Assembly: GCF_007991635.1 (NCBI RefSeq)
Contig: NZ_BJYS01000001.1
Span: forward strand, 248,001 to 312,000
Source: Adhaeribacter aerolatus
Lineage (GTDB): Bacteria; Bacteroidota; Bacteroidia; Cytophagales; Hymenobacteraceae
Direction of reading: 5' to 3'
DNA: 64,000 nt
Position numbers and translations under genes: made by a program. Shown here piece by piece: positions 1 to 64,000 of the stretch (positions within the stretch are counted from its first letter, which is position 1; the number at the start of each line of letters is the position of its first letter). The notes under the pieces are model-generated. The model saw only the letters and a list, made by a program, of their open reading frames with translations, did no database searches and had not been told where the DNA came from.

Positions 1-2
1 TA

Positions 3-665
3 CACTATGTATTCAGCTTTATTTTTATCTTATTTATCGGCCTGAGCGAACCAGGCTTTGCTCAAAAAAGAAGCAAAATTCAGAAGGGACTAGCCACGTG
101 GTATGGTAGCCAATATCACGGCAAAAAAACCTCCAGCGGCGAAGTTTATAACAAAAACCGGATGACTGCTGCACATCCCACGCTCCCTTTCGGCACCAGA
201 GTAAAAGTTACAAATCCTATTACCAAAAAATTTGTAATTGTCCGGGTAAACGACCGGGGGCCATTTGGCAACAAACAACGGATTATAGATTTATCGGAAG
301 CGGCCGCCCGCAAAATCAAAATTCACCAGGAAGGCGAAGCCCGGGTAACCGTAGAAGTACTATCGGTTAGTTATTTAATGGAAGTAGACAAAGACAATTT
401 ACTGGCCCAGGTTCCGGTTTCTGCCCCCGAAAATACCTCTGATACAACTATCATTCCTACCTACCTGGTACAGGCTAGCGCTATTCCGGGTTTGCCCCTA
501 CAGAAACCGCAAATACGGAGCGCCCAGGCGGCATACGAGTCCAAAGTTAACCCGGCAGCAGAAGGAGAACAATTTGCAAGCGGGGTTGAGGACGAAGCAT
601 TAGAATCTCAATCTGGCAAAAAAGGCATTAACACCTTTGTGAGGCATTTATTCGGGGCCTCTTAA
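3..665 (+). CDS. RlpA-like septal ring lytic transglycosylase, 5' partial
   Basis: The reading frame is open from base 3 and starts before the window. The first visible residues are a hydrophobic stretch (YVFSFIFILFIGLSEPGFAQ) that looks like the end of a Sec signal peptide, so the protein is exported. It is followed by the double-psi beta-barrel of RlpA: GLATWYGSQYHGKKTSSGE, then FGTRVKVTN and VRVNDRGPF, which contains the conserved aspartate. Family members cleave denuded glycan strands of peptidoglycan or bind them at the septum. The roughly 100 residues after the barrel are low in recognisable motifs and no SPOR domain is visible. The first internal ATG (162) would cut the barrel in half, so it is not the start. 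Family assignment is firm; enzymatic activity is not proven. Confidence 0.88.
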   Translation, partial: HYVFSFIFILFIGLSEPGFAQKRSKIQKGLATWYGSQYHGKKTSSGEVYNKNRMTAAHPTLPFGTRVKVTNPITKKFVIVRVNDRGPFGNKQRIIDLSEAAARKIKIHQEGEARVTVEVLSVSYLMEVDKDNLLAQVPVSAPENTSDTTIIPTYLVQASAIPGLPLQKPQIRSAQAAYESKVNPAAEGEQFASGVEDEALESQSGKKGINTFVRHLFGAS

Positions 666-732
666 CTCAGCAAAAATAACCACCTGCTACAGGTAAGATT
701 AAGATAAAGATAAATAAAGCAATACATAAAAT

Positions 733-770
733 AAGCCCGGCTATGCGCAATAGTCGGGCTTATTTTTTTT
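733..770 (+). terminator. Rho-independent terminator after the RlpA-like gene
   Basis: An 11-bp stem (AAGCCCGGCTA with TAGTCGGGCTT, one G-T pair) and short loop are followed directly by ATTTTTTTT. It sits about 70 bases after the stop. The rest of the 666-966 gap is AT-rich with no gene I can support. Confidence 0.9.
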
Positions 771-966
771 AGCGCGGCCAGCCTGCCGGTATTTTGAGGC
801 AAATTTCTGATAGCTTTCGGAAGAAATCCGTTCCGGTTTATAATGTATTTTAGTTTATAGCCGGAAATAAGATTTAGGGGCCAAGTTTGATACTACTTAA
901 ATTTAGAGTAGGGTGATTTTACGAAAATTTACTTATATTTTCCTCTGATTAATATTCATCACCAAC

Positions 967-1581
967 ATGCAAAACACCGACCCGCGCGTAACCGCATATC
1001 TTCAGCATGCTGCCCCGTTTGCCCAACCAATTCTAACCCATTTGCGGCAGGTTGTGCATGCGGCCTGCCCCGAGGTTACCGAAACCATTAAATGGGGGTT
1101 TCCAAACTTCCAGTACAACGGCATTGTATGCAGTATGGCTGCCTTCAAAAATCATTGCACCTTTAGCTTTTGGAAAGCTTCTTTGCTTTCTGATCCGCAT
1201 CATTTGTTTAAGGCTGTGGGTAATACCGCCATGGGACAATTTGGTCAAATAAAATCATTAGCCGACCTACCATCCGATGAAACGCTGACGGCCTATATTC
1301 AGGAAGCAGTAAAACTGAATAAAGAAAAAATTAAGAGCATTCCTAAGGCAAAACCAGCCGTTACACCTGAACTTATCGTGCCGGCGTATTTCCTGGAGGC
1401 TTTAAACCAAAACGATAAAGCACAAGATACTTTCGAAAAATTCAGCTATTCGAACAAAAAAGAATATGTAAGCTGGATTACCGAAGCTAAGAGCGAAGAA
1501 ACCCGGCAAAAAAGAATAAATACCGCCTTAGAGTGGCTGGCCGAAGGGAAAGTACGCAACTGGAAATACCAGAAAAATTAA
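967..1581 (+). CDS. YdeI/OmpD-associated family protein with DUF1801 domain
   Basis: This 204-residue cytoplasmic protein has no signal peptide. Residues about 15-115 match the DUF1801 (YdhG-like) fold: a helical start, the ETIKWGFPNFQY segment and a compact alpha/beta domain. Residues about 140-200 form the helical tail typical of YdeI/OmdA proteins (FEKFSYSNKKEYVSWI, then a run of charged residues and EWLAEGKVRNWKY). The biochemical role of the family is not established; YdeI has been linked to polymyxin and envelope stress in enterobacteria. It stands alone between terminators and shows nothing odd. Confidence is high for the family and low for function. Confidence 0.88.
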   Translation: MQNTDPRVTAYLQHAAPFAQPILTHLRQVVHAACPEVTETIKWGFPNFQYNGIVCSMAAFKNHCTFSFWKASLLSDPHHLFKAVGNTAMGQFGQIKSLADLPSDETLTAYIQEAVKLNKEKIKSIPKAKPAVTPELIVPAYFLEALNQNDKAQDTFEKFSYSNKKEYVSWITEAKSEETRQKRINTALEWLAEGKVRNWKYQKN

Positions 1582-1684
1582 CTTCGGGTTTAGTCGATCC
1601 TTATCAATTTACCTTTTCATGAATTCGGGAAAACTTCAAAACATCTGAATATTTTATATGTTACTTTTTTAAACCGAAATAAAG

Positions 1685-2437
1685 ATGAAACTCAAAAACA
1701 TTATTGCTTTACTCGCCCTGTCGCTGGTTTTGGTGCAGGCAAAAGCCCAGAAAGCTACGCCCGACCAATTGGATACCAAGAAAGGGCCCTTAACTATTCA
1801 GCCGGTGCAACATGCGGCTACCGTATTAAAATGGGATAACAAAACCATTTACGTAGACCCGGCCGGAGGCGCCAACCTGTTTACCGGCTTGGATGCGCCC
1901 GATTTAATTTTGATTACCGATATTCACGGCGACCACATGGACCTGAAAACGCTGGAAGCCATTAACACCTCTAAAGCGACGCTGGTAGTGCCGCAGGCTG
2001 TGGCCGATATGCTGCCGGCGGCTCTGAAGCCCAAGGTAGTTGTGTTGGCCAACGGTGCCAAAACCACCAAGTTTGGCGCTACCATCACTGCTATTCCCAT
2101 GTATAATCTGCCCGAAACGGCCGACTCCCGGCACCCCAAAGGGCGCGGCAACGGTTATGTCATAAACGTAGGCGATAAAAATATTTACTTTTCCGGCGAT
2201 ACCGAAGATATTGCCGAAATGCAGGCACTGAAAAATATTGATGTGGCGTTTGTGTGCATGAACCTGCCCTACACCATGGATGTGAACCAAGCGGCCCAGG
2301 CTGTGTTGGCATTTAAACCCAAAGTGGTTTACCCGTATCACTATCGCGGTCAGGATGTAAACGTTTTTAAAAGCCAGGTGAACGCCGGCGACAGCAAAAT
2401 TGAGGTACGGCTGCGGAACTGGTATCCCGGCACTTAA
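1685..2437 (+). CDS. Secreted metallo-beta-lactamase-fold hydrolase
   Basis: The 250-residue protein has a clear signal peptide (MKLKNIIALLALSLVLVQAKAQ), so it is periplasmic or secreted. The MBL fold is shown by VDPAGGANLF near residue 58, the metal motif TDIHGDHMD near residue 78, YFSGDTED near residue 170 and the late histidine in YPYHYRGQ near residue 218. The first position of the canonical THxHxDH motif is aspartate here, which is seen in the UPF0173-like branch. Substrate is unknown. It is a single gene with a strong terminator and faces the histidine kinase gene on the other strand. Confidence 0.88.
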   Translation: MKLKNIIALLALSLVLVQAKAQKATPDQLDTKKGPLTIQPVQHAATVLKWDNKTIYVDPAGGANLFTGLDAPDLILITDIHGDHMDLKTLEAINTSKATLVVPQAVADMLPAALKPKVVVLANGAKTTKFGATITAIPMYNLPETADSRHPKGRGNGYVINVGDKNIYFSGDTEDIAEMQALKNIDVAFVCMNLPYTMDVNQAAQAVLAFKPKVVYPYHYRGQDVNVFKSQVNAGDSKIEVRLRNWYPGT

Positions 2438-2461
2438 AATTAGTAATGGCCTCTTATAGCA

Positions 2462-2490
2462 TAAAAAACCAGCCAAACGGCTGGTTTTTT
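2462..2490. terminator. Bidirectional terminator between convergent genes
   Basis: The hairpin AAAAACCAGCC / GGCTGGTTTTT with an AAAC loop has an A run on one side and a T run on the other. It can therefore stop transcripts of the MBL gene (plus) and of the kinase gene that ends at 2521 (minus). Confidence 0.88.
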
Positions 2491-2520
2491 ATTTTAAATT
2501 TGGGGATAAAACTTAATATT

Positions 2521-5500
2521 TCAGGTAATGGGTTGCTTTTTAAAATATACCTTAAAAGTTGAGCCTTTTCCTTCTGTGCTATCTACCGTTACGTAACCGC
2601 CGTAATTTTCTACAATCCGTTTTACAATATACAAGCCAATACCGCTGCCTTCTACGTGCGTGTGAACGCGCCGGAACATGGAGAAAAGCTTATGCTGCTG
2701 ATCGGCCCGGATACCCAGGCCATTATCAGAAACGGTTAGGGTAATATATTCTTCTTCCTGAGCCGTAGAAATAATTATTTCGGGTTTCCTTTTTAAATCG
2801 CGGTATTTAATGGCATTCGAAACCAGGTTATACAAAATGCTGCGCAGGTTTTTGCGGGCGTAAACAATTTCCGGTACGGCGAAGTCGGTTTTAATGCAGG
2901 CTCCGGATTCCGCTATCATCGCTTGGATATCCTGTTTTACATCGGCCAGTGTCTCGGCAAAAGAAAGATTTACCTGGTCTTGATTTACTTCCTTCTGTAC
3001 CCGGGTAATATTGGTTAAATCAACAATGGTGCGTTTTAATTTATTAATTGACTCCCGTAGCAATTTCAAAACAAATTGTTCATCGGGGGTCAGACGCGCG
3101 TACATATTGTACATCATGTCGTTGGTGAGTCCCTCTAAATTAGCAATAGGCGCTCGTAAATCATGCGAAGCGGTGTATACAAAATTATCCAGGTCGGTGT
3201 TGGTCCGGCGCAATTCTGTATTGGTGCGACTTAGTTCTTCGTTGGTTTGCATTAACTCTTTCCGGCTGAAAACCAATTCGGTTACTTCTATGGCAAAAAC
3301 CAGTACCGCATCTACCTCCCGTTCCTGGTTAAACAAAGGCTGGTAAACCAGGTTAAAGTAGCCCGTTTGCCGTTTACCGCTTACTTCTTTACTGATAGCT
3401 ACTTCTTTGCCCACAAATGATTTTCCACTGGAGATTACCTGGCCTATCTGCTCAAACAAACCCGGTCCTTCTAAATCCGGATGCGCTTCGCGGACACTTT
3501 TGCCGGGCAGTACCTGGTTACCCAACATTTTGCGGTAAAATGGATTGGCAAAAATATAGGTCTGATCGGTGGCCTGGATAAGGGCTACCAGGGCCGGCAC
3601 TTCCAGGAATATTTTTTGCAGTAATTCTGCATTCTCTTTTATCTTCTGCTCTGCTTCTTTTCTTTCGGTAATATCAATTACAGAACCGATGTACCCCATA
3701 AACTTGCCGGCGGCGTCGAAGCGCGGGGCGGCGTTGGTAACCATCCAACGGTAAACACCATCTTTCCGTCTTAAGCGGTAATCTGCCTCAAAGCTGGTAT
3801 GGTTTTGCAGGGCTTGTTCATACACCAAACGCACCTTTTCCACATCATCCGGATGAACCGGATCTACCCAACCTTCATTTAAAGATATTTCGTTGGGGTT
3901 TCCGGTGAATTCAAACCAGCGCCAGTTTAAATAAGTTACCAGGCCTTCCTCATTGTTCAGCCAAATCATTACCGGCGCATTATCGGCCATATTCCGGAAG
4001 CGGGCCTCACTTTCCAGGATAGCCGACTGGGCCTGCCGCTCTTCAGTTACATCGCGAATCTCCAACACCATGTAGGCCAAAGTTCCTTGTTCAAACACCG
4101 GCGTTGCCGAACAGCTTACATTAAAAAAGGTACCGTCTTTCCGGATGAATACATCTTCGTGGCCCCGCAAAACCTTATTCTCTTTTAAGGCAATTCCCAG
4201 CGGGCATTCTGCCATCGGGTAAGGAGAGCCATTGGGCCGGTGGTGGTGCACCAGATTATGCAGCGGCTGCTCCTGCATTTCCGCGAAAGAGAACCCCGTC
4301 ATTACTTCGGCCATCGGGTTCATAAAAGTGCAGTAGCCATCGGCGTTCATCATAAAAAGCGCCACCGTTGCGTTCTCGGCAATTGTATTGGTGATTTTGT
4401 GCTGATATTCCAGGGCAGCTTGCGTCTTTTTCTCCTCAGTCAGATCTTTTACCTCAATAACGGTAGCGATGGGAATGCCATCCTGAAAAATAGGGCTGGC
4501 GGCACACGTAACCGGGAAATAAGTACCGTCTTTGCGGATAAATACATCCTGGTGGGCCCGCACGAGGTTGTTGGTGGGTAATGCCCGGTCGATGGGGCAT
4601 TCTTCCATCGGGTACGGCGTACCATCGGGGTGATGATGATGAATGAGATAATGCAGAGGCTTTTCCTGTACTTCGTCCATGGTAAAACCCGTCATGGCTT
4701 CGGCGGCCGGGTTCATAAAGGTGCAATAGCCTTTGTCGTTCATCATAAATAAGGCTACCGTAGCATTATCGGTAATGGTTTGCCGCACCTTGTTCGACCG
4801 CCGCCGGATACCCACCGACCAAAAAGCAAAAAATATTAATAAACTAATGACAGTTCCGCCGACCAGAATTATTTCGGGAATCTTACTGTTAACTTCAGCA
4901 GAGGCCGGCTGCGCCTTAAGTACCACCGTCCAGGTATTATTTGCCAGGTTAATTTTTACTTCTTTGGTTAAAGCTGCATTCCCGGATGTTTTTGCCTGTC
5001 TATTCCGGGGGCTGCGGGCATATAAAAGATGCTTATCTTCCTTAATAAGTCCATCATAAATCTGGATAGTAAACCTTTCGAAATCATCAGACAAAACATT
5101 ATTCATTAAATCGCCGGCCCGGAAAGGACTATACACATATCCTTTAAGCAACCGCCGCCGGTCGGCTACTGATGCCGGCAATATTTCGTTCTGATAAACC
5201 GGCAGATACAATAAAAAACCCGGCTGCACGGCGGTGCTATCTTCCTGCACCAAAATAACCTTTCGGGATAAAACCGGTTGCCCGGTGTCGCGGGCCTGTT
5301 CCATGGCTTCACGGCGGATGGGTTCGCTGAACATATCAAAGCCAAAGGCGCGGAGGTTACGGCCGGAGAATGGCTCAATAAATACAATGGGGGTATAAAT
5401 TGCACGGGGACCGGCGGGATGTATCGTATAATCCGGAAACCCTTCGGCCCGTACTCGCTGGATATGGGCTTGCAAGTTCTCCGGCCGGATTACTTCGGCA

Positions 5501-5814
5501 AAACCAATACCCTGAATGCCCGGATAACTCTCATAAACTTCCAGCGCTTGTATATAATATTTCCACTCGGTACGGTTAATTTCGTTGGAAGCAGTAAATA
5601 AAGCTTTTGCGCCTTTCAGTACCTGAACATAATGGCTGGCCCGGCGCTTAATCTGTTCCTCGGCCTGCGCAACCTTAAAGTTAAACCAACTTTTTAACTC
5701 TGCTTCCCGGCGTTGTTTCAGATAGAAATAACTAAAGATAGTTACACCCAGAAAAAACAGAAAAGGAATAAAGGCAAAAGAAAAATACTTAAACAAACGC
5801 TTAATGTCCGGCAT
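2521..5814 (-). CDS. CHASE and multi-PAS sensor histidine kinase
   Basis: The 1097-residue membrane kinase has transmembrane segments at about 12-32 and 314-335. They bracket an extracytoplasmic CHASE ligand-binding domain (about 45-300). Four PAS/PAC modules follow (about 345-460, 478-592, 605-720 and 735-850). The first two are near copies of each other, both with NATVALFMMN, GYCTFMNP, PLH.L.HHH and YPM.ECP, which indicates internal duplication. The dimerisation domain has phospho-acceptor His884 (FVYTASHDLRAP); the ATPase domain has NLVSNAIKY near 1000, DNGLGI near 1030 and GSGIGLYIV near 1056. No receiver domain is fused and no response regulator is adjacent, so it is an orphan kinase. 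Its catalytic end resembles that of the kinase at 30702. The ligand cannot be read from sequence. Confidence 0.93.
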   Translation of the reverse strand: MPDIKRLFKYFSFAFIPFLFFLGVTIFSYFYLKQRREAELKSWFNFKVAQAEEQIKRRASHYVQVLKGAKALFTASNEINRTEWKYYIQALEVYESYPGIQGIGFAEVIRPENLQAHIQRVRAEGFPDYTIHPAGPRAIYTPIVFIEPFSGRNLRAFGFDMFSEPIRREAMEQARDTGQPVLSRKVILVQEDSTAVQPGFLLYLPVYQNEILPASVADRRRLLKGYVYSPFRAGDLMNNVLSDDFERFTIQIYDGLIKEDKHLLYARSPRNRQAKTSGNAALTKEVKINLANNTWTVVLKAQPASAEVNSKIPEIILVGGTVISLLIFFAFWSVGIRRRSNKVRQTITDNATVALFMMNDKGYCTFMNPAAEAMTGFTMDEVQEKPLHYLIHHHHPDGTPYPMEECPIDRALPTNNLVRAHQDVFIRKDGTYFPVTCAASPIFQDGIPIATVIEVKDLTEEKKTQAALEYQHKITNTIAENATVALFMMNADGYCTFMNPMAEVMTGFSFAEMQEQPLHNLVHHHRPNGSPYPMAECPLGIALKENKVLRGHEDVFIRKDGTFFNVSCSATPVFEQGTLAYMVLEIRDVTEERQAQSAILESEARFRNMADNAPVMIWLNNEEGLVTYLNWRWFEFTGNPNEISLNEGWVDPVHPDDVEKVRLVYEQALQNHTSFEADYRLRRKDGVYRWMVTNAAPRFDAAGKFMGYIGSVIDITERKEAEQKIKENAELLQKIFLEVPALVALIQATDQTYIFANPFYRKMLGNQVLPGKSVREAHPDLEGPGLFEQIGQVISSGKSFVGKEVAISKEVSGKRQTGYFNLVYQPLFNQEREVDAVLVFAIEVTELVFSRKELMQTNEELSRTNTELRRTNTDLDNFVYTASHDLRAPIANLEGLTNDMMYNMYARLTPDEQFVLKLLRESINKLKRTIVDLTNITRVQKEVNQDQVNLSFAETLADVKQDIQAMIAESGACIKTDFAVPEIVYARKNLRSILYNLVSNAIKYRDLKRKPEIIISTAQEEEYITLTVSDNGLGIRADQQHKLFSMFRRVHTHVEGSGIGLYIVKRIVENYGGYVTVDSTEGKGSTFKVYFKKQPIT

Positions 5815-5882
5815 TCAGAATTTTATATAAACTTCTAAATTAAGGCTTAATATGTAATATTCTAAGTCGGGGGCACAAAATA

Positions 5883-5928
5883 TTTAGCCTGGCAGCTTTT
5901 ACCAATGGTAATTTACCGCCAGGCTAAA
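5883..5928 (-). terminator. Strong hairpin after uxuA
   Basis: Perfect 11-base arms (TTTAGCCTGGC at 5883-5893, GCCAGGCTAAA at 5918-5928) enclose an inner TACCA/TGGTA pairing. The hairpin lies about 60 bases past the uxuA stop on the minus strand and is followed there by TATTTTG. The weak T tract lowers confidence that it is a classic terminator. Confidence 0.6.
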
Positions 5929-5986
5929 AAACAATTTCTACACTAATGCTAATCCGGCATCTTCTACCGAGCTTCGGCAACAGTAT

Positions 5987-7204
5987 TTAATACAAAGACC
6001 GGATAATACCTAACTCCAGGCCACGCAATTCGGCTAAACCTCTTAACCGGCCAATGGCCGAGTAGCCCGGGTTTGTTTTTTTGTGTAAATCATCGAGCAT
6101 GCGGTGCCCATGGTCAGGCCGGAAAGGCATTTGGTAATCGGAACGGTTCTCGGCCCGACGACGGTTTTCTTCTTCTATCAGGGCGCGTACCACCGCGTAC
6201 ATGTCTACATCGCCGGTCAGGTGATCGGCTTCGTAAAAGGTTTCGGGTTGTTCCGGATCGCGTTTGGTACTGCGCAGGTGCACAAAATTAATCCGGTGGC
6301 CGTGCCGCTCAATCATACCAGGCAAGTCATTATCGGGCCGCACGCCGTAAGAACCGGTACACATGGTAAAGCCGTTGGCCGGCGAATCTACCACATTTAA
6401 TAAAGCTACCAAGTCAGCTTCGGTACTTACTACGCGGGGCAAACCTAATATGGGCCGTGGCGGATCGTCGGGGTGAATGGCCATGCGCACACCTGTTTCT
6501 TCGGCTACCGGAATAATTTGCTGTAAAAAATAAGCTAAGTTCTGACGCAGTTCGGCATCCCCTACTTCTTTATAAGTATCCAGTACTAACTGAAACTCTT
6601 CCAGGGTAAAGCTTTCTTCGGAACCAGGTAAACCCGCAATAATATTTTGCTGCAGTTTTTTCTTTTCCTCTTCCGAAAGGGTTTCAAAATATTGGTGCGC
6701 GGCATCTACCTGTTCAGGTGTATAAGTTGCTTCGGCGCCGGGACGCTTTAAGATAAATAATTCGAATGCCGCAAAAGCCACCGCATCAAAACGCAACGCC
6801 TCCGAGCCATCTTCTACCACGTAGTTCAAATCGGTGCGGGTCCAGTCGAGCACAGGCATAAAATTATAGCAAATGGTATCGATGCCGCAGGCCGCCAGAT
6901 TCCGGATAGTTTGTTTGTAATTTTCGATGCAGCGTTCCCGCTCCGGATGGCCGGTTTTAATATATTCGTGTATCGGTACGCTTTCTACCACCGACCAGCG
7001 CAAGCCACGGGGTTTGGCCGGGCTCACGGTTTCGTCTAACTCAATCAGGCGCTTGCGTTCCTGAATAGCCTCTACGGTCCAGACTTCACCGTTGGGCACC
7101 TGGTGCAGGGCAGTTACAATGCCCGTAGCGCCGGCCTGCCGGATATCCGATAAGGAAACCGGATCGTTGGGGCCAAACCAGCGCCATGTTTGTTCCATGC
7201 TCAT
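5987..7204 (-). CDS. uxuA: Mannonate dehydratase
   Basis: UxuA removes water from D-mannonate to give 2-keto-3-deoxygluconate in glucuronate breakdown; it is a cytoplasmic TIM-barrel metal enzyme. The 405-residue protein has family landmarks throughout: [19 protein letters not shown] at the start, [30 protein letters not shown] near residue 117, [17 protein letters not shown] near residue 248, FVHLRSTKR near residue 305 and FRPDHGHRM near residue 360. Length agrees with the usual 390-405. No other hexuronate gene is adjacent, so it is a lone gene here. The minus strand carries a TATTTTTG (-7 type) match at about 7279-7286, but without a good -33 box. Confidence 0.95.
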
Positions 7205-7590
7205 ATCTTAGAATTATTCGTGGTTGGTTGTTTTTTAAGAATTGCTGATTTTTAAATTACTTACCTATTAAACCCTGGCAAAAATATCTTTTAACCTGAA
7301 TAATTTCTCTACTCTAATAGAATATATTTCCGGCAACGTTGCCAAACACCATTGTTTTACAAAATAAGTTTTACTAAATTTTAACCTGGTAAGAATTCGT
7401 AAGAATTACTGTTTTTAGGGTAAGCGTTTAATAGAAACAAAGCTAAGAAAACCTTTTAGCTATCAGACATTATTTCTACTAGCCAACTTCTAAATACTTC
7501 TGATTTATTCCTGCTTATGTATCCTTTTTTATACCTTTAGAACAATAAAATTCTTAAATTATATAATGTGCCTATTTTAAAATAACTAGC
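7205..7590. other. Divergent intergenic region, uxuA / tldD-like gene
   Basis: This 386-base AT-rich gap separates divergently transcribed genes and must hold both promoters. CAAAAATA at 7279-7286 is a minus-strand TAnnTTTG match for uxuA. TATACCTTTAG around 7530-7545 is a near match for the plus-strand gene. Neither has a well-placed -33 box. I see no coding sequence. Confidence 0.35.
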
Positions 7591-9234
7591 TTGAAAAGGA
7601 GAAATTTTATTCAATTAGCTTCGATGGGCGTTGGGGGCCTGGCACTGTCGCATATTCCGGTTTTCGGCAACCCGATTTCACCGGAAGTGGCACTGGAACC
7701 GATAGATGTGGCCCTTAAAAAACGGCTCGCCGATGCTGCCCTGAATGCTGCCAAATCCCAGGGCGCTACTTACGCCGATGTTCGCATTGGCCGGTACTTG
7801 CAGCAATATATTTTTACCCGCGAGAAACAAGTACAAAATATTGTAAACGCCGAATCTTACGGAGTGGGCATCCGGGTAATTGCCAACGGGACCTGGGGCT
7901 TTGCTGCCACCAACAACGTAACCGAAGCCGGACTTGCCCAGGCAGCCTCCCAGGCTATCGCTATTGCTAAAGCCAATGCCCGTTACCAGCAAGAGCCGGT
8001 ACAACTGGCTCCCGTAAAAGGGATAGGCGAAGTTTCCTGGCGAACGCCCATTGTGCAGAATGCATTTGAGGTGCCGGTAGCCGAAAAGGCAGACTTATTG
8101 TTAGCTGCCAATGCCAAGGCTTTAGAGAACGGTGCCAGTTTTATTAACACTGCTCTTTTTCAGATAAACGAACAAAAGTATTTTGCTTCTACCGAGGGTT
8201 CTTACATTGATCAGGACATACACCGGATTTGGCCTACCTTCTCGGTATCGGCAGTAGACCGGTCGACCGGTAAATTCCGGAGCCGGGAAGCCCTGAGCGC
8301 CCCCATGGGTATGGGTTACGAATACCTGAGCAAACCAGGTCCAAAAATCGCCGGTCCGGCCGGCACTGGTTTGCAAGGCTATAACAAATACTACGATATT
8401 CTGGAAGATGCTGTCCTGGCGGCCAAACAAGCCAAAGCCAAAATCACGGCCAAATCAGTACAACCGGGTAAATACGACTTGGTGCTTGATCCAAACCACC
8501 TGGGCTTAACCATCCACGAATCGGTGGGCCACCCCCTGGAACTGGATCGGGTTTTGGGTTACGAGGCAAATTATGCAGGTACTTCCTTTGCTACCCTGGA
8601 TAAGTGGAAAACCAAAAACTTTAAATACGGCTCTAAACAGGTTAACATTTTTGCCGATAAAACCCAGCCGGGTTCTTTGGGCTACGTGGCATACGACGAC
8701 GAAGGCGTAAAAACCAAACGCTGGGATTTAATTAAAGACGGGGTACTGGTAAACTACCAGGCAATCCGCGATCAAGCGCATATTATTGGCGAGCCGGAAT
8801 CGCATGGTTGCTGCTACGCCGACCACTGGAGTTCAGTGCAGTTCCAGCGCATGGCCAACATTTCGCTGGCGCCGGGTAAAACCAAACTATCCGTAGACGA
8901 CATGATTAAAAATGTAGACAAAGGAATTTACATTTCCGGCCGTGGCTCTTTTTCCATCGATCAGCAGCGCTATAATTTCCAGTTTGGCGGCACCGTGTTT
9001 TACGAGATTAGCAAAGGCAAAATTGTGGGTATGCTCGAAGATGTGGCTTACCAATCGAACACCCAGGAATTCTGGAATTCCTGCGCTGCCATTTGCGACG
9101 AAAGCGATTATCGAATGTTCGGTTCTTTCTTCGACGGTAAAGGCCAGCCTGCCCAGATTAGTGCGGTATCGCACGGCAGTGCTACAACCCGCTTTAATGG
9201 CGTAAACGTAATTAACACCGCCCGGAAAATATAA
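7591..9234 (+). CDS. TldD-family metallopeptidase with twin-arginine signal
   Basis: The 547-residue protein starts with TTG. Its N terminus (MKRRNFIQLASMGVGGLAL) is a twin-arginine signal: the RRNFIQ motif, a mild hydrophobic core, then FGNP. This makes the TTG start convincing and predicts export. The TldD metal motif HESVGHPLELDR lies near residue 309, followed by EANYAGTSF; late family motifs are GCCYADHW, GRGSFS and EDVAYQSN. TldD and TldE form a metalloprotease that in enterobacteria matures microcin B17 and helps degrade CcdA. TldE (PmbA-like) follows 136 bases downstream without a signal of its own. E. coli TldD is cytoplasmic, so the Tat signal is notable. Nothing is truncated. Confidence 0.92.
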   Translation: MKRRNFIQLASMGVGGLALSHIPVFGNPISPEVALEPIDVALKKRLADAALNAAKSQGATYADVRIGRYLQQYIFTREKQVQNIVNAESYGVGIRVIANGTWGFAATNNVTEAGLAQAASQAIAIAKANARYQQEPVQLAPVKGIGEVSWRTPIVQNAFEVPVAEKADLLLAANAKALENGASFINTALFQINEQKYFASTEGSYIDQDIHRIWPTFSVSAVDRSTGKFRSREALSAPMGMGYEYLSKPGPKIAGPAGTGLQGYNKYYDILEDAVLAAKQAKAKITAKSVQPGKYDLVLDPNHLGLTIHESVGHPLELDRVLGYEANYAGTSFATLDKWKTKNFKYGSKQVNIFADKTQPGSLGYVAYDDEGVKTKRWDLIKDGVLVNYQAIRDQAHIIGEPESHGCCYADHWSSVQFQRMANISLAPGKTKLSVDDMIKNVDKGIYISGRGSFSIDQQRYNFQFGGTVFYEISKGKIVGMLEDVAYQSNTQEFWNSCAAICDESDYRMFGSFFDGKGQPAQISAVSHGSATTRFNGVNVINTARKI

Positions 9235-9370
9235 TTTGTTGGGCCGATTATGCTAAACCCAGTTTAAATATTGGCCAAATAATAAAATACCGGTTTAGGC
9301 CGGATTAATTAAAGCATAAAAAGATTAAGAATGTTGGTGGACGGTAGCGCCCCGACTATCGAGAAATAAC

Positions 9371-10702
9371 ATGGCAATATTAACGAAAGATGAAGCCCAG
9401 GCCATCTTAAAAAAAGTACTGAGCTACTCCAAATCCGATGAATGTGAAGCAAGCCTGAGCGGATCGGTTGGCGGTAATATTAGGTATGCCCGTAACAGTG
9501 TTTCTACGAGTGGTATGAATGAAGATACCTCCTTATCTGTGGAATCGCGCTTTGGCAAACGCGCCGGAGTAGCTACTGTAAACGTATTCGACGAAGAATC
9601 GCTAAAAAAAGTAGTGCAGCGGGCCGAAGAAATTGCCCGTCTTGCCCCGGAAAACCCTGAATATATTCCATTTCTAGGCCCGCAGACTTATTTACCAGCA
9701 AACGCACATTTTGCTACTACGGCCAATATTAAACCTGAATTCCGGGCCGAAGTAGCCGGGAAAAGCATTGAACTGGCTAACGCCAAAGGGTTAACAGCAG
9801 CCGGCTTTCTGGAAGACTCGAGCGGTTTTAGTGCTACCATGAACAACAAAGGCTTGTTTAATTACGGACAGAACTCGGGCCTGACTTTTTCGGTAACGGT
9901 GCGCACCGCCGACGGCACGGGTTCTGGATATGCCACCCGCGATTTTAGTGATGCTTCAAAATTTGAAACGGCCGAACCATCGCAAGTGGCCATTGCCAAG
10001 GCCTTAGGCTCGGCCCAGGCCAAAGCCATTGAACCCGGCAAATACACCGTTATTATGGAACCTGCCGCCCTGGTAGCCAACACCGATGCCAGTTTGCTTG
10101 GGGCTTTGTTCAACAGCCTTTCGGCCAGGCCGGCTGATGAAGGCCGAAGCTTTCTGTCTAAAAAAGGTGGAGGGAATAAATTAGGTGAGAAATTGTTTGA
10201 CGAACGGATAACCGTTTATTCAGACCCAAACAACGCCGAAATACCTTCGCTTACCTGGGACGAGGATGGACGCCCGCGTGAAAAAATAACCTGGATTGAG
10301 AAAGGAGTAGTTAAAAACCTTTTTACTACCCGTTATTGGGCGCAAAAGCAAAATATTCAATCTATTCCTACTCCGGGTGGTTTTATTATGCTGGGCGGTA
10401 CCCAAAGCGTAGACGACATGATTAAATCAACGGACCGGGGTATATTGGTAACGCGCCTGTGGTACATCCGCCCCGTAGATCCGCAAACGCTGCTCTATAC
10501 CGGTCTTACCCGCGATGGTACTTTTTACATTGAAAACGGCAAAATCAAACATCCGGTAAAAAATTTCCGCTTCAACGAGAGCCCCATTATTATGCTGAAC
10601 AACCTGGAGGCGCTGGGCAAACCGGTACGGGTAGGCGGCAACCTAGTACCACCCATGAAAATTCGTGATTTTACCTTTACCAGTTTATCCGACGCTGTTT
10701 AA
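9371..10702 (+). CDS. TldE/PmbA-like partner of TldD
   Basis: The 443-residue protein of the TldD/PmbA family lacks both a signal peptide and an HExxxH-type motif, as expected for the TldE subunit. Family traits are the N-terminal repeat-like domain (RYARNSVSTSGMNEDTSLS near residue 35), AGVATVNVFDEE, and the C-terminal domain with PGKYTVIMEP near residue 220, DERITVYSDP and GILVTRLWYIR near residue 350. In the known complex both subunits are needed for peptidase activity, although only TldD holds the metal. Gene order and spacing indicate co-expression with the preceding gene. If TldD really leaves the cytoplasm, this protein would have to travel with it or work elsewhere. Confidence 0.9.
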   Translation: MAILTKDEAQAILKKVLSYSKSDECEASLSGSVGGNIRYARNSVSTSGMNEDTSLSVESRFGKRAGVATVNVFDEESLKKVVQRAEEIARLAPENPEYIPFLGPQTYLPANAHFATTANIKPEFRAEVAGKSIELANAKGLTAAGFLEDSSGFSATMNNKGLFNYGQNSGLTFSVTVRTADGTGSGYATRDFSDASKFETAEPSQVAIAKALGSAQAKAIEPGKYTVIMEPAALVANTDASLLGALFNSLSARPADEGRSFLSKKGGGNKLGEKLFDERITVYSDPNNAEIPSLTWDEDGRPREKITWIEKGVVKNLFTTRYWAQKQNIQSIPTPGGFIMLGGTQSVDDMIKSTDRGILVTRLWYIRPVDPQTLLYTGLTRDGTFYIENGKIKHPVKNFRFNESPIIMLNNLEALGKPVRVGGNLVPPMKIRDFTFTSLSDAV

Positions 10703-10720
10703 TTTATAGCCCTTTTACAG

Positions 10721-10758
10721 AAAGCCATTCTCGCTTTAATTGGCCAGGATGGCTTTTT
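10721..10758 (+). terminator. Terminator after the tldD/tldE pair
   Basis: An 8-bp stem, AAAGCCAT (10721-10728) with ATGGCTTT (10749-10756), is followed by TTG and lies 19 bases past the tldE stop. The 20-base loop is long, so efficiency is uncertain. Confidence 0.6.
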
Positions 10759-10915
10759 GTTGAAGCATTTGTTTAATCAGACAGAAGGTTCCTGGTTTTA
10801 ATTTCTCAACAAGTAAACCAAATGGGAATATTCTGAATTATTAGCTATTTTCGGTAACCAAAGATTAAGATGGCAACGGAATTATAAGCCGGTTGCCCTG
10901 TTTGAAATTGCATAC

Positions 10916-11542
10916 ATGCCTTTTTCTTCCACTTTTACGTTTGTTCGCTTGCAATACCGTTCCGGCGATTGGGACACCGACATCCGGATGCCATCCAATA
11001 TTCTGAATTCTTTAATCGAATACACTACCTTAAAAGTTAACCTGCAGGAAAAAGTAATTTTACTCGAAAGTCAGGAATTATTCTCCTATCCTTTCTGCTA
11101 CCTCAGTGGGCATAAATTGGTGCAGTTTAACGCTAAAGAAAAGAAAAATTTTGAGCAATATGTCCGCAATGGGGGCTTTGTGTTTGTAGATGATTGCAAC
11201 CACGACATCGATGGCTTATTTGCCCGTTCGTTTGAGCGCCAGATGGAAGCCTGCTTTGGCTCTGGCAGCCTGAAAAAAATTCCCAATAACCACGTCCTGT
11301 ATAAATCATTTTTCAAATTCCCGGATGGCCCGCCGGCCACTGGTTTTGAACTGAATGGCTGGGGCGATGACCTGGTGCACGAATATCTGAAAGCCATCCA
11401 GATTAATGGCCGGATTGGTGTTTTATACAGCAATAAAGATTACGGTTGCGAATGGGATTACGACTTCCGGAACAAACGCTGGCTCGCCGAAGACAACACC
11501 AAATTTGGAATAAATATTATTATGTATGCCTTAACTTCCTGA
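10916..11542 (+). CDS. DUF4159 domain protein
   Basis: The 208-residue protein has no signal peptide from this start and matches the DUF4159 family, a glutamine-amidotransferase-like Rossmann fold of unknown function. Visible hallmarks are FVRLQYRSGDWDTD at the start, RNGGFVFVDDCNHDIDG near residue 85, IPNNHVLYKSFF near residue 118 and a closing GRIGVLYSNKDYGCEWDY segment near residue 165. In Bacteroidota this family usually sits next to MoxR and DUF58 genes, as here. The cluster suggests a role with that AAA+ system, but no substrate can be inferred. The ATG at 10916 starts directly before the conserved region. Confidence 0.85.
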   Translation: MPFSSTFTFVRLQYRSGDWDTDIRMPSNILNSLIEYTTLKVNLQEKVILLESQELFSYPFCYLSGHKLVQFNAKEKKNFEQYVRNGGFVFVDDCNHDIDGLFARSFERQMEACFGSGSLKKIPNNHVLYKSFFKFPDGPPATGFELNGWGDDLVHEYLKAIQINGRIGVLYSNKDYGCEWDYDFRNKRWLAEDNTKFGINIIMYALTS

Positions 11543-11631
11543 GATGCTTTTTTTTTAAAACAATATTTTAGACTTTAAAACACAAAATTTCTGCTTACCA
11601 TAGCTGCTTTTAGTTCACAGATAATTTTTAA

Positions 11632-12630
11632 ATGAACACTGAAGAAGGAATAAATAATCTTTTGGCTAAACTTCCCGCTTTGCGCACTGAAATCGGGAAG
11701 ATAATTGTGGGGCAGGAAAAAGTACTAGACGAAGTACTCATTACTTTGCTGGCCGGAGGCCACGGATTGCTGGAAGGAGTGCCCGGCTTAGCCAAGACCT
11801 TACTGGTTCGAACGCTGGCTAGCGCCACTGATTGCGCTTTTCGCCGGATTCAGTTTACCCCGGATTTAATGCCCACCGATATTTTAGGAACCGAAATATT
11901 AGAAGAAGACCATGCCACCGGCAAACGCTTTTTCAAGTTTAACGAAGGACCCGTATTTGCCAACATTGTATTGGCCGACGAGATAAACCGGACACCACCC
12001 AAAACCCAGGCTGCCTTGCTCGAAGCCATGCAGGAATTTGAAGTAACGTATGCCGGTAAAACCTATCCGCTGCCTCAGCCATTCTTTATTCTGGCAACCC
12101 AAAATCCCATTGAACAGGCCGGCACCTATCCGTTGCCCGAAGCCCAACTCGACCGATTTTTATTGTACATCCGGATCCAGTATCCGACCGAGCAGGAAGA
12201 ATTAGCAATTTTAACCGGCACCACTGGTAACCACCAACACCAGGTAAACCCCGCCTTAACTGCTGCTGACCTGGTGCAACTGCAACAACTGGTACGGGAT
12301 GTAAGTATCAGCCCGGATTTAGTGGAATACGTAAACCTGCTGGTACGCGCCACCCGGCCAATTACCTCTCCGGTGGCTTTTGTTAAAGAATACGTACGTT
12401 GGGGCGCTGGTCCCCGCGCCGGCCAAGCCTTAATATTAACGGCCAAAGCCCGGGCTTTGCTGCGCGGGCGCTTTGCCGTTACGGCTCAGGACGTGCAAAC
12501 GCTGGCTTATCCAGTGCTGCGCCACCGCATAGTTACTGGCTTCAACGCCGAAGCCGACGGAGTAGACACTGATTGGGTAGTAACAGAATTATTGGCTGCT
12601 ATTAAACTGCCATCCCCTATCTTGAGGTAA
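11632..12630 (+). CDS. MoxR-family AAA+ ATPase
   Basis: The 332-residue cytoplasmic ATPase has Walker A (GVPGLAKTLL) near residue 50, Walker B (ADEINRTPPKTQAALLEAM) near residue 113, sensor 1 in FILATQNPIEQAGTYPLPEA near residue 150 and a C-terminal lid domain. MoxR proteins act as chaperone-like ATPases that mature metal or extracytoplasmic complexes, usually with a VWA/DUF58 partner. The partner begins one base after this stop, so the two are translationally coupled. Length and motifs are complete. Confidence 0.95.
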   Translation: MNTEEGINNLLAKLPALRTEIGKIIVGQEKVLDEVLITLLAGGHGLLEGVPGLAKTLLVRTLASATDCAFRRIQFTPDLMPTDILGTEILEEDHATGKRFFKFNEGPVFANIVLADEINRTPPKTQAALLEAMQEFEVTYAGKTYPLPQPFFILATQNPIEQAGTYPLPEAQLDRFLLYIRIQYPTEQEELAILTGTTGNHQHQVNPALTAADLVQLQQLVRDVSISPDLVEYVNLLVRATRPITSPVAFVKEYVRWGAGPRAGQALILTAKARALLRGRFAVTAQDVQTLAYPVLRHRIVTGFNAEADGVDTDWVVTELLAAIKLPSPILR

Positions 12631-12631
12631 C

Positions 12632-13510
12632 ATGGGTACCACACTCCTTTCTCCGCAAACCTTAGCCGCTATTAAAGATTTGTCGTTGGTAGCGCGAATG
12701 GTGGTGGAAGGTTTTATGGCCGGCCAGCACCAAAGCATGAAACGGGGAACCGGGATGGAGTTCAGCCAGTATCGCAGTTACCAGGCCGGTGACGATTTGC
12801 GGCAACTCGACTGGAAAATGTTTGCCCGCTCCGATCGCTACTACATACGCGAATCCGAAACAGATACGAACCTGCGCATTCAGTTTGTGGTAGATGCCAG
12901 CAATTCTATGAACCACGAAGAAGATGGCTTGAGCAAACTAACTTACGCCAAATTAGCCGTAGCCTGCCTGGCGTACCTGGCTACACAGCAAAGCGATGAG
13001 GTAATGTTGTATATGCTCCAGGAAAATAAATTAGCGAATATTTTGCCGGAAGGTGGTAACCGTTTGCAGCGGCTCTGGCTAGCCCTGGAGCAAATGACGG
13101 CAACCGGAAAGTTTGCCTCGAAACAAGTGGTTAAAAGTCTCCTGCAAAACACCCGAAAAAAAACAATTACCATTTTTTTAAGTGATTTGTACGAGCAGGA
13201 AAATGAAATAACCAGCCTCTTGGGGAATTTGCGTAGCCGCGGCCAGGAAGTATTGCTGCTGCACCTGGTGGGCCAACGAGAAGTAGCCTTAAATTATAAA
13301 GGCACAGTTTTATTTGAAGATCTGGAAACCGGCCAAACCATACAGGTAAATGCCACTAATTACCGGGAACAATACGAAAAACAGTACCAGAACTGGCTCC
13401 AAGAAATTGCCACCCTAATGCGCAAGAAACAAATTACTTATGACCGGTTTTTTATCCAGGAGCCCCTTGACAAGGCTTTACGGATCTTCCTGAAAGTCCG
13501 GAGAAGGTAA
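12632..13510 (+). CDS. DUF58 / VWA-like partner of MoxR
   Basis: This 292-residue protein has the DUF58 signature GMEFSQYRSYQAGDDLRQLD near residue 45 and a von Willebrand A-like fold with a metal-site motif VVDASNSMNH near residue 88. There is no membrane segment, so it is likely cytoplasmic. DUF58 proteins are the usual adaptors of MoxR ATPases. The start lies one base after the MoxR stop. The C-terminal half (ITIFLSDLYEQENEI, LLLHLVGQREV) keeps the VWA strand pattern. Confidence 0.93.
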   Translation: MGTTLLSPQTLAAIKDLSLVARMVVEGFMAGQHQSMKRGTGMEFSQYRSYQAGDDLRQLDWKMFARSDRYYIRESETDTNLRIQFVVDASNSMNHEEDGLSKLTYAKLAVACLAYLATQQSDEVMLYMLQENKLANILPEGGNRLQRLWLALEQMTATGKFASKQVVKSLLQNTRKKTITIFLSDLYEQENEITSLLGNLRSRGQEVLLLHLVGQREVALNYKGTVLFEDLETGQTIQVNATNYREQYEKQYQNWLQEIATLMRKKQITYDRFFIQEPLDKALRIFLKVRRR

Positions 13511-13633
13511 ATCAGTAACTCAAAAACAAAATTTCAGGCAAATACTATTGCTAAAAATATTCACCTTAAAATATCATCAATATTTTACCAGCAATTAACG
13601 CTTAACTTTAATCTCTTAACGCTATAACTTTTA

Positions 13634-15166
13634 ATGCTGCAACTGCTTTCCGCTTATTGGCTTTGGGCGCTCGCCGGCTTACTGGTTCCGGTGCTCATTC
13701 ATTTATGGAATAAAAAGCAGCCAAAGGTGATTAAAGTAGGCAGTGTCCGCTGGTTGCAGGCTGCCGCTAGCCAACAAGCCCGCCAGTTGCAACTACACGA
13801 CTGGCCTTTACTGTTGCTGCGCTGTTTTCTTTTACTAACCTTGGTTTTATTTATGTGCCAGCCGATTTGGGAACAAATCAGGCGCCAACCAGGCCACAGG
13901 TATTTGTGGGTATCGCCTTCGCTGCTCCAACCCCGGAATTTACCGTTGGTACAAACCACCATCGATTCCCTGTTAAAAAATAATTACCAACTTCGGGAAT
14001 TTAATTTAGGTTTTCTTCCTGTTTCAACTGAATCCTGGGAAAACCTAAAAGCCGGTAAGGAAGAAAAGAATAAGCTTTCAGGCAATTTAAATTATTGGGC
14101 ACTGACCAAAGCCGTTCACCAGCAATTCTCCCGGGCGCAGGAACACCTCTTCTTAACCGATAACCAGTTTGTACACTTTGCCGGCGCCCGTCCCATTGTC
14201 CCCGCTTCTAGTCGCTGGCTAACCATTCCGGTAAATCAATACGATAGTCTGTTTGTGCAGGAAGCTTTCCAGAACCGCCCGGATTCGTTAACAGTAGTTG
14301 TCGGGCAGAAGGGAAAAGGGGGTATTCGTTTCTCCAATATTTCTTTTACTACCCCCACCCCAAACCAAGCCTTAAACCTGCCTGGTCTGCCACCTTTAAT
14401 TTATACAAAAAGCATAAATCAGGATTTTATTTCTTTTCAAAACAGTCCCGACCAGGTACCAGTAATAAAAGCTGGCAAAAATATAGCTTTGTACTATGAT
14501 AAAAGCCGGGAACAGGATAGCAAATATGTGAGAGCCGCCCTGGCCGCGTTGAGCGGTTATACCGGCCGAAGGTTACAACTAACCCAAATTACTGCTGCTC
14601 ACCAGATTAATATTAATAATTCTGATTGGCTTTTCTGGCTTTCCGACCAACCGCTGCCGGCTTACATTCAGGAAGAAATAAAAAAAGGCCTCTTTGTATT
14701 TAAAGATGCTGCCACTACTTCCAAATTAATGCTAACTAATTTCATAACTACCGAACAGTTGCCGGCACCTATTTCTTTGGCACAACAGGTCCGTTTAGTT
14801 CAGCAGGGAGGCAGCAGCGTTTGGAAAAATAATTTTGGTGAGCCGGTGCTGCAGTATAAATCTGAGGGCCAAGGTGGCCTCTACCATTTTGGCAGCCGGT
14901 TTAATAGCCAGTGGAATAATCTGCCCCAAAGCAGCTTTTTCCCGGAGCTGCTTAGTTATCTTATTTTTCCGGAAGCGCAAATCCGCCACGACTGGCGCGA
15001 ACTGGAAAATATACAGGTGCAACCTAGCTTAACCAAAACAACGCAGCAGCCAATGCTTTACAGCCGGGTGCAGCAGGATCTAAAATATTTATTGTTAGCG
15101 CTTGGTGCACTATTGTTTTTAACAGAAAGATGGTGGGCCTATAAGAAAGGAAAGCGATTAATATGA
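13634..15166 (+). CDS. BatA-domain membrane protein
   Basis: The 510-residue protein opens with the BatA-type N terminus: a first helix (YWLWALAGLLVPVLIHLW), the polar IKVGSVRWL segment, then a second helix (LLLLRCFLLLTLVLFMCQP). A long extracytoplasmic region of beta-rich character follows, and a C-terminal helix (LKYLLLALGALLFLTE) ends in a short basic cytoplasmic tail. This is the Bacteroidota anchor protein that accompanies MoxR/DUF58. Its stop overlaps the start of the next gene (ATGA), so it is in one operon. Function of the extracytoplasmic part is unknown. Confidence 0.85.
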   Translation: MLQLLSAYWLWALAGLLVPVLIHLWNKKQPKVIKVGSVRWLQAAASQQARQLQLHDWPLLLLRCFLLLTLVLFMCQPIWEQIRRQPGHRYLWVSPSLLQPRNLPLVQTTIDSLLKNNYQLREFNLGFLPVSTESWENLKAGKEEKNKLSGNLNYWALTKAVHQQFSRAQEHLFLTDNQFVHFAGARPIVPASSRWLTIPVNQYDSLFVQEAFQNRPDSLTVVVGQKGKGGIRFSNISFTTPTPNQALNLPGLPPLIYTKSINQDFISFQNSPDQVPVIKAGKNIALYYDKSREQDSKYVRAALAALSGYTGRRLQLTQITAAHQININNSDWLFWLSDQPLPAYIQEEIKKGLFVFKDAATTSKLMLTNFITTEQLPAPISLAQQVRLVQQGGSSVWKNNFGEPVLQYKSEGQGGLYHFGSRFNSQWNNLPQSSFFPELLSYLIFPEAQIRHDWRELENIQVQPSLTKTTQQPMLYSRVQQDLKYLLLALGALLFLTERWWAYKKGKRLI

Positions 15167-17319
15167 GCGGTCAGGAAATAATTTTAAACCTGAAGAAAGA
15201 TTATGTGCACCGCAAAGGCCTGTTTTACCTCTTGCTGCTGTTTTCTTTTTCGCTGCTGTTCGGGTCTGTTTATCTGCGCTGGACAGTAGGTACAGCGGTT
15301 ACCTGGATTATTTCGGGCTTCTGGCTCATTGGTTGCATGCTTCTTTACCGGGAATTCCAGAAAGTTAAAGATACTTCGCTGCACAGCATTAGCCGTTATT
15401 TAAACCGGACGGAAACCAAACTGGAAGAAAGCTCGCACCTGGTATTACAGCCAACCGACAAACTAAACCCGCTGGAAAAGCTTCAGGTAAGCCGAATCAC
15501 ACCAACTTTATCCACCTTAAATGCCCGAAAAGCCATACCGGTTTCGTATCGGCCTGCTTTAATAATATTTGGTTTCAGTGTGCTGTTATCGGTCTTGGTG
15601 CTATTTTTACCGGACCCAAAAGTCGCACAACCGGAAGTATCAACCAAGGCGCCTTTTGCCCAAAAACAACTGCAAGCCATGCAACAGGTTGTACCGGAAA
15701 TAAAAGAAATCACCATTCAGGTAACGCCCCCAGCTTACACCCGCCGGGCACCTTATTCGGTACAAAATCCCAGCTTTAAAGCAGAGGGCGGGGCTCGCCT
15801 AACTTGGCGCATTCAAACAGCGGGAGAAATTAAAGATATTCGTCTTTCCGTTCAGGAGAAAAAAAGCCTGAACTTTCGAAAAGTAGCTAATGCGCCCCAT
15901 ACGTACGAAGCCGCTTTTACCCCTGCAGCCTCCTTTATTTATACCTTGGATCTTAACGGGAAAAAGTCCAACTTCTACGCCGTGGAAATAATCCCCGACC
16001 AGGCTCCTTCCATTACAATTACCCAACCAAAACAATACACCCAGATAACCTTTGGCCAGCCGCAACAAGTAACGGTGCTGGCCACACTAAGTGATGATTA
16101 CGGTTTACATAAAGCTACCCTCACGGCCATTGTTGCCAAGGGTTCCGGGGAAAGCGTAAAGTTTGCCGAAAAAACCTTTTCGTTAATCCTGCAGCCGGCC
16201 GGTACAACCGGTAAGTGGAACGTCCGGCAAAAACTGGACCTAAAAGCAATGGGCATGACCTATGCCGATGAGTTGTATTTCTTCCTGCAAGCCCAGGACA
16301 ACCACCGTAACAGTGCCCGATCCGAAACTTATCTGGTGCAGTTAGAAGATACGACGGTAATTACCGCTGGTGCCGATGTTTCGCTGCCTTTGTCGGTGGT
16401 ACCAGCTTACTTCCGGAGTCAGCGCCAGCTTATTATAGATACCGAGAAATTATTGCAGGAGAAAAACAAATTAAGTCCGGAAGCTTTTCGGGAAAGATCG
16501 AACGACCTTGCCGGGGAACAGAAAATATTGCGTTTGCGGTACGGCAAGTTTTTGGGCGAAGAAGCGTCTACTACCATTGGACCCAACGGGGAAGAACAGG
16601 AAGAGCATAGCGCGGACGATGGCCACGACCACGCCAGCACCCCGGAAACGCAAAACAGTGCGGCGGAATTATTGGACCCCTACTTACACAAACACGACAC
16701 GGAAGAAGATGCTACTTTTTTTGAGCCCCAGGAAAAAGCCCAGTTAAAAGCCGCTTTGTCGCAGATGTGGGAAGCCGAACTGCAACTACGCTTAAGTCTG
16801 CCGGCTAAGGCATTGCCTTTTGAATACAAAGCCTTACGCCTGCTGAAAGAAGTACAGCAGAAATCGAGGGTGTACGTGCGCAAAATGGGCTTTGATCCTC
16901 CTCTTATTATAGAAAAAGAAAAACGCTTAAGCGGTGAGTTAGATAAAATTGCGGCACCTACAAACCAGGCCGAACTGAAAGAAAAACAAAACTATTCTGA
17001 TATCCGGCAGGCCTTGCTTTGGTTGGGGCAGCAAACGCCCGGCCGACCGGCTACCACCCCAGATGCATTAGTACTCCAACGGGGAGGTCAGGAATTAGCG
17101 CGGGTGGCTGTCAATAAGCCCGGCCAATATTTAAAAGCCTTGCAAGATTTGCGACAACTCATCCGGGAAACCCAGGCGGGAAAAAGCCTGTGCGCCTCTT
17201 GCCTAAATTCGGTTACCGGCGTAATGGAGCGGGTGCTGCCAGCACCATTACCGGCACCGGCGGCACCAACCAGGTACCAGCATGCTTTAGCCGAACAATA
17301 TTTCAAAAGATTAAAATAA
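15163..17319 (+). CDS. Large membrane-anchored protein of the MoxR cluster (DUF4175-like)
   Basis: The 718-residue protein starts inside the stop of the BatA-like gene. Two or three helices near the N terminus (LFYLLLLFSFSLLFGSVYL, TWIISGFWLIGCMLLY, and ALIIFGFSVLLSVLVLFL near residue 130) anchor it. Residues about 170-420 look like beta-sandwich repeats (ITIQVTPPAYTRR, YTLDLNGKKSN). The rest is a charged helical region with an acidic, histidine-bearing stretch near residue 475 (SADDGHDHASTPE). Position and layout match the DUF4175-type proteins found next to MoxR/DUF58 in Bacteroidota, but the family name is a recollection. No catalytic motif is visible. Confidence 0.7.
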   Translation: MSGQEIILNLKKDYVHRKGLFYLLLLFSFSLLFGSVYLRWTVGTAVTWIISGFWLIGCMLLYREFQKVKDTSLHSISRYLNRTETKLEESSHLVLQPTDKLNPLEKLQVSRITPTLSTLNARKAIPVSYRPALIIFGFSVLLSVLVLFLPDPKVAQPEVSTKAPFAQKQLQAMQQVVPEIKEITIQVTPPAYTRRAPYSVQNPSFKAEGGARLTWRIQTAGEIKDIRLSVQEKKSLNFRKVANAPHTYEAAFTPAASFIYTLDLNGKKSNFYAVEIIPDQAPSITITQPKQYTQITFGQPQQVTVLATLSDDYGLHKATLTAIVAKGSGESVKFAEKTFSLILQPAGTTGKWNVRQKLDLKAMGMTYADELYFFLQAQDNHRNSARSETYLVQLEDTTVITAGADVSLPLSVVPAYFRSQRQLIIDTEKLLQEKNKLSPEAFRERSNDLAGEQKILRLRYGKFLGEEASTTIGPNGEEQEEHSADDGHDHASTPETQNSAAELLDPYLHKHDTEEDATFFEPQEKAQLKAALSQMWEAELQLRLSLPAKALPFEYKALRLLKEVQQKSRVYVRKMGFDPPLIIEKEKRLSGELDKIAAPTNQAELKEKQNYSDIRQALLWLGQQTPGRPATTPDALVLQRGGQELARVAVNKPGQYLKALQDLRQLIRETQAGKSLCASCLNSVTGVMERVLPAPLPAPAAPTRYQHALAEQYFKRLK

Positions 17320-17325
17320 TTAGGT

Positions 17326-19122
17326 TTGCAAACCATTATAATACTAGTAGGTGCGTTCGTTCTGACTTTAATTTTACTTTGGCTTGCCTGGCATCGCCCG
17401 AACCGCCGTTTGCTTCTTGCCCGGTGTATGGCAACCGTAATAGCCGTGGCCAGCCTGGTACTTATGGTATTACCGCCCCAGCGGAAAATCAGCCTTAATG
17501 CTTCGGATATAATCTTGCTTACGCCGGGCTTTTCCGCAGATTCGCTAAATTCTTTAAAGAAATTATTACCGCCTCGCCCAATTATACTGAGTTATAAGGA
17601 TGCTGCCAGCCGCTATCCTGCCCTGGCCACGGTAGCAGCTTTACCTTATTTATACCCAAGTGCGCAAAGAATTCACTTGTTAGGATTTGGCTTAGATAAA
17701 GCCGAATTAGCAGGGCTCGATTCGGTGCAGCTTATTCCGCATTTAAGCGCTCCGCCAGAGGGTTTTACCATAGTGCATTGGCCAAATAAACTCCAGCTAG
17801 GCGAACCATTAAATATTAGCGGGCAGTTCTACCAGAAAAAAAAGCAAGGAACAAAAATATATCTCCAGTCTGGATCTTCCGTACTCGATTCTCTGGTCTT
17901 ATCTGCTGCTGGAACTAACCGGTTCACGTTGCGCTACCAACCCAAACAGGTTGGGCGTTCTGTATTTTCTTTGCTGCGTAAAGATGCTGCCGGCAAACAA
18001 CTAGCTGGTCTGGTCCCGGTGCAGGTAGAACCCCGGAAATTATACCATGTCTTATTGCTGTCCTCCTCTCCCAATTTCGAGTTTAAATTTCTTAAAAATT
18101 TTCTCGCCGGTCAGCAGCATGGTGTAGCTTGGCGTATTTCCATCAGTAAAGCTATCTATCAAACCGAATACCTGAACCTGCCTAAAAAGCCTTTAGAACG
18201 GCTTACGCCTAACCTTTTACGCAGCTTCGATTTGGTTATTACCGACCCGGATATGTTGCAAAGTTTAGACTCTGCCGAAAGAAATGCTTTGTTCTTAGCC
18301 GTACAAAATGGTTTGGGTTTGCTGCTCATACCCGAAAGTTTACCCCTTAAAGCCACTCCTGCATTATTTAAAGATTTCAAATTTATCAGCCAATCAAATC
18401 CGTCCGGAAACCCAGTACAAGTAAGCTGGCAAAATCAATCAAAGACTTATCCGGCCACGGCTTTACCTTTTGCCATCTCAGTGCAAGCCAATCAGCAAAA
18501 ACTGGTTTGGACAAATAAAAGCACTTTGGCTGCCAGTCAGCCCTATAATTGGGGAAAAGTTGGTATAACGTTAATTCCGCAAACATTCAGCTGGCAATTG
18601 GCTGGCAACACCACCCAGTATTCCGCTTTCTGGTCTCATTTGCTGGGCCAGTTAATTAAACCGGAAATTCAGGACTTTAGCTGGCACCTGCTCCATCCCT
18701 TATCCGCCGTAGTTCATCAGCCCGTTTCTTTACAGCTTTCAGATTATACCTTTTCTACTGGGGCGGCCCTGCCAGAGGCGGAAGTCAAAAGGGTCGGCAC
18801 CAATCCTTTTGAGTTGCCGTTGCTCCAAGATCAGGTATTGCCCCATCGGTTTACCGGCCAGTTCTGGCCGCTTGAATCAGGCTGGCATCAGGTAAATAAG
18901 TTAAATGGCCCACCGTCTTATTTTTACATTTACCCAGATTCGGTTTGGCAAACGGTACGACAAAACAAGCTAATCCAGCTAAACCAGGAGTATGCGCAAA
19001 AACACGCAGCCCCTTTGTCGGCAGTAAAAATAAGGAGGCAGGAAGTGCCCATTTTACCGGTTTGGTTTTTCTGTTTGTTCTTACTGGCAGCCGGTTTTTT
19101 ATGGGTAGAAGAAAAGTTATAA
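17326..19122 (+). CDS. Membrane-anchored protein closing the MoxR cluster
   Basis: This 598-residue protein probably starts at TTG (17326), six bases after the previous stop. No ATG precedes the first membrane helix, IIILVGAFVLTLILLWLAW. A second helix (CMATVIAVASLVLMVLP) follows, then a long extracytoplasmic body, and a last helix near residue 575 (LPVWFFCLFLLAAGFLWV). The middle part (HVLLLSSSPNFEFKFLKNFL, DLVITDPDML) resembles the class I glutamine-amidotransferase-like fold of similar cluster proteins, but no Cys-His-Glu triad is evident. Topology matches the BatA-like gene upstream, which suggests proteins that work in one membrane complex. Confidence 0.7.
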   Translation: MQTIIILVGAFVLTLILLWLAWHRPNRRLLLARCMATVIAVASLVLMVLPPQRKISLNASDIILLTPGFSADSLNSLKKLLPPRPIILSYKDAASRYPALATVAALPYLYPSAQRIHLLGFGLDKAELAGLDSVQLIPHLSAPPEGFTIVHWPNKLQLGEPLNISGQFYQKKKQGTKIYLQSGSSVLDSLVLSAAGTNRFTLRYQPKQVGRSVFSLLRKDAAGKQLAGLVPVQVEPRKLYHVLLLSSSPNFEFKFLKNFLAGQQHGVAWRISISKAIYQTEYLNLPKKPLERLTPNLLRSFDLVITDPDMLQSLDSAERNALFLAVQNGLGLLLIPESLPLKATPALFKDFKFISQSNPSGNPVQVSWQNQSKTYPATALPFAISVQANQQKLVWTNKSTLAASQPYNWGKVGITLIPQTFSWQLAGNTTQYSAFWSHLLGQLIKPEIQDFSWHLLHPLSAVVHQPVSLQLSDYTFSTGAALPEAEVKRVGTNPFELPLLQDQVLPHRFTGQFWPLESGWHQVNKLNGPPSYFYIYPDSVWQTVRQNKLIQLNQEYAQKHAAPLSAVKIRRQEVPILPVWFFCLFLLAAGFLWVEEKL

Positions 19123-19359
19123 ACTATACCTTAAATTAATAATAATCCATTTTGCCGGATAATTATAACCAGGCATTTAATCAATATCCGTTCAAGGTCG
19201 TGACAAAGACTGTTAATCAGATTAAACCGGATTAGTTCTTATGTATTCTTATTTAAGAAGCGGTTTAGTTTGAGAAAATGAAATATTCCTCCTGAATAAA
19301 TATTCTTCAACAGAAAGCTAAAAAGACTTTTTAATAGTCCATCACTTCTAATTCCAAGT

Positions 19360-20868
19360 TTAACGGGCCAATTCCAGCAGTACTTCGTAATAAGGCCGGC
19401 TTACCATTTTAGATTTTAGCCAGGCGTAGTAGCTCATAGCCTGCAAATCTTCGCGTTCGGCGGGTACAAAATTAAGCGCTGTTTCTACGTATTGTAAAAA
19501 AGCGCGGCGCGTGGCCGCATCGGGCTGCAGAAATAATTGTTCCAGCAACTGCAAAAAAGCATGCACATTGCTATAAACCGGTTGCGCTAATAATTCCCCA
19601 AAATTCTTCATCAGGCTCTTTAATTTATCCAGCGCCAAATCCGGGTTGCCAAATTCGTACTGCAATATCAACTCGCCGAGGCATTTTTTTAAGAGCCATT
19701 CCTTGCCCATTATTTTTTCGCACCATTTATCCGAATGGCTGATGCCCAATAGTACCCGGTTGGCTTTCTGGTAAGCCCCTTGGGCAAAATACAAGAAGCC
19801 CAGGCCCAGACTAGCCGTTAAGATATCGCGCTGGCTTAATAAGTGGCTTTTACGATGCAGCAAATCTTCCATCAGGGCCAGCGATTCGGATAAATTGCTT
19901 AAAAAAGCATCGTTGGCAGTTTTGAGGAAAACGTATTTGGCATAAAACGCCGCGTACAAACTTTTTCCTTCGCCAGTTAGGGTCTGGTATAATTCGGCTA
20001 AATAATAATTAGACTGGGCAAACTTGCGGTTGCGATATAGTACGTGAGCAATCATGTACAGCAAACTAATCTTGTAATGCTGGTGGGCCGGCGAAAAACC
20101 GTGGGTAGCCCTAACTTGCTCGTACTGGCTAATAATATAAGGTTCAAATGAATAAAAGTCTTTCCGGGCCAGCACCGAACTGCGGGTAATCGACATTAAT
20201 TTATAGAACAATGCCGGTCGCTGGCTCACGGCTTCGGTTAAGCCATAAGATTCTAAAACTGATTGAATAGTTGCATCTATCTCTAAATCGCGACCTTGTT
20301 GGCGGGCCGCTTGCAGGCGCTTAATTATAATGCTGTTGGCAATATTGGCCCGTTCGTCTTCGTCAGCTAAGATTTTGTTTTCGTTGCGTTTCCGGATTAT
20401 TTCGTCCAGGTCGTCGGCAAATTCGGAGTCGGCTTTTTCAATCTGCACGTTGTAAATAGTGTTCAGCAAATCAAATTGCTCATTGACCGAGGCCAATTTT
20501 TCAGCTTTGCGCAGCATGTTCCAGGCCAAACGGTCTACCCGCACATCAAACAAATATTTAGCTACCGCCAAGGTTCCCATAATAGAAGATACCGCCGTCG
20601 GATCTTCTTCCATGCGCTTCAGCACGATAAAATCGGTGAGGTGCTCCATCAGGCGCTTGCGCAAGGCGTAATACGCCACAGCGTTGGGTTCATCGGGGTA
20701 CAGCCGGTTTATAATTTCCTGGGGCTTGTACTGTTTTTTCCCTTGCAGCAACTGAAATAGTTCGTAATCTTTCCGGTTCCGTTTGGATTTCTGCCGCTGA
20801 ATAAAATAGTTAAATTCTTTTTTATCCTCCGCCGACAAGGTATCAATGGTAATTTTCAGATCATCCAT
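19360..20868 (-). CDS. Unrecognised all-helical protein
   Basis: The 502-residue soluble protein begins MDDLKITIDTLSAEDKKEF and has no signal peptide or membrane helix. It is strongly helical throughout, with paired helices of roughly TPR-like length (for example around YYLAELYQTLTGEGKSLYAA and LGFLYFAQGAYQKANRVLLG), which suggests an alpha-solenoid scaffold. The basic segment RQKSKRNRKDYELFQLLQGK near residue 27 could contact nucleic acid or another protein. I do not recognise the family. The gene stands alone between two plus-strand genes. Codon use looks like its neighbours. Confidence 0.75.
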   Translation of the reverse strand: MDDLKITIDTLSAEDKKEFNYFIQRQKSKRNRKDYELFQLLQGKKQYKPQEIINRLYPDEPNAVAYYALRKRLMEHLTDFIVLKRMEEDPTAVSSIMGTLAVAKYLFDVRVDRLAWNMLRKAEKLASVNEQFDLLNTIYNVQIEKADSEFADDLDEIIRKRNENKILADEDERANIANSIIIKRLQAARQQGRDLEIDATIQSVLESYGLTEAVSQRPALFYKLMSITRSSVLARKDFYSFEPYIISQYEQVRATHGFSPAHQHYKISLLYMIAHVLYRNRKFAQSNYYLAELYQTLTGEGKSLYAAFYAKYVFLKTANDAFLSNLSESLALMEDLLHRKSHLLSQRDILTASLGLGFLYFAQGAYQKANRVLLGISHSDKWCEKIMGKEWLLKKCLGELILQYEFGNPDLALDKLKSLMKNFGELLAQPVYSNVHAFLQLLEQLFLQPDAATRRAFLQYVETALNFVPAEREDLQAMSYYAWLKSKMVSRPYYEVLLELAR

Positions 20869-21125
20869 AAATATTTTAAATTGAACCGCCTCCCGGGCTA
20901 ACTAAGGACAGTCACCACTATTTTACAAAGTATACAAAACCAATATATAATATTTTGATTTACAAAATATTACCTGATTTAATAAATAAAACTAAAGTCT
21001 GATTTCCGAAATATTCATTACCCAAAGCCTGGCCTTTCTCCTTAACTTTGCCGCATAAAATTATTCATTTTACAACCCGAAACACAAGCCCAAAATTGGT
21101 TAAAAATATTTAATGAGTTATCTCC

Positions 21126-21710
21126 ATGAAAAAACACCTACTGCTCTTATTCCTTTTCTCAGCTATACAGTTCACCCTGCAGGCGCAGGACTTAATATTA
21201 ACCCTGACGGGCGATGAATTGCTGGTGAAAGTAACCGAAATAACCCAACAGGACGTGGTGTACAAACATCCGGACTCGCTGCAAAGCCTGCCGCGCACCA
21301 TTCCGAAAAAGCAGGTATTTATGGTTAAATACAGCAATGGCACCAAAGAAATCATTTCCCGTATCGACCCGCAGACGAACACGTTAGCCACGCAAAATTC
21401 CCGGGAACTATATGAGCGCGGCCGGGCCGATGCCAGAAAATATTACAAAGGCAATGGCCCCATGTGGGGAACCGCGGCGGCAACCATGCTGGCCGGATTA
21501 CCCGGACCAATCATCATTGGGGCCATTCCGCCAAAAATAAATTACCAGCAGGTATCGGAAATTACGCTGCTGCAAAACCAGCATTACGTACGCGGCTACA
21601 AACAACAAGCCCACAACAAAAAAATTAAAAAAGTAGTGGCGGGTACCGGCATTGGCGCCGGCCTGATGGTGGCCCTGCTGTATGCATTTATTTCGTCGGC
21701 CGGCTATTAA
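21126..21710 (+). CDS. Secreted or membrane-tethered protein of unknown function
   Basis: The 194-residue protein has a signal peptide (MKKHLLLLFLFSAIQFTLQA, then QD). A small domain follows that is seen in many Bacteroidota proteins: LILTLTGDELLVKVTEIT, VVYKHPDS, and a MVKYSNGTKEII strand near residue 75. Near residue 115 lies a glycine- and proline-rich hydrophobic stretch (AAATMLAGLPGPIIIGAIPP). The C terminus is a single membrane helix (VVAGTGIGAGLMVALLYAF). It is probably inner- or outer-membrane attached with the domain in the periplasm. No enzymatic motif is seen. Confidence 0.75.
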   Translation: MKKHLLLLFLFSAIQFTLQAQDLILTLTGDELLVKVTEITQQDVVYKHPDSLQSLPRTIPKKQVFMVKYSNGTKEIISRIDPQTNTLATQNSRELYERGRADARKYYKGNGPMWGTAAATMLAGLPGPIIIGAIPPKINYQQVSEITLLQNQHYVRGYKQQAHNKKIKKVVAGTGIGAGLMVALLYAFISSAGY

Positions 21711-21819
21711 ATAACCGCCCTGTTGCTGATTTAAACGCCTCATTTTTAAATATTTTTATTTCTACCCTGCCACCCTGCAGTACCATAATAAAATTTTGTA
21801 TTCGGAAGGCCCACTTATA

Positions 21820-21857
21820 TAGGAAGTATAGCATATAAATTTGCTAATTACTTCCTA
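21820..21857. promoter_or_regulatory. Long palindrome over the metH promoter -33 region
   Basis: TAGGAAGTATAGCA at 21820-21833 is matched by TGCTA and TACTTCCTA at 21842-21846 and 21849-21857, giving 14 complementary bases with a 2-base asymmetry and an 8-base centre. It lies upstream of the predicted transcription start and covers the -33 box, so it is more likely a protein-binding operator than an RNA hairpin. Confidence 0.5.
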
Positions 21858-21871
21858 TGTGCTTATATTTG
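21840..21871 (+). promoter_or_regulatory. Bacteroidota-type promoter of metH
   Basis: TTTG (21840-21843), a 20-base spacer and TATATTTG (21864-21871) match the Bacteroidota primary-sigma consensus. The predicted start at about 21876-21878 coincides with the 5' strand of riboswitch helix P1, an independent check on both calls. Confidence 0.8.
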
Positions 21872-21875
21872 CTCC

Positions 21876-21988
21876 ACTTATCAAGAAAGACCGAGGGATA
21901 TGGCCCGCTGAAGTCTTAGCAACCCTGGCAAGCAGGGTGCTACTTCCATCCCGCAAACGGCGCACGGCCGTGGGAAAGATGAGATAAA
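21876..21988 (+). promoter_or_regulatory. SAM-I (S-box) riboswitch
   Basis: The leader carries the SAM-I core in order: P1 strand CTTATC, AAGA, the kink-turn part GAGGGA, GGCCC, GCTGAAG, GCAACCC, the P3 pair CCCTG/CAGGG, GTGCTAcTTCC, a third stem with a CGCACGG region, and the closing GAAAGATGAG followed by the P1 partner GATAA (21983-21987). It lies 94 bases upstream of metH on the same strand. S-box RNAs bind S-adenosylmethionine and shut down methionine synthesis genes, so metH, and metF if co-transcribed, should be off when SAM is plentiful. Confidence 0.95.
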
Positions 21989-22023
21989 CAGATTGCATAA
22001 ATCCGGACTAACTCACACGAATA

Positions 22024-22067
22024 TCTTGATAAGCAAAAACTGGCCTAAAAAGCCCTAATTTTTGCTT
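22024..22067 (+). promoter_or_regulatory. Probable expression platform of the SAM riboswitch
   Basis: TCTTGATAAG (22024-22033) is perfectly complementary to the riboswitch 5' strand CTTATCAAGA (21877-21886), so it can displace P1. Its last three bases also start a second hairpin, AAGCAAAAA (22031-22039) with TTTTTGCTT (22059-22067), which has an inner GGC/GCC. The two pairings are mutually exclusive, the logic of an antiterminator and a terminator or sequestering hairpin. There is no free T tract after the hairpin, so the level of control is unclear. Confidence 0.6.
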
Positions 22068-22081
22068 AACGCACGATTACT

Positions 22082-25000
22082 ATGACTACAATTGCTACCG
22101 AGAGCGCCATTACGCGCATCGAAGAAGAAATTAAAAAACGCATTTTGGTGCTGGATGGCGCCATGGGTACCATGATTCAGCAGTACAAGCTGGAAGAGGC
22201 CGACTACCGGGGCGAGCGCTTTAAAGATTATCCATCGGACCTGAAAGGCAACAACGATTTGCTGTCGCTCACGCAACCGCACATTATTAAAGAAATTCAC
22301 AGCCAATATTTTGCGGCCGGGGCGGATATTGCCGAGACCAACACCTTTAGCGCTACCACTATTGGTATGGCCGATTATGGCATGGAAAGTCTGGCGTACG
22401 AGCTGAATTACGAATCGGCGCGGATTGCGCGGGAGGCCGCCGATGAATTTACCGCCCGCGAACCCCACAAGCCCCGCTTTGTAGCCGGTGCCATGGGACC
22501 AACCAACCGTACCGCCTCTATGTCGCCGGACGTAAACAACCCGGCTTACCGGGCTATTACCTACGACGATCTGGTCATTGCTTATACCGAGCAAATAGAA
22601 GGTCTGGTAGATGGAGGAGTAGATGCGTTGTTAGTGGAAACCATTTTCGATACGCTGAACGCTAAGGCCGCTTTATTTGCCATCGACCAATATTCGCAGC
22701 GCACCGGCAAGCGCCTGCCCATTATGGTATCGGGTACGATTACCGATGCCAGCGGTCGGACGCTTTCGGGCCAGACAGTAGAAGCCTTTTTATATTCTAT
22801 TTCGCATTTGCCTTTACTCAGTGTGGGCTTGAACTGTGCTTTGGGAGCAAAACAATTGCGTCCGCATATTCAGTCTTTGTCTAAGGCCTCTAAGTTTTAC
22901 GTGAGCGCTTACCCCAACGCGGGTTTACCCAATGCGTTTGGCGAGTACGACGAAAGTCCGGAGCAAATGGGGGCACACATCCGCGACTTTCTGGAGCACA
23001 ACTTTGTAAATATTGTGGGTGGTTGTTGTGGTACCACGCCGCCGCACATTAAAGAAATTGCCCGGATTGCCGCCGAATATTCGCCGCGGCAAAAACCACA
23101 ATTACCGGCTGTTCCTAAATATTCCGGTTTAGAGCCTTTAACCATTTTCGAAGGTTCTACCTTTATTAATATCGGCGAACGTACCAACGTAACCGGTTCC
23201 AAAAAATTCGCCCGGCTGATTCTGAACGATAATTACGACGAGGCCCTCTCCATCGCCCGCGAGCAGGTAGAAAACGGCGCCCAGATTATCGACATCAACA
23301 TGGACGAAGGCATGCTCGATTCTGAGAAAGCCATGACGCACTTCCTGAACCTGATTGCTTCGGAGCCCGATATTTCGCGTGTACCCGTCATGATTGACTC
23401 TTCTAAATGGAGCGTGATTGAAGCCGGTTTAAAATGTGTGCAGGGCAAGTGTATTGTAAACTCCATCAGCTTAAAAGAAGGCGAAGAAAAATTTAAAGAA
23501 GTAGCCCGCAAAGTGCGCAGTTACGGTGCCGCTGTAGTGGTAATGGCATTCGACGAGCAAGGGCAGGCCGATAACTACGAGCGTCGCACCGAGATATGCG
23601 CCCGCGCTTACAAAATATTAACTGAAGAAGTTGGTTTTGCGCCTGAAGACATCATTTTCGACCCGAATATATTAACCGTAGCCACCGGCATTGAAGAACA
23701 TAATAATTATGCGGTCGATTTTATCCGGGCAACGCAGTGGATTAAAGAAAATTTACCGGGCGTAAAAGTAAGCGGCGGCGTAAGTAATATTTCATTCTCG
23801 TTCCGGGGTAACGATACCGTGCGCGAAGCGATGCACTCGGCTTTCCTGTACCATGCCATTAAAGCTGGTCTGGATATGGGTATTGTAAATGCCGGCCAGA
23901 TTGAGGTATACGAAGAAATACCGAAAGACCTGTTGGAGCGCGTAGAAGACGTGCTGCTAAACCGCCGTCCGGATGCCACCGAACGCTTACTGGAATTTGC
24001 CGAGCAGGTAAAAAACAAAGGCAAAGTAGTAGTAAAAGACGAAGCCTGGCGGGACGCACCCGTGCAGGAACGACTCACCCACTCTTTGGTAAAAGGCATC
24101 ACAGACTATATTGAAATAGACATTGAAGAAGCCCGCCAGCAGGCCGAAAAACCTTTGCACGTAATTGAAGGCCCTTTAATGACCGGCATGAACGTGGTAG
24201 GCGATTTGTTCGGTGAGGGTAAAATGTTTTTGCCACAGGTAGTAAAAAGCGCCCGCGTCATGAAAAAAGCGGTGGCTTATTTATTGCCGTTTATCGAAGC
24301 CGAAAAACAACCCGGCGATGAAAGCAAAAACGCTGGTAAGGTATTATTAGCCACGGTAAAAGGCGACGTACACGATATTGGTAAAAATATTGTGGGCGTG
24401 GTACTGGCCTGTAATAACTACGAAATTGTTGATTTGGGCGTAATGGTGCCTACCGATAAAATATTGCAAACCGCCATCGAAATTGGGGCCGATGTAATTG
24501 GCGTGAGTGGTTTAATTACCCCATCGCTCGACGAAATGGTGGGTGTAGCCAAAGAAATGGAACGCCTTAAATTTACCATTCCGTTACTCATTGGCGGGGC
24601 CACTACTTCCAAAGCTCACACGGCTGTTAAAATAGACCAGAATTACAGTGGGCCGGTGGTGCACGTGCTGGATGCTTCGCGGAGTGTACCGGTTGTCGGT
24701 AATTTATTACAGCCGGAACAAAAAGAAGAATACGCTAAGAAAATAAAAGCTGAATACGTGGAACTGCGCGAAAGCTACGCTAACCGCAAAAAAGACCGTA
24801 ATTATTTAAGCTTAGAAGCCGCCCGCGCGAATAAATTTAAAATCGACTGGTCGCCAGCCGAAGTTTATACGCCTAAGTTTATTGGCACCAAAGTATTTGA
24901 AGATTACCCATTGAGCGAAATTCAGAATTATATCGACTGGACACCCTTCTTCCAGGCCTGGGAACTACACGGAAAATATCCGAAAATATTAACCGACGAA

Positions 25001-25786
25001 GTAGTAGGTGCCGAAGCTACCCGCTTGTTGCAGGATGCGCAGGTAATGCTGAAGCAAATCGTGAAGGAAAAATGGCTGAAAGCCCGCGCCGCCATTGGTA
25101 TTTATCCGGCCAATACCGTTAACCACGACGATATTGAGGTTTACGCAGACCGCGAACATAGCCAATTGCTAACTACATTCCGGACGTTGCGACAGCAGGG
25201 CCAGAAAGGTCAGAATATACCCAATATTGCCTTGGCAGATTTTGTAGCGCCCAAAGAAAGTGGCGTTGGCGATTATATGGGGGCATTCGCCGTAACAGCC
25301 GGTATCGGCATCGATGATATTATCAAGAAATACGAAGCCGACCACGACGATTACCACAGCATCATGATTAAAGCCCTAGCTGACCGTTTAGCCGAAGCAT
25401 TTGCTGAATTGCTGCACGAGCGGGTACGCCGGGAATTCTGGGGTTACGCGCCGGAAGAGCAATTCAGCAACGATGATTTAATTAAGGAAGAATACCAGGG
25501 CATTCGTCCGGCACCCGGTTACCCGGCCTGTCCGGAACATACCGAGAAAAAGACCATATTCCAGTTGCTGAACGCCGAAAAAAATACCGGTATCACCTTA
25601 ACCGACAGCATGGCCATGTACCCAACAGCTGCCGTATCCGGTTTCTATTTTGCGCACCCCAAAGCCCGTTATTTTGGCTTAGGCAAAATAAACAAAGACC
25701 AGGTAGAAAGCTACGCCCAACGCAAAGGGTTTACAGTAGAAGAAGCCGAACGCTGGCTGTCGCCGAACTTGGGGTACGATGCTTAA
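22082..25786 (+). CDS. metH: Cobalamin-dependent methionine synthase
   Basis: MetH transfers a methyl group from methyltetrahydrofolate through cobalamin to homocysteine in the cytoplasm. At 1234 residues all modules are present: the homocysteine domain (1-335; [12 protein letters not shown], zinc cysteines in GLNCALG and GGCCGTTPP), the pterin-binding domain (about 355-620; [14 protein letters not shown]), the cap (about 655-750), the cobalamin domain with axial ligand His764 in GDVHDIGKN, and the C-terminal SAM-binding reactivation domain (about 910-1230; [15 protein letters not shown]). Expression should be SAM-repressed through the riboswitch upstream. metF lies 97 bases downstream and makes its methyl-folate substrate. 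Confidence 0.98.
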
Positions 25787-25795
25787 ATGAATTAA

Positions 25796-25879
25796 AAATT
25801 ATGAATTATGAATTATGAATTGGAAAGGACTTAAAACTACTTTTGAATTCATAATTCATAATTCAGCATTCATAATTTC
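25796..25879. repeat. Inverted ATTCATAATT repeat between metH and metF
   Basis: Tandem copies of AATTATG (about 25796-25821) are mirrored by ATTCATA copies (about 25854-25879). They form a long AT-only hairpin that fills the metH-metF gap. It can fold in the transcript and may act as a processing or stability element; it is not a classic terminator. It ends five bases before the metF start. Confidence 0.8.
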
Positions 25880-25883
25880 TTAA

Positions 25884-26837
25884 ATGAAAGTAACCGAACA
25901 TATAAAAAACGCGAGTAGCACTTTATTTTCTTTCGAAATATTACCCCCGGTAAAAGGCACCAGCATCCAATCGATTTACGATGGCATCGACCCCTTAATG
26001 GAGTTTAAGCCGCCATTTATTAACGTAACCTATCACCGCGAAGAATACGTGTTTAAAGAGCGCGGTAACGGTTTGCTGGAGAAAATATCTATCCGGAAAC
26101 GGCCGGGTACGGTGGGTATTTGTTCGGCAATTATGAATAAGTACAAGGTAGATGCCGTGCCACATATTATTTGCGGTGGCTTTACCAAAGAAGAAACCGA
26201 AAATGCCCTTATCGACCTAAACTTCCTGGGCATTGATAATGTGCTGGTGCTGCGCGGCGATTCTATTAAAACCGAATCGACTTTCCGGCCGCACCCCGAT
26301 GGACATGCCTACGCCTGCGATTTGCTGCAGCACGTGGTAAGCATGAACCACGGCAAATACCTCGACGAAGATATTGCCAATCCGCTGCCGACGAATTTTT
26401 GCCCCGGCGTGGCGGGTTATCCGGAAAAACACGCCGAAGCTCCGAACCTGGCTACTGACCTGAAATATTTAAAAAGGAAGGTAGACATGGGCGCTGAATA
26501 CATCATCACGCAAATGTTTTTCGACAACAAAAAATATTGTGATTTTGTAAAAGCCTGCCGCGAAATCGGGATTAACGTGCCCATTATTCCAGGTATTAAG
26601 CCGCTCACCACTAAAAACCAGTTGAAATTATTACCTAATTTATTTCACATCGATTTTCCGGATGATTTGGTCGATGCCATCGAAGCGGCCACTACCCCGC
26701 AAGCCGTAAGGCAGATTGGCATTGAATGGACTATTCAGCAATCGAAAGAACTAATACAATTTGGGGTACCCTGCCTGCACTTTTATACCATGAGTAAATC
26801 CGATGCAGTGGTGCAGATTGCCAAAGCAGTTTTTTAA
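25884..26837 (+). CDS. metF: 5,10-methylenetetrahydrofolate reductase
   Basis: MetF is a cytoplasmic flavoprotein that reduces methylene-THF to methyl-THF, the methyl donor for MetH. The 317-residue protein has the TIM-barrel landmarks FSFEILPPVKG at residue 13 (catalytic glutamate), FINVTYHREE near 47, VPHIICGGFT near 93, VLVLRGDS near 118, GAEYIITQMFFDN near 203 and VPIIPGIKPLT near 233. Length is typical (290-320). It is probably in one transcript with metH, under the SAM riboswitch. No defects are visible. Confidence 0.97.
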   Translation: MKVTEHIKNASSTLFSFEILPPVKGTSIQSIYDGIDPLMEFKPPFINVTYHREEYVFKERGNGLLEKISIRKRPGTVGICSAIMNKYKVDAVPHIICGGFTKEETENALIDLNFLGIDNVLVLRGDSIKTESTFRPHPDGHAYACDLLQHVVSMNHGKYLDEDIANPLPTNFCPGVAGYPEKHAEAPNLATDLKYLKRKVDMGAEYIITQMFFDNKKYCDFVKACREIGINVPIIPGIKPLTTKNQLKLLPNLFHIDFPDDLVDAIEAATTPQAVRQIGIEWTIQQSKELIQFGVPCLHFYTMSKSDAVVQIAKAVF

Positions 26838-26848
26838 ATAAATATTAT

Positions 26849-26894
26849 TATCTTTGCCTAATCAATAGCGACCTTGCTGCTGTTGGTAGGCAAA
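26849..26894 (+). promoter_or_regulatory. Promoter-like box and inverted repeat after metF
   Basis: TATCTTTG (26849-26856) fits the TAnnTTTG -7 box; the nearest TTG is 28 bases upstream, too far for a normal -33 box. TTTGCCTA (26853-26860) is perfectly mirrored by TAGGCAAA (26887-26894). This could be an operator covering the start site of the following leader, or a weak metF terminator. Both readings are tentative. Confidence 0.35.
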
Positions 26895-27039
26895 GGTTAT
26901 TTTAACAAGGCTAAACTTTTCTTAAGATAACCGTATTAGAATCAAGATTATAAGGTAAAGACAACACAGCCCTGATTAATTCCGGCACTTTACCTATTGG
27001 CTTCGGCCATCATTATTGCCTTAGTAAACTTTTAATACA

Positions 27040-27138
27040 ATGAAAAAGAACAACGTGCAACCAGACTTAATCCGGCTCTCCAGAAAGGGTATCTACACCA
27101 CCGGCCTGACTTCTGCTTGTTGTTGCTGTTGTCTTTAA
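27040..27138 (+). CDS. Poly-cysteine leader peptide
   Basis: An ATG at 27040 opens a 32-codon frame: MKKNNVQPDLIRLSRKG, then IYTTGLTSACCCCCL and TAA (27136-27138). Five cysteine codons in a row (TGT TGT TGC TGT TGT) sit at codons 27-31, one codon before the last. No other gene overlaps it. The AT-rich stretch before the ATG (AACTTTTAATACA) is typical of starts here. The design, a short peptide with a run of one amino acid near its end followed by alternative hairpins and a biosynthetic or redox gene, is that of an attenuation leader; poly-Cys leaders that sense cysteine are known in mycobacteria. Downstream are a ferredoxin-NADP reductase and a ferredoxin, which could feed electrons to sulfite reduction. 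A RiPP precursor is the alternative, but no modifying enzyme is near. Confidence 0.72.
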   Translation: MKKNNVQPDLIRLSRKGIYTTGLTSACCCCCL

Positions 27139-27157
27139 TCTCCGCTGCCTTTTGGTA

Positions 27158-27335
27158 TTAGCTTCTCGCCCGAGGCTAAATCTTACAAACTAAGTTTTAC
27201 CTTTTATTGCTGTACTCACCGGTTACCCCGGGGGTAAAACCCGTTTGTATATTTATCTGCTTTGCGGCAATTGCTGCACCAATTGGTAACATCTCCTGCT
27301 GTTTCTTTGTTTTACCTGTGAATTTAGCTCACGGG
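27158..27335 (+). promoter_or_regulatory. Structured attenuator-like leader RNA
   Basis: Three hairpins follow the leader peptide. H1 is TTAGC/GCTAA with inner CTCG/CGAG (27158-27179), starting 20 bases after the stop codon. H2: GTTTTACC (27194-27201) pairs with GGTAAAAC (27233-27240), and competes with GGTTACCCC (27221-27229) pairing to GGGGTAAAACC (27231-27241). H3 is CCTGTGA/TCACGGG (27315-27335), followed by a T-rich stretch before the reductase start. A second GTTTTACC at 27309-27316 can also claim GGTAAAAC and overlaps the 5' arm of H3. Several mutually exclusive pairings on one short leader support a switch. Confidence 0.5.
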
Positions 27336-27372
27336 CTATTTCTATAAATTTTAATATTAATATTTCTTAAAA

Positions 27373-28383
27373 ATGAATATTCTATCAACTGATATATGCA
27401 TTATCGGGGCCGGGCCGGTTGGTCTGTTTGCCGTTTTTGAAGCTGGTTTATTGAAGATGCGCTGCCACGTAGTAGACGCCCTGGCCCAGACCGGCGGCCA
27501 GCTTTCTGAAATTTATCCTAAAAAGCCAATCTACGATATTCCGGGATTCCCGGAAGTTTTGGCTGGCGATCTGGTGAAAAATCTAGAAAAACAAATAGAA
27601 CCCTTTAAGCCTACTTTTACCTTAGGCGAACGCGTAGAGCGTTTTACCCGCCTCGACGATGGTTCTTTTATTGTATATACCGTGGCTGGAACCGAAATTA
27701 GCTGCAAGATTATCGTTATCGCCGCCGGCTTAGGGTCCTTCGAACCGCGCAAACCTGCCATTGAGCACCTGGCCCTGTACGAAGGCAAAGGCGTTAATTA
27801 CATGATTCTGGATCCTGAGCATTATCGCGACAAACGCGTGGTTATTGCCGGCGGCGGCGACTCCGCTTTGGACTGGACAATTTTCCTGGCGAATGTGGCC
27901 AAAGAAGTTACTTTAGTGCACCGGGGTACTACTTTCCGGGGTGTACCCGAATCGGCGGAAAAAGTACAGCACCTGGCCGAAGCCGGTAAAATTAAATTAT
28001 TGCTGAAATCTAATGTGGTAGGCGTAAGCGGCGAAGATAAATTGGAAGCCGTTACTATTTCGTTCAACAACGAAGAAGATGTAGTTCAGGAGACTGATTA
28101 TTTTATTCCGCTTTTCGGGCTAACGCCAAAATTGGGGCCGCTGGAAGACTGGGATTTGGAATTGCAGGATGGCGCCATTGTGGTAAATACCTTCGATTAT
28201 TCTACCAGTATAGAAGGCGTGTACGCCATCGGCGATATTAATACCTATCCGGGTAAACTGAAACTTATTTTGTGCGGTTTCCACGAAGCCGCCCTGATGG
28301 CCCAAAGTGCCTACAAATATCTGAATCCAGATAAAAAATTCACGCTGAAATATACTACTGTGAACGGGGTGCCAACTTTATAA
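27373..28383 (+). CDS. Thioredoxin-reductase-like ferredoxin-NADP reductase
   Basis: This 336-residue flavoprotein of the type 2 FNR group moves electrons between NADPH and ferredoxin in the cytoplasm. The FAD site is IIGAGPVGLFAVFEAG near residue 10, with QTGGQLSEIYPKKPIYDIPG near 40; the NADPH site is VVIAGGGDSALDW near 155, and GVYAIGDINTYPG near 276 closes the FAD site. The CxxC disulfide of true thioredoxin reductases is absent, which separates FNR from TrxB. The 2Fe-2S ferredoxin downstream is the natural partner. A 234-base structured leader and the poly-Cys peptide precede it. Confidence 0.92.
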   Translation: MNILSTDICIIGAGPVGLFAVFEAGLLKMRCHVVDALAQTGGQLSEIYPKKPIYDIPGFPEVLAGDLVKNLEKQIEPFKPTFTLGERVERFTRLDDGSFIVYTVAGTEISCKIIVIAAGLGSFEPRKPAIEHLALYEGKGVNYMILDPEHYRDKRVVIAGGGDSALDWTIFLANVAKEVTLVHRGTTFRGVPESAEKVQHLAEAGKIKLLLKSNVVGVSGEDKLEAVTISFNNEEDVVQETDYFIPLFGLTPKLGPLEDWDLELQDGAIVVNTFDYSTSIEGVYAIGDINTYPGKLKLILCGFHEAALMAQSAYKYLNPDKKFTLKYTTVNGVPTL

Positions 28384-28388
28384 TAAGC

Positions 28389-28554
28389 AGTAGTTAGTTT
28401 TTAGTGATTAGTGGTTAGTTTATTTCCAAAAGAGATTTAACCAACCCTTAAAGTAAAACTTAAGTTAGCAGCTAGGTTTAAGCCAACAGCTTACTTTGCG
28501 CTGCACCATAATCGCTAAAAACTAACTACTAATTACTAACAGCTAACTACTAAA
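28389..28554. repeat. Inverted TAGTTAG repeat between reductase and ferredoxin genes
   Basis: A 22-base arm at 28389-28410 is matched by its complement at 28509-28530 with one mismatch. A further related copy (ACTAACAGCTAACTACTA) runs up to the ferredoxin start. The enclosed 98 bases carry no gene. The layout is that of a hairpin repeat or small MITE; related TAACTAC-type sequence also precedes the gene at 36763. Confidence 0.75.
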
Positions 28555-28555
28555 A

Positions 28556-28876
28556 ATGAATGATATAAAAATATATGTACAGGAACCATCGGGCGATAAA
28601 ACCCCGGTGGATGCGCCTACCGATATGGGCCTGAGTTTGATGGAAGTATTAAAAGCCAGCGGTTATCCCATTGCAGCTACCTGCGGCGGTATGGCTTTGT
28701 GCGCTACCTGCCACATAGAAGTACTCAGCGACCACGAATTGCCACCGCCTTCCGACGATGAAGGCTATATGCTGGATAGCTTGCCCGCCGTTACCGATAA
28801 TAGTCGCTTATCGTGCCAGGTTAGGTTAACGCCCGAATTAGACGAACTGGTGGTAAAACTGGGAGCCGGCGATTAG
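28556..28876 (+). CDS. 2Fe-2S ferredoxin
   Basis: The 106-residue ferredoxin is of the adrenodoxin type. Cluster ligands are Cys43, Cys49, Cys52 (CGGMALCATCH) and Cys87 (LSCQVRL). This one-electron carrier probably receives electrons from the reductase 170 bases upstream. It is acidic throughout (SDDEGYMLD, ELDELVVKLGAGD), as is usual for electron-carrier docking. A strong terminator follows, so the two genes end one transcription unit. Confidence 0.95.
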   Translation: MNDIKIYVQEPSGDKTPVDAPTDMGLSLMEVLKASGYPIAATCGGMALCATCHIEVLSDHELPPPSDDEGYMLDSLPAVTDNSRLSCQVRLTPELDELVVKLGAGD

Positions 28877-28940
28877 CGTTCTAAGCTCTTTCCAATTAGA
28901 AAAGCTCTCCTGGGTAAGGATTTAGGCTAAAAAAAAAATG

Positions 28941-28976
28941 AAAAAAGGTCTGGAATATCCAGACCTCTTTATTTTC
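28941..28976 (+). terminator. Terminator after ferredoxin
   Basis: AGGTCTGGA-ATA-TCCAGACCT is a perfect 9-bp stem with an upstream A run and CTTTATTTT after it. It could work in both directions. Confidence 0.85.
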
Positions 28977-29113
28977 ACCCAAAACAATTTTAATTAAAAA
29001 TCCAATTCTTAGAGTGTTCAGAAATTCAAAGGTTTAACCGGTTTGAAAAAAAATTCATTTATTTTTTAAACAAATAGCTTAATTAATTGTATATCAGCAA
29101 GCTAAATAGTTAA

Positions 29114-30358
29114 ATGGAAAATTATCCGGTAGTAATAATTGGCGCAGGTGTAGCTGGTCTTAGTTGTGCCACTTACCTGGCCCGGACGGGTCAGTCTTTT
29201 TTGATATTGGAAGGAAGTACCGGCATAGGCGGGCGGGTACGCACCGATCGCTACAAAGGCTATCTGCTGGACCGGGGATTTCAGGTTTTTCTGGCCGATT
29301 ACCCTGAAGCTCACAAACTACTGGATTACGAATCATTGGGCTTACAGGCTTTTCGTTCCGGCGCTTTAATAAAACAAGGAAATGGTTTTTCAGAGGTGGT
29401 GCATCCCTTAAAGGAACCCGGCCAGCTTTTTACCACCTTAATCTCCCGGTTCGCTACCCTTCCCGATAAACTCCGCATTCTGAAATTAGGTACGCAAATC
29501 CTGCCCTTATCCGACGAAAGTTTGTTGCAAGGCCCGGCTAATCAAAGCACCATGGCTTACCTCCAGCAACAGGGTTTCAGCCAGAAAATTATACAAAACT
29601 TTTTTATTCCTTTCTTCGGCGGCGTTTACCTCGACCGGGACCTGAAAACCAGCAGTAATTTCTTCCGGTTTATTTTTAAATATTTTGCTACTTCGGCGGT
29701 AACGTTGCCCACCGAAGGAATAGAAGCTATTCCGGCCCAATTAGCGGCTAAATTACCGGCGGGCAGCATTCGAACCGGAACCATGGTAAAAGCCCTGACA
29801 CCAGAAAACGAAATAATATTAGCCGATGGAGAACGCCTGACAGCGGGCACTTTGGTTTTGGCTACCGATGCCGCGGCCGCGGCCCAGCTCTTAGGCGAAG
29901 AACCACCTGCCCGGTTAAACCAAACCACCTGTACTTATTTTACTTCCGACGAATCGCCCAATAATTCTAAACTCTTAATGCTTAACCCGAACAGCCACTC
30001 GGTGGTACATAATGTAAGTGTGCCCAGCGATATTTGCCCCAGTTATGCCCCGGCGGGTAAAGCTTTAATCTCGGTGAGCACCCACGGGCCACACGGACTT
30101 TCGCCGGAAAATCTGGCTTTAAAAATTAAGGCAGAACTGAAAACCTGGTTTGGCGAAACCGTAGAAAACTGGCGGTACCTGAAAACTTACTTTATTCCGC
30201 AGGGTTTGCCTCCCACTGCCCCTAATCCGGCCCAGCCCTTTTTGCAACTAGCGGCCAATCTTTACCGGTGCGGCGACTATACGGCTTACCCTTCGTTGAA
30301 CGCCGCCATGGCTACCGGCCGCCTCGTAGCCGAAAATATTACCGGTAAAAAGTTTTAA
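29114..30358 (+). CDS. FAD-dependent amine-oxidase-type oxidoreductase
   Basis: The 414-residue flavoprotein starts with a dinucleotide site (VVIIGAGVAGLSCATYLA), the GG doublet GIGGRVRTD near residue 38 and YLLDRGFQVFLADYPEA. These are the marks of the phytoene-desaturase, protoporphyrinogen-oxidase and amine-oxidase superfamily. The C-terminal FAD segment is LYRCGDYTAYPSLNAAMATG near residue 384. No membrane helix is evident. The substrate is unknown: carotenoid genes are absent nearby, and the broad NAD(P)-binding family name is as far as the sequence goes. Confidence 0.88.
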   Translation: MENYPVVIIGAGVAGLSCATYLARTGQSFLILEGSTGIGGRVRTDRYKGYLLDRGFQVFLADYPEAHKLLDYESLGLQAFRSGALIKQGNGFSEVVHPLKEPGQLFTTLISRFATLPDKLRILKLGTQILPLSDESLLQGPANQSTMAYLQQQGFSQKIIQNFFIPFFGGVYLDRDLKTSSNFFRFIFKYFATSAVTLPTEGIEAIPAQLAAKLPAGSIRTGTMVKALTPENEIILADGERLTAGTLVLATDAAAAAQLLGEEPPARLNQTTCTYFTSDESPNNSKLLMLNPNSHSVVHNVSVPSDICPSYAPAGKALISVSTHGPHGLSPENLALKIKAELKTWFGETVENWRYLKTYFIPQGLPPTAPNPAQPFLQLAANLYRCGDYTAYPSLNAAMATGRLVAENITGKKF

Positions 30359-30411
30359 TTTTATACGATAAGCGTAGTTTTTAACCTGAAAGCTGTTTAA
30401 CATTTTATAAA

Positions 30412-30660
30412 TTGGAAGGAACCCTTACTGCGTGTTTTCATCAGCCAGTCGTTTGGGAAAGCGCTTTAGCAGTGGCGGTGATAATATTACCAATGGCGCC
30501 AGCTCCTGTTCAAAACAGAAATACACAACCGCTTTCTAATGAATATATTGCTGGTCTCTTAATCGGCTTTAAAATATTGTTATTATTGAGATACGGCGTT
30601 GCAGCAGTAAGATATCTGTCTATATTTACTACTGGTAATACAAAAAATTTGCTTTTATAA
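30412..30660 (+). CDS. Doubtful small hydrophobic ORF
   Basis: The only open frame in the 30359-30701 gap is an 82-codon frame starting with TTG. It has two modest hydrophobic stretches (ALAVAVIILPMAPAP, AGLLIGFKILLLL) that could form a small membrane protein. There is no recognisable family, no ATG start and no obvious promoter. It may simply be chance. The rest of this gap is AT-rich and otherwise featureless. Confidence 0.2.
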   Translation: MEGTLTACFHQPVVWESALAVAVIILPMAPAPVQNRNTQPLSNEYIAGLLIGFKILLLLRYGVAAVRYLSIFTTGNTKNLLL

Positions 30661-30701
30661 AGTAATAGTAAAAAGCATCACCCATAACCCTGGTTATAGA
30701 T

Positions 30702-33700
30702 ATGCAGCTACCTTCCGGCTTCGCCGAAACAGATTACGATCTAATCTTCCAGTCTTTACCAGGGCTATTCCTAGTAATTTCTCCGCAGCATACCATTCTG
30801 GCCCTCAGTAATCGTTTTGAGCAAGCGCTGGGCCTGCCGAAGAAAGATTTACTTAACCAGCCCGTCTCGGCTATCTGCCACCATTCTTATCCGGAAGAAG
30901 AAGCGAATGCCCTCCACCAGCAATGGGAACAATCGTTGGATTATGTACGCATCCACCGGCAGCCCCATACCATGGCGGAACAATGCTATACTTTAAATAA
31001 CTTAGCAGGCGAGCAAGAGCAAAGCTACTGGCAGGGCATTAATACCCCGGTTCTGTCGGCAACCGGCGAGGTAGCTTATATTATACACGAGGCCCGCGAC
31101 ATCACCCAGGAGCAGTTATCGACCCTGAGAGCCCGCCGAACCGAAGAACGTTTCGCGGCTATTACCCAGGCTACGAACGATGCCGTCTGGGATTGGGACC
31201 TCCGTAACAATACCGTTATCTGGAATGAAAGCTACAGAACCCTCTTTGGGTTTACTCAAATAGATACCGATGTTAGTTCCTGGAAAAACTTTATTCATCC
31301 GGAAGACCGGGAAAGAATTTTTCAAAGCATTAACCAGGTAATCCAAAGTGGGGGTAAGTTCTGGTCCGACGAATACCGTTTCCAATGTGCCGATGGCTCT
31401 TATTCCGATATTCTGGACCGGGGGTATGTACTGCACGACGAAACCGGCACCGCCTACCGCATGGTAGGCTCCATGCAGGATATTACCCTGCACAACAAAA
31501 CCGAGCAACAGTTAAAAGAAACTTCCGATTTCTTCCAGTTTTTAGCCGATACCGTGCCGGCCTTAATCTGGACGAGCGAACCCGACGGCACCACCAATTA
31601 CCGCAATGCCTATTACCTGAATTTTGTAGGCAGGAGCCTGAGCAGCCGCCCTGGTTTTCACTGGTCCGAATTATTGCCGCCCGAGGAACGCAACGCCGTA
31701 GCCGCCGACTGGCAAAAGAACCTGGAAGCAGGCGAATATTTTGAGAAAGAATTGCGGATCCGGAACAAGGACGGCGAGTACCGGTGGGTGCTGGCCCGGG
31801 CTAACCCCAAACGCGATGCCGAAGGTAAAATAATAAAATGGCTGGGTACCGCCACCGATATTCATTCGCAAAAGATGGCGCGGCTGGCCTTAATAGACAG
31901 TTACCAGCGATTTAAATTTCTGGCCGATATGGTGCCGGTCCTGATCTGGACGAGTAACCCCGACGGTACTACCGACTACCGGAACCACAATTATTACCGG
32001 TTTATTGGTGATGAATCGGCGGAACGGCCCGACTTTGATTGGACCCAACCCCTCCACCCCGACGACCGGGAAGAAACCTATACCCATTGGCTAGCGTCTG
32101 TCCGCACCGGCAAACCCTTCGAGATAGAGCACCGGCTCTGGCACTATTCCGGCGAATACCGTTGGCTATTATCGCGGGCCAACCCCATGCATGATCAAAA
32201 CGGCCAGATTATTAAGTGGTTTGGTACTTCGGCGGATATTCACGAGCAAAAGCTTCACCAGCAGGACCTCCAAGACCGGGAAATCTGGCTGCAGCGGACG
32301 CTCACCGATGCCCCGGTGCTCTTTTGTGTACTGCGGGGCCCCGAACTGGTGTGTACCTTTATGAACCCCCAAATGGTACAACTGTACGGGAACAATTCAT
32401 TTATTGGTTTAAAAGCCCGCGAGGCTTGGCCCGAACTGGCCGCCCAAGGTTTTCTGGAAGTAATGCAAACTGTTTATAGCACCGGCCAGCCCTTTATTGC
32501 CAACGAATACCCGATAAATATTCCTACCCGCCACGAAGCCCCATTAACAACCAGTTATTTTAATATTTCTATCCTGCCGCTCCGAGATGGGAACCAGCAG
32601 ATGGAGGGTGTTTTATACTTCTCGGTAGAAGTAACCGGCCAGGTAAAAGCTAAAAACCAGGCGGAAGCCCTGGCCGAAAAGCTACGTCACGAAACCGAAA
32701 AATTTAAATTATTATCGGAGGCTGTACCCCATCTGGTGTGGACAGCCAAACCCAACGGTACCATCGATTATTTTAACCACCAATGGGCCGCTTACACCGG
32801 CATTGCCTGGCCAGTTAGCCACCAAACCGATTTACTCAACGTAATACACCCCGACGATAGTGCCTGGATTAAAAATATTTGGCTGGAGGCTTTAAGTTCC
32901 GGCAACCCGATGGAATTTGCCTACCGCTTCCGGAGTGCGGCGGGCACTTATCGCTGGCACTTGACGCGGGCTTTGCCCATGCACAACCAGCAAGGCCAGA
33001 TTACCATGTGGGTTGGTACCATTACCGATATTCACGACCAGAAAATTGCCCAGGAAAACCTACAGGAAGCTAATTCGGAACTGAAAAAAATAAACGAAGA
33101 CCTCGACCGTTTTGTCTACACGGCTTCCCACGACCTGAAACTACCCATTATTAACATGAGCAGCCTTTTCGAGGAAATTATAAGTTCCTGCGAGTTCAAG
33201 GATCCGGAACATGACAAACTGGTAAACCTGTTTTACAAATCGCTCGATCAGATAAATACCACCATCACGGACCTGGCAGAGATCGCCAAAGTCCAGAAAA
33301 ATATTCACGCCGAAAAAGAAAAAATATCGCTGCCCGAACTGACCGAAGAAATTTGCCTGAGTATTCAGGACCAGATTCAGAGTTCCGGGGCCCGCATTAC
33401 CACCGATTTTGCGGCTGTTCCGCACCTGGAGTTTTCGAAAGCTAATTTGCGCAGTATTTTATACAACCTTATCAGCAACGCCATTAAATACCGCTCGCCC
33501 GAACGAGTGCCGGAAGTGCTGGTAAAAACCAGTTCTACCACCGATTATGTAGTGCTGACCGTGCAGGACAATGGGTTGGGCATTAACCTGGATTTACATA
33601 AAGAAAAGCTTTTCCAGATGTTTAAGCGGTTTCATAGCCATGTACCCGGTACCGGTCTGGGCTTATACATGATTAACCGCATTATGCAAAACAACAATGG

Positions 33701-33767
33701 CTATGTAGAAGTAGATAGCACGCTTAACCAAGGCAGTACTTTCCGGATTTATTTCCGGAAAGGCTAA
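30702..33767 (+). CDS. Soluble multi-PAS sensor histidine kinase
   Basis: The 1021-residue kinase has no membrane helix or signal peptide, so it senses cytoplasmic cues. Six PAS modules can be placed: about 8-130, 145-265, 270-390, 395-515, 525-645 and 655-780. Modules 3, 4 and 6 share the pattern VPxLIWTsxPdGTxdYrN and end in WxGTxxDIH, so they are duplicates. The phospho-acceptor is His810 (FVYTASHDLKLP); ATP-binding motifs are NLISNAIKY, DNGLGI and GTGLGLYMI. The C-terminal 200 residues closely parallel the CHASE kinase at 2521. A single-domain response regulator follows 19 bases downstream and is the likely partner. Confidence 0.93.
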   Translation: MQLPSGFAETDYDLIFQSLPGLFLVISPQHTILALSNRFEQALGLPKKDLLNQPVSAICHHSYPEEEANALHQQWEQSLDYVRIHRQPHTMAEQCYTLNNLAGEQEQSYWQGINTPVLSATGEVAYIIHEARDITQEQLSTLRARRTEERFAAITQATNDAVWDWDLRNNTVIWNESYRTLFGFTQIDTDVSSWKNFIHPEDRERIFQSINQVIQSGGKFWSDEYRFQCADGSYSDILDRGYVLHDETGTAYRMVGSMQDITLHNKTEQQLKETSDFFQFLADTVPALIWTSEPDGTTNYRNAYYLNFVGRSLSSRPGFHWSELLPPEERNAVAADWQKNLEAGEYFEKELRIRNKDGEYRWVLARANPKRDAEGKIIKWLGTATDIHSQKMARLALIDSYQRFKFLADMVPVLIWTSNPDGTTDYRNHNYYRFIGDESAERPDFDWTQPLHPDDREETYTHWLASVRTGKPFEIEHRLWHYSGEYRWLLSRANPMHDQNGQIIKWFGTSADIHEQKLHQQDLQDREIWLQRTLTDAPVLFCVLRGPELVCTFMNPQMVQLYGNNSFIGLKAREAWPELAAQGFLEVMQTVYSTGQPFIANEYPINIPTRHEAPLTTSYFNISILPLRDGNQQMEGVLYFSVEVTGQVKAKNQAEALAEKLRHETEKFKLLSEAVPHLVWTAKPNGTIDYFNHQWAAYTGIAWPVSHQTDLLNVIHPDDSAWIKNIWLEALSSGNPMEFAYRFRSAAGTYRWHLTRALPMHNQQGQITMWVGTITDIHDQKIAQENLQEANSELKKINEDLDRFVYTASHDLKLPIINMSSLFEEIISSCEFKDPEHDKLVNLFYKSLDQINTTITDLAEIAKVQKNIHAEKEKISLPELTEEICLSIQDQIQSSGARITTDFAAVPHLEFSKANLRSILYNLISNAIKYRSPERVPEVLVKTSSTTDYVVLTVQDNGLGINLDLHKEKLFQMFKRFHSHVPGTGLGLYMINRIMQNNNGYVEVDSTLNQGSTFRIYFRKG

Positions 33768-33786
33768 ATATTCTTATTTTTACCGC

Positions 33787-34218
33787 ATGAGACCTCTGGA
33801 TTTAATATTACTTATCGACGACGATGAGACGACGAATCATGTGAACCTGCGCACCCTGAAACGAACCAATGCAGCTAAGGAAATAAAAATATTTATGAAC
33901 GGGGAGCAGGCGTTGAATTATATGAAATTAATTGCAGAGCAAACTGGCAGTGAGGCTTCTGAAAAATATCCCGACCTGATTTTCCTGGACATTAAAATGC
34001 CGATTATGGATGGTTTTGAGTTTCTGGATGCCTACCAGGACCTAAACGCGCAATACCACATTCCCACCCAAATTATGATGCTTACTTCTTCGGCCAGCTT
34101 TTACGATTTAAACCGCCTGGAGAATTATGCCGTGGTAAGAAGGCATTTTGCTAAACCCCTCACCGATTTCGATGTAAAAGAAATAGTGAAGGACTTTTTT
34201 CCCGGAAACGTTGCTTAG
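33787..34218 (+). CDS. Single-domain response regulator
   Basis: The 143-residue protein consists of a receiver domain only. The acidic pocket is LIDDDETTN near residue 10, the phospho-acceptor Asp68 lies in IFLDIKMP, and the switch residues are in LTSSAS near residue 99 and HFAKPLTDFD near residue 120. There is no output domain, so it acts through protein contacts, as in CheY-like or phosphorelay proteins. It follows the kinase at 30702 by 19 bases on the same strand. Confidence 0.95.
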   Translation: MRPLDLILLIDDDETTNHVNLRTLKRTNAAKEIKIFMNGEQALNYMKLIAEQTGSEASEKYPDLIFLDIKMPIMDGFEFLDAYQDLNAQYHIPTQIMMLTSSASFYDLNRLENYAVVRRHFAKPLTDFDVKEIVKDFFPGNVA

Positions 34219-34364
34219 CCCCGCATAAAGTGGGCTGCTGACGATTTTCTACAGAATATATTCGGTTAAAGGTTTTAGTAACCCAGAAAAAAAGCTTCAT
34301 CTTGCATTCCGCCTCCTAATTCAAATAATAATCCGGTAGTCTTATACCCGCCCTTTGCCCCTGC

Positions 34365-35513
34365 ATGATAACATTACCCGCTTCTAAACTGCCCCAGGTA
34401 GGCACCAGTATATTTTCGGTTATGTCGCAACTAGCCCAGACGCACGGGGCCATTAATTTATCGCAGGGTTTTCCGGACTTTAGCTGTCCGCCTGAGTTGG
34501 CCGACTTAGTAGGCACTTATACCCGCAACGGCTTTAACCAGTACGCACCCATGACCGGAGTAGCCAAACTGCGGGAAAATATCAGCCGAAAAACACAACT
34601 GCTGTATGGCGTGGCGCCTAATCCGGAAACCGAAATAACCGTAACTTCCGGCGCTACCGAAGCCTTGTTTTGCGCCATTGCGGCCGTGGTGCGCCCCGGC
34701 GACGAAGTGCTGGTAATTGAACCCGCTTACGACTCGTATGTACCGGCCATTTTGCTCAACGGCGGTCAACCGGTGTTTATTCCGCTTTCCTTCCCGGATT
34801 ACCAGATAGACTGGGATTTAGTTAAAACCCGCATTACACCCAAAACCCGGCTCCTGCTGCTAAACTCCCCGCATAACCCCACCGGTGCCACTTTAAGTGC
34901 CGAAGATTTAAATAATTTAGCTGACATTATCCGGGATACCAATATTTTTCTGATTGGCGACGAAGTGTATGAACACATGGTGTACGACGGCCATTTGCAC
35001 CAAAGCTTGCTGCGCCGCCCGGAACTGGCTTACCGGAGTTTTATCATTTCTTCCTTCGGTAAAACCTACCACGCTACCGGCTGGAAGGTAGGTTATTGCG
35101 TGGCGCCGCCGGCCCTTACCCAGGAATTCCGGAAAATACACCAGTACCTGACCTTTAGCACCATTACGCCCGTTCAGTACGCCCTGACCGATTATCTGGA
35201 AAATACCGAACATTACCTGAATTTGCCAACTTTTTACGAACAAAAACGCAATTTATTCTGTAGCCTGATGGATTCCTCCCGTTTCCGGATAATCCCTTCG
35301 GCTGGCACGTACTTTCAATTAGCGCATTACGGCCATATTACCGATGAGCCCGATGTCGCTTTTGCCCGGCGGCTTACCCAGGAAATTGGCGTAGCGGCCA
35401 TCCCGGTTTCGGTATTTTACCACAATAACCAGGACCACAAAGTACTGCGTTTCTGTTTTGCCAAAAATGAAGATACTTTACAACAGGCTGCGGAAAAGCT
35501 TTGTGCATTGTAG
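34365..35513 (+). CDS. Methionine/glutamine aminotransferase, PLP-dependent
   Basis: The 382-residue class I aminotransferase has KLPQVGTSIFSVMSQLA at the start, INLSQGFPDF near residue 30, TSGATEALFCAI near 93 and the PLP aspartate region LIGDEVYEH near 196. The Schiff-base lysine is Lys233 in SSFGKTYHATGWKVGY. It matches the methionine aminotransferase (YbdL/KAT-like) group, which transaminates the keto acid of methionine with glutamine. The omega-amidase-type gene at 36763 would remove the resulting ketoglutaramate, so the two probably serve methionine salvage. It is cytoplasmic. Confidence 0.9.
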   Translation: MITLPASKLPQVGTSIFSVMSQLAQTHGAINLSQGFPDFSCPPELADLVGTYTRNGFNQYAPMTGVAKLRENISRKTQLLYGVAPNPETEITVTSGATEALFCAIAAVVRPGDEVLVIEPAYDSYVPAILLNGGQPVFIPLSFPDYQIDWDLVKTRITPKTRLLLLNSPHNPTGATLSAEDLNNLADIIRDTNIFLIGDEVYEHMVYDGHLHQSLLRRPELAYRSFIISSFGKTYHATGWKVGYCVAPPALTQEFRKIHQYLTFSTITPVQYALTDYLENTEHYLNLPTFYEQKRNLFCSLMDSSRFRIIPSAGTYFQLAHYGHITDEPDVAFARRLTQEIGVAAIPVSVFYHNNQDHKVLRFCFAKNEDTLQQAAEKLCAL

Positions 35514-35535
35514 GGGTTAGTTCATGGCATAAAGA

Positions 35536-36300
35536 TTACATCCTGTCTTTTTTCTTAGCAGGCAGCACTAAATAAAGCCCCACATTTAGATTTATATTCT
35601 CTTGTGCAAAATCCGCATCAATAGCATCCACAGCATAAACAATCTGTGCTTGTGCCTTTAAAGCGCGGTAGCCGCTAAACTGAACGGTCAAGGCTGGTTC
35701 ATTTAAAATGTATTTTTTATTTCGAATTATACCGTTCCAATATTCCGGATAGTTAGTGATATTATAATCTTTGGTTCTAATTTTATTGTAAGTAAGTAAT
35801 CCCATTCTGTGGGACAGCGCTATTTTACAATACTTATTTTCCCAACTTATAGCTGCCTGCACAAAGTGACGGCTAAAGTTTATTTGTGATGTTGATTTTT
35901 TAAACTCGTCGTAGTAATTATATACATTACCGCTGCCGGTTCCGCCAAACAACTCGAAACCATAGACTTCTTTATACAAGGGAGTAAAATAACCTAAACC
36001 AGCCTCCAGTAAATAGCCGTGCCCTCCCTCTTTGTATTCGCCGCTGCTCTCACCAGAAGCCCGATAATAATTGCTCATTACTCCCAAATGGTTTGTTATT
36101 GCGTAAGCAGCCTGTATATCCAACCCGCTATCCACTTCACTTAAACTACTTCCACCTGCTACACTTAAAATTTTGTCTCCTTTTTTCTTTAACAAAGGCA
36201 CATTATGGGCATTAGGAGAATAGTACATATGTACACACCCAGTTAAGCTACCGACGTATAATAAGAGAATCCAATACCAACATATGCGAATATTTCTCAT
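35536..36300 (-). CDS. Lipoprotein with outer-membrane barrel-like body
   Basis: The 254-residue protein has a lipoprotein signal; the lipobox LTGC places the cysteine at residue 22. The body alternates short amphipathic strands ending in aromatic residues (VMSNYYRASG, YLLEAGLGYFTPLY, HFVQAAISWENKY, NLNVGLYLVLP), as in small beta-barrel proteins of Bacteroidota. No family is recognised. It lies alone, convergent with the aminotransferase gene and divergent from the nitrilase gene. Confidence 0.75.
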   Translation of the reverse strand: MRNIRICWYWILLLYVGSLTGCVHMYYSPNAHNVPLLKKKGDKILSVAGGSSLSEVDSGLDIQAAYAITNHLGVMSNYYRASGESSGEYKEGGHGYLLEAGLGYFTPLYKEVYGFELFGGTGSGNVYNYYDEFKKSTSQINFSRHFVQAAISWENKYCKIALSHRMGLLTYNKIRTKDYNITNYPEYWNGIIRNKKYILNEPALTVQFSGYRALKAQAQIVYAVDAIDADFAQENINLNVGLYLVLPAKKKDRM

Positions 36301-36405
36301 GGCATAACAGATGTAAAACTAATGGCAACTCCCAAAGTATCTGTCAGGTACTTGGGGAAGATATACTTAAATGTAAATTTTAAGAACCCTTAGCCCAACC
36401 TAATA

Positions 36406-36434
36406 TTGTTTTTATTAGACTTCACATATATTTG
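36406..36434 (+). promoter_or_regulatory. Candidate promoter far upstream of the nitrilase gene
   Basis: TTG (36406-36408), 18 bases and TATATTTG (36427-36434) form a good Bacteroidota promoter. The next recognised start on this strand is 36763, so a transcript from here would carry a leader of about 320 bases. The 36301-36762 gap otherwise holds AT-rich sequence, a short TAACTAC-type repeat near 36740 and no gene I can support. Confidence 0.45.
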
Positions 36435-36762
36435 GCAATAAACAGCAAGTAATTGAAGGTGAACCAAAATTGATAAATAAAAAGGACTTTTGAGCTTGTA
36501 AGTAACAGTAGCCCTGAACCTGACGCAAAAATGCATAAATAAGCTACGTCCTGGCTCCCCTCCTTCTTTTAAAAGGCTGACCTTTCCGGAATAGGCAATT
36601 ATCAGACGTAATGTTCCGCCTTATATTCCCTATCTTTAACGCATAGTAAATTTTTAATTTATTTTTAACCAAATCCATTTTAAATCCTAAAGCACTGCTC
36701 CCAGTAGAAACAAAATCGGCTGTAATATACTACGAACAACTAATCACTAATAACTACACCCC

Positions 36763-37542
36763 ATGCAGGACCTCTCGGTTACTTTAGTACAAACAGCACT
36801 ACACTGGCACGATGCGGCGGCTAACCGGGAAATGCTGGCCCAAAAACTGGCGGGCTTAACCGAAGCAACCGACCTGATTGTGCTGCCCGAAATGTTTACC
36901 ACCGGGTTTAGCATGGAAGCGCCGCATTTAGCCGAGAAACCGGATGGCCCAACTTTGGCTTGGTTACAAGAACAGGCGGCCATCCATAAAGCGGTAATTA
37001 CTGGTAGCTTAATTACGGAAGAAAATGGCCAATATTTTAACCGTTTGATTTGGATGCGGCCCGATGGCAGTTTTACCAACTACGATAAACGACATTTATT
37101 CCGGATGGCCGGCGAGCACCAGGTTTACACGGCCGGTACGGCCCGGCTGATTGTTACCCTCAATGGCTGGCGCATTTGCCCCCTGGTTTGTTATGATTTA
37201 CGGTTTCCGGTCTGGAGCCGCAATATTGGTCCTGATTACGATTTGCTTTTGTACGTAGCCAACTGGCCGGCTAAAAGAAGTCTGGCTTGGAAAACCCTGT
37301 TACCTGCCCGGGCCATCGAGAACCTGGCGTATGTGGCAGGCGTAAACCGGGTAGGCGAAGATGGCAAGAGCATTGTGTACACCGGCGACTCAGCAGCTTA
37401 CGGACCAACCGGCGAAGTTATCTGGCAGCAGAGCCACGCAGAAGCCGTTGAAACCATAAAACTCAGTCCCGAGGCTTTACAGGCTTACCGGCAATCCTTT
37501 CCGGCCTATTTAGATGCCGATTCGTTTTTGCTGAATAATTAA
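36763..37542 (+). CDS. Nitrilase-superfamily omega-amidase (YafV-like)
   Basis: This 259-residue cytoplasmic carbon-nitrogen hydrolase has the catalytic triad Glu43 (LPEMFTTGF), Lys109 (YDKRHLFRMAGEH) and Cys143 (PLVCYDLRFPVW). The FRMAGEH and CYDLRFP motifs are typical of the Nit2/YafV group, which hydrolyses alpha-ketoglutaramate and related omega-amides. Its likely metabolic link is the glutamine-type methionine aminotransferase 1.2 kb upstream. Length (about 255) fits the family. Its stop overlaps the end of the convergent gene by four bases. Confidence 0.92.
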   Translation: MQDLSVTLVQTALHWHDAAANREMLAQKLAGLTEATDLIVLPEMFTTGFSMEAPHLAEKPDGPTLAWLQEQAAIHKAVITGSLITEENGQYFNRLIWMRPDGSFTNYDKRHLFRMAGEHQVYTAGTARLIVTLNGWRICPLVCYDLRFPVWSRNIGPDYDLLLYVANWPAKRSLAWKTLLPARAIENLAYVAGVNRVGEDGKSIVYTGDSAAYGPTGEVIWQQSHAEAVETIKLSPEALQAYRQSFPAYLDADSFLLNN

Positions 37543-37940
37543 TTCGCCGGATTAAAATAATGGTCTAGGTGCTGTTTAACTTCTTCCGGATTAGGTACGG
37601 TATTAAATTGCAGATGGGGCCGGCTCTGCAAAATGGCCGTTAGCCGGGCATGGGTACCTTCCAGCAAAATCAAACCTGGTTTATCTTCCCCAATTATTTC
37701 TTCCAGTAGTTTAAACGCCGCCCCCAGCTTAGCATCTGGTTCTGCCACTTTAAAATATACGGCATATTTTACGGCCTCCTGTATCAATCGGCCAGCCTGC
37801 TTAACCAGCATTTCGTCCGAAAAAGAATCCAGATCCAGAACCGCCATCTCCGGATTACGGGCTTTAAGCCAGGACAGCAAGGGCCTCTGGAAAGAGAAAC
37901 TAGTGGTATTTTCGATATTAACCTGGATAAAAGTCTGCAT
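37539..37940 (-). CDS. Unrecognised 133-residue protein
   Basis: This small cytoplasmic alpha/beta protein has no signal peptide. Strand-helix alternation is visible (MQTFIQVNIEN, MAVLDLDSF, AVYFKVAE, KPGLILLEG), which could be a ferredoxin-like or Rossmann-like mini fold. It begins three bases after the stop of the T9SS cargo gene on the same strand, so it is the second gene of that operon. I do not recognise the family and cannot propose a function. Confidence 0.7.
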   Translation of the reverse strand: MQTFIQVNIENTTSFSFQRPLLSWLKARNPEMAVLDLDSFSDEMLVKQAGRLIQEAVKYAVYFKVAEPDAKLGAAFKLLEEIIGEDKPGLILLEGTHARLTAILQSRPHLQFNTVPNPEEVKQHLDHYFNPAN

Positions 37941-37943
37941 CTG

Positions 37944-40181
37944 TTACAGAACCACTACTTTATAAGCTTTCCGGCGCAAATCGGCGGTAATTACCTGCAC
38001 CAGATATAAACCCGGAGCTAAACCGGCCACCGGCACCCGGTGAATTTTAGCCATTTCCTGGTAACCACCTATATTTATTCGCTGCCCAGCCAGGTTATAC
38101 AAAACAAAATTTACCTGTTCGGGGCTCTGGATGGTTAAAATCAGATCGCGTTTGATGGGATTGGGGTAAATTACCACCTGGGTTTGTTCGGGCAAAGGCT
38201 CCGGGTCTACTATTGCGCCGCGCATTTGCTGGCTTAAATAATGCAGGCCGCCCGCGCGGGTACCAATAATCAGTTCGGGCATTCCGTCGGCGTTTAAATC
38301 ACCGGCGGCCAGCGCTAAAAAATTACCCAATTTGCTGGGGCCAAATTCACCGGTAAGCGGATTCTGCAAAATCTGGTTTACCGGGGTAAAAGTGTTATTC
38401 AGGTTCTGGCGGATATTCCCGAATATTCTAATTTCACCAAAATCATCTACCAACAGTAATTCGGGGCTTCTGTCTTTATTCAAATCGGTAATAATCGGGT
38501 AAACATTCTGCCGCGCCAGTTCGGCCGCAATATTGCCCCAGGCTTCATTTTCGAGGGTAAAGTTAGGATTGGCCGCCGTACCAGTGTTGCGATAGAACCG
38601 CAACGCGCCGCTGGTAGGCGTGGGCCGCACATTAGAAGCCAGCACCAAATCCAGGTCGCCATCGTTATCCAGGTCGTAGAAAGCCGGCACATCGCTAATT
38701 GCTTGCCCAACCGGTAAGGTTTTAATATTAGTTAAAGCATAATTAAAAGGCTGCCCCGCGCCGGCGGTGTTCAGAATATATTTTATCGCGCCCGTAGTGC
38801 CGGTAGCTACCGTCAGCATTAAATCTAACCGGCCGTCGCTGTTCATATCGGCGAATTGGGGCTTAATATCCCGGAAACCGGCTCCGGCCAGGTTTAAATA
38901 ATCTCTCGTTTCGAGCTTGAATATAGCTTTCGCGGCGGTGCCCACGTTCCGGAAAAGCCAGACGCTACCAGTGCGATTACCCAACAATAAATCCAGGTCG
39001 CCGTCGCCATCCAAATCAGCTAAGGCCGGCACCGATTGTTCTCCCGCATCAACCATATTAGCCTGCAGAAAATTTTTCTGCTGGAGTTCAAAAGCCGGTA
39101 CTTGGGTGGCGCTGGTATTTTTATAAAGCCAGGCCGATTGGGTAAAATTTACCTGATCGTTGGTATTGCTGCGCACGAAAGGGGCTACAAGTAAGTCTGG
39201 TCGGTTATCGAAGTTTACATCTTCGTAGTAAGCGGCCGGAAAATAATTAAAACTGGCGCGGGTGGTATTGGCGGGATAATTCAGTTGCAAACCCGATGAA
39301 GCGAGTACGGCATTGGTTAACGTGCCGCTGTTGGTGATGCGTACCAAATCGGGACAGGCCTCGCCGCCCACCAAAATATCTTTATCGGTGTCGCCGTCCA
39401 GGTCCAGGGCAAGCAGGTTCATGCCGTCGTTATGGTTGGTACCATCGGTGCGGCAGCTACTGTTAAATAGATAGCCGTTACACACATGGGGGCACTTGGT
39501 TAATTTGCCCCACCAGTTGGTTTCGAGGGTATATTTTAAATCATCGGCCGGTAATTTTTCTTCTACCGCCAGGTTCTTGTAATATTCAACGGTGGTACTG
39601 CCTGAAAAATCGAAAGTTAAAATATCCAGGTCCCCATCGTCATCCATATCCAGCAAAGCCGGTAAATTCTCGCTGCCGGCCTGCAGGTTAATATTGTTGT
39701 TAAACCGAATAAAATCTACCGCCTGGGTAAAGGCTGGTATGCCGTTGGCAGCCGTGGTGTTTTTATAAACTTTAATGCCGGCGTTGGTTTTGGTAAAAAT
39801 ATCTTTACGCCCGTCGCGGTTATAATCGCGCAGCAACACCCAGTCGGTGAGGTCCCGCGGAAATAAGCGCTCGTACTGCGGCGCGTACTGCCACTCCCAT
39901 TGCCCATTTCTGGTTACTGCCACGTAAGTAAATATCTTATTTAAGGTACGGTCGTAAATAAAGAGGTCTTCGGTACCGTCGTTGTTTAGTTCTATTTTAG
40001 AGAAAACCGGACTATTTAAGCCACCCGCCCACGGATCTTTTACCGTATCAGAATCAATAACTATTTTTACATCGTTCCGGTAACGAAACTCATATTGCTG
40101 TTGCGCCGAAAGACGGAAACAGCAGCTTAATAAAAAAAACAGTATAACAACGGGTAAACCTTTCATAAGACGAAAGAACAA
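37944..40181 (-). CDS. FG-GAP/VCBS repeat protein with T9SS sorting domain
   Basis: The 745-residue exported protein has a signal peptide (LPVVILFFLLSCCFRLSAQ). The body is built of FG-GAP/VCBS repeats with calcium-binding loops, for example DMDDDGDLDILTF, DLDGDGDLDLLLGN, DLDNDGDLDLVLAS and DLNADGMPELIIG. These make a beta-propeller for adhesion or surface display. The last 80 residues (VVIYPNPIKRDLILTI, VLYNLAGQ, GLAPGLYLVQVI) are a type A sorting signal for the type IX secretion system, so the protein goes to the cell surface. It diverges from murF over a very short gap. Confidence 0.93.
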   Translation of the reverse strand: MFFRLMKGLPVVILFFLLSCCFRLSAQQQYEFRYRNDVKIVIDSDTVKDPWAGGLNSPVFSKIELNNDGTEDLFIYDRTLNKIFTYVAVTRNGQWEWQYAPQYERLFPRDLTDWVLLRDYNRDGRKDIFTKTNAGIKVYKNTTAANGIPAFTQAVDFIRFNNNINLQAGSENLPALLDMDDDGDLDILTFDFSGSTTVEYYKNLAVEEKLPADDLKYTLETNWWGKLTKCPHVCNGYLFNSSCRTDGTNHNDGMNLLALDLDGDTDKDILVGGEACPDLVRITNSGTLTNAVLASSGLQLNYPANTTRASFNYFPAAYYEDVNFDNRPDLLVAPFVRSNTNDQVNFTQSAWLYKNTSATQVPAFELQQKNFLQANMVDAGEQSVPALADLDGDGDLDLLLGNRTGSVWLFRNVGTAAKAIFKLETRDYLNLAGAGFRDIKPQFADMNSDGRLDLMLTVATGTTGAIKYILNTAGAGQPFNYALTNIKTLPVGQAISDVPAFYDLDNDGDLDLVLASNVRPTPTSGALRFYRNTGTAANPNFTLENEAWGNIAAELARQNVYPIITDLNKDRSPELLLVDDFGEIRIFGNIRQNLNNTFTPVNQILQNPLTGEFGPSKLGNFLALAAGDLNADGMPELIIGTRAGGLHYLSQQMRGAIVDPEPLPEQTQVVIYPNPIKRDLILTIQSPEQVNFVLYNLAGQRINIGGYQEMAKIHRVPVAGLAPGLYLVQVITADLRRKAYKVVVL

Positions 40182-40206
40182 AATAAAGCCATTTTAAAAT
40201 ATTTTT

Positions 40207-41493
40207 ATGCCTTTTAATATCCAGCAGCTCTACGAGCTTTACCAGCAATGCCAACACGTAAGTACCGATTCGCGTGCTGATCAGCACCAATCTTTGTTTT
40301 TTGCCCTCAATGGCCCCAACTTTAAGGGCGCCGGCTTTGCGCAACAAGCTTTGGCAAAAGGTGCCCGCTACGCCGTTGTAGACGATGATGCCTACGCTTG
40401 TGATAATTGTTTTGTAGTAACCGACACACTACAGGCTTTGCAGGATTTGGCCACTTACCATCGGCAGCAACTTACCATTCCTATAATTGGCATTACGGGC
40501 AGCAACGGCAAAACCACCACCAAGGAGCTAACCAATGCAGTACTAAGCCAGAAATACAACACGCTTTATACCCAGGGCAATCTGAATAATCATATTGGGG
40601 TACCGCTTACGGTGCTGAGCATCCGGCCGGAACACGAAATAGCTATTGTGGAAATGGGCGCTAACCATATAAACGAGATTGCCCAACTGTGTAGTATAGC
40701 CTTACCTACGCACGGCCTGATAACCAATATTGGCAAAGCCCATTTAGAAGGATTTGGCAGTTTTGAAGGCGTAGCCCGTGCCAAAAGCGAATTGTACCTG
40801 CACCTGGATCAGCACGGCGGAATCGTCTTTGTAAACAGCCAGAACGAGCACCTGATGCGCATGGCCCGGCGCATCGAAAATAAAATATTATATCCCAATG
40901 CCGCTGACTTTTTTCACGCCGAGTTCCTGGAAGCTTCGCCTTTTGTAGTTTATCAATCAGAAAACGGTGAGCAGGTGCAAACCCAGATCATCGGCGAATA
41001 TAATTTTGAGAATATTGCCGCGGCTTCCTGCATAGGTAAGTTTTTTGAAGTGCCCATAGATAAAATCAACCAGGCCATTGCCGCGTATACCCCGGCCAAC
41101 AACCGCTCGCAGGTAGTACAAAAAGGCAGTAATACCATTTTGCTCGATGCCTATAATGCTAATCCGTCTTCGATGGCAGCTTCCGTTACCAATTTTGCCA
41201 AAGCCAAGGCAGCTAAGAAGGTAGTTATACTGGGCGATATGTTTGAACTAGGGCCTGATAGTACAGAAGAGCACCAAAAACTGGGCAATTTATTGGCCGG
41301 CTTAGTGTTTGATGAGGTATTATTATGTGGTCAGGAAATGCAGGTAGCCGCCCAGGATCATTCGCAATTTAAATATTTTAAAACCAAAGCGGCCTTAACC
41401 ACCTGGCTGCAACAGCACACCCTACAAGACACCTATCTGCTGATAAAAGGCTCGCGGGGGATGGGACTGGAAAGTTTGCTAGACGTGCTGTAA
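40207..41493 (+). CDS. murF: UDP-MurNAc-tripeptide--D-alanyl-D-alanine ligase
   Basis: MurF joins D-Ala-D-Ala to the muropeptide precursor in the cytoplasm, using ATP. The 428-residue protein shows an N-terminal substrate domain (STDSRADQHQSLFFAL near residue 20), the P-loop GITGSNGKTTTKEL near residue 97, EMGANHINEI near 150 and the C-terminal domain with LLDAYNANPSSM near 315 and LLIKGSRGMGLE. Length is in the normal 420-455 range. It stands alone, away from other mur genes, as in many Bacteroidota. A terminator follows. Confidence 0.95.
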   Translation: MPFNIQQLYELYQQCQHVSTDSRADQHQSLFFALNGPNFKGAGFAQQALAKGARYAVVDDDAYACDNCFVVTDTLQALQDLATYHRQQLTIPIIGITGSNGKTTTKELTNAVLSQKYNTLYTQGNLNNHIGVPLTVLSIRPEHEIAIVEMGANHINEIAQLCSIALPTHGLITNIGKAHLEGFGSFEGVARAKSELYLHLDQHGGIVFVNSQNEHLMRMARRIENKILYPNAADFFHAEFLEASPFVVYQSENGEQVQTQIIGEYNFENIAAASCIGKFFEVPIDKINQAIAAYTPANNRSQVVQKGSNTILLDAYNANPSSMAASVTNFAKAKAAKKVVILGDMFELGPDSTEEHQKLGNLLAGLVFDEVLLCGQEMQVAAQDHSQFKYFKTKAALTTWLQQHTLQDTYLLIKGSRGMGLESLLDVL

Positions 41494-41513
41494 GTACCGG
41501 AAAGTTTAAAATA

Positions 41514-41540
41514 AAAGCCTCTGCTGTCAGAGGCTTTTTG
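41514..41540. terminator. Terminator between murF and tatA
   Basis: AAAAGCCTCTG-CTGT-CAGAGGCTTTTT is a 7-bp GC stem extended by A-T pairs, with T and A runs on both sides. It can serve murF and the convergent tatA gene. Confidence 0.88.
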
Positions 41541-41567
41541 TTTCTTCGTCTTTTGTTTCTTCTATTT

Positions 41568-41849
41568 TTATTCCGACATTGTATCAGCTACTGAATAGTG
41601 ATCTACCGGTTCCTCCACTACCGACGTTCTCGGGTTACGCCGCCGGGGTTCATCATCATTTATAGAGCGCTCTATTTCGTTTTTGATGCCATCGGTGGCA
41701 TCTTTAAACTCCCTAATACCTTTACCCAGCGAACGGGCAAGTCCCGGAATCTTATCGGCCCCAAACATGAGCAGCACGGCCAACATAATTACCATTATTT
41801 CTCCTCCTCCTACATCGCCCAGAAAAAGAAGCATTGCGTTTAGTTGCAT
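41568..41849 (-). CDS. tatA: Sec-independent translocase TatA
   Basis: This 93-residue protein is the pore-forming subunit of the twin-arginine system, which exports folded proteins. One N-terminal helix (EIMVIMLAVLLMFGADKIPG) leads into the amphipathic helix LARSLGKGIREFKDA and an acidic, disordered tail. Glycine and lysine positions fit TatA rather than TatB. No tatC is in the window. The Tat-type signal on the TldD-like protein at 7591 implies a client for this pathway. Confidence 0.93.
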   Translation of the reverse strand: MQLNAMLLFLGDVGGGEIMVIMLAVLLMFGADKIPGLARSLGKGIREFKDATDGIKNEIERSINDDEPRRRNPRTSVVEEPVDHYSVADTMSE

Positions 41850-42002
41850 AATATTAACGTGTTATATTTATTAGAACTGACTTGTTCTTTAAAAAGTTTA
41901 AACAATGTAAATGCTTAACTAATATAAGGTATATTTCTAATAAATCCTGTTAAAAACAAAAATTAAATACAAAATAAAACAACTAATTTTTCAGGCAGGT
42001 TC

Positions 42003-42545
42003 TTAAAAAGGCGAGTCAAAATCGGCGAACTTTGGCAGTACGGCATCTTTGGCCGACACAAGTGGTTCCTGAATATTCCAGTCAATATTTAAGGCCGGGT
42101 CATTCCACATAATACCACCTTCTGAGGTAGGGTAGTAATAGTCGGTGCACTTATAAAGAAAAGTGGTATTGTCTTCGAGGGCTACAAAACCGTGCGCAAA
42201 CCCAGGGGGCACGTAAAACATGTTGTGCTGCTCGGTATTTAACAGACAGGTCTGGTGCTGGCCGTAGGTAGGCGAATCTTTACGAATATCTACTACCACA
42301 TCCAAAGCACTACCCGACGTTACCCGCACCAGTTTGCCCTGGGCATGCGGTGGGCGCTGAAAATGCAAACCTCTTAAAACGCCTTTCTGCGACAAAGATT
42401 GGTTATCCTGCACAAAAGTTACCTCAATGCCGGCTGCGGCAAATACTTTATAGCTATACGATTCCAAGAAGAACCCGCGGGCATCGCCAAACTTCCGGGG
42501 TATAATTTCTACTAAACCTTCTATTGCAAATCTTTTAAACTCCAT
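42003..42545 (-). CDS. rfbC: dTDP-4-dehydrorhamnose 3,5-epimerase
   Basis: RfbC (RmlC) makes dTDP-4-dehydro-L-rhamnose, the third step of dTDP-rhamnose synthesis. The 180-residue cupin shows FFLESYSYKVF near residue 26, QDNQSLSQKGVLRGLHFQRP near 45 with the catalytic histidine, GSALDVVVDIR near 80, YVPPGFAHGF near 110 and the TDYYYPTSEGGI loop near 133. The glycosyltransferase gene lies 47 bases away on the same strand, upstream in the direction of transcription, so the two probably belong to a polysaccharide unit. Other rml genes are not in the window. Confidence 0.95.
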   Translation of the reverse strand: MEFKRFAIEGLVEIIPRKFGDARGFFLESYSYKVFAAAGIEVTFVQDNQSLSQKGVLRGLHFQRPPHAQGKLVRVTSGSALDVVVDIRKDSPTYGQHQTCLLNTEQHNMFYVPPGFAHGFVALEDNTTFLYKCTDYYYPTSEGGIMWNDPALNIDWNIQEPLVSAKDAVLPKFADFDSPF

Positions 42546-42592
42546 CTGGTTTTGTTAAAGCCGCGGCAAATTTATTTTATTCCGAAGAAAAT

Positions 42593-43720
42593 TTACGCCG
42601 ATTTTAACCGGTATTTTGTAATAGACTGAATAGCAGTTACATATTTATCTATTACGTACTTTTCATCAAATTTTTCTTCGGCCAATTGCCGGCTGGCCTT
42701 TCCCATCTGCTCCAACTCCGCTGCCGGTAGCTGGTACATTCGCATCATTTTATCGGCCAAATCCTGGCTGTTTCTTACTTCGCATAAAAAACCGTTCCGG
42801 CCTTCAATTACGGTTTCGCGGCAGCCGGGCACATTGGTGGTAACAATTGGCTTGCCCATAGCGGCCGCCTCCAGCAAAGTTTTAGGCGTACCTTCGCGAT
42901 AAGATGGCAGTACCACGCAGTCGGCTTTCGCCAAATGAGCTTCTACCGTGCCCGAAGTACCTAAATATTCAATGGCGCCTTCCTCTACCCAGGCCTGGAA
43001 AACCGATTTTTTAATGCCAATATTCCCCGACTCGTCAATAGCGCCCAGCAACTGGCAACGCACTTCCGGATATTTAGCTTTAATAAGGCGGGCTGCTTCT
43101 ACGTACTCTACTACACCTTTCTCGTACAGCACCCGGGCTACCATTAAAAAAGTAAAGCGTTGGTTGCGGGTAAAAACCGGCGCCGGTTTAAACCGCTCGG
43201 TGTCAATACCCGAACCCGGCAGCACATCGGTAATTTGCTCTTTTATCAGCCGATGATCCAGGAATAACTGCCGATCTTCTTTATTCTGAAAAAATACTTT
43301 AGACGGAAACCGGAAGGCAAACTTATAAAGCTTTAAAGCTACTTTAGAAACAAAGTTGCGCACAATAAATACCGTGCCCAGACCCGAAACATTATTAATA
43401 GTAGGAATACCGGCCAGCCGGGCGGCCACCGAACCGTAAATATTGGGTTTAATGGTATATTGCAGAATTACATCGGGTTTTACCTGGCGGTAACAATCGT
43501 AGAAACGCTTGGTCAATAATAAATCTTCGAGCGGATTGGTGCCTTTACTTTCCATCTCAATAGGAAAATACCGGCAACCCGCCAGAACCAGTTTCTGCGA
43601 ATATTCGTCTTCGGGTGCAATTGCTACTACCTCATGCCCTAACTTCAGGAAAGCTTTCACCAAACCCATCCGGAAGTTATAAATATTCCAAGATTTATTT
43701 ATAACAATAGCAATACGCAT
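42593..43720 (-). CDS. Glycosyltransferase family 4
   Basis: The 375-residue GT-B glycosyltransferase works at the cytoplasmic face in surface polysaccharide synthesis. The N-terminal domain begins MRIAIVINKSWNIYNFRMG and contains DVILQYTIKPNIYGSVAARL near residue 85. The C-terminal nucleotide-sugar domain has FLMVARVLYEKGVVEY near 190 and the E-x7-E motif in REGTPKTLLEAAAMGKPIV near 275. It resembles PglA/WbnK-like enzymes that use UDP-GalNAc or UDP-Glc, but the donor is not certain. It is probably in one operon with rfbC. Confidence 0.9.
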   Translation of the reverse strand: MRIAIVINKSWNIYNFRMGLVKAFLKLGHEVVAIAPEDEYSQKLVLAGCRYFPIEMESKGTNPLEDLLLTKRFYDCYRQVKPDVILQYTIKPNIYGSVAARLAGIPTINNVSGLGTVFIVRNFVSKVALKLYKFAFRFPSKVFFQNKEDRQLFLDHRLIKEQITDVLPGSGIDTERFKPAPVFTRNQRFTFLMVARVLYEKGVVEYVEAARLIKAKYPEVRCQLLGAIDESGNIGIKKSVFQAWVEEGAIEYLGTSGTVEAHLAKADCVVLPSYREGTPKTLLEAAAMGKPIVTTNVPGCRETVIEGRNGFLCEVRNSQDLADKMMRMYQLPAAELEQMGKASRQLAEEKFDEKYVIDKYVTAIQSITKYRLKSA

Positions 43721-43951
43721 AAAGCAAATGACCTTCGGCCCGCAAAGATACTAGGAATAGATGAATTTCTAGGATTTTAATTTTTAAGGAGTTATTAGGT
43801 TTGGAATAAATTTAATTCCGGCTTTTCGCCAGGTTTGTTTTAGCAATCTTTACTTTTACCCGTCACACTTACGTATACTGACTCTACCTGTTTCCGTTAG
43901 CAGGATTACTGCTTCCGCAACTTTATTTCTGAACCAAAGATTAAACTTTAC

Positions 43952-45187
43952 ATGGCTAAAAAACTCTATGAAACCGCCAAAGAAAAAGAAACTGCTATTT
44001 TGGTGGCAGTTCCGAGCAAAACCCAGGCGGATGAAAAAACCCAAGAATATTTAGATGAGCTGGCTTTCCTGACCGAAACCGTAGGAGCCGTAACCGTCAA
44101 GAAATTTGTCCAGAAGCTCGAACACCCCGACAGCCGCACGTTTGTAGGCAAAGGCAAGCTGGACGAAATCAGAGCTTTTGTAAAAGAATATAATATTGAT
44201 ATGGTCATTTTTGACGATGACTTAACCCCCTCCCAGGTCCGTAATTTAGAACGCGAACTGGAAGTTAAAATTGTTGACCGTAGCTTGTTAATCCTGGATA
44301 TTTTTGCCCAGCGGGCCAAAACCGCCCAATCGCGCACGCAGGTAGAAATGGCCCAGTACCAATATTTTTTACCCCGTTTAACCAACCTCTGGACCCACTT
44401 ATCGCGGCAAAAAGGCGGCATTGGTATGCGGGGTCCCGGTGAAACCGAAATTGAAACGGACCGCCGGGTAGTGCGCGATAAAATTGCTTTGCTGCGCGAT
44501 AAACTTGATAAGTTAGATAAACAAAACTACCAGCAACGTAAAGCACGCACCGATCTGGTACGGGTGGCCTTGGTAGGTTATACCAACGTAGGCAAATCCA
44601 CACTTATGAACCTGCTCTCCAAGTCGGAGGTGTTTGCCGAAAATAAATTATTTGCCACGGTAGATGCTACGGTGCGCAAAGTAGTGCTCGATAATGTTCC
44701 CTTTTTACTTTCCGATACGGTAGGTTTTATCCGTAAACTGCCTACCCGCCTCATCGAAAGTTTTAAATCGACGCTGGATGAAATCCGGGAAGCTGATTTG
44801 CTGGTGCACGTAGTGGATATTTCACATCCCTCTTTTGAAGAACACATTGAAGTCGTAAACAAAACCCTGAAAGACATTGAATCGGGCGATAAGCCGGTAT
44901 TGCTGGTGTTTAACAAAATAGACCAGTACCGCACCCAAGAGGCCGATGAGTTGAACGACATGGGCGAAGGCTCCGGTAAACCTACTCTGGAAGAACTCAA
45001 AGCCACCTACATGGCTAAAATTCATGCCCCGGCTATTTTTATCTCGGCCAAAAACAACCTTAATATTGATGCATTGCGCGAAGAACTGGTGCGGCGGGTA
45101 GCCGCTATTCATTTTGAACGTTACCCTAATGCGCCCACTTCGCAGCCGGTAAACCAATATCATAACGACCAGCAGAACCAGGAATAA
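43952..45187 (+). CDS. hflX: Ribosome-associated GTPase HflX
   Basis: HflX is a GTPase that splits or rescues stalled 70S ribosomes under stress. The 411-residue protein has the HflX N-terminal domain (VTVKKFVQKLEHPDSRTFVG near residue 47, DDDLTPSQVRNLE near 90), the linker motif GGIGMRGPGETEIETDRR near 155 and a G domain: G1 VGYTNVGKSTL near 208, G3 SDTVGFIRKLP near 254 and G4 FNKID near 322. The C-terminal extension is short. Complete and typical. Confidence 0.95.
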   Translation: MAKKLYETAKEKETAILVAVPSKTQADEKTQEYLDELAFLTETVGAVTVKKFVQKLEHPDSRTFVGKGKLDEIRAFVKEYNIDMVIFDDDLTPSQVRNLERELEVKIVDRSLLILDIFAQRAKTAQSRTQVEMAQYQYFLPRLTNLWTHLSRQKGGIGMRGPGETEIETDRRVVRDKIALLRDKLDKLDKQNYQQRKARTDLVRVALVGYTNVGKSTLMNLLSKSEVFAENKLFATVDATVRKVVLDNVPFLLSDTVGFIRKLPTRLIESFKSTLDEIREADLLVHVVDISHPSFEEHIEVVNKTLKDIESGDKPVLLVFNKIDQYRTQEADELNDMGEGSGKPTLEELKATYMAKIHAPAIFISAKNNLNIDALREELVRRVAAIHFERYPNAPTSQPVNQYHNDQQNQE

Positions 45188-45334
45188 AAGTATCTGCCGA
45201 ACCCAAACAAGAGGGTAATTTAACTATTTATCTGCGCGCTATAAACTTTAGAGCGGTTCCTAAGCGGCTATTGGTATCCTTTTACCTTAAAATAAGTAAA
45301 AGACGAATAATTCGCGCTAGACTAAAACTATAAT

Positions 45335-45826
45335 ATGAAAACGCTATACCTCATGCGGCACGCTAAATCGAGCTGGGACTTTCCGGAACTGAGTGACCAC
45401 GACCGGCCATTAAATAACCGCGGGCGAAAAGATGCGCCGCTGATGGGCCGGGAACTGGCTTCCCGGGAAGTTACCTTAGATTTAATTGTTTCCAGCTCGG
45501 CCGTACGGGCACTTACTACTGCTACCCTGGTAGCCAAAGAACTGGAATACGACACCGAGAAAATTGCCGTAGAAGAGGAAATTTACAAAGCCAGCAAGCA
45601 GGAGTTACTTTCTATCATTAAAAATATTCCGAACCAGTTCGATAAAGTATTGCTGGTGGGGCATAATTATACCATTTCGGAACTGGCCAATATGTTGTCG
45701 CCGGAAATGGTGCCCACTATGCCTACGGCAGCAGTGGTTTGTCTTAATTTTAATTGTGGTACCTGGGCCGAAATAAGCCGGCAAAATGCAGCTAACCTGT
45801 TTTTTGATTATCCGAAAAACCACTAA
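45335..45826 (+). CDS. SixA-like histidine phosphatase
   Basis: This 163-residue histidine phosphatase superfamily member has the nucleophile His9 in LMRHAKSSW and the second catalytic histidine, His110, in LLVGHNYTI. SixA proteins dephosphorylate phosphohistidine on phosphotransfer proteins. The Bacteroidota version is an uncharacterised relative, and the substrate could be another phosphoprotein or a small molecule. It lies between hflX and ppk1 with moderate gaps, so no operon is certain. Confidence 0.9.
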   Translation: MKTLYLMRHAKSSWDFPELSDHDRPLNNRGRKDAPLMGRELASREVTLDLIVSSSAVRALTTATLVAKELEYDTEKIAVEEEIYKASKQELLSIIKNIPNQFDKVLLVGHNYTISELANMLSPEMVPTMPTAAVVCLNFNCGTWAEISRQNAANLFFDYPKNH

Positions 45827-45968
45827 TAAATATTAGTTTACCTGCTGCCGGCTATTTACCCGGTGCAGGTTCTTTCGGCTAAACCGTCCGGAAAAAGCTA
45901 ATTAAACTTCTCATATTTTATTAACCATTTACCGGTATCCTTACCAGGTTTTATACCCAAGTGTTCTT

Positions 45969-48047
45969 ATGGAAAAAGATAAAAAAATATTAAACCGTGA
46001 ACTAAGCTGGCTGGCTTTTAACCACCGGGTTTTGCAAGAAGCCAAAGATCCGTCGGTGCCCTTGCTGGAACGCATTAAGTTCATGGCCATTTTTTCTTCG
46101 AACCTGGATGAATATTTTAAGGTGCGGGTAGCTACTTTAAAACGGCTGATAAAATTAAAAAAGAAAACGCTGCAAAAGCTAAAAGAAGATCCATCGCTGG
46201 AACTGGATAATATTCTGGAAGAAGTAACCCGGCAGCAGCACGAGCTCGGCGAAATATTCAGGAACCAGATACTACCCGATTTACGCCAGGAAAAAATATT
46301 TTTGCTCACCGAAAAAGAAGTAAGCCTGGAGCAGCAAACTTTTGTGCAAGAATATTTTTCGGAAAACCTGAAAAGCCTACTTACCCCGGTAATGCTAACC
46401 GATGGCGTTCCGCATTTTTTTCTGAAAGATCAGGTGGTGTACCTGGCCATCCGGCTGTTTCAGCCTAAACACCCGCACCAGCACGCAGAAGCTTTTGCGC
46501 TAATGGAACTGCCGGTGAAAAAACACGGCGGCCGTTTTGTAAAATTACCCGGCCAGGACGATAACCGTTACGTGATGTTTCTGGAAGATGTAATCCGGTT
46601 GTGTTTACCCCAGCTATTCCCGGATTACGGTCAGGCCGAAGCTTATGCGTTGAAAATATCGCGCGATGCCGAGTTGGATATTGAAGAAGAAGTATCGGGC
46701 AACCTGATGGCTAAGATTCAGCGGAGCCTGAAAAAGCGCGAAACCGGCTACCCAGCCCGTCTGCTCTACGATCCGGCTACCCCGGCTGCTTTGCTGGATA
46801 TTATTCAGATAAAAACCGGCATCACCGACAATGAACTGATTAGTGGCAGCAAGTACCACAACTTCCGCGACTTCTTTAACTTTCCGGATTTTAATTTGCC
46901 GCACCTGAAATACGAGCCCCAGCCGACCCTGCCTCACCCACAGCTCCGCTTTCATAAGAGCATGCTCGAAGCCATTTACCACCAGGATTTTCTGTTGCAC
47001 TATCCATACCAGTCTTTTGAGTACGTGATTCGGTTTTTTGAAGAAGCCGCCACCGACCCGGCGGTTAAAGCTATCAGCGCAACCCTGTACCGCGTGGCCG
47101 AAAAATCGAAAGTAGCCAAAGCCCTGGTTAAAGCCGCTGAAAACGGCAAGCTGGTAACCGTGGTAGTAGAATTAAAAGCCCGCTTCGACGAAGAATCGAA
47201 TATTTACTGGGCGCAAAAGCTGGAGAAAGCCGGCGCTACTGTTATGTATGGCGTAGAAGGCTATAAGGTACATACTAAATTAGGTTTGGTTACCCGTCAG
47301 GAAGGCCGCAAAATGGTAAATTATGCCTACCTGAGCACCGGCAACTACAACGAAGTAACGGCCCACATTTACGCCGACCATGCCTTGTTTACCCGCGATG
47401 TACGCCTGACCAAGGACGTTGAGAAAGTATTTCAGTTCTTTTTCGATCGGTTACCCAATAAGCGCTTCAAAAATTTGCTGGTAGCGCCATTTAACATGCG
47501 CGAGCGTTTCAACGATTTAATTAATGAAGAAATGCGTAACGCAAAAAAAGGTTTACCCGCCTACATGGTTTTAAAAATGAATGCATTGCAGGATGAACGC
47601 ATGATTATGCGCCTTTATGAAGCCAGCAAAGCCGGGGTTAAGGTAGAACTGATTGTGCGCGGTATCTGCAGTTTAATTCCGGGTATTCCGGGCCTGAGCG
47701 AAAATATTACGGTACGCAGCATCGTTGACCGGTATCTGGAGCACGCCCGCGTATATATTTTCTGCAACAACAACCACGAAAAGCTTTACGTGGCTTCCGC
47801 CGACTGGATGACCCGCAACCTGAACCGCCGGATTGAAGCCGGCTTTCCTATTCTGAACCCGGAACTACAACAGGAAATCCGGCACATTATAGATCTACAG
47901 CGGACCGATAACGTAAAAGCCCGCAATACCCGCAATGTTTATCTGCGCCGGAGCACCGAACCCGAAACCCGCTCCCAATATGCCACCTATAATTTTTTAA
48001 AAGAGCTGATTCCGGCTTTCGAAAAAAATCCGGTACCCGAATCTTAA
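45969..48047 (+). CDS. ppk1: Polyphosphate kinase 1
   Basis: Ppk1 reversibly makes inorganic polyphosphate from ATP at the membrane periphery. The 692-residue protein begins with the family N domain (ILNRELSWLAFNHRVLQEA and FSSNLDEYFKVRVA). The active phospho-histidine is His435 in YKVHTKLGLV, preceded by VVELKARFDEESN. Later come STGNYNEVTAHIY near 457 and a second histidine region, NNNHEKLYVASADW near 597. Length and motifs are standard. Confidence 0.97.
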   Translation: MEKDKKILNRELSWLAFNHRVLQEAKDPSVPLLERIKFMAIFSSNLDEYFKVRVATLKRLIKLKKKTLQKLKEDPSLELDNILEEVTRQQHELGEIFRNQILPDLRQEKIFLLTEKEVSLEQQTFVQEYFSENLKSLLTPVMLTDGVPHFFLKDQVVYLAIRLFQPKHPHQHAEAFALMELPVKKHGGRFVKLPGQDDNRYVMFLEDVIRLCLPQLFPDYGQAEAYALKISRDAELDIEEEVSGNLMAKIQRSLKKRETGYPARLLYDPATPAALLDIIQIKTGITDNELISGSKYHNFRDFFNFPDFNLPHLKYEPQPTLPHPQLRFHKSMLEAIYHQDFLLHYPYQSFEYVIRFFEEAATDPAVKAISATLYRVAEKSKVAKALVKAAENGKLVTVVVELKARFDEESNIYWAQKLEKAGATVMYGVEGYKVHTKLGLVTRQEGRKMVNYAYLSTGNYNEVTAHIYADHALFTRDVRLTKDVEKVFQFFFDRLPNKRFKNLLVAPFNMRERFNDLINEEMRNAKKGLPAYMVLKMNALQDERMIMRLYEASKAGVKVELIVRGICSLIPGIPGLSENITVRSIVDRYLEHARVYIFCNNNHEKLYVASADWMTRNLNRRIEAGFPILNPELQQEIRHIIDLQRTDNVKARNTRNVYLRRSTEPETRSQYATYNFLKELIPAFEKNPVPES

Positions 48048-48277
48048 AATTTCCGGCTAAGGAAAGGCCAGAAAATTTGTTACTGAAGCAAATATCAGCA
48101 GCCCAAAGCCGTCCGTTTTCTTTTCCGCTGGTACTAGTTTTCTGGAAATAAAAGGTTTGCCTGCGGAAGGCCGGCTAAAATATATTAATAGATAAGGTTA
48201 AAGTAAATCAGGTTTTAAGTAATTTTGGCGCTTATAAACTAATTTGCACAACTATTACCTTTTTATAAATATATTTT

Positions 48278-49018
48278 ATGCCCCTACGAGAAGAGTTTGA
48301 ACGCGACGGAAACTGGTTGTTTAAAAGAAGAAGCTGGTTACCGGTGCTCTTGTACCCTTTTGCGGTTGCCGTTATTTATTTCTACCAGGATACCACCCAC
48401 GCGCACATTACCAGCACTACCTGGGGCATTATTTGCTTCGTAGTATCTTTTTCAGGATTGGTGGTACGGGCCATCACCATTGGTTTTACGCCCAAAGGCA
48501 CCTCTGGCCGCAACACCGAAAAACAAGTTGCCGAAACTCTGAACGAAACCGGTATTTACTCGGTAGTAAGGCACCCGCTGTATCTGGGCAACTTCCTGAT
48601 GTGGCTGGGCTTATTTATGTTTATCGGGGTTTGGTGGTTTGTACTTATTTGCGCCCTGGCTTACTGGCTTTATTACGAACGCATTATGTACGCCGAAGAA
48701 GAGTTTCTGCGCCGCAATTACTCGGCGCGCTACGAAGCCTGGGCCAGCCGCACTCCTGCTTTTTTGCCGCGCCTCTCGGGCTGGGTGCCTTCTAACCTGG
48801 AGTTTTCGATGCGCAACGTACTGAAACGGGAATACAATGGCTTGTTTGCCACCGTGGTTTCATTTGTACTGATTAATATTTTAAGCCATTTTTTTGCCAA
48901 CGGTGCGTTTAAAATAGACGTGCTCTGGCAAATAATATTTATTCTGGGTGCCGTCACTTTTCTGGTACTGCGTACGCTGAAAAAGAACACCAAAATATTA
49001 GATATTGCCGGCCGGTAA
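48278..49018 (+). CDS. Isoprenylcysteine methyltransferase-like membrane protein
   Basis: The 246-residue integral membrane protein has about five to six helices (for example WLPVLLYPFAVAVIYFY, TWGIICFVVSFSGLVVRAI, FLMWLGLFMFIGVWWFVLIC). The ICMT/PEMT signature is TGIYSVVRHPLYLGNFLMWL near residue 92 with EEEFLRRNYSARYEAW near 133, the SAM-binding half of this superfamily. Bacterial members methylate lipids or other small membrane substrates; the target here is unknown. A TAATTTTG box at 48220-48227 may be its promoter -7 element. Confidence 0.88.
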   Translation: MPLREEFERDGNWLFKRRSWLPVLLYPFAVAVIYFYQDTTHAHITSTTWGIICFVVSFSGLVVRAITIGFTPKGTSGRNTEKQVAETLNETGIYSVVRHPLYLGNFLMWLGLFMFIGVWWFVLICALAYWLYYERIMYAEEEFLRRNYSARYEAWASRTPAFLPRLSGWVPSNLEFSMRNVLKREYNGLFATVVSFVLINILSHFFANGAFKIDVLWQIIFILGAVTFLVLRTLKKNTKILDIAGR

Positions 49019-49262
49019 GAAGTTAAAATAATCTGGGCAGATTCAACTTCGTTCTTAAAACCAGGCTACTTTGTTTGTGTAACTGCTACCGGAATATTTT
49101 ATAAGAAGTTATAGACCCATTCCGGGTAAAATCTTTAAAAGACTGCGTAGATGTTAATGCTTCTCCGGATTCTGGCGGCTTTCTAAATCTGTACTTAAAC
49201 ATTTAGCCTGCAATGGGCTAGCCAGGCTGCCTTCCAGCAGCAATTGGTAAGATTACTGACTT

Positions 49263-50555
49263 ATGGAAGTTGTTATAATTATATTATTAACCCTGCTTAA
49301 TAGTTTTTTCGCCCTTTCCGAAATATCTATTATCTCGGTTAAAAAAAACCGGATGGCTCAACTAGCCCAGAATGGTAGCAAAAGCGCCCAAACAGTTCTG
49401 CAATTGCTAACCCAGCCGGAAGATTTTCTTTCGGCCATTCAGGTGGGCATTACTTTAATCGGGATTATTTCGGGTGCTTACGGCGGTACGGCCCTGGCCG
49501 ACGATGTTCGGCCGTTCATCAGCCAGGTTAGCTTTCTGCAACCCTATGCCGATGCGCTGTCGCTCTCGATTGTAATTGCCCTCATTACCTATTTCTCGAT
49601 TGTGGTAGGCGAATTAATACCCAAAACGGTAGCCATGGGTAACGCCGACCGAATAGCGCTTTTTGTTGCTCCTATCATTAAAGGCTTCACCAGCCTTACC
49701 ATGCCCCTGGTAAAATTATTGTCGGGTTCTACTAACCTGGTAGTGCGCCTATTAGGCATAAAAGAAACTGCTGAAGATAAATTATCGGAAGATGAATTAA
49801 GGCAAATTATTAGAACGGCCGGAAAGCAAGGCGTACTAGCCAAAGAAGAAAGCGAACTGCACCAGAATATTTTTAACTACGCCGAACAGAAAGCCCGCGA
49901 TTTAAAAACCCACCGCAAAGAGGTAGAATGGATTAATATTAACAGTTCTGCCGAAAGCATTAAAGAACAAATTCAAAAAAGCGTACACTCTAAATTTTTG
50001 GTGGCCGATAGCGCCATCGATAATGTGGTGGGCATCTTAAACGCGAAAGACTATTACGAAAACTCGCTTAATCCCCAACGTCCGCTAACAGAAATTTTAA
50101 AGAAGCCTTTATACGTTTCCGAAACCATGTTCGCCAGTGCGGTTCTTAATTTATTTAAGAAGAACAAGCAATATTTGGGCGTGGTGGTAGATGAATTCGG
50201 TTCGGTAGAAGGCATCATTACGCTGCACGATATTTTAGAAGCGATTGTGGGCAATTTACCCGATATCGACGAAGCCAGTGAACCGGCCATTATTAAGCGG
50301 GACGACGGCTCTTACCTGGTTAGAGGTTCTATTCTGATTCAGGATTTAAACAAAGAGTTGAAACTGGAATTTATAAAAAGAAATACCGAATTTATATCGC
50401 TGGCCGGCTTTATTATTCATTATCTGGGCCGGTTGCCGGTTACCGCCGAAAAGTTTGTCTACAATGGTGTTGAGTTTGAAATAGTGGATATGGATGGCAT
50501 TAAAATAGACAAGGTTATCCTAAAGAAATTACCCAAGAACACTCCTGTTTTATAA
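49263..50555 (+). CDS. CNNM/CBS domain membrane protein (hemolysin family)
   Basis: The 430-residue protein belongs to the CNNM/CorC (TlyC) family of putative Mg2+ transporters. The DUF21/CNNM membrane domain covers about 1-195 (VVIIILLTLLNSFFALSEIS, IQVGITLIGIISGAYGG, VVGELIPKTVAMGNADR), a CBS pair about 205-325 (VVVDEFGSVEGIITLHDILE), and a CorC/HlyC domain about 340-425 (RGSILIQDLNKEL, FIIHYLGRLP). The name hemolysin is historical. The IS630 element inserted 22 bases after its stop without damaging it. Confidence 0.93.
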   Translation: MEVVIIILLTLLNSFFALSEISIISVKKNRMAQLAQNGSKSAQTVLQLLTQPEDFLSAIQVGITLIGIISGAYGGTALADDVRPFISQVSFLQPYADALSLSIVIALITYFSIVVGELIPKTVAMGNADRIALFVAPIIKGFTSLTMPLVKLLSGSTNLVVRLLGIKETAEDKLSEDELRQIIRTAGKQGVLAKEESELHQNIFNYAEQKARDLKTHRKEVEWININSSAESIKEQIQKSVHSKFLVADSAIDNVVGILNAKDYYENSLNPQRPLTEILKKPLYVSETMFASAVLNLFKKNKQYLGVVVDEFGSVEGIITLHDILEAIVGNLPDIDEASEPAIIKRDDGSYLVRGSILIQDLNKELKLEFIKRNTEFISLAGFIIHYLGRLPVTAEKFVYNGVEFEIVDMDGIKIDKVILKKLPKNTPVL

Positions 50556-50587
50556 AATACCTTGCCAACATCTAATACCAAATAGTA

Positions 50588-51202
50588 TCAAGGGATTTCC
50601 ATAGGGTATTTATTTTGATTGACAGCGTTGATGATGTATTCATAGCCGGTCAGGGAAGCTATTTGTTCATTAGAGTAGGCATGAGTGGTAGAGGTAATCC
50701 ATTGTTCAAGTTCTTGTTCATCTTGGAAGTTGTGAAAAGCTACCTTGTCTTTCATGTCGCGCCAGAACCGTTCGATAGGGTTAAGTTCCGGATTAGAAGA
50801 AGGCAAGTATACCAGGTGCATGTTGTCGGGTACTTGTAAGTGTTTAGCCCGGTGGTAGCCGGCTTTATCTAAAAAGATGATTTTGTAAACTTCCGGCTCC
50901 TGTAAAGAAAACTCGTGGAGTAGGTATTCAAAGAAAAGCGTGTTCACCTGCGGAGCGGTCACAAAGAACTTATCGCCCGAGAGGGGTTCTATTAGGCCAT
51001 AGCAGTAGCGGTAAATAAAGCGGTGCTGGTAAGCACCTACGGGCTTCACTCCGGCTACGGTGATGGCTCTTCGTAGTACCGTCATCAAGCCAAACCTACT
51101 TTCATCCTGGAAGTATACCTTCCAGTCTACTACTTTCCCTGCTTTAACTAAAGGAGTATAGTAGCTTTGTAAAACAAAAGAAAGCTGCTCGTTTAATTTT
51201 TT
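50588..51202 (-). CDS. IS630 transposase, DDE catalytic part (orfB)
   Basis: Read from the slippery A8 run at 51197-51204 in the -1 frame, this part gives KLNEQLSFVLQSYYTPLVK and then the DDE domain: first aspartate in VYFQDESRFG, second in KIIFLDKAGYHRA, and the last acidic residue in SNPELNPIERFWRDMK, typical of IS630. The first ATG of this frame (51088) comes after the first catalytic aspartate, so separate translation would give an inactive product. A programmed -1 shift from orfA is therefore the likely route. Confidence 0.85.
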   Translation of the reverse strand, partial: KKLNEQLSFVLQSYYTPLVKAGKVVDWKVYFQDESRFGLMTVLRRAITVAGVKPVGAYQHRFIYRYCYGLIEPLSGDKFFVTAPQVNTLFFEYLLHEFSLQEPEVYKIIFLDKAGYHRAKHLQVPDNMHLVYLPSSNPELNPIERFWRDMKDKVAFHNFQDEQELEQWITSTTHAYSNEQIASLTGYEYIINAVNQNKYPMEIP

Positions 51203-51690
51203 TTAAACGCCTCTTCCGCGACGGCATCTTTCTTCAGGTTGCTCTTCCGGACTACTTTGAGTTTAGCTTTCAGCGAGTAGCGCACAAAGCGATGCACGTG
51301 TTCATAGCTTAGGTGGATGTTATGCGCTTGTGCTAGCCACCGGTGAATTTGCTTATAGGAAGTAAAGTAATCCGTGGGGCTGTTAAGCTTCTCTTGCAAT
51401 GCTGCTAAGGCTTGGCCGCTGATGATGGAACCTGCCTTTTTACCCATCTCCAACTGCTGCAGGACACCTAACCCTTGTTCCCGGTAAAGACCAAACCACT
51501 TACCTATGGTATGCCGCTCATAACCTACTTGCTGACCAATAGCTGCATAATCCTGCTCCTGTCCGCTCTTATATAAATACAAGGCCTGCAAGCGCGCCTG
51601 CACGAGGGGGCGCTTTTCTCCTCTTATCGCCTTTAACAGCTCTGAACTGCTCTCCTTTATCTCTATTTTTCTTACTCTCCCCATGGCCAA
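51193..51690 (-). CDS. IS630 transposase, DNA-binding part (orfA)
   Basis: The 165-residue N-terminal half of the transposase carries helix-turn-helix motifs (QDYAAIGQQVGYERHTIGKW near residue 50 and a winged second helix around WLAQAHNIHLSYEHVHRFV near residue 118). It binds the element ends. It stops at TAA (51193-51195) right after the run of eight A, where ribosomes can slip back one base into orfB. Start is at MAMGRVRKIEIKE, close to the right inverted repeat. Confidence 0.88.
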   Translation of the reverse strand: MAMGRVRKIEIKESSSELLKAIRGEKRPLVQARLQALYLYKSGQEQDYAAIGQQVGYERHTIGKWFGLYREQGLGVLQQLEMGKKAGSIISGQALAALQEKLNSPTDYFTSYKQIHRWLAQAHNIHLSYEHVHRFVRYSLKAKLKVVRKSNLKKDAVAEEAFKKN

Positions 51691-51725
51691 AAAACATTAT
51701 TCACTTATGGAAAGTTCTTCTTACT

Positions 51726-51908
51726 ATTTGGTATAATACCAACCCGCATAACCTAGCTGCCATTGTGCAGCTTTTATAACCATAGGTCTGCTATGAAAGA
51801 GCGTTGAAGAGATTTGGTATAATATCCACCCAGCATGATTACTGCTTTAAGACCTCTATGGCCCGGATTTAATGCCGTGCTGGTTTGTTACTTCGGGAAG
51901 GCACGGCA
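51726..51908. repeat. IS-end-like direct repeat and hairpin beside the IS
   Basis: ATTTGGTATAATACCAACCC (51726-51745, running across the IS end) recurs as ATTTGGTATAATATCCACCC (51812-51831), 18 of 20 identical. ACTGCTTTAAGA at 51841 recurs at about 51933 in the end of the next gene. Between them, TGCCGTGC (51873-51880) pairs with GCACGGCA (51901-51908), a hairpin after the minus-strand gene ending at 51930. This looks like a scar of earlier insertion or recombination. Confidence 0.55.
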
Positions 51909-51929
51909 GTAAATCTACGCTAGAAAAAG

Positions 51930-53015
51930 CTACTGCTTTAAGAAACGGCGGGGCGGAACCAGAAATATCTCCACATTAAAGAGCGCCGCCCCCTTTAATT
52001 TATTCTCGATAACCGGGTCTTCCTTTTTGGCAAAGAAAAAACCATCGTTGGCTTCTTTTTCAAAAGCATTAAAATTCAGGTTCTGGCGGTAACCAGCCTC
52101 TACCCCAAACCACAAAAAGTCGTAAATTTCTCTTTCCCAACGCACACGCCCCCTGATTTCGGAGCGGCGCAGCTCCAGGGTTTCCAGTTCCGGAATGCCA
52201 ATATTGCGCACGTTAATATTATAGCTGGCCCCATCTACCGAAAACCCGGCAAACCACAACGACCGCTCCGATTGGTTATACCGCACATCGGCATTGGCCG
52301 GTAAAATTGCTTCTATGCCCCACTTGGGGTTAAAGGTGCGGTTATATAAAAAAGCCGGATAAATGCGGCGGCGGCCCAGCGCATAGCCCAATTGCGCACC
52401 AAAGCCATACGAGTACGCAGGACTTACTTTCCAGCCGTACAAAAACTCCACGGTGGTTTTCAGATAATCGGACACGGCTACTTGTTTGCTGTTGTAGTCG
52501 CCGTTGAGTTCGCCTTTAGCCCGCACCACGTAAAAATTCTTTTCGTTTATCGGGCGCAGCATAATTAATTGGCCGCTGATACTTTTCAGGTTCCGGTCTT
52601 CGATGTTGTTGTAAAACGCGTATTCGGGCGGCAGCGGGTACTCAAAATTAAACTCCTCGAAAGCATAATTGAAGCCGGCTACCATCTTAAAGTGCGGATT
52701 ATTAAAGATCGGGGCATACAATTTCAGATCAAATTTATTATTGCGCCGCACCTCGCCTTGTTTGTTGCCAATATTTTCCTGTGGCGAAGTAGAGGTAATT
52801 CCGAAATCGGGTTGCCATTCGTAATTAACAATCACGCCTTTGCCTTTACCCATTCCGATGACCGAAGGATTGGCAAATTCTTTTTCGTCTACTGCATTGG
52901 TAGCCTGCCGGGAAGCCGGATAGCGGTTAGTAGAATCGGGCTGTACCTGCGCCAGCAAAATATGATGAGAGAATAACAAACCCACCAGGGGCAACCATTT
53001 ATTATTTACTTTCAT
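51930..53015 (-). CDS. Outer-membrane beta-barrel protein, DUF6268-like
   Basis: The 361-residue exported protein has a signal peptide (NKWLPLVGLLFSHHILLAQ, then VQPD). The body is a series of amphipathic strands with aromatic ends (FDLKLYAPIFNN, FKMVAGFNYAFEEFNF, FYVVRAKGELNGDY, TVEFLYGWKVSP, LWFGVEAGYRQNLNF), as in a 12- to 16-strand barrel. It fits the DUF6268 group of Bacteroidota outer-membrane proteins, as far as I recall the family. Function is unknown. It lies 75 bases downstream of the phosphoesterase/barrel gene on the same strand. Confidence 0.78.
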   Translation of the reverse strand: MKVNNKWLPLVGLLFSHHILLAQVQPDSTNRYPASRQATNAVDEKEFANPSVIGMGKGKGVIVNYEWQPDFGITSTSPQENIGNKQGEVRRNNKFDLKLYAPIFNNPHFKMVAGFNYAFEEFNFEYPLPPEYAFYNNIEDRNLKSISGQLIMLRPINEKNFYVVRAKGELNGDYNSKQVAVSDYLKTTVEFLYGWKVSPAYSYGFGAQLGYALGRRRIYPAFLYNRTFNPKWGIEAILPANADVRYNQSERSLWFAGFSVDGASYNINVRNIGIPELETLELRRSEIRGRVRWEREIYDFLWFGVEAGYRQNLNFNAFEKEANDGFFFAKKEDPVIENKLKGAALFNVEIFLVPPRRFLKQ

Positions 53016-53090
53016 TTATGCTTTCTTAAATCGCTCTATAATGCTCCTTATTCCGCTATATTGATAGTCACGGCTGTAGTTCCGGGCAGG

Positions 53091-56000
53091 TTAAAATAAA
53101 AACCCAAGGTTCAGGTTAAATAATCTTTCTTTTTCGCCGAAGCTATAAGTACCCGATACCACTGCCTTGCGCAGCACATCTACCCAAATACCGCCGCCTA
53201 CGCCCCGGTGCAAACCTTTAAATAATTTTTTAGAAGCATCGTCATCGGCAAAAACGCGGCCGTGATCAACCAGCGCCAAAATGCCAAAGGTGCCCGGGAA
53301 TAAATAAAAATTAAAATCAGTGAGGTGAATACGTGCCTCGGCGTTGGCATAAATATTACTCCGCCCCGCAAACCTGGTTATACGGTAACCCCGGAGGTTG
53401 GTGGTACCGCCCAAGGTATTGGACTGGTAAAACCGGTAATCGCCAAAGTTGTGCGCCCCGCCAATGCGCCCGGCCCACGTAAGCTTAAACGGGAAATTAG
53501 GCGTGAGATAAAACATCACTTCGGAACTTAGCCGGGTAAACCGGTATTTTTCATATCCTAGCTGCTGGTTTACCGAAAATTCATTCAGCCATTTAATGCC
53601 GATGTAAGGATTAACCTCGTTGCTCACGGCCACCACATTCATAAAAGCGCGGGCGCCAATATATTCGTTCATCCGGAAAGAACTGGCATCGGTTTCGGAG
53701 CCGGCAATTAAAGCCCGGGCCGCCGGTCCCGTAGATTCCCGTTGCACCTGAAACTGGTCGTAAGTAGGGCCCACGCCAATTTTTAAGAAGTGGAAAATAT
53801 CGTAGGTAAGGGTGGGGGTTACGATATACCGCTTAAACCGCACGCGGTAATCCCGGATGTTTTCTTCGTTAGCCTCGGTTTCGTTGCCTTGGCCAAAATA
53901 ATTAGCCAGTAACTGCGGCCCGTTGATACTGGCCCGGAAATCCAAATCCCAATCTTTTATAATATCGGTATAAATACCTTTGTAGCGCAGGTTATAAGCC
54001 CCAGTGGCAAAAGCATAATTACCCAACAGGCTGTGCTCAACGGCAAAAGGCTCTTTCCGGAATTTATACCGCCGGTAAACCAGTCCGCCTCCCAGGTAAA
54101 GCTGATCGTCTACGTTATATTGCAGGGCCAGGCGCGGCCCCAAATAGGGTACTTTGTGTTCGGTACGGCTATAAATATTTACTTCGCCGGCCGCTTCGGT
54201 CCGGTCTTTGGTTTCGGAGCCAAAATGAAAAACATTATTATCTTTGGTATCATACACCACCGTTTTCCGGCGCAAACCACCCACCGAAGAATTATCGGCA
54301 ATGCTGTCGCGGTCGTCGCCACCAATTATCCGGATTAAAATACCATCTCCTACCTCGCCGGTAACTTCAAAAATATCTTTGCCGCCCAAACCGTATAATC
54401 GAATTTCGTTTGTTTCATCGGTATAAAAAGTACGCTCGTACAGTTTGCGACCCATGGTGCCGTCGAGTTTAATATTCCGGACTTCTACCTCGGTTTCTTT
54501 ATCGTTGCGGCGATTTACCTTGAAATATTCGGTACGGTTGCTGCCGGCTACATCTACCGTTTTGGCCAGGAAAGCATAATAATCGGCAGCTAGCTGGGGC
54601 AACATATCGCGGCGGGATTTTAACTTAGCGGCTATTTCGGGTGCCGATTGGGCGTATACTTCGGGCGGAAATTGTTTTAAAGCTGCTTCGATAACTTCAT
54701 CCGTTACATTGGCTTTCATTTTTTCGGCCAGACCTACCCATTCGGCTTTTGTTACCCTTGATAAAAAAGTATGGTCGTTAGTCAGGGCGCTTAAATTCAG
54801 ACCAATGTAATCGCCGAAATCGTAGCCAAAGTTTTGGAAGTTCCGGATGCCCCACTTGCGGGTAGCCAGGTACGGTAGCAAGCCATCGGTTTTAAAGAAA
54901 GCAGCATCGCGGTCTTTGGGCACCGGCGTAAACAAGCGCCCGTCTTCGGTTTTACTTTCGGCCCAGCGCCACTGCCCCTCGTGCCGGTCCCAATCGCCAA
55001 TCAGCATATCAAATAACCGCGCCCGCGCAAATGCCGGCTCATCTACGGTATTATCGTTGTTATCTATTTTGCGTTCCAGCACTTTATCGGTACCAACCAA
55101 ATTCAGAGCATTGCCCAAACTGGCTACATTCTCGTGGCTTTCGTCGGGGTTTTCTTCCAATATAGCAACGGTGCCGGCAAACTGATTCCGGTATTGCCCC
55201 AACGCGGGGTCCGAAGGAATATAAAACAACTCGGGATTTACGTGAAATACGCCGGCGGCTTTGGCCAGGGGCGGTAAAACCAACGCACCGTAAGGGTGCT
55301 GCGCCGAAATCTGGTCCTGCATCAGGTCGCGGGCAATGGTTTCCTGTAGCGGTTTTGGCAATACCTGGGTAGGATTTTTATTTACTGACCGCAGGGTGTA
55401 CTCGTGGCCTTCCTCGTTGCGAAGTCGCAGCGAAATGGTTTGCTTGCCGCCTCCCACGCGGTAAGGCCGCAGGCCGCTTTTTTCGGTGCGTAAGTCCAGG
55501 TAAGGCATTTTAACCGGGGTGGCCCATACATCGCGGTAATGCTCGCCTAAAAATACTTCTTTTAGCTTACCGGCCTGGTATATGGGGTTAGCCGCCAGGG
55601 TAATGGTGCTGTCGCGGTAATTCCGCGTCGAGAGGGCTGGTGTTTTATCTTGGGCAATTGGGGTAGCTACCGGGGTGCCGCTCTGTTTGGTGTACATCTG
55701 GGTCCGGAAAAATAATTTTCCGGTTGAGCCATCGTTTACCGGCTCCCAGAACTCTACCCAAGCCTCGCCGTTGTCGTAATAATTTACTTTGGCGTAACCT
55801 TTTGCTTCGTGGCCAAACAAAGCATCGCCGCCGCCTAATTTCATGTGCTGAATTTTGCAACCCGAGCCGCTGACAATGGTATTGACATTGCCGTGTTTAA
55901 AATGCTGAATATTGTGTTCGTGGCCACCGGCATACACCACGTTGGGGTAGCGCTGAAAAATATTCATGAGGCCCTGCACGTAAGCCTGGTATTTGGGGTG

Positions 56001-56879
56001 AGCAATATCCTGGCTGATGCCGCCGTATTTGCGGGCCCAGGGGTAAATAGAACCAATAACCGGCAACGGTAAAACCAGCCAGGGCTCGATTAGGGTAAGC
56101 GGAAAGATATGGTCGAGTAACTGGAAATTGCCGCCGTGCACGCCGTTGCTGAACAAAGGATGGTGCCCCACCACGACTATATGTTTGCCGTTATTCCGGG
56201 CTATAATATCTTCGAGGCGGGTAAGTACTTCTACTTCGTCGGCTACGTTGCAATAATTATTGGGTCCGTAAGGCCGTTCTTCTTCCTGCAGCCACCACTG
56301 CGAGTTAAGCGCAATAAATACCACATCTTCCTGCAGATAAACTTCGTAGGGGCCGGGGCAGCCTTCGTCGGGCACAAAAAAGTCGCCGCCGCTAACAAAC
56401 GTCGAGTCTTTCAGGTATTCTTCTACAAATACTTCCTGCCGGATAACCGACCGCAGGCCGCCGGGTAAACCCTGGGCCCAATCGTGGTTACCCGCAATCA
56501 TGTATTTTTCGCCCTGGTAGCCTTTAAACCGGTCGAGTTGCGTAGTTAAACGTTCTTCATCGGTTTTTCGCCCCGGCGAACCCGCTTCGGTAAGGCCGTA
56601 ACTATAAATATTATCGCCTAAAAAAACAGTAGCACTGTTAGCGCCGGCCGATTTCATCTGGGACTCCAGCAGTTTTAAAGAGGGCTCCAGCGGATCTTTC
56701 TCCGGGGCACCCACATCGCCAATGAGGAAAACTGTATATTTTATCCGGCTGCTATCGGGGGGCATTACGGTTTGCCAGTTGGCTACCGCACTGCTGTAGA
56801 AAGGCCGCTTTACGGCACACGCATTAACGAAAAATAAAAAAACGACACTCAAACAATACGCAAGATATTGATGCTTCAT
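53091..56879 (-). CDS. Metallophosphoesterase - kinase-like - Omp85 barrel fusion lipoprotein
   Basis: The frame extends to an upstream ATG at 56942, but the Met at 56879 directly precedes a lipoprotein signal (YLAYCLSVVFLFFVNAC), so I take that start (1262 residues). Part 1 (about 35-400) is a calcineurin-like phosphoesterase: IGDVGAPEKD, GDNIYSYG, AGNHDWAQG, VGHHPLF and GGHEHNIQ. The middle part (about 540-760) has FDMLIGDWDRHEGQW and VPKDRDAAFF, which resemble catalytic and metal motifs of HipA/FAM20/PI-kinase-like folds. The last 380 residues form a BamA/Omp85-type surface-antigen barrel (NTLGGTTNLRGYR, YGFGEK-like end strands). It is probably an outer-membrane protein with its enzyme part in the periplasm. 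Substrates are unknown. Confidence 0.87.
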   Translation of the reverse strand: MKHQYLAYCLSVVFLFFVNACAVKRPFYSSAVANWQTVMPPDSSRIKYTVFLIGDVGAPEKDPLEPSLKLLESQMKSAGANSATVFLGDNIYSYGLTEAGSPGRKTDEERLTTQLDRFKGYQGEKYMIAGNHDWAQGLPGGLRSVIRQEVFVEEYLKDSTFVSGGDFFVPDEGCPGPYEVYLQEDVVFIALNSQWWLQEEERPYGPNNYCNVADEVEVLTRLEDIIARNNGKHIVVVGHHPLFSNGVHGGNFQLLDHIFPLTLIEPWLVLPLPVIGSIYPWARKYGGISQDIAHPKYQAYVQGLMNIFQRYPNVVYAGGHEHNIQHFKHGNVNTIVSGSGCKIQHMKLGGGDALFGHEAKGYAKVNYYDNGEAWVEFWEPVNDGSTGKLFFRTQMYTKQSGTPVATPIAQDKTPALSTRNYRDSTITLAANPIYQAGKLKEVFLGEHYRDVWATPVKMPYLDLRTEKSGLRPYRVGGGKQTISLRLRNEEGHEYTLRSVNKNPTQVLPKPLQETIARDLMQDQISAQHPYGALVLPPLAKAAGVFHVNPELFYIPSDPALGQYRNQFAGTVAILEENPDESHENVASLGNALNLVGTDKVLERKIDNNDNTVDEPAFARARLFDMLIGDWDRHEGQWRWAESKTEDGRLFTPVPKDRDAAFFKTDGLLPYLATRKWGIRNFQNFGYDFGDYIGLNLSALTNDHTFLSRVTKAEWVGLAEKMKANVTDEVIEAALKQFPPEVYAQSAPEIAAKLKSRRDMLPQLAADYYAFLAKTVDVAGSNRTEYFKVNRRNDKETEVEVRNIKLDGTMGRKLYERTFYTDETNEIRLYGLGGKDIFEVTGEVGDGILIRIIGGDDRDSIADNSSVGGLRRKTVVYDTKDNNVFHFGSETKDRTEAAGEVNIYSRTEHKVPYLGPRLALQYNVDDQLYLGGGLVYRRYKFRKEPFAVEHSLLGNYAFATGAYNLRYKGIYTDIIKDWDLDFRASINGPQLLANYFGQGNETEANEENIRDYRVRFKRYIVTPTLTYDIFHFLKIGVGPTYDQFQVQRESTGPAARALIAGSETDASSFRMNEYIGARAFMNVVAVSNEVNPYIGIKWLNEFSVNQQLGYEKYRFTRLSSEVMFYLTPNFPFKLTWAGRIGGAHNFGDYRFYQSNTLGGTTNLRGYRITRFAGRSNIYANAEARIHLTDFNFYLFPGTFGILALVDHGRVFADDDASKKLFKGLHRGVGGGIWVDVLRKAVVSGTYSFGEKERLFNLNLGFLF

Positions 56880-57258
56880 GGATGTTAAAGAGTTTGGACA
56901 GCTATCCGGCTGTCTGGTATCCGGGTGCTTTTGGGCTGGCAACGGCTTTTATACGTGAATTTAACACAAAGTATACAGGCCAATAGGGCTTTACTTAAGC
57001 CCGGTTTATCTTAAATAAATTTTAAACCTGCTATATTCTCAGTTAAGCTTATCTGACGTATAAAAAAGGAATTGGTTCACTTCTTTTTCTTTTAGATAGA
57101 AAAAGAATATATGCCGGGCAAAAGGCAAACAACCCGCCTAAGCGGTTGTTTAGCTGATAGCAGAGGTTAAAGATTCCGGTTTAAACCCTGGTTAACCAAC
57201 CCCAGCGAACTTTCGGATTATTATTGCGTTTCAAACCTCATAAAATAACCTTACTTAA
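56880..57258. other. Divergent intergenic region with two hairpins
   Basis: This gap separates the divergent fusion gene (minus) and the HD-PycTM gene (plus). It holds TTCTTTTTC / GAAAAAGAA (57081-57107) and AAACAACC-C-GC / GCGGTTGTTT (57127-57152) as inverted repeats. Neither has a proper T tract. I see no gene and no full TTTG/TAnnTTTG promoter. Confidence 0.4.
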
Positions 57259-58512
57259 ATGCAGCCCTTAGAACGAGGCACCTTACCAGAATCCGGCTCA
57301 GCCGCTGATGGTGCAAAAAAAAATATGATAGAGCAGGATATTATACACAAGGCCAGTAATTATGTCTTTACTTTATTTAAAGAAAAACTATCGCGCAAGC
57401 TGGTTTACCACAACTACAAACATACCACCGAAATAGCCAAAGAAGCCCAAAGCCTGGGTGAAGCCGCCGGTCTGTCCGCCGACAACCTGGAAGTGCTGGT
57501 TTTAGCGGCTTGGTTTCATGATACCGGCTATGTAGATACGTATACCGGGCACGAAGAAAGAAGCGTGGAATATGCCACCACATTCTTACAGGCCGAAGGT
57601 TACCCCGAAGGCCGGATAGGGGTAATAAACGATTGTATTATGGCCACGAAACACGATCAGCAGCCCGAAAACCTGATGCAGGAAATTCTGGCCGATGCCG
57701 ATATTGCGAACATTGGCAAAGAAAGCTTTTTTTCGAACGCCGAACTGTTGCGGGTGGAGTGGGAAGTTTTTCTGAATAAATTTTTTACCGACGCCGAATG
57801 GGCCCAGTACCAACTCGATTTCCTGCTCGGGCAAACTTTCCGGACCGAGGTAGCCCAGAAAAAATTCGGCGAAGCCCTGAAAGCCAATATTCAGGAGCAG
57901 CGCGATATTCTGGGTAAACTTTCGAAAAAACAGAAGAAAAAAAACAAGAAGGAACGCGAGAATTTTGCCCAGCCTAAACGGGGCATCGAAACCATGTTTC
58001 AATCGACGTACCAGAACCACATGTCGCTGAGTGGCATTGCCGATAATAAAGCCAATATGATGATTAGCCTTAACGCCATCATTTTATCGGTTATAATCAC
58101 CTATCTGGGTGCTAAAACCTCGGTATTAGGTACCGAATTTACCCGCAATCCTATCCTGATGGTACCCATTGGTACCCTTATTTTAACCACGCTGGGCTCG
58201 GTGGTATCGGCTATTATGTCGGCGCAACCCGAAGTAACCAGTTTTAAAATGCGGGCCAATAAGGTTAAAAGCAAAAAAGTAAATATTTTGTTTTTCGGTA
58301 ATTTCACCAAAATACCGCTCGAAGATTTTCAGGTGGGGATGCACGACCTGATGCGCGAAAAAGATGCGCTGTATAACAACATGATAATCGATATTTATTA
58401 TTTGGGTGAAGTACTCAGTAAAAAATACCGGCTGCTCCGCATCTCCTACACCATCTTCATGATCGGCCTGATTTTAACTGTACTGTCGTTTATTGTAGCA
58501 ATAGTGCGGTAG
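57259..58512 (+). CDS. HD phosphohydrolase fused to a Pycsar-type membrane effector
   Basis: The 417-residue protein has two halves. Residues about 28-160 are an HD domain: His51 and His55 (VYHNYKHTTEIA), His87-Asp88 (AAWFHDTGY), His98 (GHEE), His132 (KHD) and the late Asp146/Asp148 (LADADI). A charged linker (KKQKKKNKKER) follows. Residues about 245-417 match the PycTM effector family (formerly DUF5706): GIADNKANMMISLNAIILSV, then helices at about 299-321 and 396-416. PycTM effectors sense cyclic pyrimidine nucleotides and damage the membrane in anti-phage Pycsar defence; an HD domain can hydrolyse nucleotides. The second Met (residue 23) is an alternative start. The cyclase-like gene at 58625 converges on it. 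Confidence 0.88.
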   Translation: MQPLERGTLPESGSAADGAKKNMIEQDIIHKASNYVFTLFKEKLSRKLVYHNYKHTTEIAKEAQSLGEAAGLSADNLEVLVLAAWFHDTGYVDTYTGHEERSVEYATTFLQAEGYPEGRIGVINDCIMATKHDQQPENLMQEILADADIANIGKESFFSNAELLRVEWEVFLNKFFTDAEWAQYQLDFLLGQTFRTEVAQKKFGEALKANIQEQRDILGKLSKKQKKKNKKERENFAQPKRGIETMFQSTYQNHMSLSGIADNKANMMISLNAIILSVIITYLGAKTSVLGTEFTRNPILMVPIGTLILTTLGSVVSAIMSAQPEVTSFKMRANKVKSKKVNILFFGNFTKIPLEDFQVGMHDLMREKDALYNNMIIDIYYLGEVLSKKYRLLRISYTIFMIGLILTVLSFIVAIVR

Positions 58513-58513
58513 G

Positions 58514-58538
58514 CGTTGTTCGTTGTTCGTTGTTCGTT
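58514..58538. repeat. Short tandem repeat CGTTGTT
   Basis: Three and a half copies of the 7-base unit CGTTGTT lie just after the HD-PycTM stop, and a mirrored GAACAACGATTAACG copy lies at about 58615-58629. It is a small intergenic hairpin-forming repeat with no known function. Confidence 0.7.
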
Positions 58539-58624
58539 AGGCGGGTACTTCGTATCTGAACCTGGGTTACAGCCTAATTGAAATATTTCTTTTAAAATAA
58601 TGCTTTTCTACCATCGAACAACGA

Positions 58625-59788
58625 TTAACGCGGATGCGCCTGGTACATTTGTTCGCACAAAGCTTTTAACTGCCGGATAGATTTGCCGAGGAATATTTTC
58701 ATGCGCCGCCGGATAAAAAAAGAATAAATGTAGCTGCCCACCACCGATGAGCTGTAATGAAATTTTAGCTGCAGGTAAGTTTTGTCCTCCTCGACCGTAG
58801 TCAGGTAATAAAAGAGAAAAGCGTTAGGAAAAATCCGGAAGTTGGCTATTTTCTCAACGTACTCAATCTGTTTTTCCCCGATAAAACTCTGTACCGTCTG
58901 CACATCAATCTGGCCCCGGTTCAGGTCGCATTTATACGAAATACCCATCCGGTTGGCCTTGGTGGTATCAAAATGCACCCGGCTCATACCCGCTACCCAG
59001 GCCGGCTTTAACCGGAAATTGCTGATAATTCGCAGCACATAGCGGGCCGGCGCTTTGATGATAATATCGGTGGCAAATACGTGGGCAAATTTGCTTTTGC
59101 TTTGCATGGGCCGGTTGGTAGTTACCAGCAGGCGCAACGGGGTTAAAAAAGCGTACCGGTACTTAATTTCGCCGAGGTGCTCGTAAAAGGTACTGCCTTT
59201 GTGCAACCGCGACCAGCTAAAATTAGCTTTTATTTCCGGTTCCGGCTGGGTTCGCAGGTAATCTTCGGACAGCAGCACGTACTCGTCGCCGGCGATATTA
59301 TTTTTGAGCAGCCGGTGGGCAATAATTACGTTTTTACCCATGAGTTTTATGTGCTCCCGAATCTGCGTTACACTCAGGCACCCATAATGTACCACTACTT
59401 TTAGCGTAAGCCGGCTATCCGACAAAGAAGCGCCTACTTCCGTTCCCTGGTCCCGCTCTACTATTTTGAGGTAATTCTGAAAATCAATAAAAATCTGCTT
59501 GCATTGATTTATTACCTCCTGCACCGGGGGCGGGGGCCCCAGCCGGTAAAACAACACGGCGTCGCCCTGAATTTCGGCCAGCTCCATGTCCAGAATATTG
59601 GCTTCAATAATAATCTCCAGCAAATCCGCAATCAGGTTGCGGCTGGTTTCCAGGCCGGTTTCGTTCACAAATTTGGTGAACCCACTAATATCGGGAATAA
59701 AAATAAGCGCGGGCTGGGTATCGTTAGCGCCATTGGCGGCCGGAACTTGCGGGGCTAAGTTTTTTTTCTGATTTCTGAGAATACCCAT
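58625..59788 (-). CDS. Class III cyclase-like (DUF2652) protein with START-like domain
   Basis: The 387-residue cytoplasmic protein has a nucleotidyl-cyclase-like first half: Asp33 in IFIPDISGFTKF and Asp76 in EIQGDAVLFY occupy the two metal positions of class III cyclases. GKNVIIAHRLL (151-161) aligns with the transition-state motif; Arg159 is kept but the usual Asn is Ile155. Residues about 225-380 form a SRPBCC/START-like ligand-binding domain (SKSKFAHVFATDIIIKAPAR, LQLKFHYSSSVVGSYIYSFF). It matches DUF2652 as I recall it. It could be a divergent cyclase or a nucleotide sensor. It converges on the HD-PycTM gene with a gap of 112 bases. Confidence 0.8.
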   Translation of the reverse strand: MGILRNQKKNLAPQVPAANGANDTQPALIFIPDISGFTKFVNETGLETSRNLIADLLEIIIEANILDMELAEIQGDAVLFYRLGPPPPVQEVINQCKQIFIDFQNYLKIVERDQGTEVGASLSDSRLTLKVVVHYGCLSVTQIREHIKLMGKNVIIAHRLLKNNIAGDEYVLLSEDYLRTQPEPEIKANFSWSRLHKGSTFYEHLGEIKYRYAFLTPLRLLVTTNRPMQSKSKFAHVFATDIIIKAPARYVLRIISNFRLKPAWVAGMSRVHFDTTKANRMGISYKCDLNRGQIDVQTVQSFIGEKQIEYVEKIANFRIFPNAFLFYYLTTVEEDKTYLQLKFHYSSSVVGSYIYSFFIRRRMKIFLGKSIRQLKALCEQMYQAHPR

Positions 59789-59955
59789 TGTACCGGCGGT
59801 TGTTTTTTTATTATCTAATCTTTCCGTTAAGACCTTACCTAAACTGATTTATGCCCTTTTGGGTTATGGCTAATGGCCTAATATTTTACAACCAACCTGA
59901 AACACGCACGGGTTAGTTGCCTGATTTGGCGGGAATTTATTTAAAATGCGGAGGC

Positions 59956-59986
59956 TTTGTATTTTACCGTTAAATAAATAAATTTG
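59956..59986 (+). promoter_or_regulatory. Promoter of tRNA-Arg
   Basis: TTTG (59956-59959), a 19-base spacer and TAAATTTG (59979-59986) form a full Bacteroidota consensus promoter. Transcription would begin at about 59993, 18 bases before the mature tRNA. Confidence 0.8.
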
Positions 59987-60010
59987 CGTTTGTTCCTGCC
60001 CCCGGAACCT

Positions 60011-60082
60011 GGCTGCGTAGTTCAATGGATAGAATAGAAGTTTCCTAAACTTTTGATATGGGTTCGATTCCCGTCGCGGCTA
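60011..60082 (+). tRNA. tRNA-Arg (anticodon CCT)
   Basis: The cloverleaf is complete: acceptor GGCTGCG/CGCGGCT, D stem GTTC/GAAT with loop AATGGATA, anticodon stem GAAGT/ACTTT with loop TTCCTAA (anticodon CCT, reading AGG), and T arm ATGGG-TTCGATT-CCCGT. The discriminator is A and CCA is not encoded. The downstream accessory DNA suggests that this tRNA is an integration hot spot. Confidence 0.95.
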
Positions 60083-60087
60083 CTATG

Positions 60088-60121
60088 ACGCTGTTAACTA
60101 ATAGAATAACAGCGTTTTTTA
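60088..60121 (+). terminator. Terminator of tRNA-Arg
   Basis: ACGCTGTTA (60088-60096) and TAACAGCGT (60107-60115) form a perfect 9-bp stem followed by TTTTT, six bases after the tRNA end. Confidence 0.9.
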
Positions 60122-60314
60122 TTTAAATTTCCTTTTATTTTCTTGGTGGAGGCAAACATATTATAAATTAGCTTTTTTACTCCCGTATTCACTTGAAAAA
60201 ATTAGGAATGTGGAAAAACGTTATGATTCAAGGTGCTAGAATTAGGGAACATTATCAAAAGCTCGGAGCTATAGCGGTCCGGCCAGGTTTGTAGGAAATA
60301 GCTATAAGTAGCTT

Positions 60315-61007
60315 TTAATCCTCTCCAGGAAACTTCAAATCAGATATGTTGATTTCGGTTTCTGACTGTGAAATACTTTCTCTAATGGAATTTCTGGTAG
60401 GACTTTCCATATCATAATCTAGAATTTCCTGGTGTGACAAGCCATCCACTTCAGCCTGCTCCTCATCCAATTCAATATCATTGTCACCCCCAATTTGTGG
60501 AAACAACATTAACTGCTCACCAATTTCAGACTGATCTGGAATGAAAGGCGGCTCTGCTACATGAATGCGACCATCAGCATATCTTTTCAGGTCGGGGTCC
60601 ACCGAATAGATAACCTTTACCCTGTTTGTAATGGCTATGGCTACTATCATGCAATCATATTTGATTGAACTTTTTAAAACTCGATGTTCGGCTTGATAGG
60701 CTATTAATTCAGGATCTCTATAAGATTTATACAGTAGTTCTGCGCATTTTTCAGCAGCCAGAGTGTCAAAAGGCACAACACGAAACCTACGGTCGAATAA
60801 TTCTTTTGCCGCATGTTGCTCTTGCGGTGAGTAGCAAGATAGCAACTCAACCATAAGCGGAACAGGCATCAATATTTTACATTTATGGTCTTCCAACCAG
60901 TCCAGGAACCGTCTGCTTTCCGCTATTTTATGTTGCTGATCCGGTCCGGCTTCGCCCTTAACACCCCAAATGAAAAGTTGGCTATCAATAAGTACCAGGT
61001 TACTCAT
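60315..61007 (-). CDS. PIN-domain protein
   Basis: The 230-residue protein has an N-terminal PIN nuclease-like domain (about 1-160). Acidic residues are Asp8 (LVLIDSQLF), the glutamate of PLMVELLSCY near 54, Asp118 in IKYDCMIVAIAI and the aspartates of YSVDPDLKRYA near 135. This is the layout of a Mg2+-dependent RNase (VapC-like). The C-terminal 70 residues are acidic and low-complexity (DNDIELDEEQAEVDG), which is unusual for VapC toxins. The start overlaps the end of the upstream gene by eight bases, so the two are translationally coupled. It lies in the accessory DNA beside tRNA-Arg. Confidence 0.82.
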   Translation of the reverse strand: MSNLVLIDSQLFIWGVKGEAGPDQQHKIAESRRFLDWLEDHKCKILMPVPLMVELLSCYSPQEQHAAKELFDRRFRVVPFDTLAAEKCAELLYKSYRDPELIAYQAEHRVLKSSIKYDCMIVAIAITNRVKVIYSVDPDLKRYADGRIHVAEPPFIPDQSEIGEQLMLFPQIGGDNDIELDEEQAEVDGLSHQEILDYDMESPTRNSIRESISQSETEINISDLKFPGED

Positions 61008-61770
61008 GCCCCTGATTAGATTTAAGTGAATTTATGTCATCAACCTTATGCAGAGTTTTGCTGAGTAAATCTCCGAGTTGCTTAAAGGTATCCTGAATCG
61101 TAACCTGCTCTATATAAATGACACTCTCTGCCCTAAACTCTAAAACCTGATAAGTTCGCTTGTCCCATTTAGCATTGCCTTTTACCCCAACCTCTTTATA
61201 AAGATTTTCGGCCAGCTTAATCACAATGTCCTTCTTAACTTCGAAGCTGACGGTATAATCATCGTCAATTTTTAAGGTTACTCTTGGAGTATCGCCACCG
61301 GCTTTTAGAACAGTTCCGTAAATAGTTGTGTCGCCCCGCAACGTACCGGCTTCCTTAACTACTATTTCAGTATCCTTATTGAAGGTTGCTATCCGCTCAC
61401 CGTCTTGAATAAATACCCCTTCGCATTCATGTCTTTTAGAAAACTTAGCTATCTTCTTAAGGTTGTCAACGGAGGAACTGGGCAGATTGCTGTACTGGTC
61501 ACTGGTAAATGAAGTAGCGATCACAGCATAGGCTGGCAAGACATACTTCGATATATGGGAAAGGCACTTAATGCTCAAGCTTTGATCTCTTATTTCTTCA
61601 AAGCTTATCAGAACATCAGCCTCGTTAACTTCAGGATTCTGCTGCTTTACAACGGCCAGTATTGCCCCTTCAAAACTGGCTATCAACTCTGCAACTTCAC
61701 TTGCCTTAACCTTTGAGGGCTTTATTCCATTACCCTCAAACTTTAATTCAATAATATGTTGCCCGGTATC
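61000..61770 (-). CDS. Unrecognised partner of the PIN protein
   Basis: The soluble 256-residue product begins MDTGQHIIELKFEGNGIKP. The open frame continues upstream to 61890, but those 40 codons come from a T-rich stretch and would add a chance hydrophobic helix, so I prefer this start. Predicted features are an N-terminal alpha/beta part (SKVKASEVAELIASFEGAIL), a central helix with exposed basic residues (LKKIAKFSKRHECEG) and a beta-rich C-terminal part (GTLRGDTTIYGTVLKAGG, RVTLKIDDDYTVSFEV) with an OB- or SH3-like strand pattern. I know no family. Overlap with the PIN gene points to a two-gene module; it is larger than a usual antitoxin. Confidence 0.7.
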   Translation of the reverse strand, partial: DTGQHIIELKFEGNGIKPSKVKASEVAELIASFEGAILAVVKQQNPEVNEADVLISFEEIRDQSLSIKCLSHISKYVLPAYAVIATSFTSDQYSNLPSSSVDNLKKIAKFSKRHECEGVFIQDGERIATFNKDTEIVVKEAGTLRGDTTIYGTVLKAGGDTPRVTLKIDDDYTVSFEVKKDIVIKLAENLYKEVGVKGNAKWDKRTYQVLEFRAESVIYIEQVTIQDTFKQLGDLLSKTLHKVDDINSLKSNQGHE

Positions 61771-62149
61771 CATTTGGCGCAAACTAAGAAATAAAATAAA
61801 GAAAATAAAAAGTATTTCTAGAATACTTGTTAACTTTTGACCAATCTTGAAAAGATTCGAATTCTTATTTGTTGATATTTTATAAATCAAACGATTTATA
61901 TCTGGCCAAATAAATTAAACATTAAAAAATCCCTAATTACTATTGGCCCTGTTCGGGGTGTCGCCTGCCACCGAAATGAATCAGTGATCGCAACGCAAAA
62001 TTCTTATACGCGTAGATTGAAGTCTTCCATAACTTGCTACCACCAGATGCACCAGACGGCTGCCACACCTAATTTCACATTTATGCCTGTGACGAGTACG
62101 ACCGTCGCCAGGCCCATTGCCCGAACGCCAGGGTAGGTTCTGATAATTT

Positions 62150-63622
62150 ATGTGGGATATGTGGCTTACCGGCTTCGATAACCGAGCCTTGCCCTAGCTA
62201 TACGTCGATAAGTGATAAGCGGCCACAACTTCATCCAAGCCGTAAACCGCGTCGCCATCGTGTTCCGCGACAAACCCAGCGGCCTCATTGTAGGCTATGT
62301 CGGCATCGACGACAAACTCCGCATCCCCACCAAAAAGTACACCGCTGGCGGCGGTAAAGGCAGCATTACGATTGATACAGAAGAAGCTTTTGAACGCACC
62401 AAAGAAGTAATCCAGGACCTGCAATCCCTTTTCACGCATATTTTTGCACGCCTATTGAACAGTCCCCCTTTGGAGGGGGCAGGGGGAGGACAAAACCCTA
62501 TACTCCTGCCGAAACCGTAGCCATCAGCGCTAAACCGCCTTTAACCTATGCTTCGTCCTCATCCGCCACGGCCGGAGAGCAACCGGTTTTGGGTACGCCG
62601 GGGAATAATCCTCCCCCTACCCCCTCCCAAGGGGGACAGCACGGAACACCGGTTTATGTGGCTTCGAACGGCAAATCGGTTCTGGAGCGGTTTGGGTGGC
62701 GTTATAATAGCTGGCCGTATTTAAACCAAGGGGAAAAGTTTAAGCTGGTGATACGGGCGGTTTATATGATGGTGGCCGAAGAGAAGGTTTGCAAGGTTTT
62801 TATGCAACAGGAATAGAAGCTAAGTGCGCTGGTGCCCCTTGTAAAAAACTACCTCAACATTAAAGAAATTGCCGTGGATGTACTGTTTTTCAGCACGTAG
62901 GGCAGCGGTCCGGAAAATAAAATACCCCAAACCAACATCCGGAAAAAGTAAGGCCAGATAAAAGAACTTATTCACCGCAGCATCGAAAGCGAAGAAATAA
63001 TAGACGTATTCCGAATGGCCGGCATCGACTGCTTCGATATTTCTATTATTAATAATGATTTTCTGGCCACTTCTAAAGAACAGAAAACCGGCAACGAACT
63101 AAAACGGGAACTCCTGCGCCAGATTCTGAACGACGAAATAAAAGTCCGCTCGCCTAAGAACCTGGTGAAATACCGCAAGCTGAAAGAAGAAGCAGAAAAA
63201 TTATTCAGGGCTACCACGACCATTTGTTCGACAGCTTAATTGCTATGCAAAAGCTGCGCGACGTAGCCGCCAGCCTACAAAACGAAGACCAGGTACAGCA
63301 GCAACTAGGGTTAACCGAAGACGAAGAAGCTTTCTACGAAATATTAGCTAAACATCCCCGGGCAAGGCAGGATTTTGAGCTAATATAAGAAGTGGTGAAA
63401 GACGTAACGAAAGTTATCAGAAAGAATGCGCAGTAGCCGGATTGGTATATAAAATCAGATATTAAAGTTCAAATAATGCTGTCGGTCAGAAACATCCTTC
63501 GACGCAAAGGCATTACGGAGGAGATACAGAAAATTCTGTCCGAAATAATGGAACATGCGGAAGAACGATACAAAGCGTGGAAAACCTGGTGGCGTAAGTT
63601 TTATTCCTTTCTGAATAATTAA
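62150..63622 (+). pseudogene. Decayed type I restriction subunit hsdR (3' part)
   Basis: Fragments of HsdR appear in the right order but in different frames. WDMWLTGFDNRAL (from 62153) is the helicase motif VI area, followed by stops. SGHNFIQAVNRVAIVFRDKP and GLIVGYVGI (62218-62300) follow after a frame change; EKFKLVIRAVYMMVAEEKV lies near 62730; MAGIDCFDISIINNDFLA and LLRQILNDEIKVRSPKNLV lie at 63015-63180. After another shift comes LTEDEEAFYEILAKHPRAR near 63320, and the C-terminal part SVRNILRRKGITEEIQKILS ends at 63622. Many stops and shifts plus an inserted repeat make it non-functional. hsdM and hsdS are not visible. The 61891-62149 stretch holds no frame I can assign. Confidence 0.85.
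62462..62637. repeat. MITE-like element inside the hsdR remnant
   Basis: 28-base ends (62462-62489 and 62610-62637) are inverted copies with 26 matches. Each end carries its own CCCCCT-TTGG-AGGGGG type hairpin and a second run of five G. The 120 bases between them code for nothing recognisable. No target duplication is evident. Two separate insertions of a G-rich hairpin repeat in opposite orientation are the alternative reading. Confidence 0.7.
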
Positions 63623-63748
63623 TTAGGCTCCATTTTTCAACACTTTTTATTATTTGTAATTCGTTGGCATGCTGCACCAGTTCTAAACAAAATCACATCT
63701 CATTTCAGCTTACCGCCGTTAAATAAAGCAGGCTCTAATTTTAAGTAG

Positions 63749-64000
63749 ATGAAAACTAGAAATATATGGTCCGGCTGGATAGTCTTTTGCCTTTTGTTTG
63801 CTGTTTGGCTAACCGGCTGCCAAACCAGTAACGCCCCTGCCGGCGCTGCCGATGCGACAACAGCGGAGAAACGCTTGTCGCCCCAACGAGTGGATATCCG
63901 GGGGAGCATTATTATGCGGCGGTATAACCAGGGGCAGGTCGTGCTGGAAATAGATGGCTTTCCTTCGCAGAATACCCGCTATAACCGGGCGTATGTGCTG
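63749..64000 (+). CDS. Lipoprotein, 3' partial
   Basis: The frame begins at ATG 63749 and runs off the window after 84 codons. It has a lipoprotein signal: MKTRNIWSGWIVFCLLFAVW followed by lipobox LTGC. The mature part starts QTSNAPAGAADATTAEK, a flexible linker, and continues into a strand-rich region (RVDIRGSIIMRRYNQG, VVLEIDGFPSQNTRYN). The family cannot be told from this fragment. It lies 126 bases past the hsdR remnant and may mark the end of the accessory region. Confidence 0.75.
   Translation, partial: MKTRNIWSGWIVFCLLFAVWLTGCQTSNAPAGAADATTAEKRLSPQRVDIRGSIIMRRYNQGQVVLEIDGFPSQNTRYNRAYVL

Follow-up and report, generated by a model that had tools for sequence, protein, structure and literature searches.

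Candidate cysteine-codon leader peptides upstream of the ferredoxin-NADP reductase of Adhaeribacter and of sulfur metabolism genes in Bacteroidota

The ferredoxin-NADP reductase and ferredoxin genes of Adhaeribacter (Hymenobacteraceae, Bacteroidota) are very probably attenuated by a leader peptide with a run of cysteine codons, and this leader is a predicted member of a poly-Cys leader regulon of Bacteroidota. The ORF, its conservation, the other members of the regulon and a conserved last hairpin before the reductase gene are read directly from the sequences. The leader lies in a window of 64,000 nucleotides (the whole stretch of DNA analysed), within a row of genes that starts with a SAM-I riboswitch:

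21875-21985, + strand: SAM-I riboswitch (RF00162) before metH, at the start of the gene row
22082-25786, + strand: metH
25884-26837, + strand: metF, directly 5' of the leader and the reductase in three species
27040-27138, + strand: leader ORF, MKKNNVQPDLIRLSRKGIYTTGLTSACCCCCL and stop; same length and frame in A. rhizoryzae and MAG RYN_302
27118-27132, + strand: five successive Cys codons TGTTGTTGCTGTTGT, the proposed sensor; codons identical in three close relatives
27373-28383, + strand: ferredoxin-NADP reductase with a thioredoxin-reductase-like fold, the proposed regulated gene
28556-28876, + strand: 2Fe-2S ferredoxin of the adrenodoxin/putidaredoxin type

The leader ORF has 32 codons, starts with the ATG at 27040 and ends with SACCCCCL before the TAA at 27136-27138. 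An earlier note on this DNA had described such an ORF, and direct reading shows all the coordinates that it gave to be right. The final cysteine stands one residue before the stop, the same placement as in the metY leaders discussed below. The spacer between the leader ORF and the ferredoxin-NADP reductase gene is 234 nt long. The earlier note had also named the reductase and the ferredoxin as the regulated genes; the identity of the reductase is confirmed by its match to PDB 5ygq (E 4e-102). The leader itself has no Rfam match, and a scan of 26800-27420 found no SAM-I aptamer directly 5' of the ATG.

A hairpin of 9-13 bp (CTTTGCCTA...TAGGCAAAG, then TTATTTT) lies 3' of metF at 26848-26905. 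It overlaps a promoter-like TAnnTTTG motif, which three species share.

Among named organisms, A. rhizoryzae is the nearest relative, with 97% identity of the reductase. The leader peptide is 91% identical on the amino acid level in A. rhizoryzae and 66-68% identical in MAG RYN_302. In these two close relatives its length, its frame and the five Cys codons are unchanged, and the surrounding RNA is gap-rich. The synonymous and non-synonymous differences per site (pS and pN) for pairs of reductase leaders are 0.33 vs 0.20, 0.37 vs 0.23 and 0.11 vs 0.06, and pS exceeds pN in every leader pair with more than six changes, all these contrasts being based on few sites. Four further congeners have a more distant reductase (~66% identity) in a different neighbourhood, with no metF adjoining. 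There the reductase gene is preceded by unrelated short peptides with C-terminal cysteines, MTDFSPTPFLTFKIICCS, MKNFLIISFLQTNNCCCCS, MLDFSPIPFLTFKIICCS and MNNFWLLPLLHSAIHCCCS, the distance from the leader stop to the reductase is 166-173 nt, and a perfect Bacteroidota-type TAnnTTTG element occurs 5' of the leader in each of the four genomes. In sum, a leader ending in cysteine stands before the reductase in all seven congeners that have this gene, the weaker cases being among the four distant ones, two of which have just two Cys codons and one three. Regulation of metF as the partner of the leader was considered and rejected, as these four congeners keep the Cys leader before the reductase without metF.

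In other genera, none of 59 reductase upstream regions contains an ORF reaching four Cys (ATG ORF of 8-60 aa with at least four Cys in the last 12 residues, at most 450 nt 5' of the gene); such ORFs arise in 5 of 1180 shuffles of the reductase upstream regions. A sequence search with the 32-aa peptide alone gave only two relatives above noise. The class was therefore recovered through Cys codon patterns and gene anchors rather than through peptide similarity. The weak matches of the peptide search in other genera were rejected, being coding DNA read out of frame or on the antisense strand.

Every stretch of four Cys codons in the Adhaeribacter genome was collected and then read in frame. Repeats of the TGCTGTTG type are common: there are 86 matches to (TGY)4, most of them within or antisense to genes. 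One possibility is that the leader is a chance ORF on a TGY-rich repeat. Intergenic short ATG ORFs with at least four consecutive cysteines, located close 5' of a gene on the same strand, were found before metY, sir, the rhodanese-cysH genes, the reductase and a TonB receptor gene. Here metY encodes O-acetylhomoserine sulfhydrylase and is followed by metX and hom, the rhodanese gene has cysH after it, and the TonB receptor gene adjoins that of an Rrf2-type regulator. The sulfite reductase gene (contig 25) is preceded by two tandem Cys-rich leaders, the second of them more upstream, and the tandem arrangement recurs in several relatives. A further TonB-receptor leader is situated on contig 37, ~880 nt from the gene, and two or three other intergenic CCCC ORFs could not be assigned to a gene. 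With a Cys leader in seven of seven congeners and with leaders before metY, sir and the cysH cluster, the cysteine-responsive leader proposed in the earlier note is strongly supported as a prediction.

The two TonB-receptor leaders (contig 54, around 8925-9032 of the locus analysed, and contig 37) share the pattern MKxxxLNxRPxYxxAR...CCCC and have a similar upstream element TTTATTTGTCTA...CTATAG. The ORF of cysC (adenylylsulfate kinase, 8838-9443 of its own locus) ends in RIKLCCC shortly before cysD, either by chance or as a built-in leader.

The leaders before metY and sir are widespread within the class. Upstream of metY, an ATG ORF with at least three Cys was found in 33 of 40 loci (12 of 800 shuffles), and at least four Cys within the last 12 residues in 28 of 40 (1 of 800); upstream of sir the respective numbers are 12 of 15 loci (9 of 300 shuffles) and 10 of 15 (1 of 300); since the loci are related, these counts should not be read as independent events. 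Beyond this class the metY result no longer holds: in other classes of the phylum, a Cys leader was found in one of 17 loci. The Cys runs contain in-frame interruptions, for example CCMCICCPCC and CMCCMALA, and therefore a simple DNA repeat is excluded. Together with the shuffle controls, the control genes and the conservation across genera, these interrupted runs make a chance origin of the leader extremely unlikely.

In the metY leaders, the share of cysteine is 33% over the last 15 residues, compared with 0.5% in the bodies. The peptide ends within two residues of the last Cys in 31 of 35 cases. Methionine is approximately fourfold enriched beside the Cys run (8.6% in the tails vs 2.1%). 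The final residue of metY leaders is often tryptophan, as in CCCCCW. One could suppose that the ORF serves to make its peptide, a small Cys-rich protein binding metals or involved in redox reactions. Indeed, copper, zinc or Fe-S clusters are conceivable ligands of peptides with Cys runs, and other bacteria have upstream ORFs that respond to copper (PMC9426467). However, the bodies of the leaders diverge freely and cannot be aligned between genes, or even between congeners at one gene, whereas the cysteines beside the stop codon are kept. Besides, sulfur genes repeatedly have these ORFs as their 5' leaders. Thus a functional peptide is quite improbable, and regulation by the cysteine codons is the preferred explanation.

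An Rfam scan of the metY and sir loci identified SAM-I aptamers before 38 metY and 3 sir genes. The aptamers of the metY module are full RF00162 structures scoring 61-87 bits, above the gathering score. In all 41 loci an ATG ORF starts 6-14 nt (usually 7-9 nt) past the 3' end of the aptamer, and 38 of these 41 ORFs end in CC or a longer run of cysteines. The metY leaders are not leaderless, the ATG being preceded by the ~110-nt aptamer. Sixty genomes of the class were sampled separately; there, no Cys-run ORF was found after aptamers upstream of metH or other transsulfuration genes, whereas the aptamers before metY, as well as one before a TonB receptor gene on contig 24 of its genome, do have such an ORF. 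The association with the SAM riboswitch and the membership of the reductase leader in a regulon go beyond the earlier note.

As the distance between the aptamer and the ATG is constant, the aptamer may act on translation initiation of the metY leader, and SAM probably decides whether this leader gets translated at all. A more specific model of the metY module of Bacteroidota, for which we see about equal grounds for belief and for doubt, is that the SAM-I aptamer controls the access of ribosomes to the poly-Cys leader. The untranslated region would then test for low SAM first and for low Cys-tRNA second. The operon in the window would split these two inputs, with the SAM riboswitch placed at metH and the Cys leader at the reductase gene. 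The metY element would operate as an AND gate provided that the gene is off when its leader is not translated.

The RNA between the leader and the reductase gene contains several candidate regulatory structures:

27157-27181, + strand: first hairpin 3' of the leader (ATTAGC...GCTAAAT); the prediction is limited to the window, and the sequences of the relatives do not conserve it
27194-27201, + strand: segment A, GTTTTACC, exact
27233-27240, + strand: segment B, GGTAAAAC, complementary to A and C; only wobble changes in the relatives
27309-27316, + strand: segment C, GTTTTACC, the other partner of B; shares positions with the foot of the last hairpin
27315-27335, + strand: hairpin CCTGTGAATTTAGCTCACGGG resembling a terminator, with U-rich CTATTTCTATAAATTTT after it; three species keep the stem

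The complementarity of segments A and C to B, pointed out in the earlier note, is exact, and all three segments occur at corresponding positions in both close relatives. A search of relatives for the Cys run and the complementary segments upstream of the reductase, suggested there as a test, found both conserved. Dinucleotide shuffles of the 234-nt spacer produce an 8-mer that has two complementary partners in 0.6% of cases. For the A:B pairing, the predicted probability is 0.99 in two of the species and 0.61 in the remaining one. The alternative B:C pairing is 8-9 kcal/mol less favourable in two species and of equal stability in the third. The competing GGTTACCCC helix, also part of the originally proposed switch, is present in the window and broken in both relatives (GGCTGCACC; CTAATAGCC), and it was rejected as not conserved. 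Folding that simulated a ribosome on the Cys codons or on the stop codon did not reveal a conserved stall-dependent switch. Thus the RNA switch is supported only in part: the close relatives keep segments A, B and C as well as the last hairpin, whereas the competing helix and a consistent response to stalling are not seen.

In the last hairpin, the pair 27321-27329 is A-U, G-U and G-C in the three species, the only homologs aligning well enough for counting of base pairs, and thus the pairing is preserved. The weak points of this hairpin are its length of just 7-9 bp and an interrupted U tract. The four other congeners have an unrelated hairpin at the corresponding place, clearest in three of them, and a hairpin with a U-rich tail precedes the reductase in most of the seven congeners. 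A clear intrinsic terminator was sought in the metY spacers and was not found. The median C-over-G skew of the spacers is 0.15 for the reductase and 0.17 for metY, compared to -0.09 in control upstream regions. This modest skew suggests that the spacers would suit Rho.

Transcriptional attenuation is the most likely mechanism, and both the hairpin and Rho are considered as the cause of the transcript end. We infer that the leader is translated, that transcription is the controlled step, and that the sign of the response is as follows. When charged tRNA-Cys is plentiful, the ribosome would pass the Cys run, reach the adjacent stop codon and leave. Transcription would then stop before the reductase gene, at the hairpin 27315-27335 and/or through Rho acting on the pyrimidine-rich spacer, which is then exposed. 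Under cysteine shortage, the ribosome would stall on the Cys codons, and the downstream RNA would fold or be shielded in a different way, so that the reductase and the ferredoxin are made.

The same cysteine sensor could act on translation, with the stalled ribosome unmasking the start region of the reductase gene. Such a mechanism agrees with the fact that the mycobacterial poly-Cys short ORFs are summarised in PMC9031893 as controlling translation of the downstream genes, and for one relative partial pairing of the reductase start region is predicted (probability of being unpaired 0.46). However, the start regions of the reductase and metY genes are AU-rich and predicted to be mostly open, and the spacers, at about 100-235 nt, are long. 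Translational attenuation is therefore a possible, although rather doubtful, alternative to transcriptional attenuation.

The electrons supplied by the reductase and ferredoxin in the stalled state would be used for sulfite reduction and/or reactivation of MetH. The supply of electrons to sulfite reduction is plausible, and reactivation of MetH, encoded in the same gene row, would be an equally good client of the reductase and ferredoxin.

Bacteroidota that have these leaders probably sense cysteine, and often SAM as well, while the message is being read. This points to codon-level attenuation of sulfur assimilation as a way in which Bacteroidota may sense cysteine, the whole regulon being predicted from sequence. 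The metY module would combine a metabolite riboswitch and an amino acid attenuator in series on one RNA, that is, it would be a two-input logic device. The ferredoxin-NADP reductase and ferredoxin would be tied to the cysteine supply, which gives a testable role for this widespread and functionally vague gene pair.

In the literature covered, open to readers without subscription, we found neither a cysteine leader in Bacteroidota nor one joined to a SAM riboswitch. The predicted family of poly-Cys leaders before sulfur genes of Bacteroidota thus appears to be previously unreported, and its most widespread form, that of metY, starts right after a SAM riboswitch. Leader-peptide attenuation was suggested before amino acid operons of Flavobacterium psychrophilum (PMC9723704), where the main text names no cysteine leader and no riboswitch coupling.

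The closest analogues are the poly-Cys short ORFs of mycobacteria, described as cysteine-responsive attenuators (Canestrari et al. 2020, Mol Microbiol, as cited in PMC13236596 and PMC9094748 and summarised in PMC9031893). According to these summaries, they are leaderless ORFs with consecutive Cys codons before operons, for which cysteine-dependent attenuation was proposed, similar to the situation described here. However, the present leaders come from another phylum, those of metY are not leaderless, as the aptamer comes first, and the regulated genes are metY, sir and the ferredoxin reductase gene, with coupling to the SAM riboswitch at metY. The upstream ORF uORFC-8-2, found only before cysS in Rhodobacterales, has two Cys codons at approximately positions 14-15 and a terminator with a U-run (PMC8632094). 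It also is a proposed ribosome-mediated attenuator with tandem Cys codons, but the genes downstream of the present leaders are those of the ferredoxin reductase, metY, sir and others, and not cysS.

As in the attenuation of trp and his operons, the leader contains consecutive codons for the end product, and hairpins lie between it and the gene. On the other hand, the antiterminator and terminator pair is only a candidate here, and there is no strong terminator with a U-tract before metY. Finally, the metY loci share the full aptamer with the usual SAM-I riboswitches (S-box, RF00162). However, the nearest feature downstream of the aptamer is neither a terminator nor the regulated gene: it is the poly-Cys leader ORF, located ~8 nt away.
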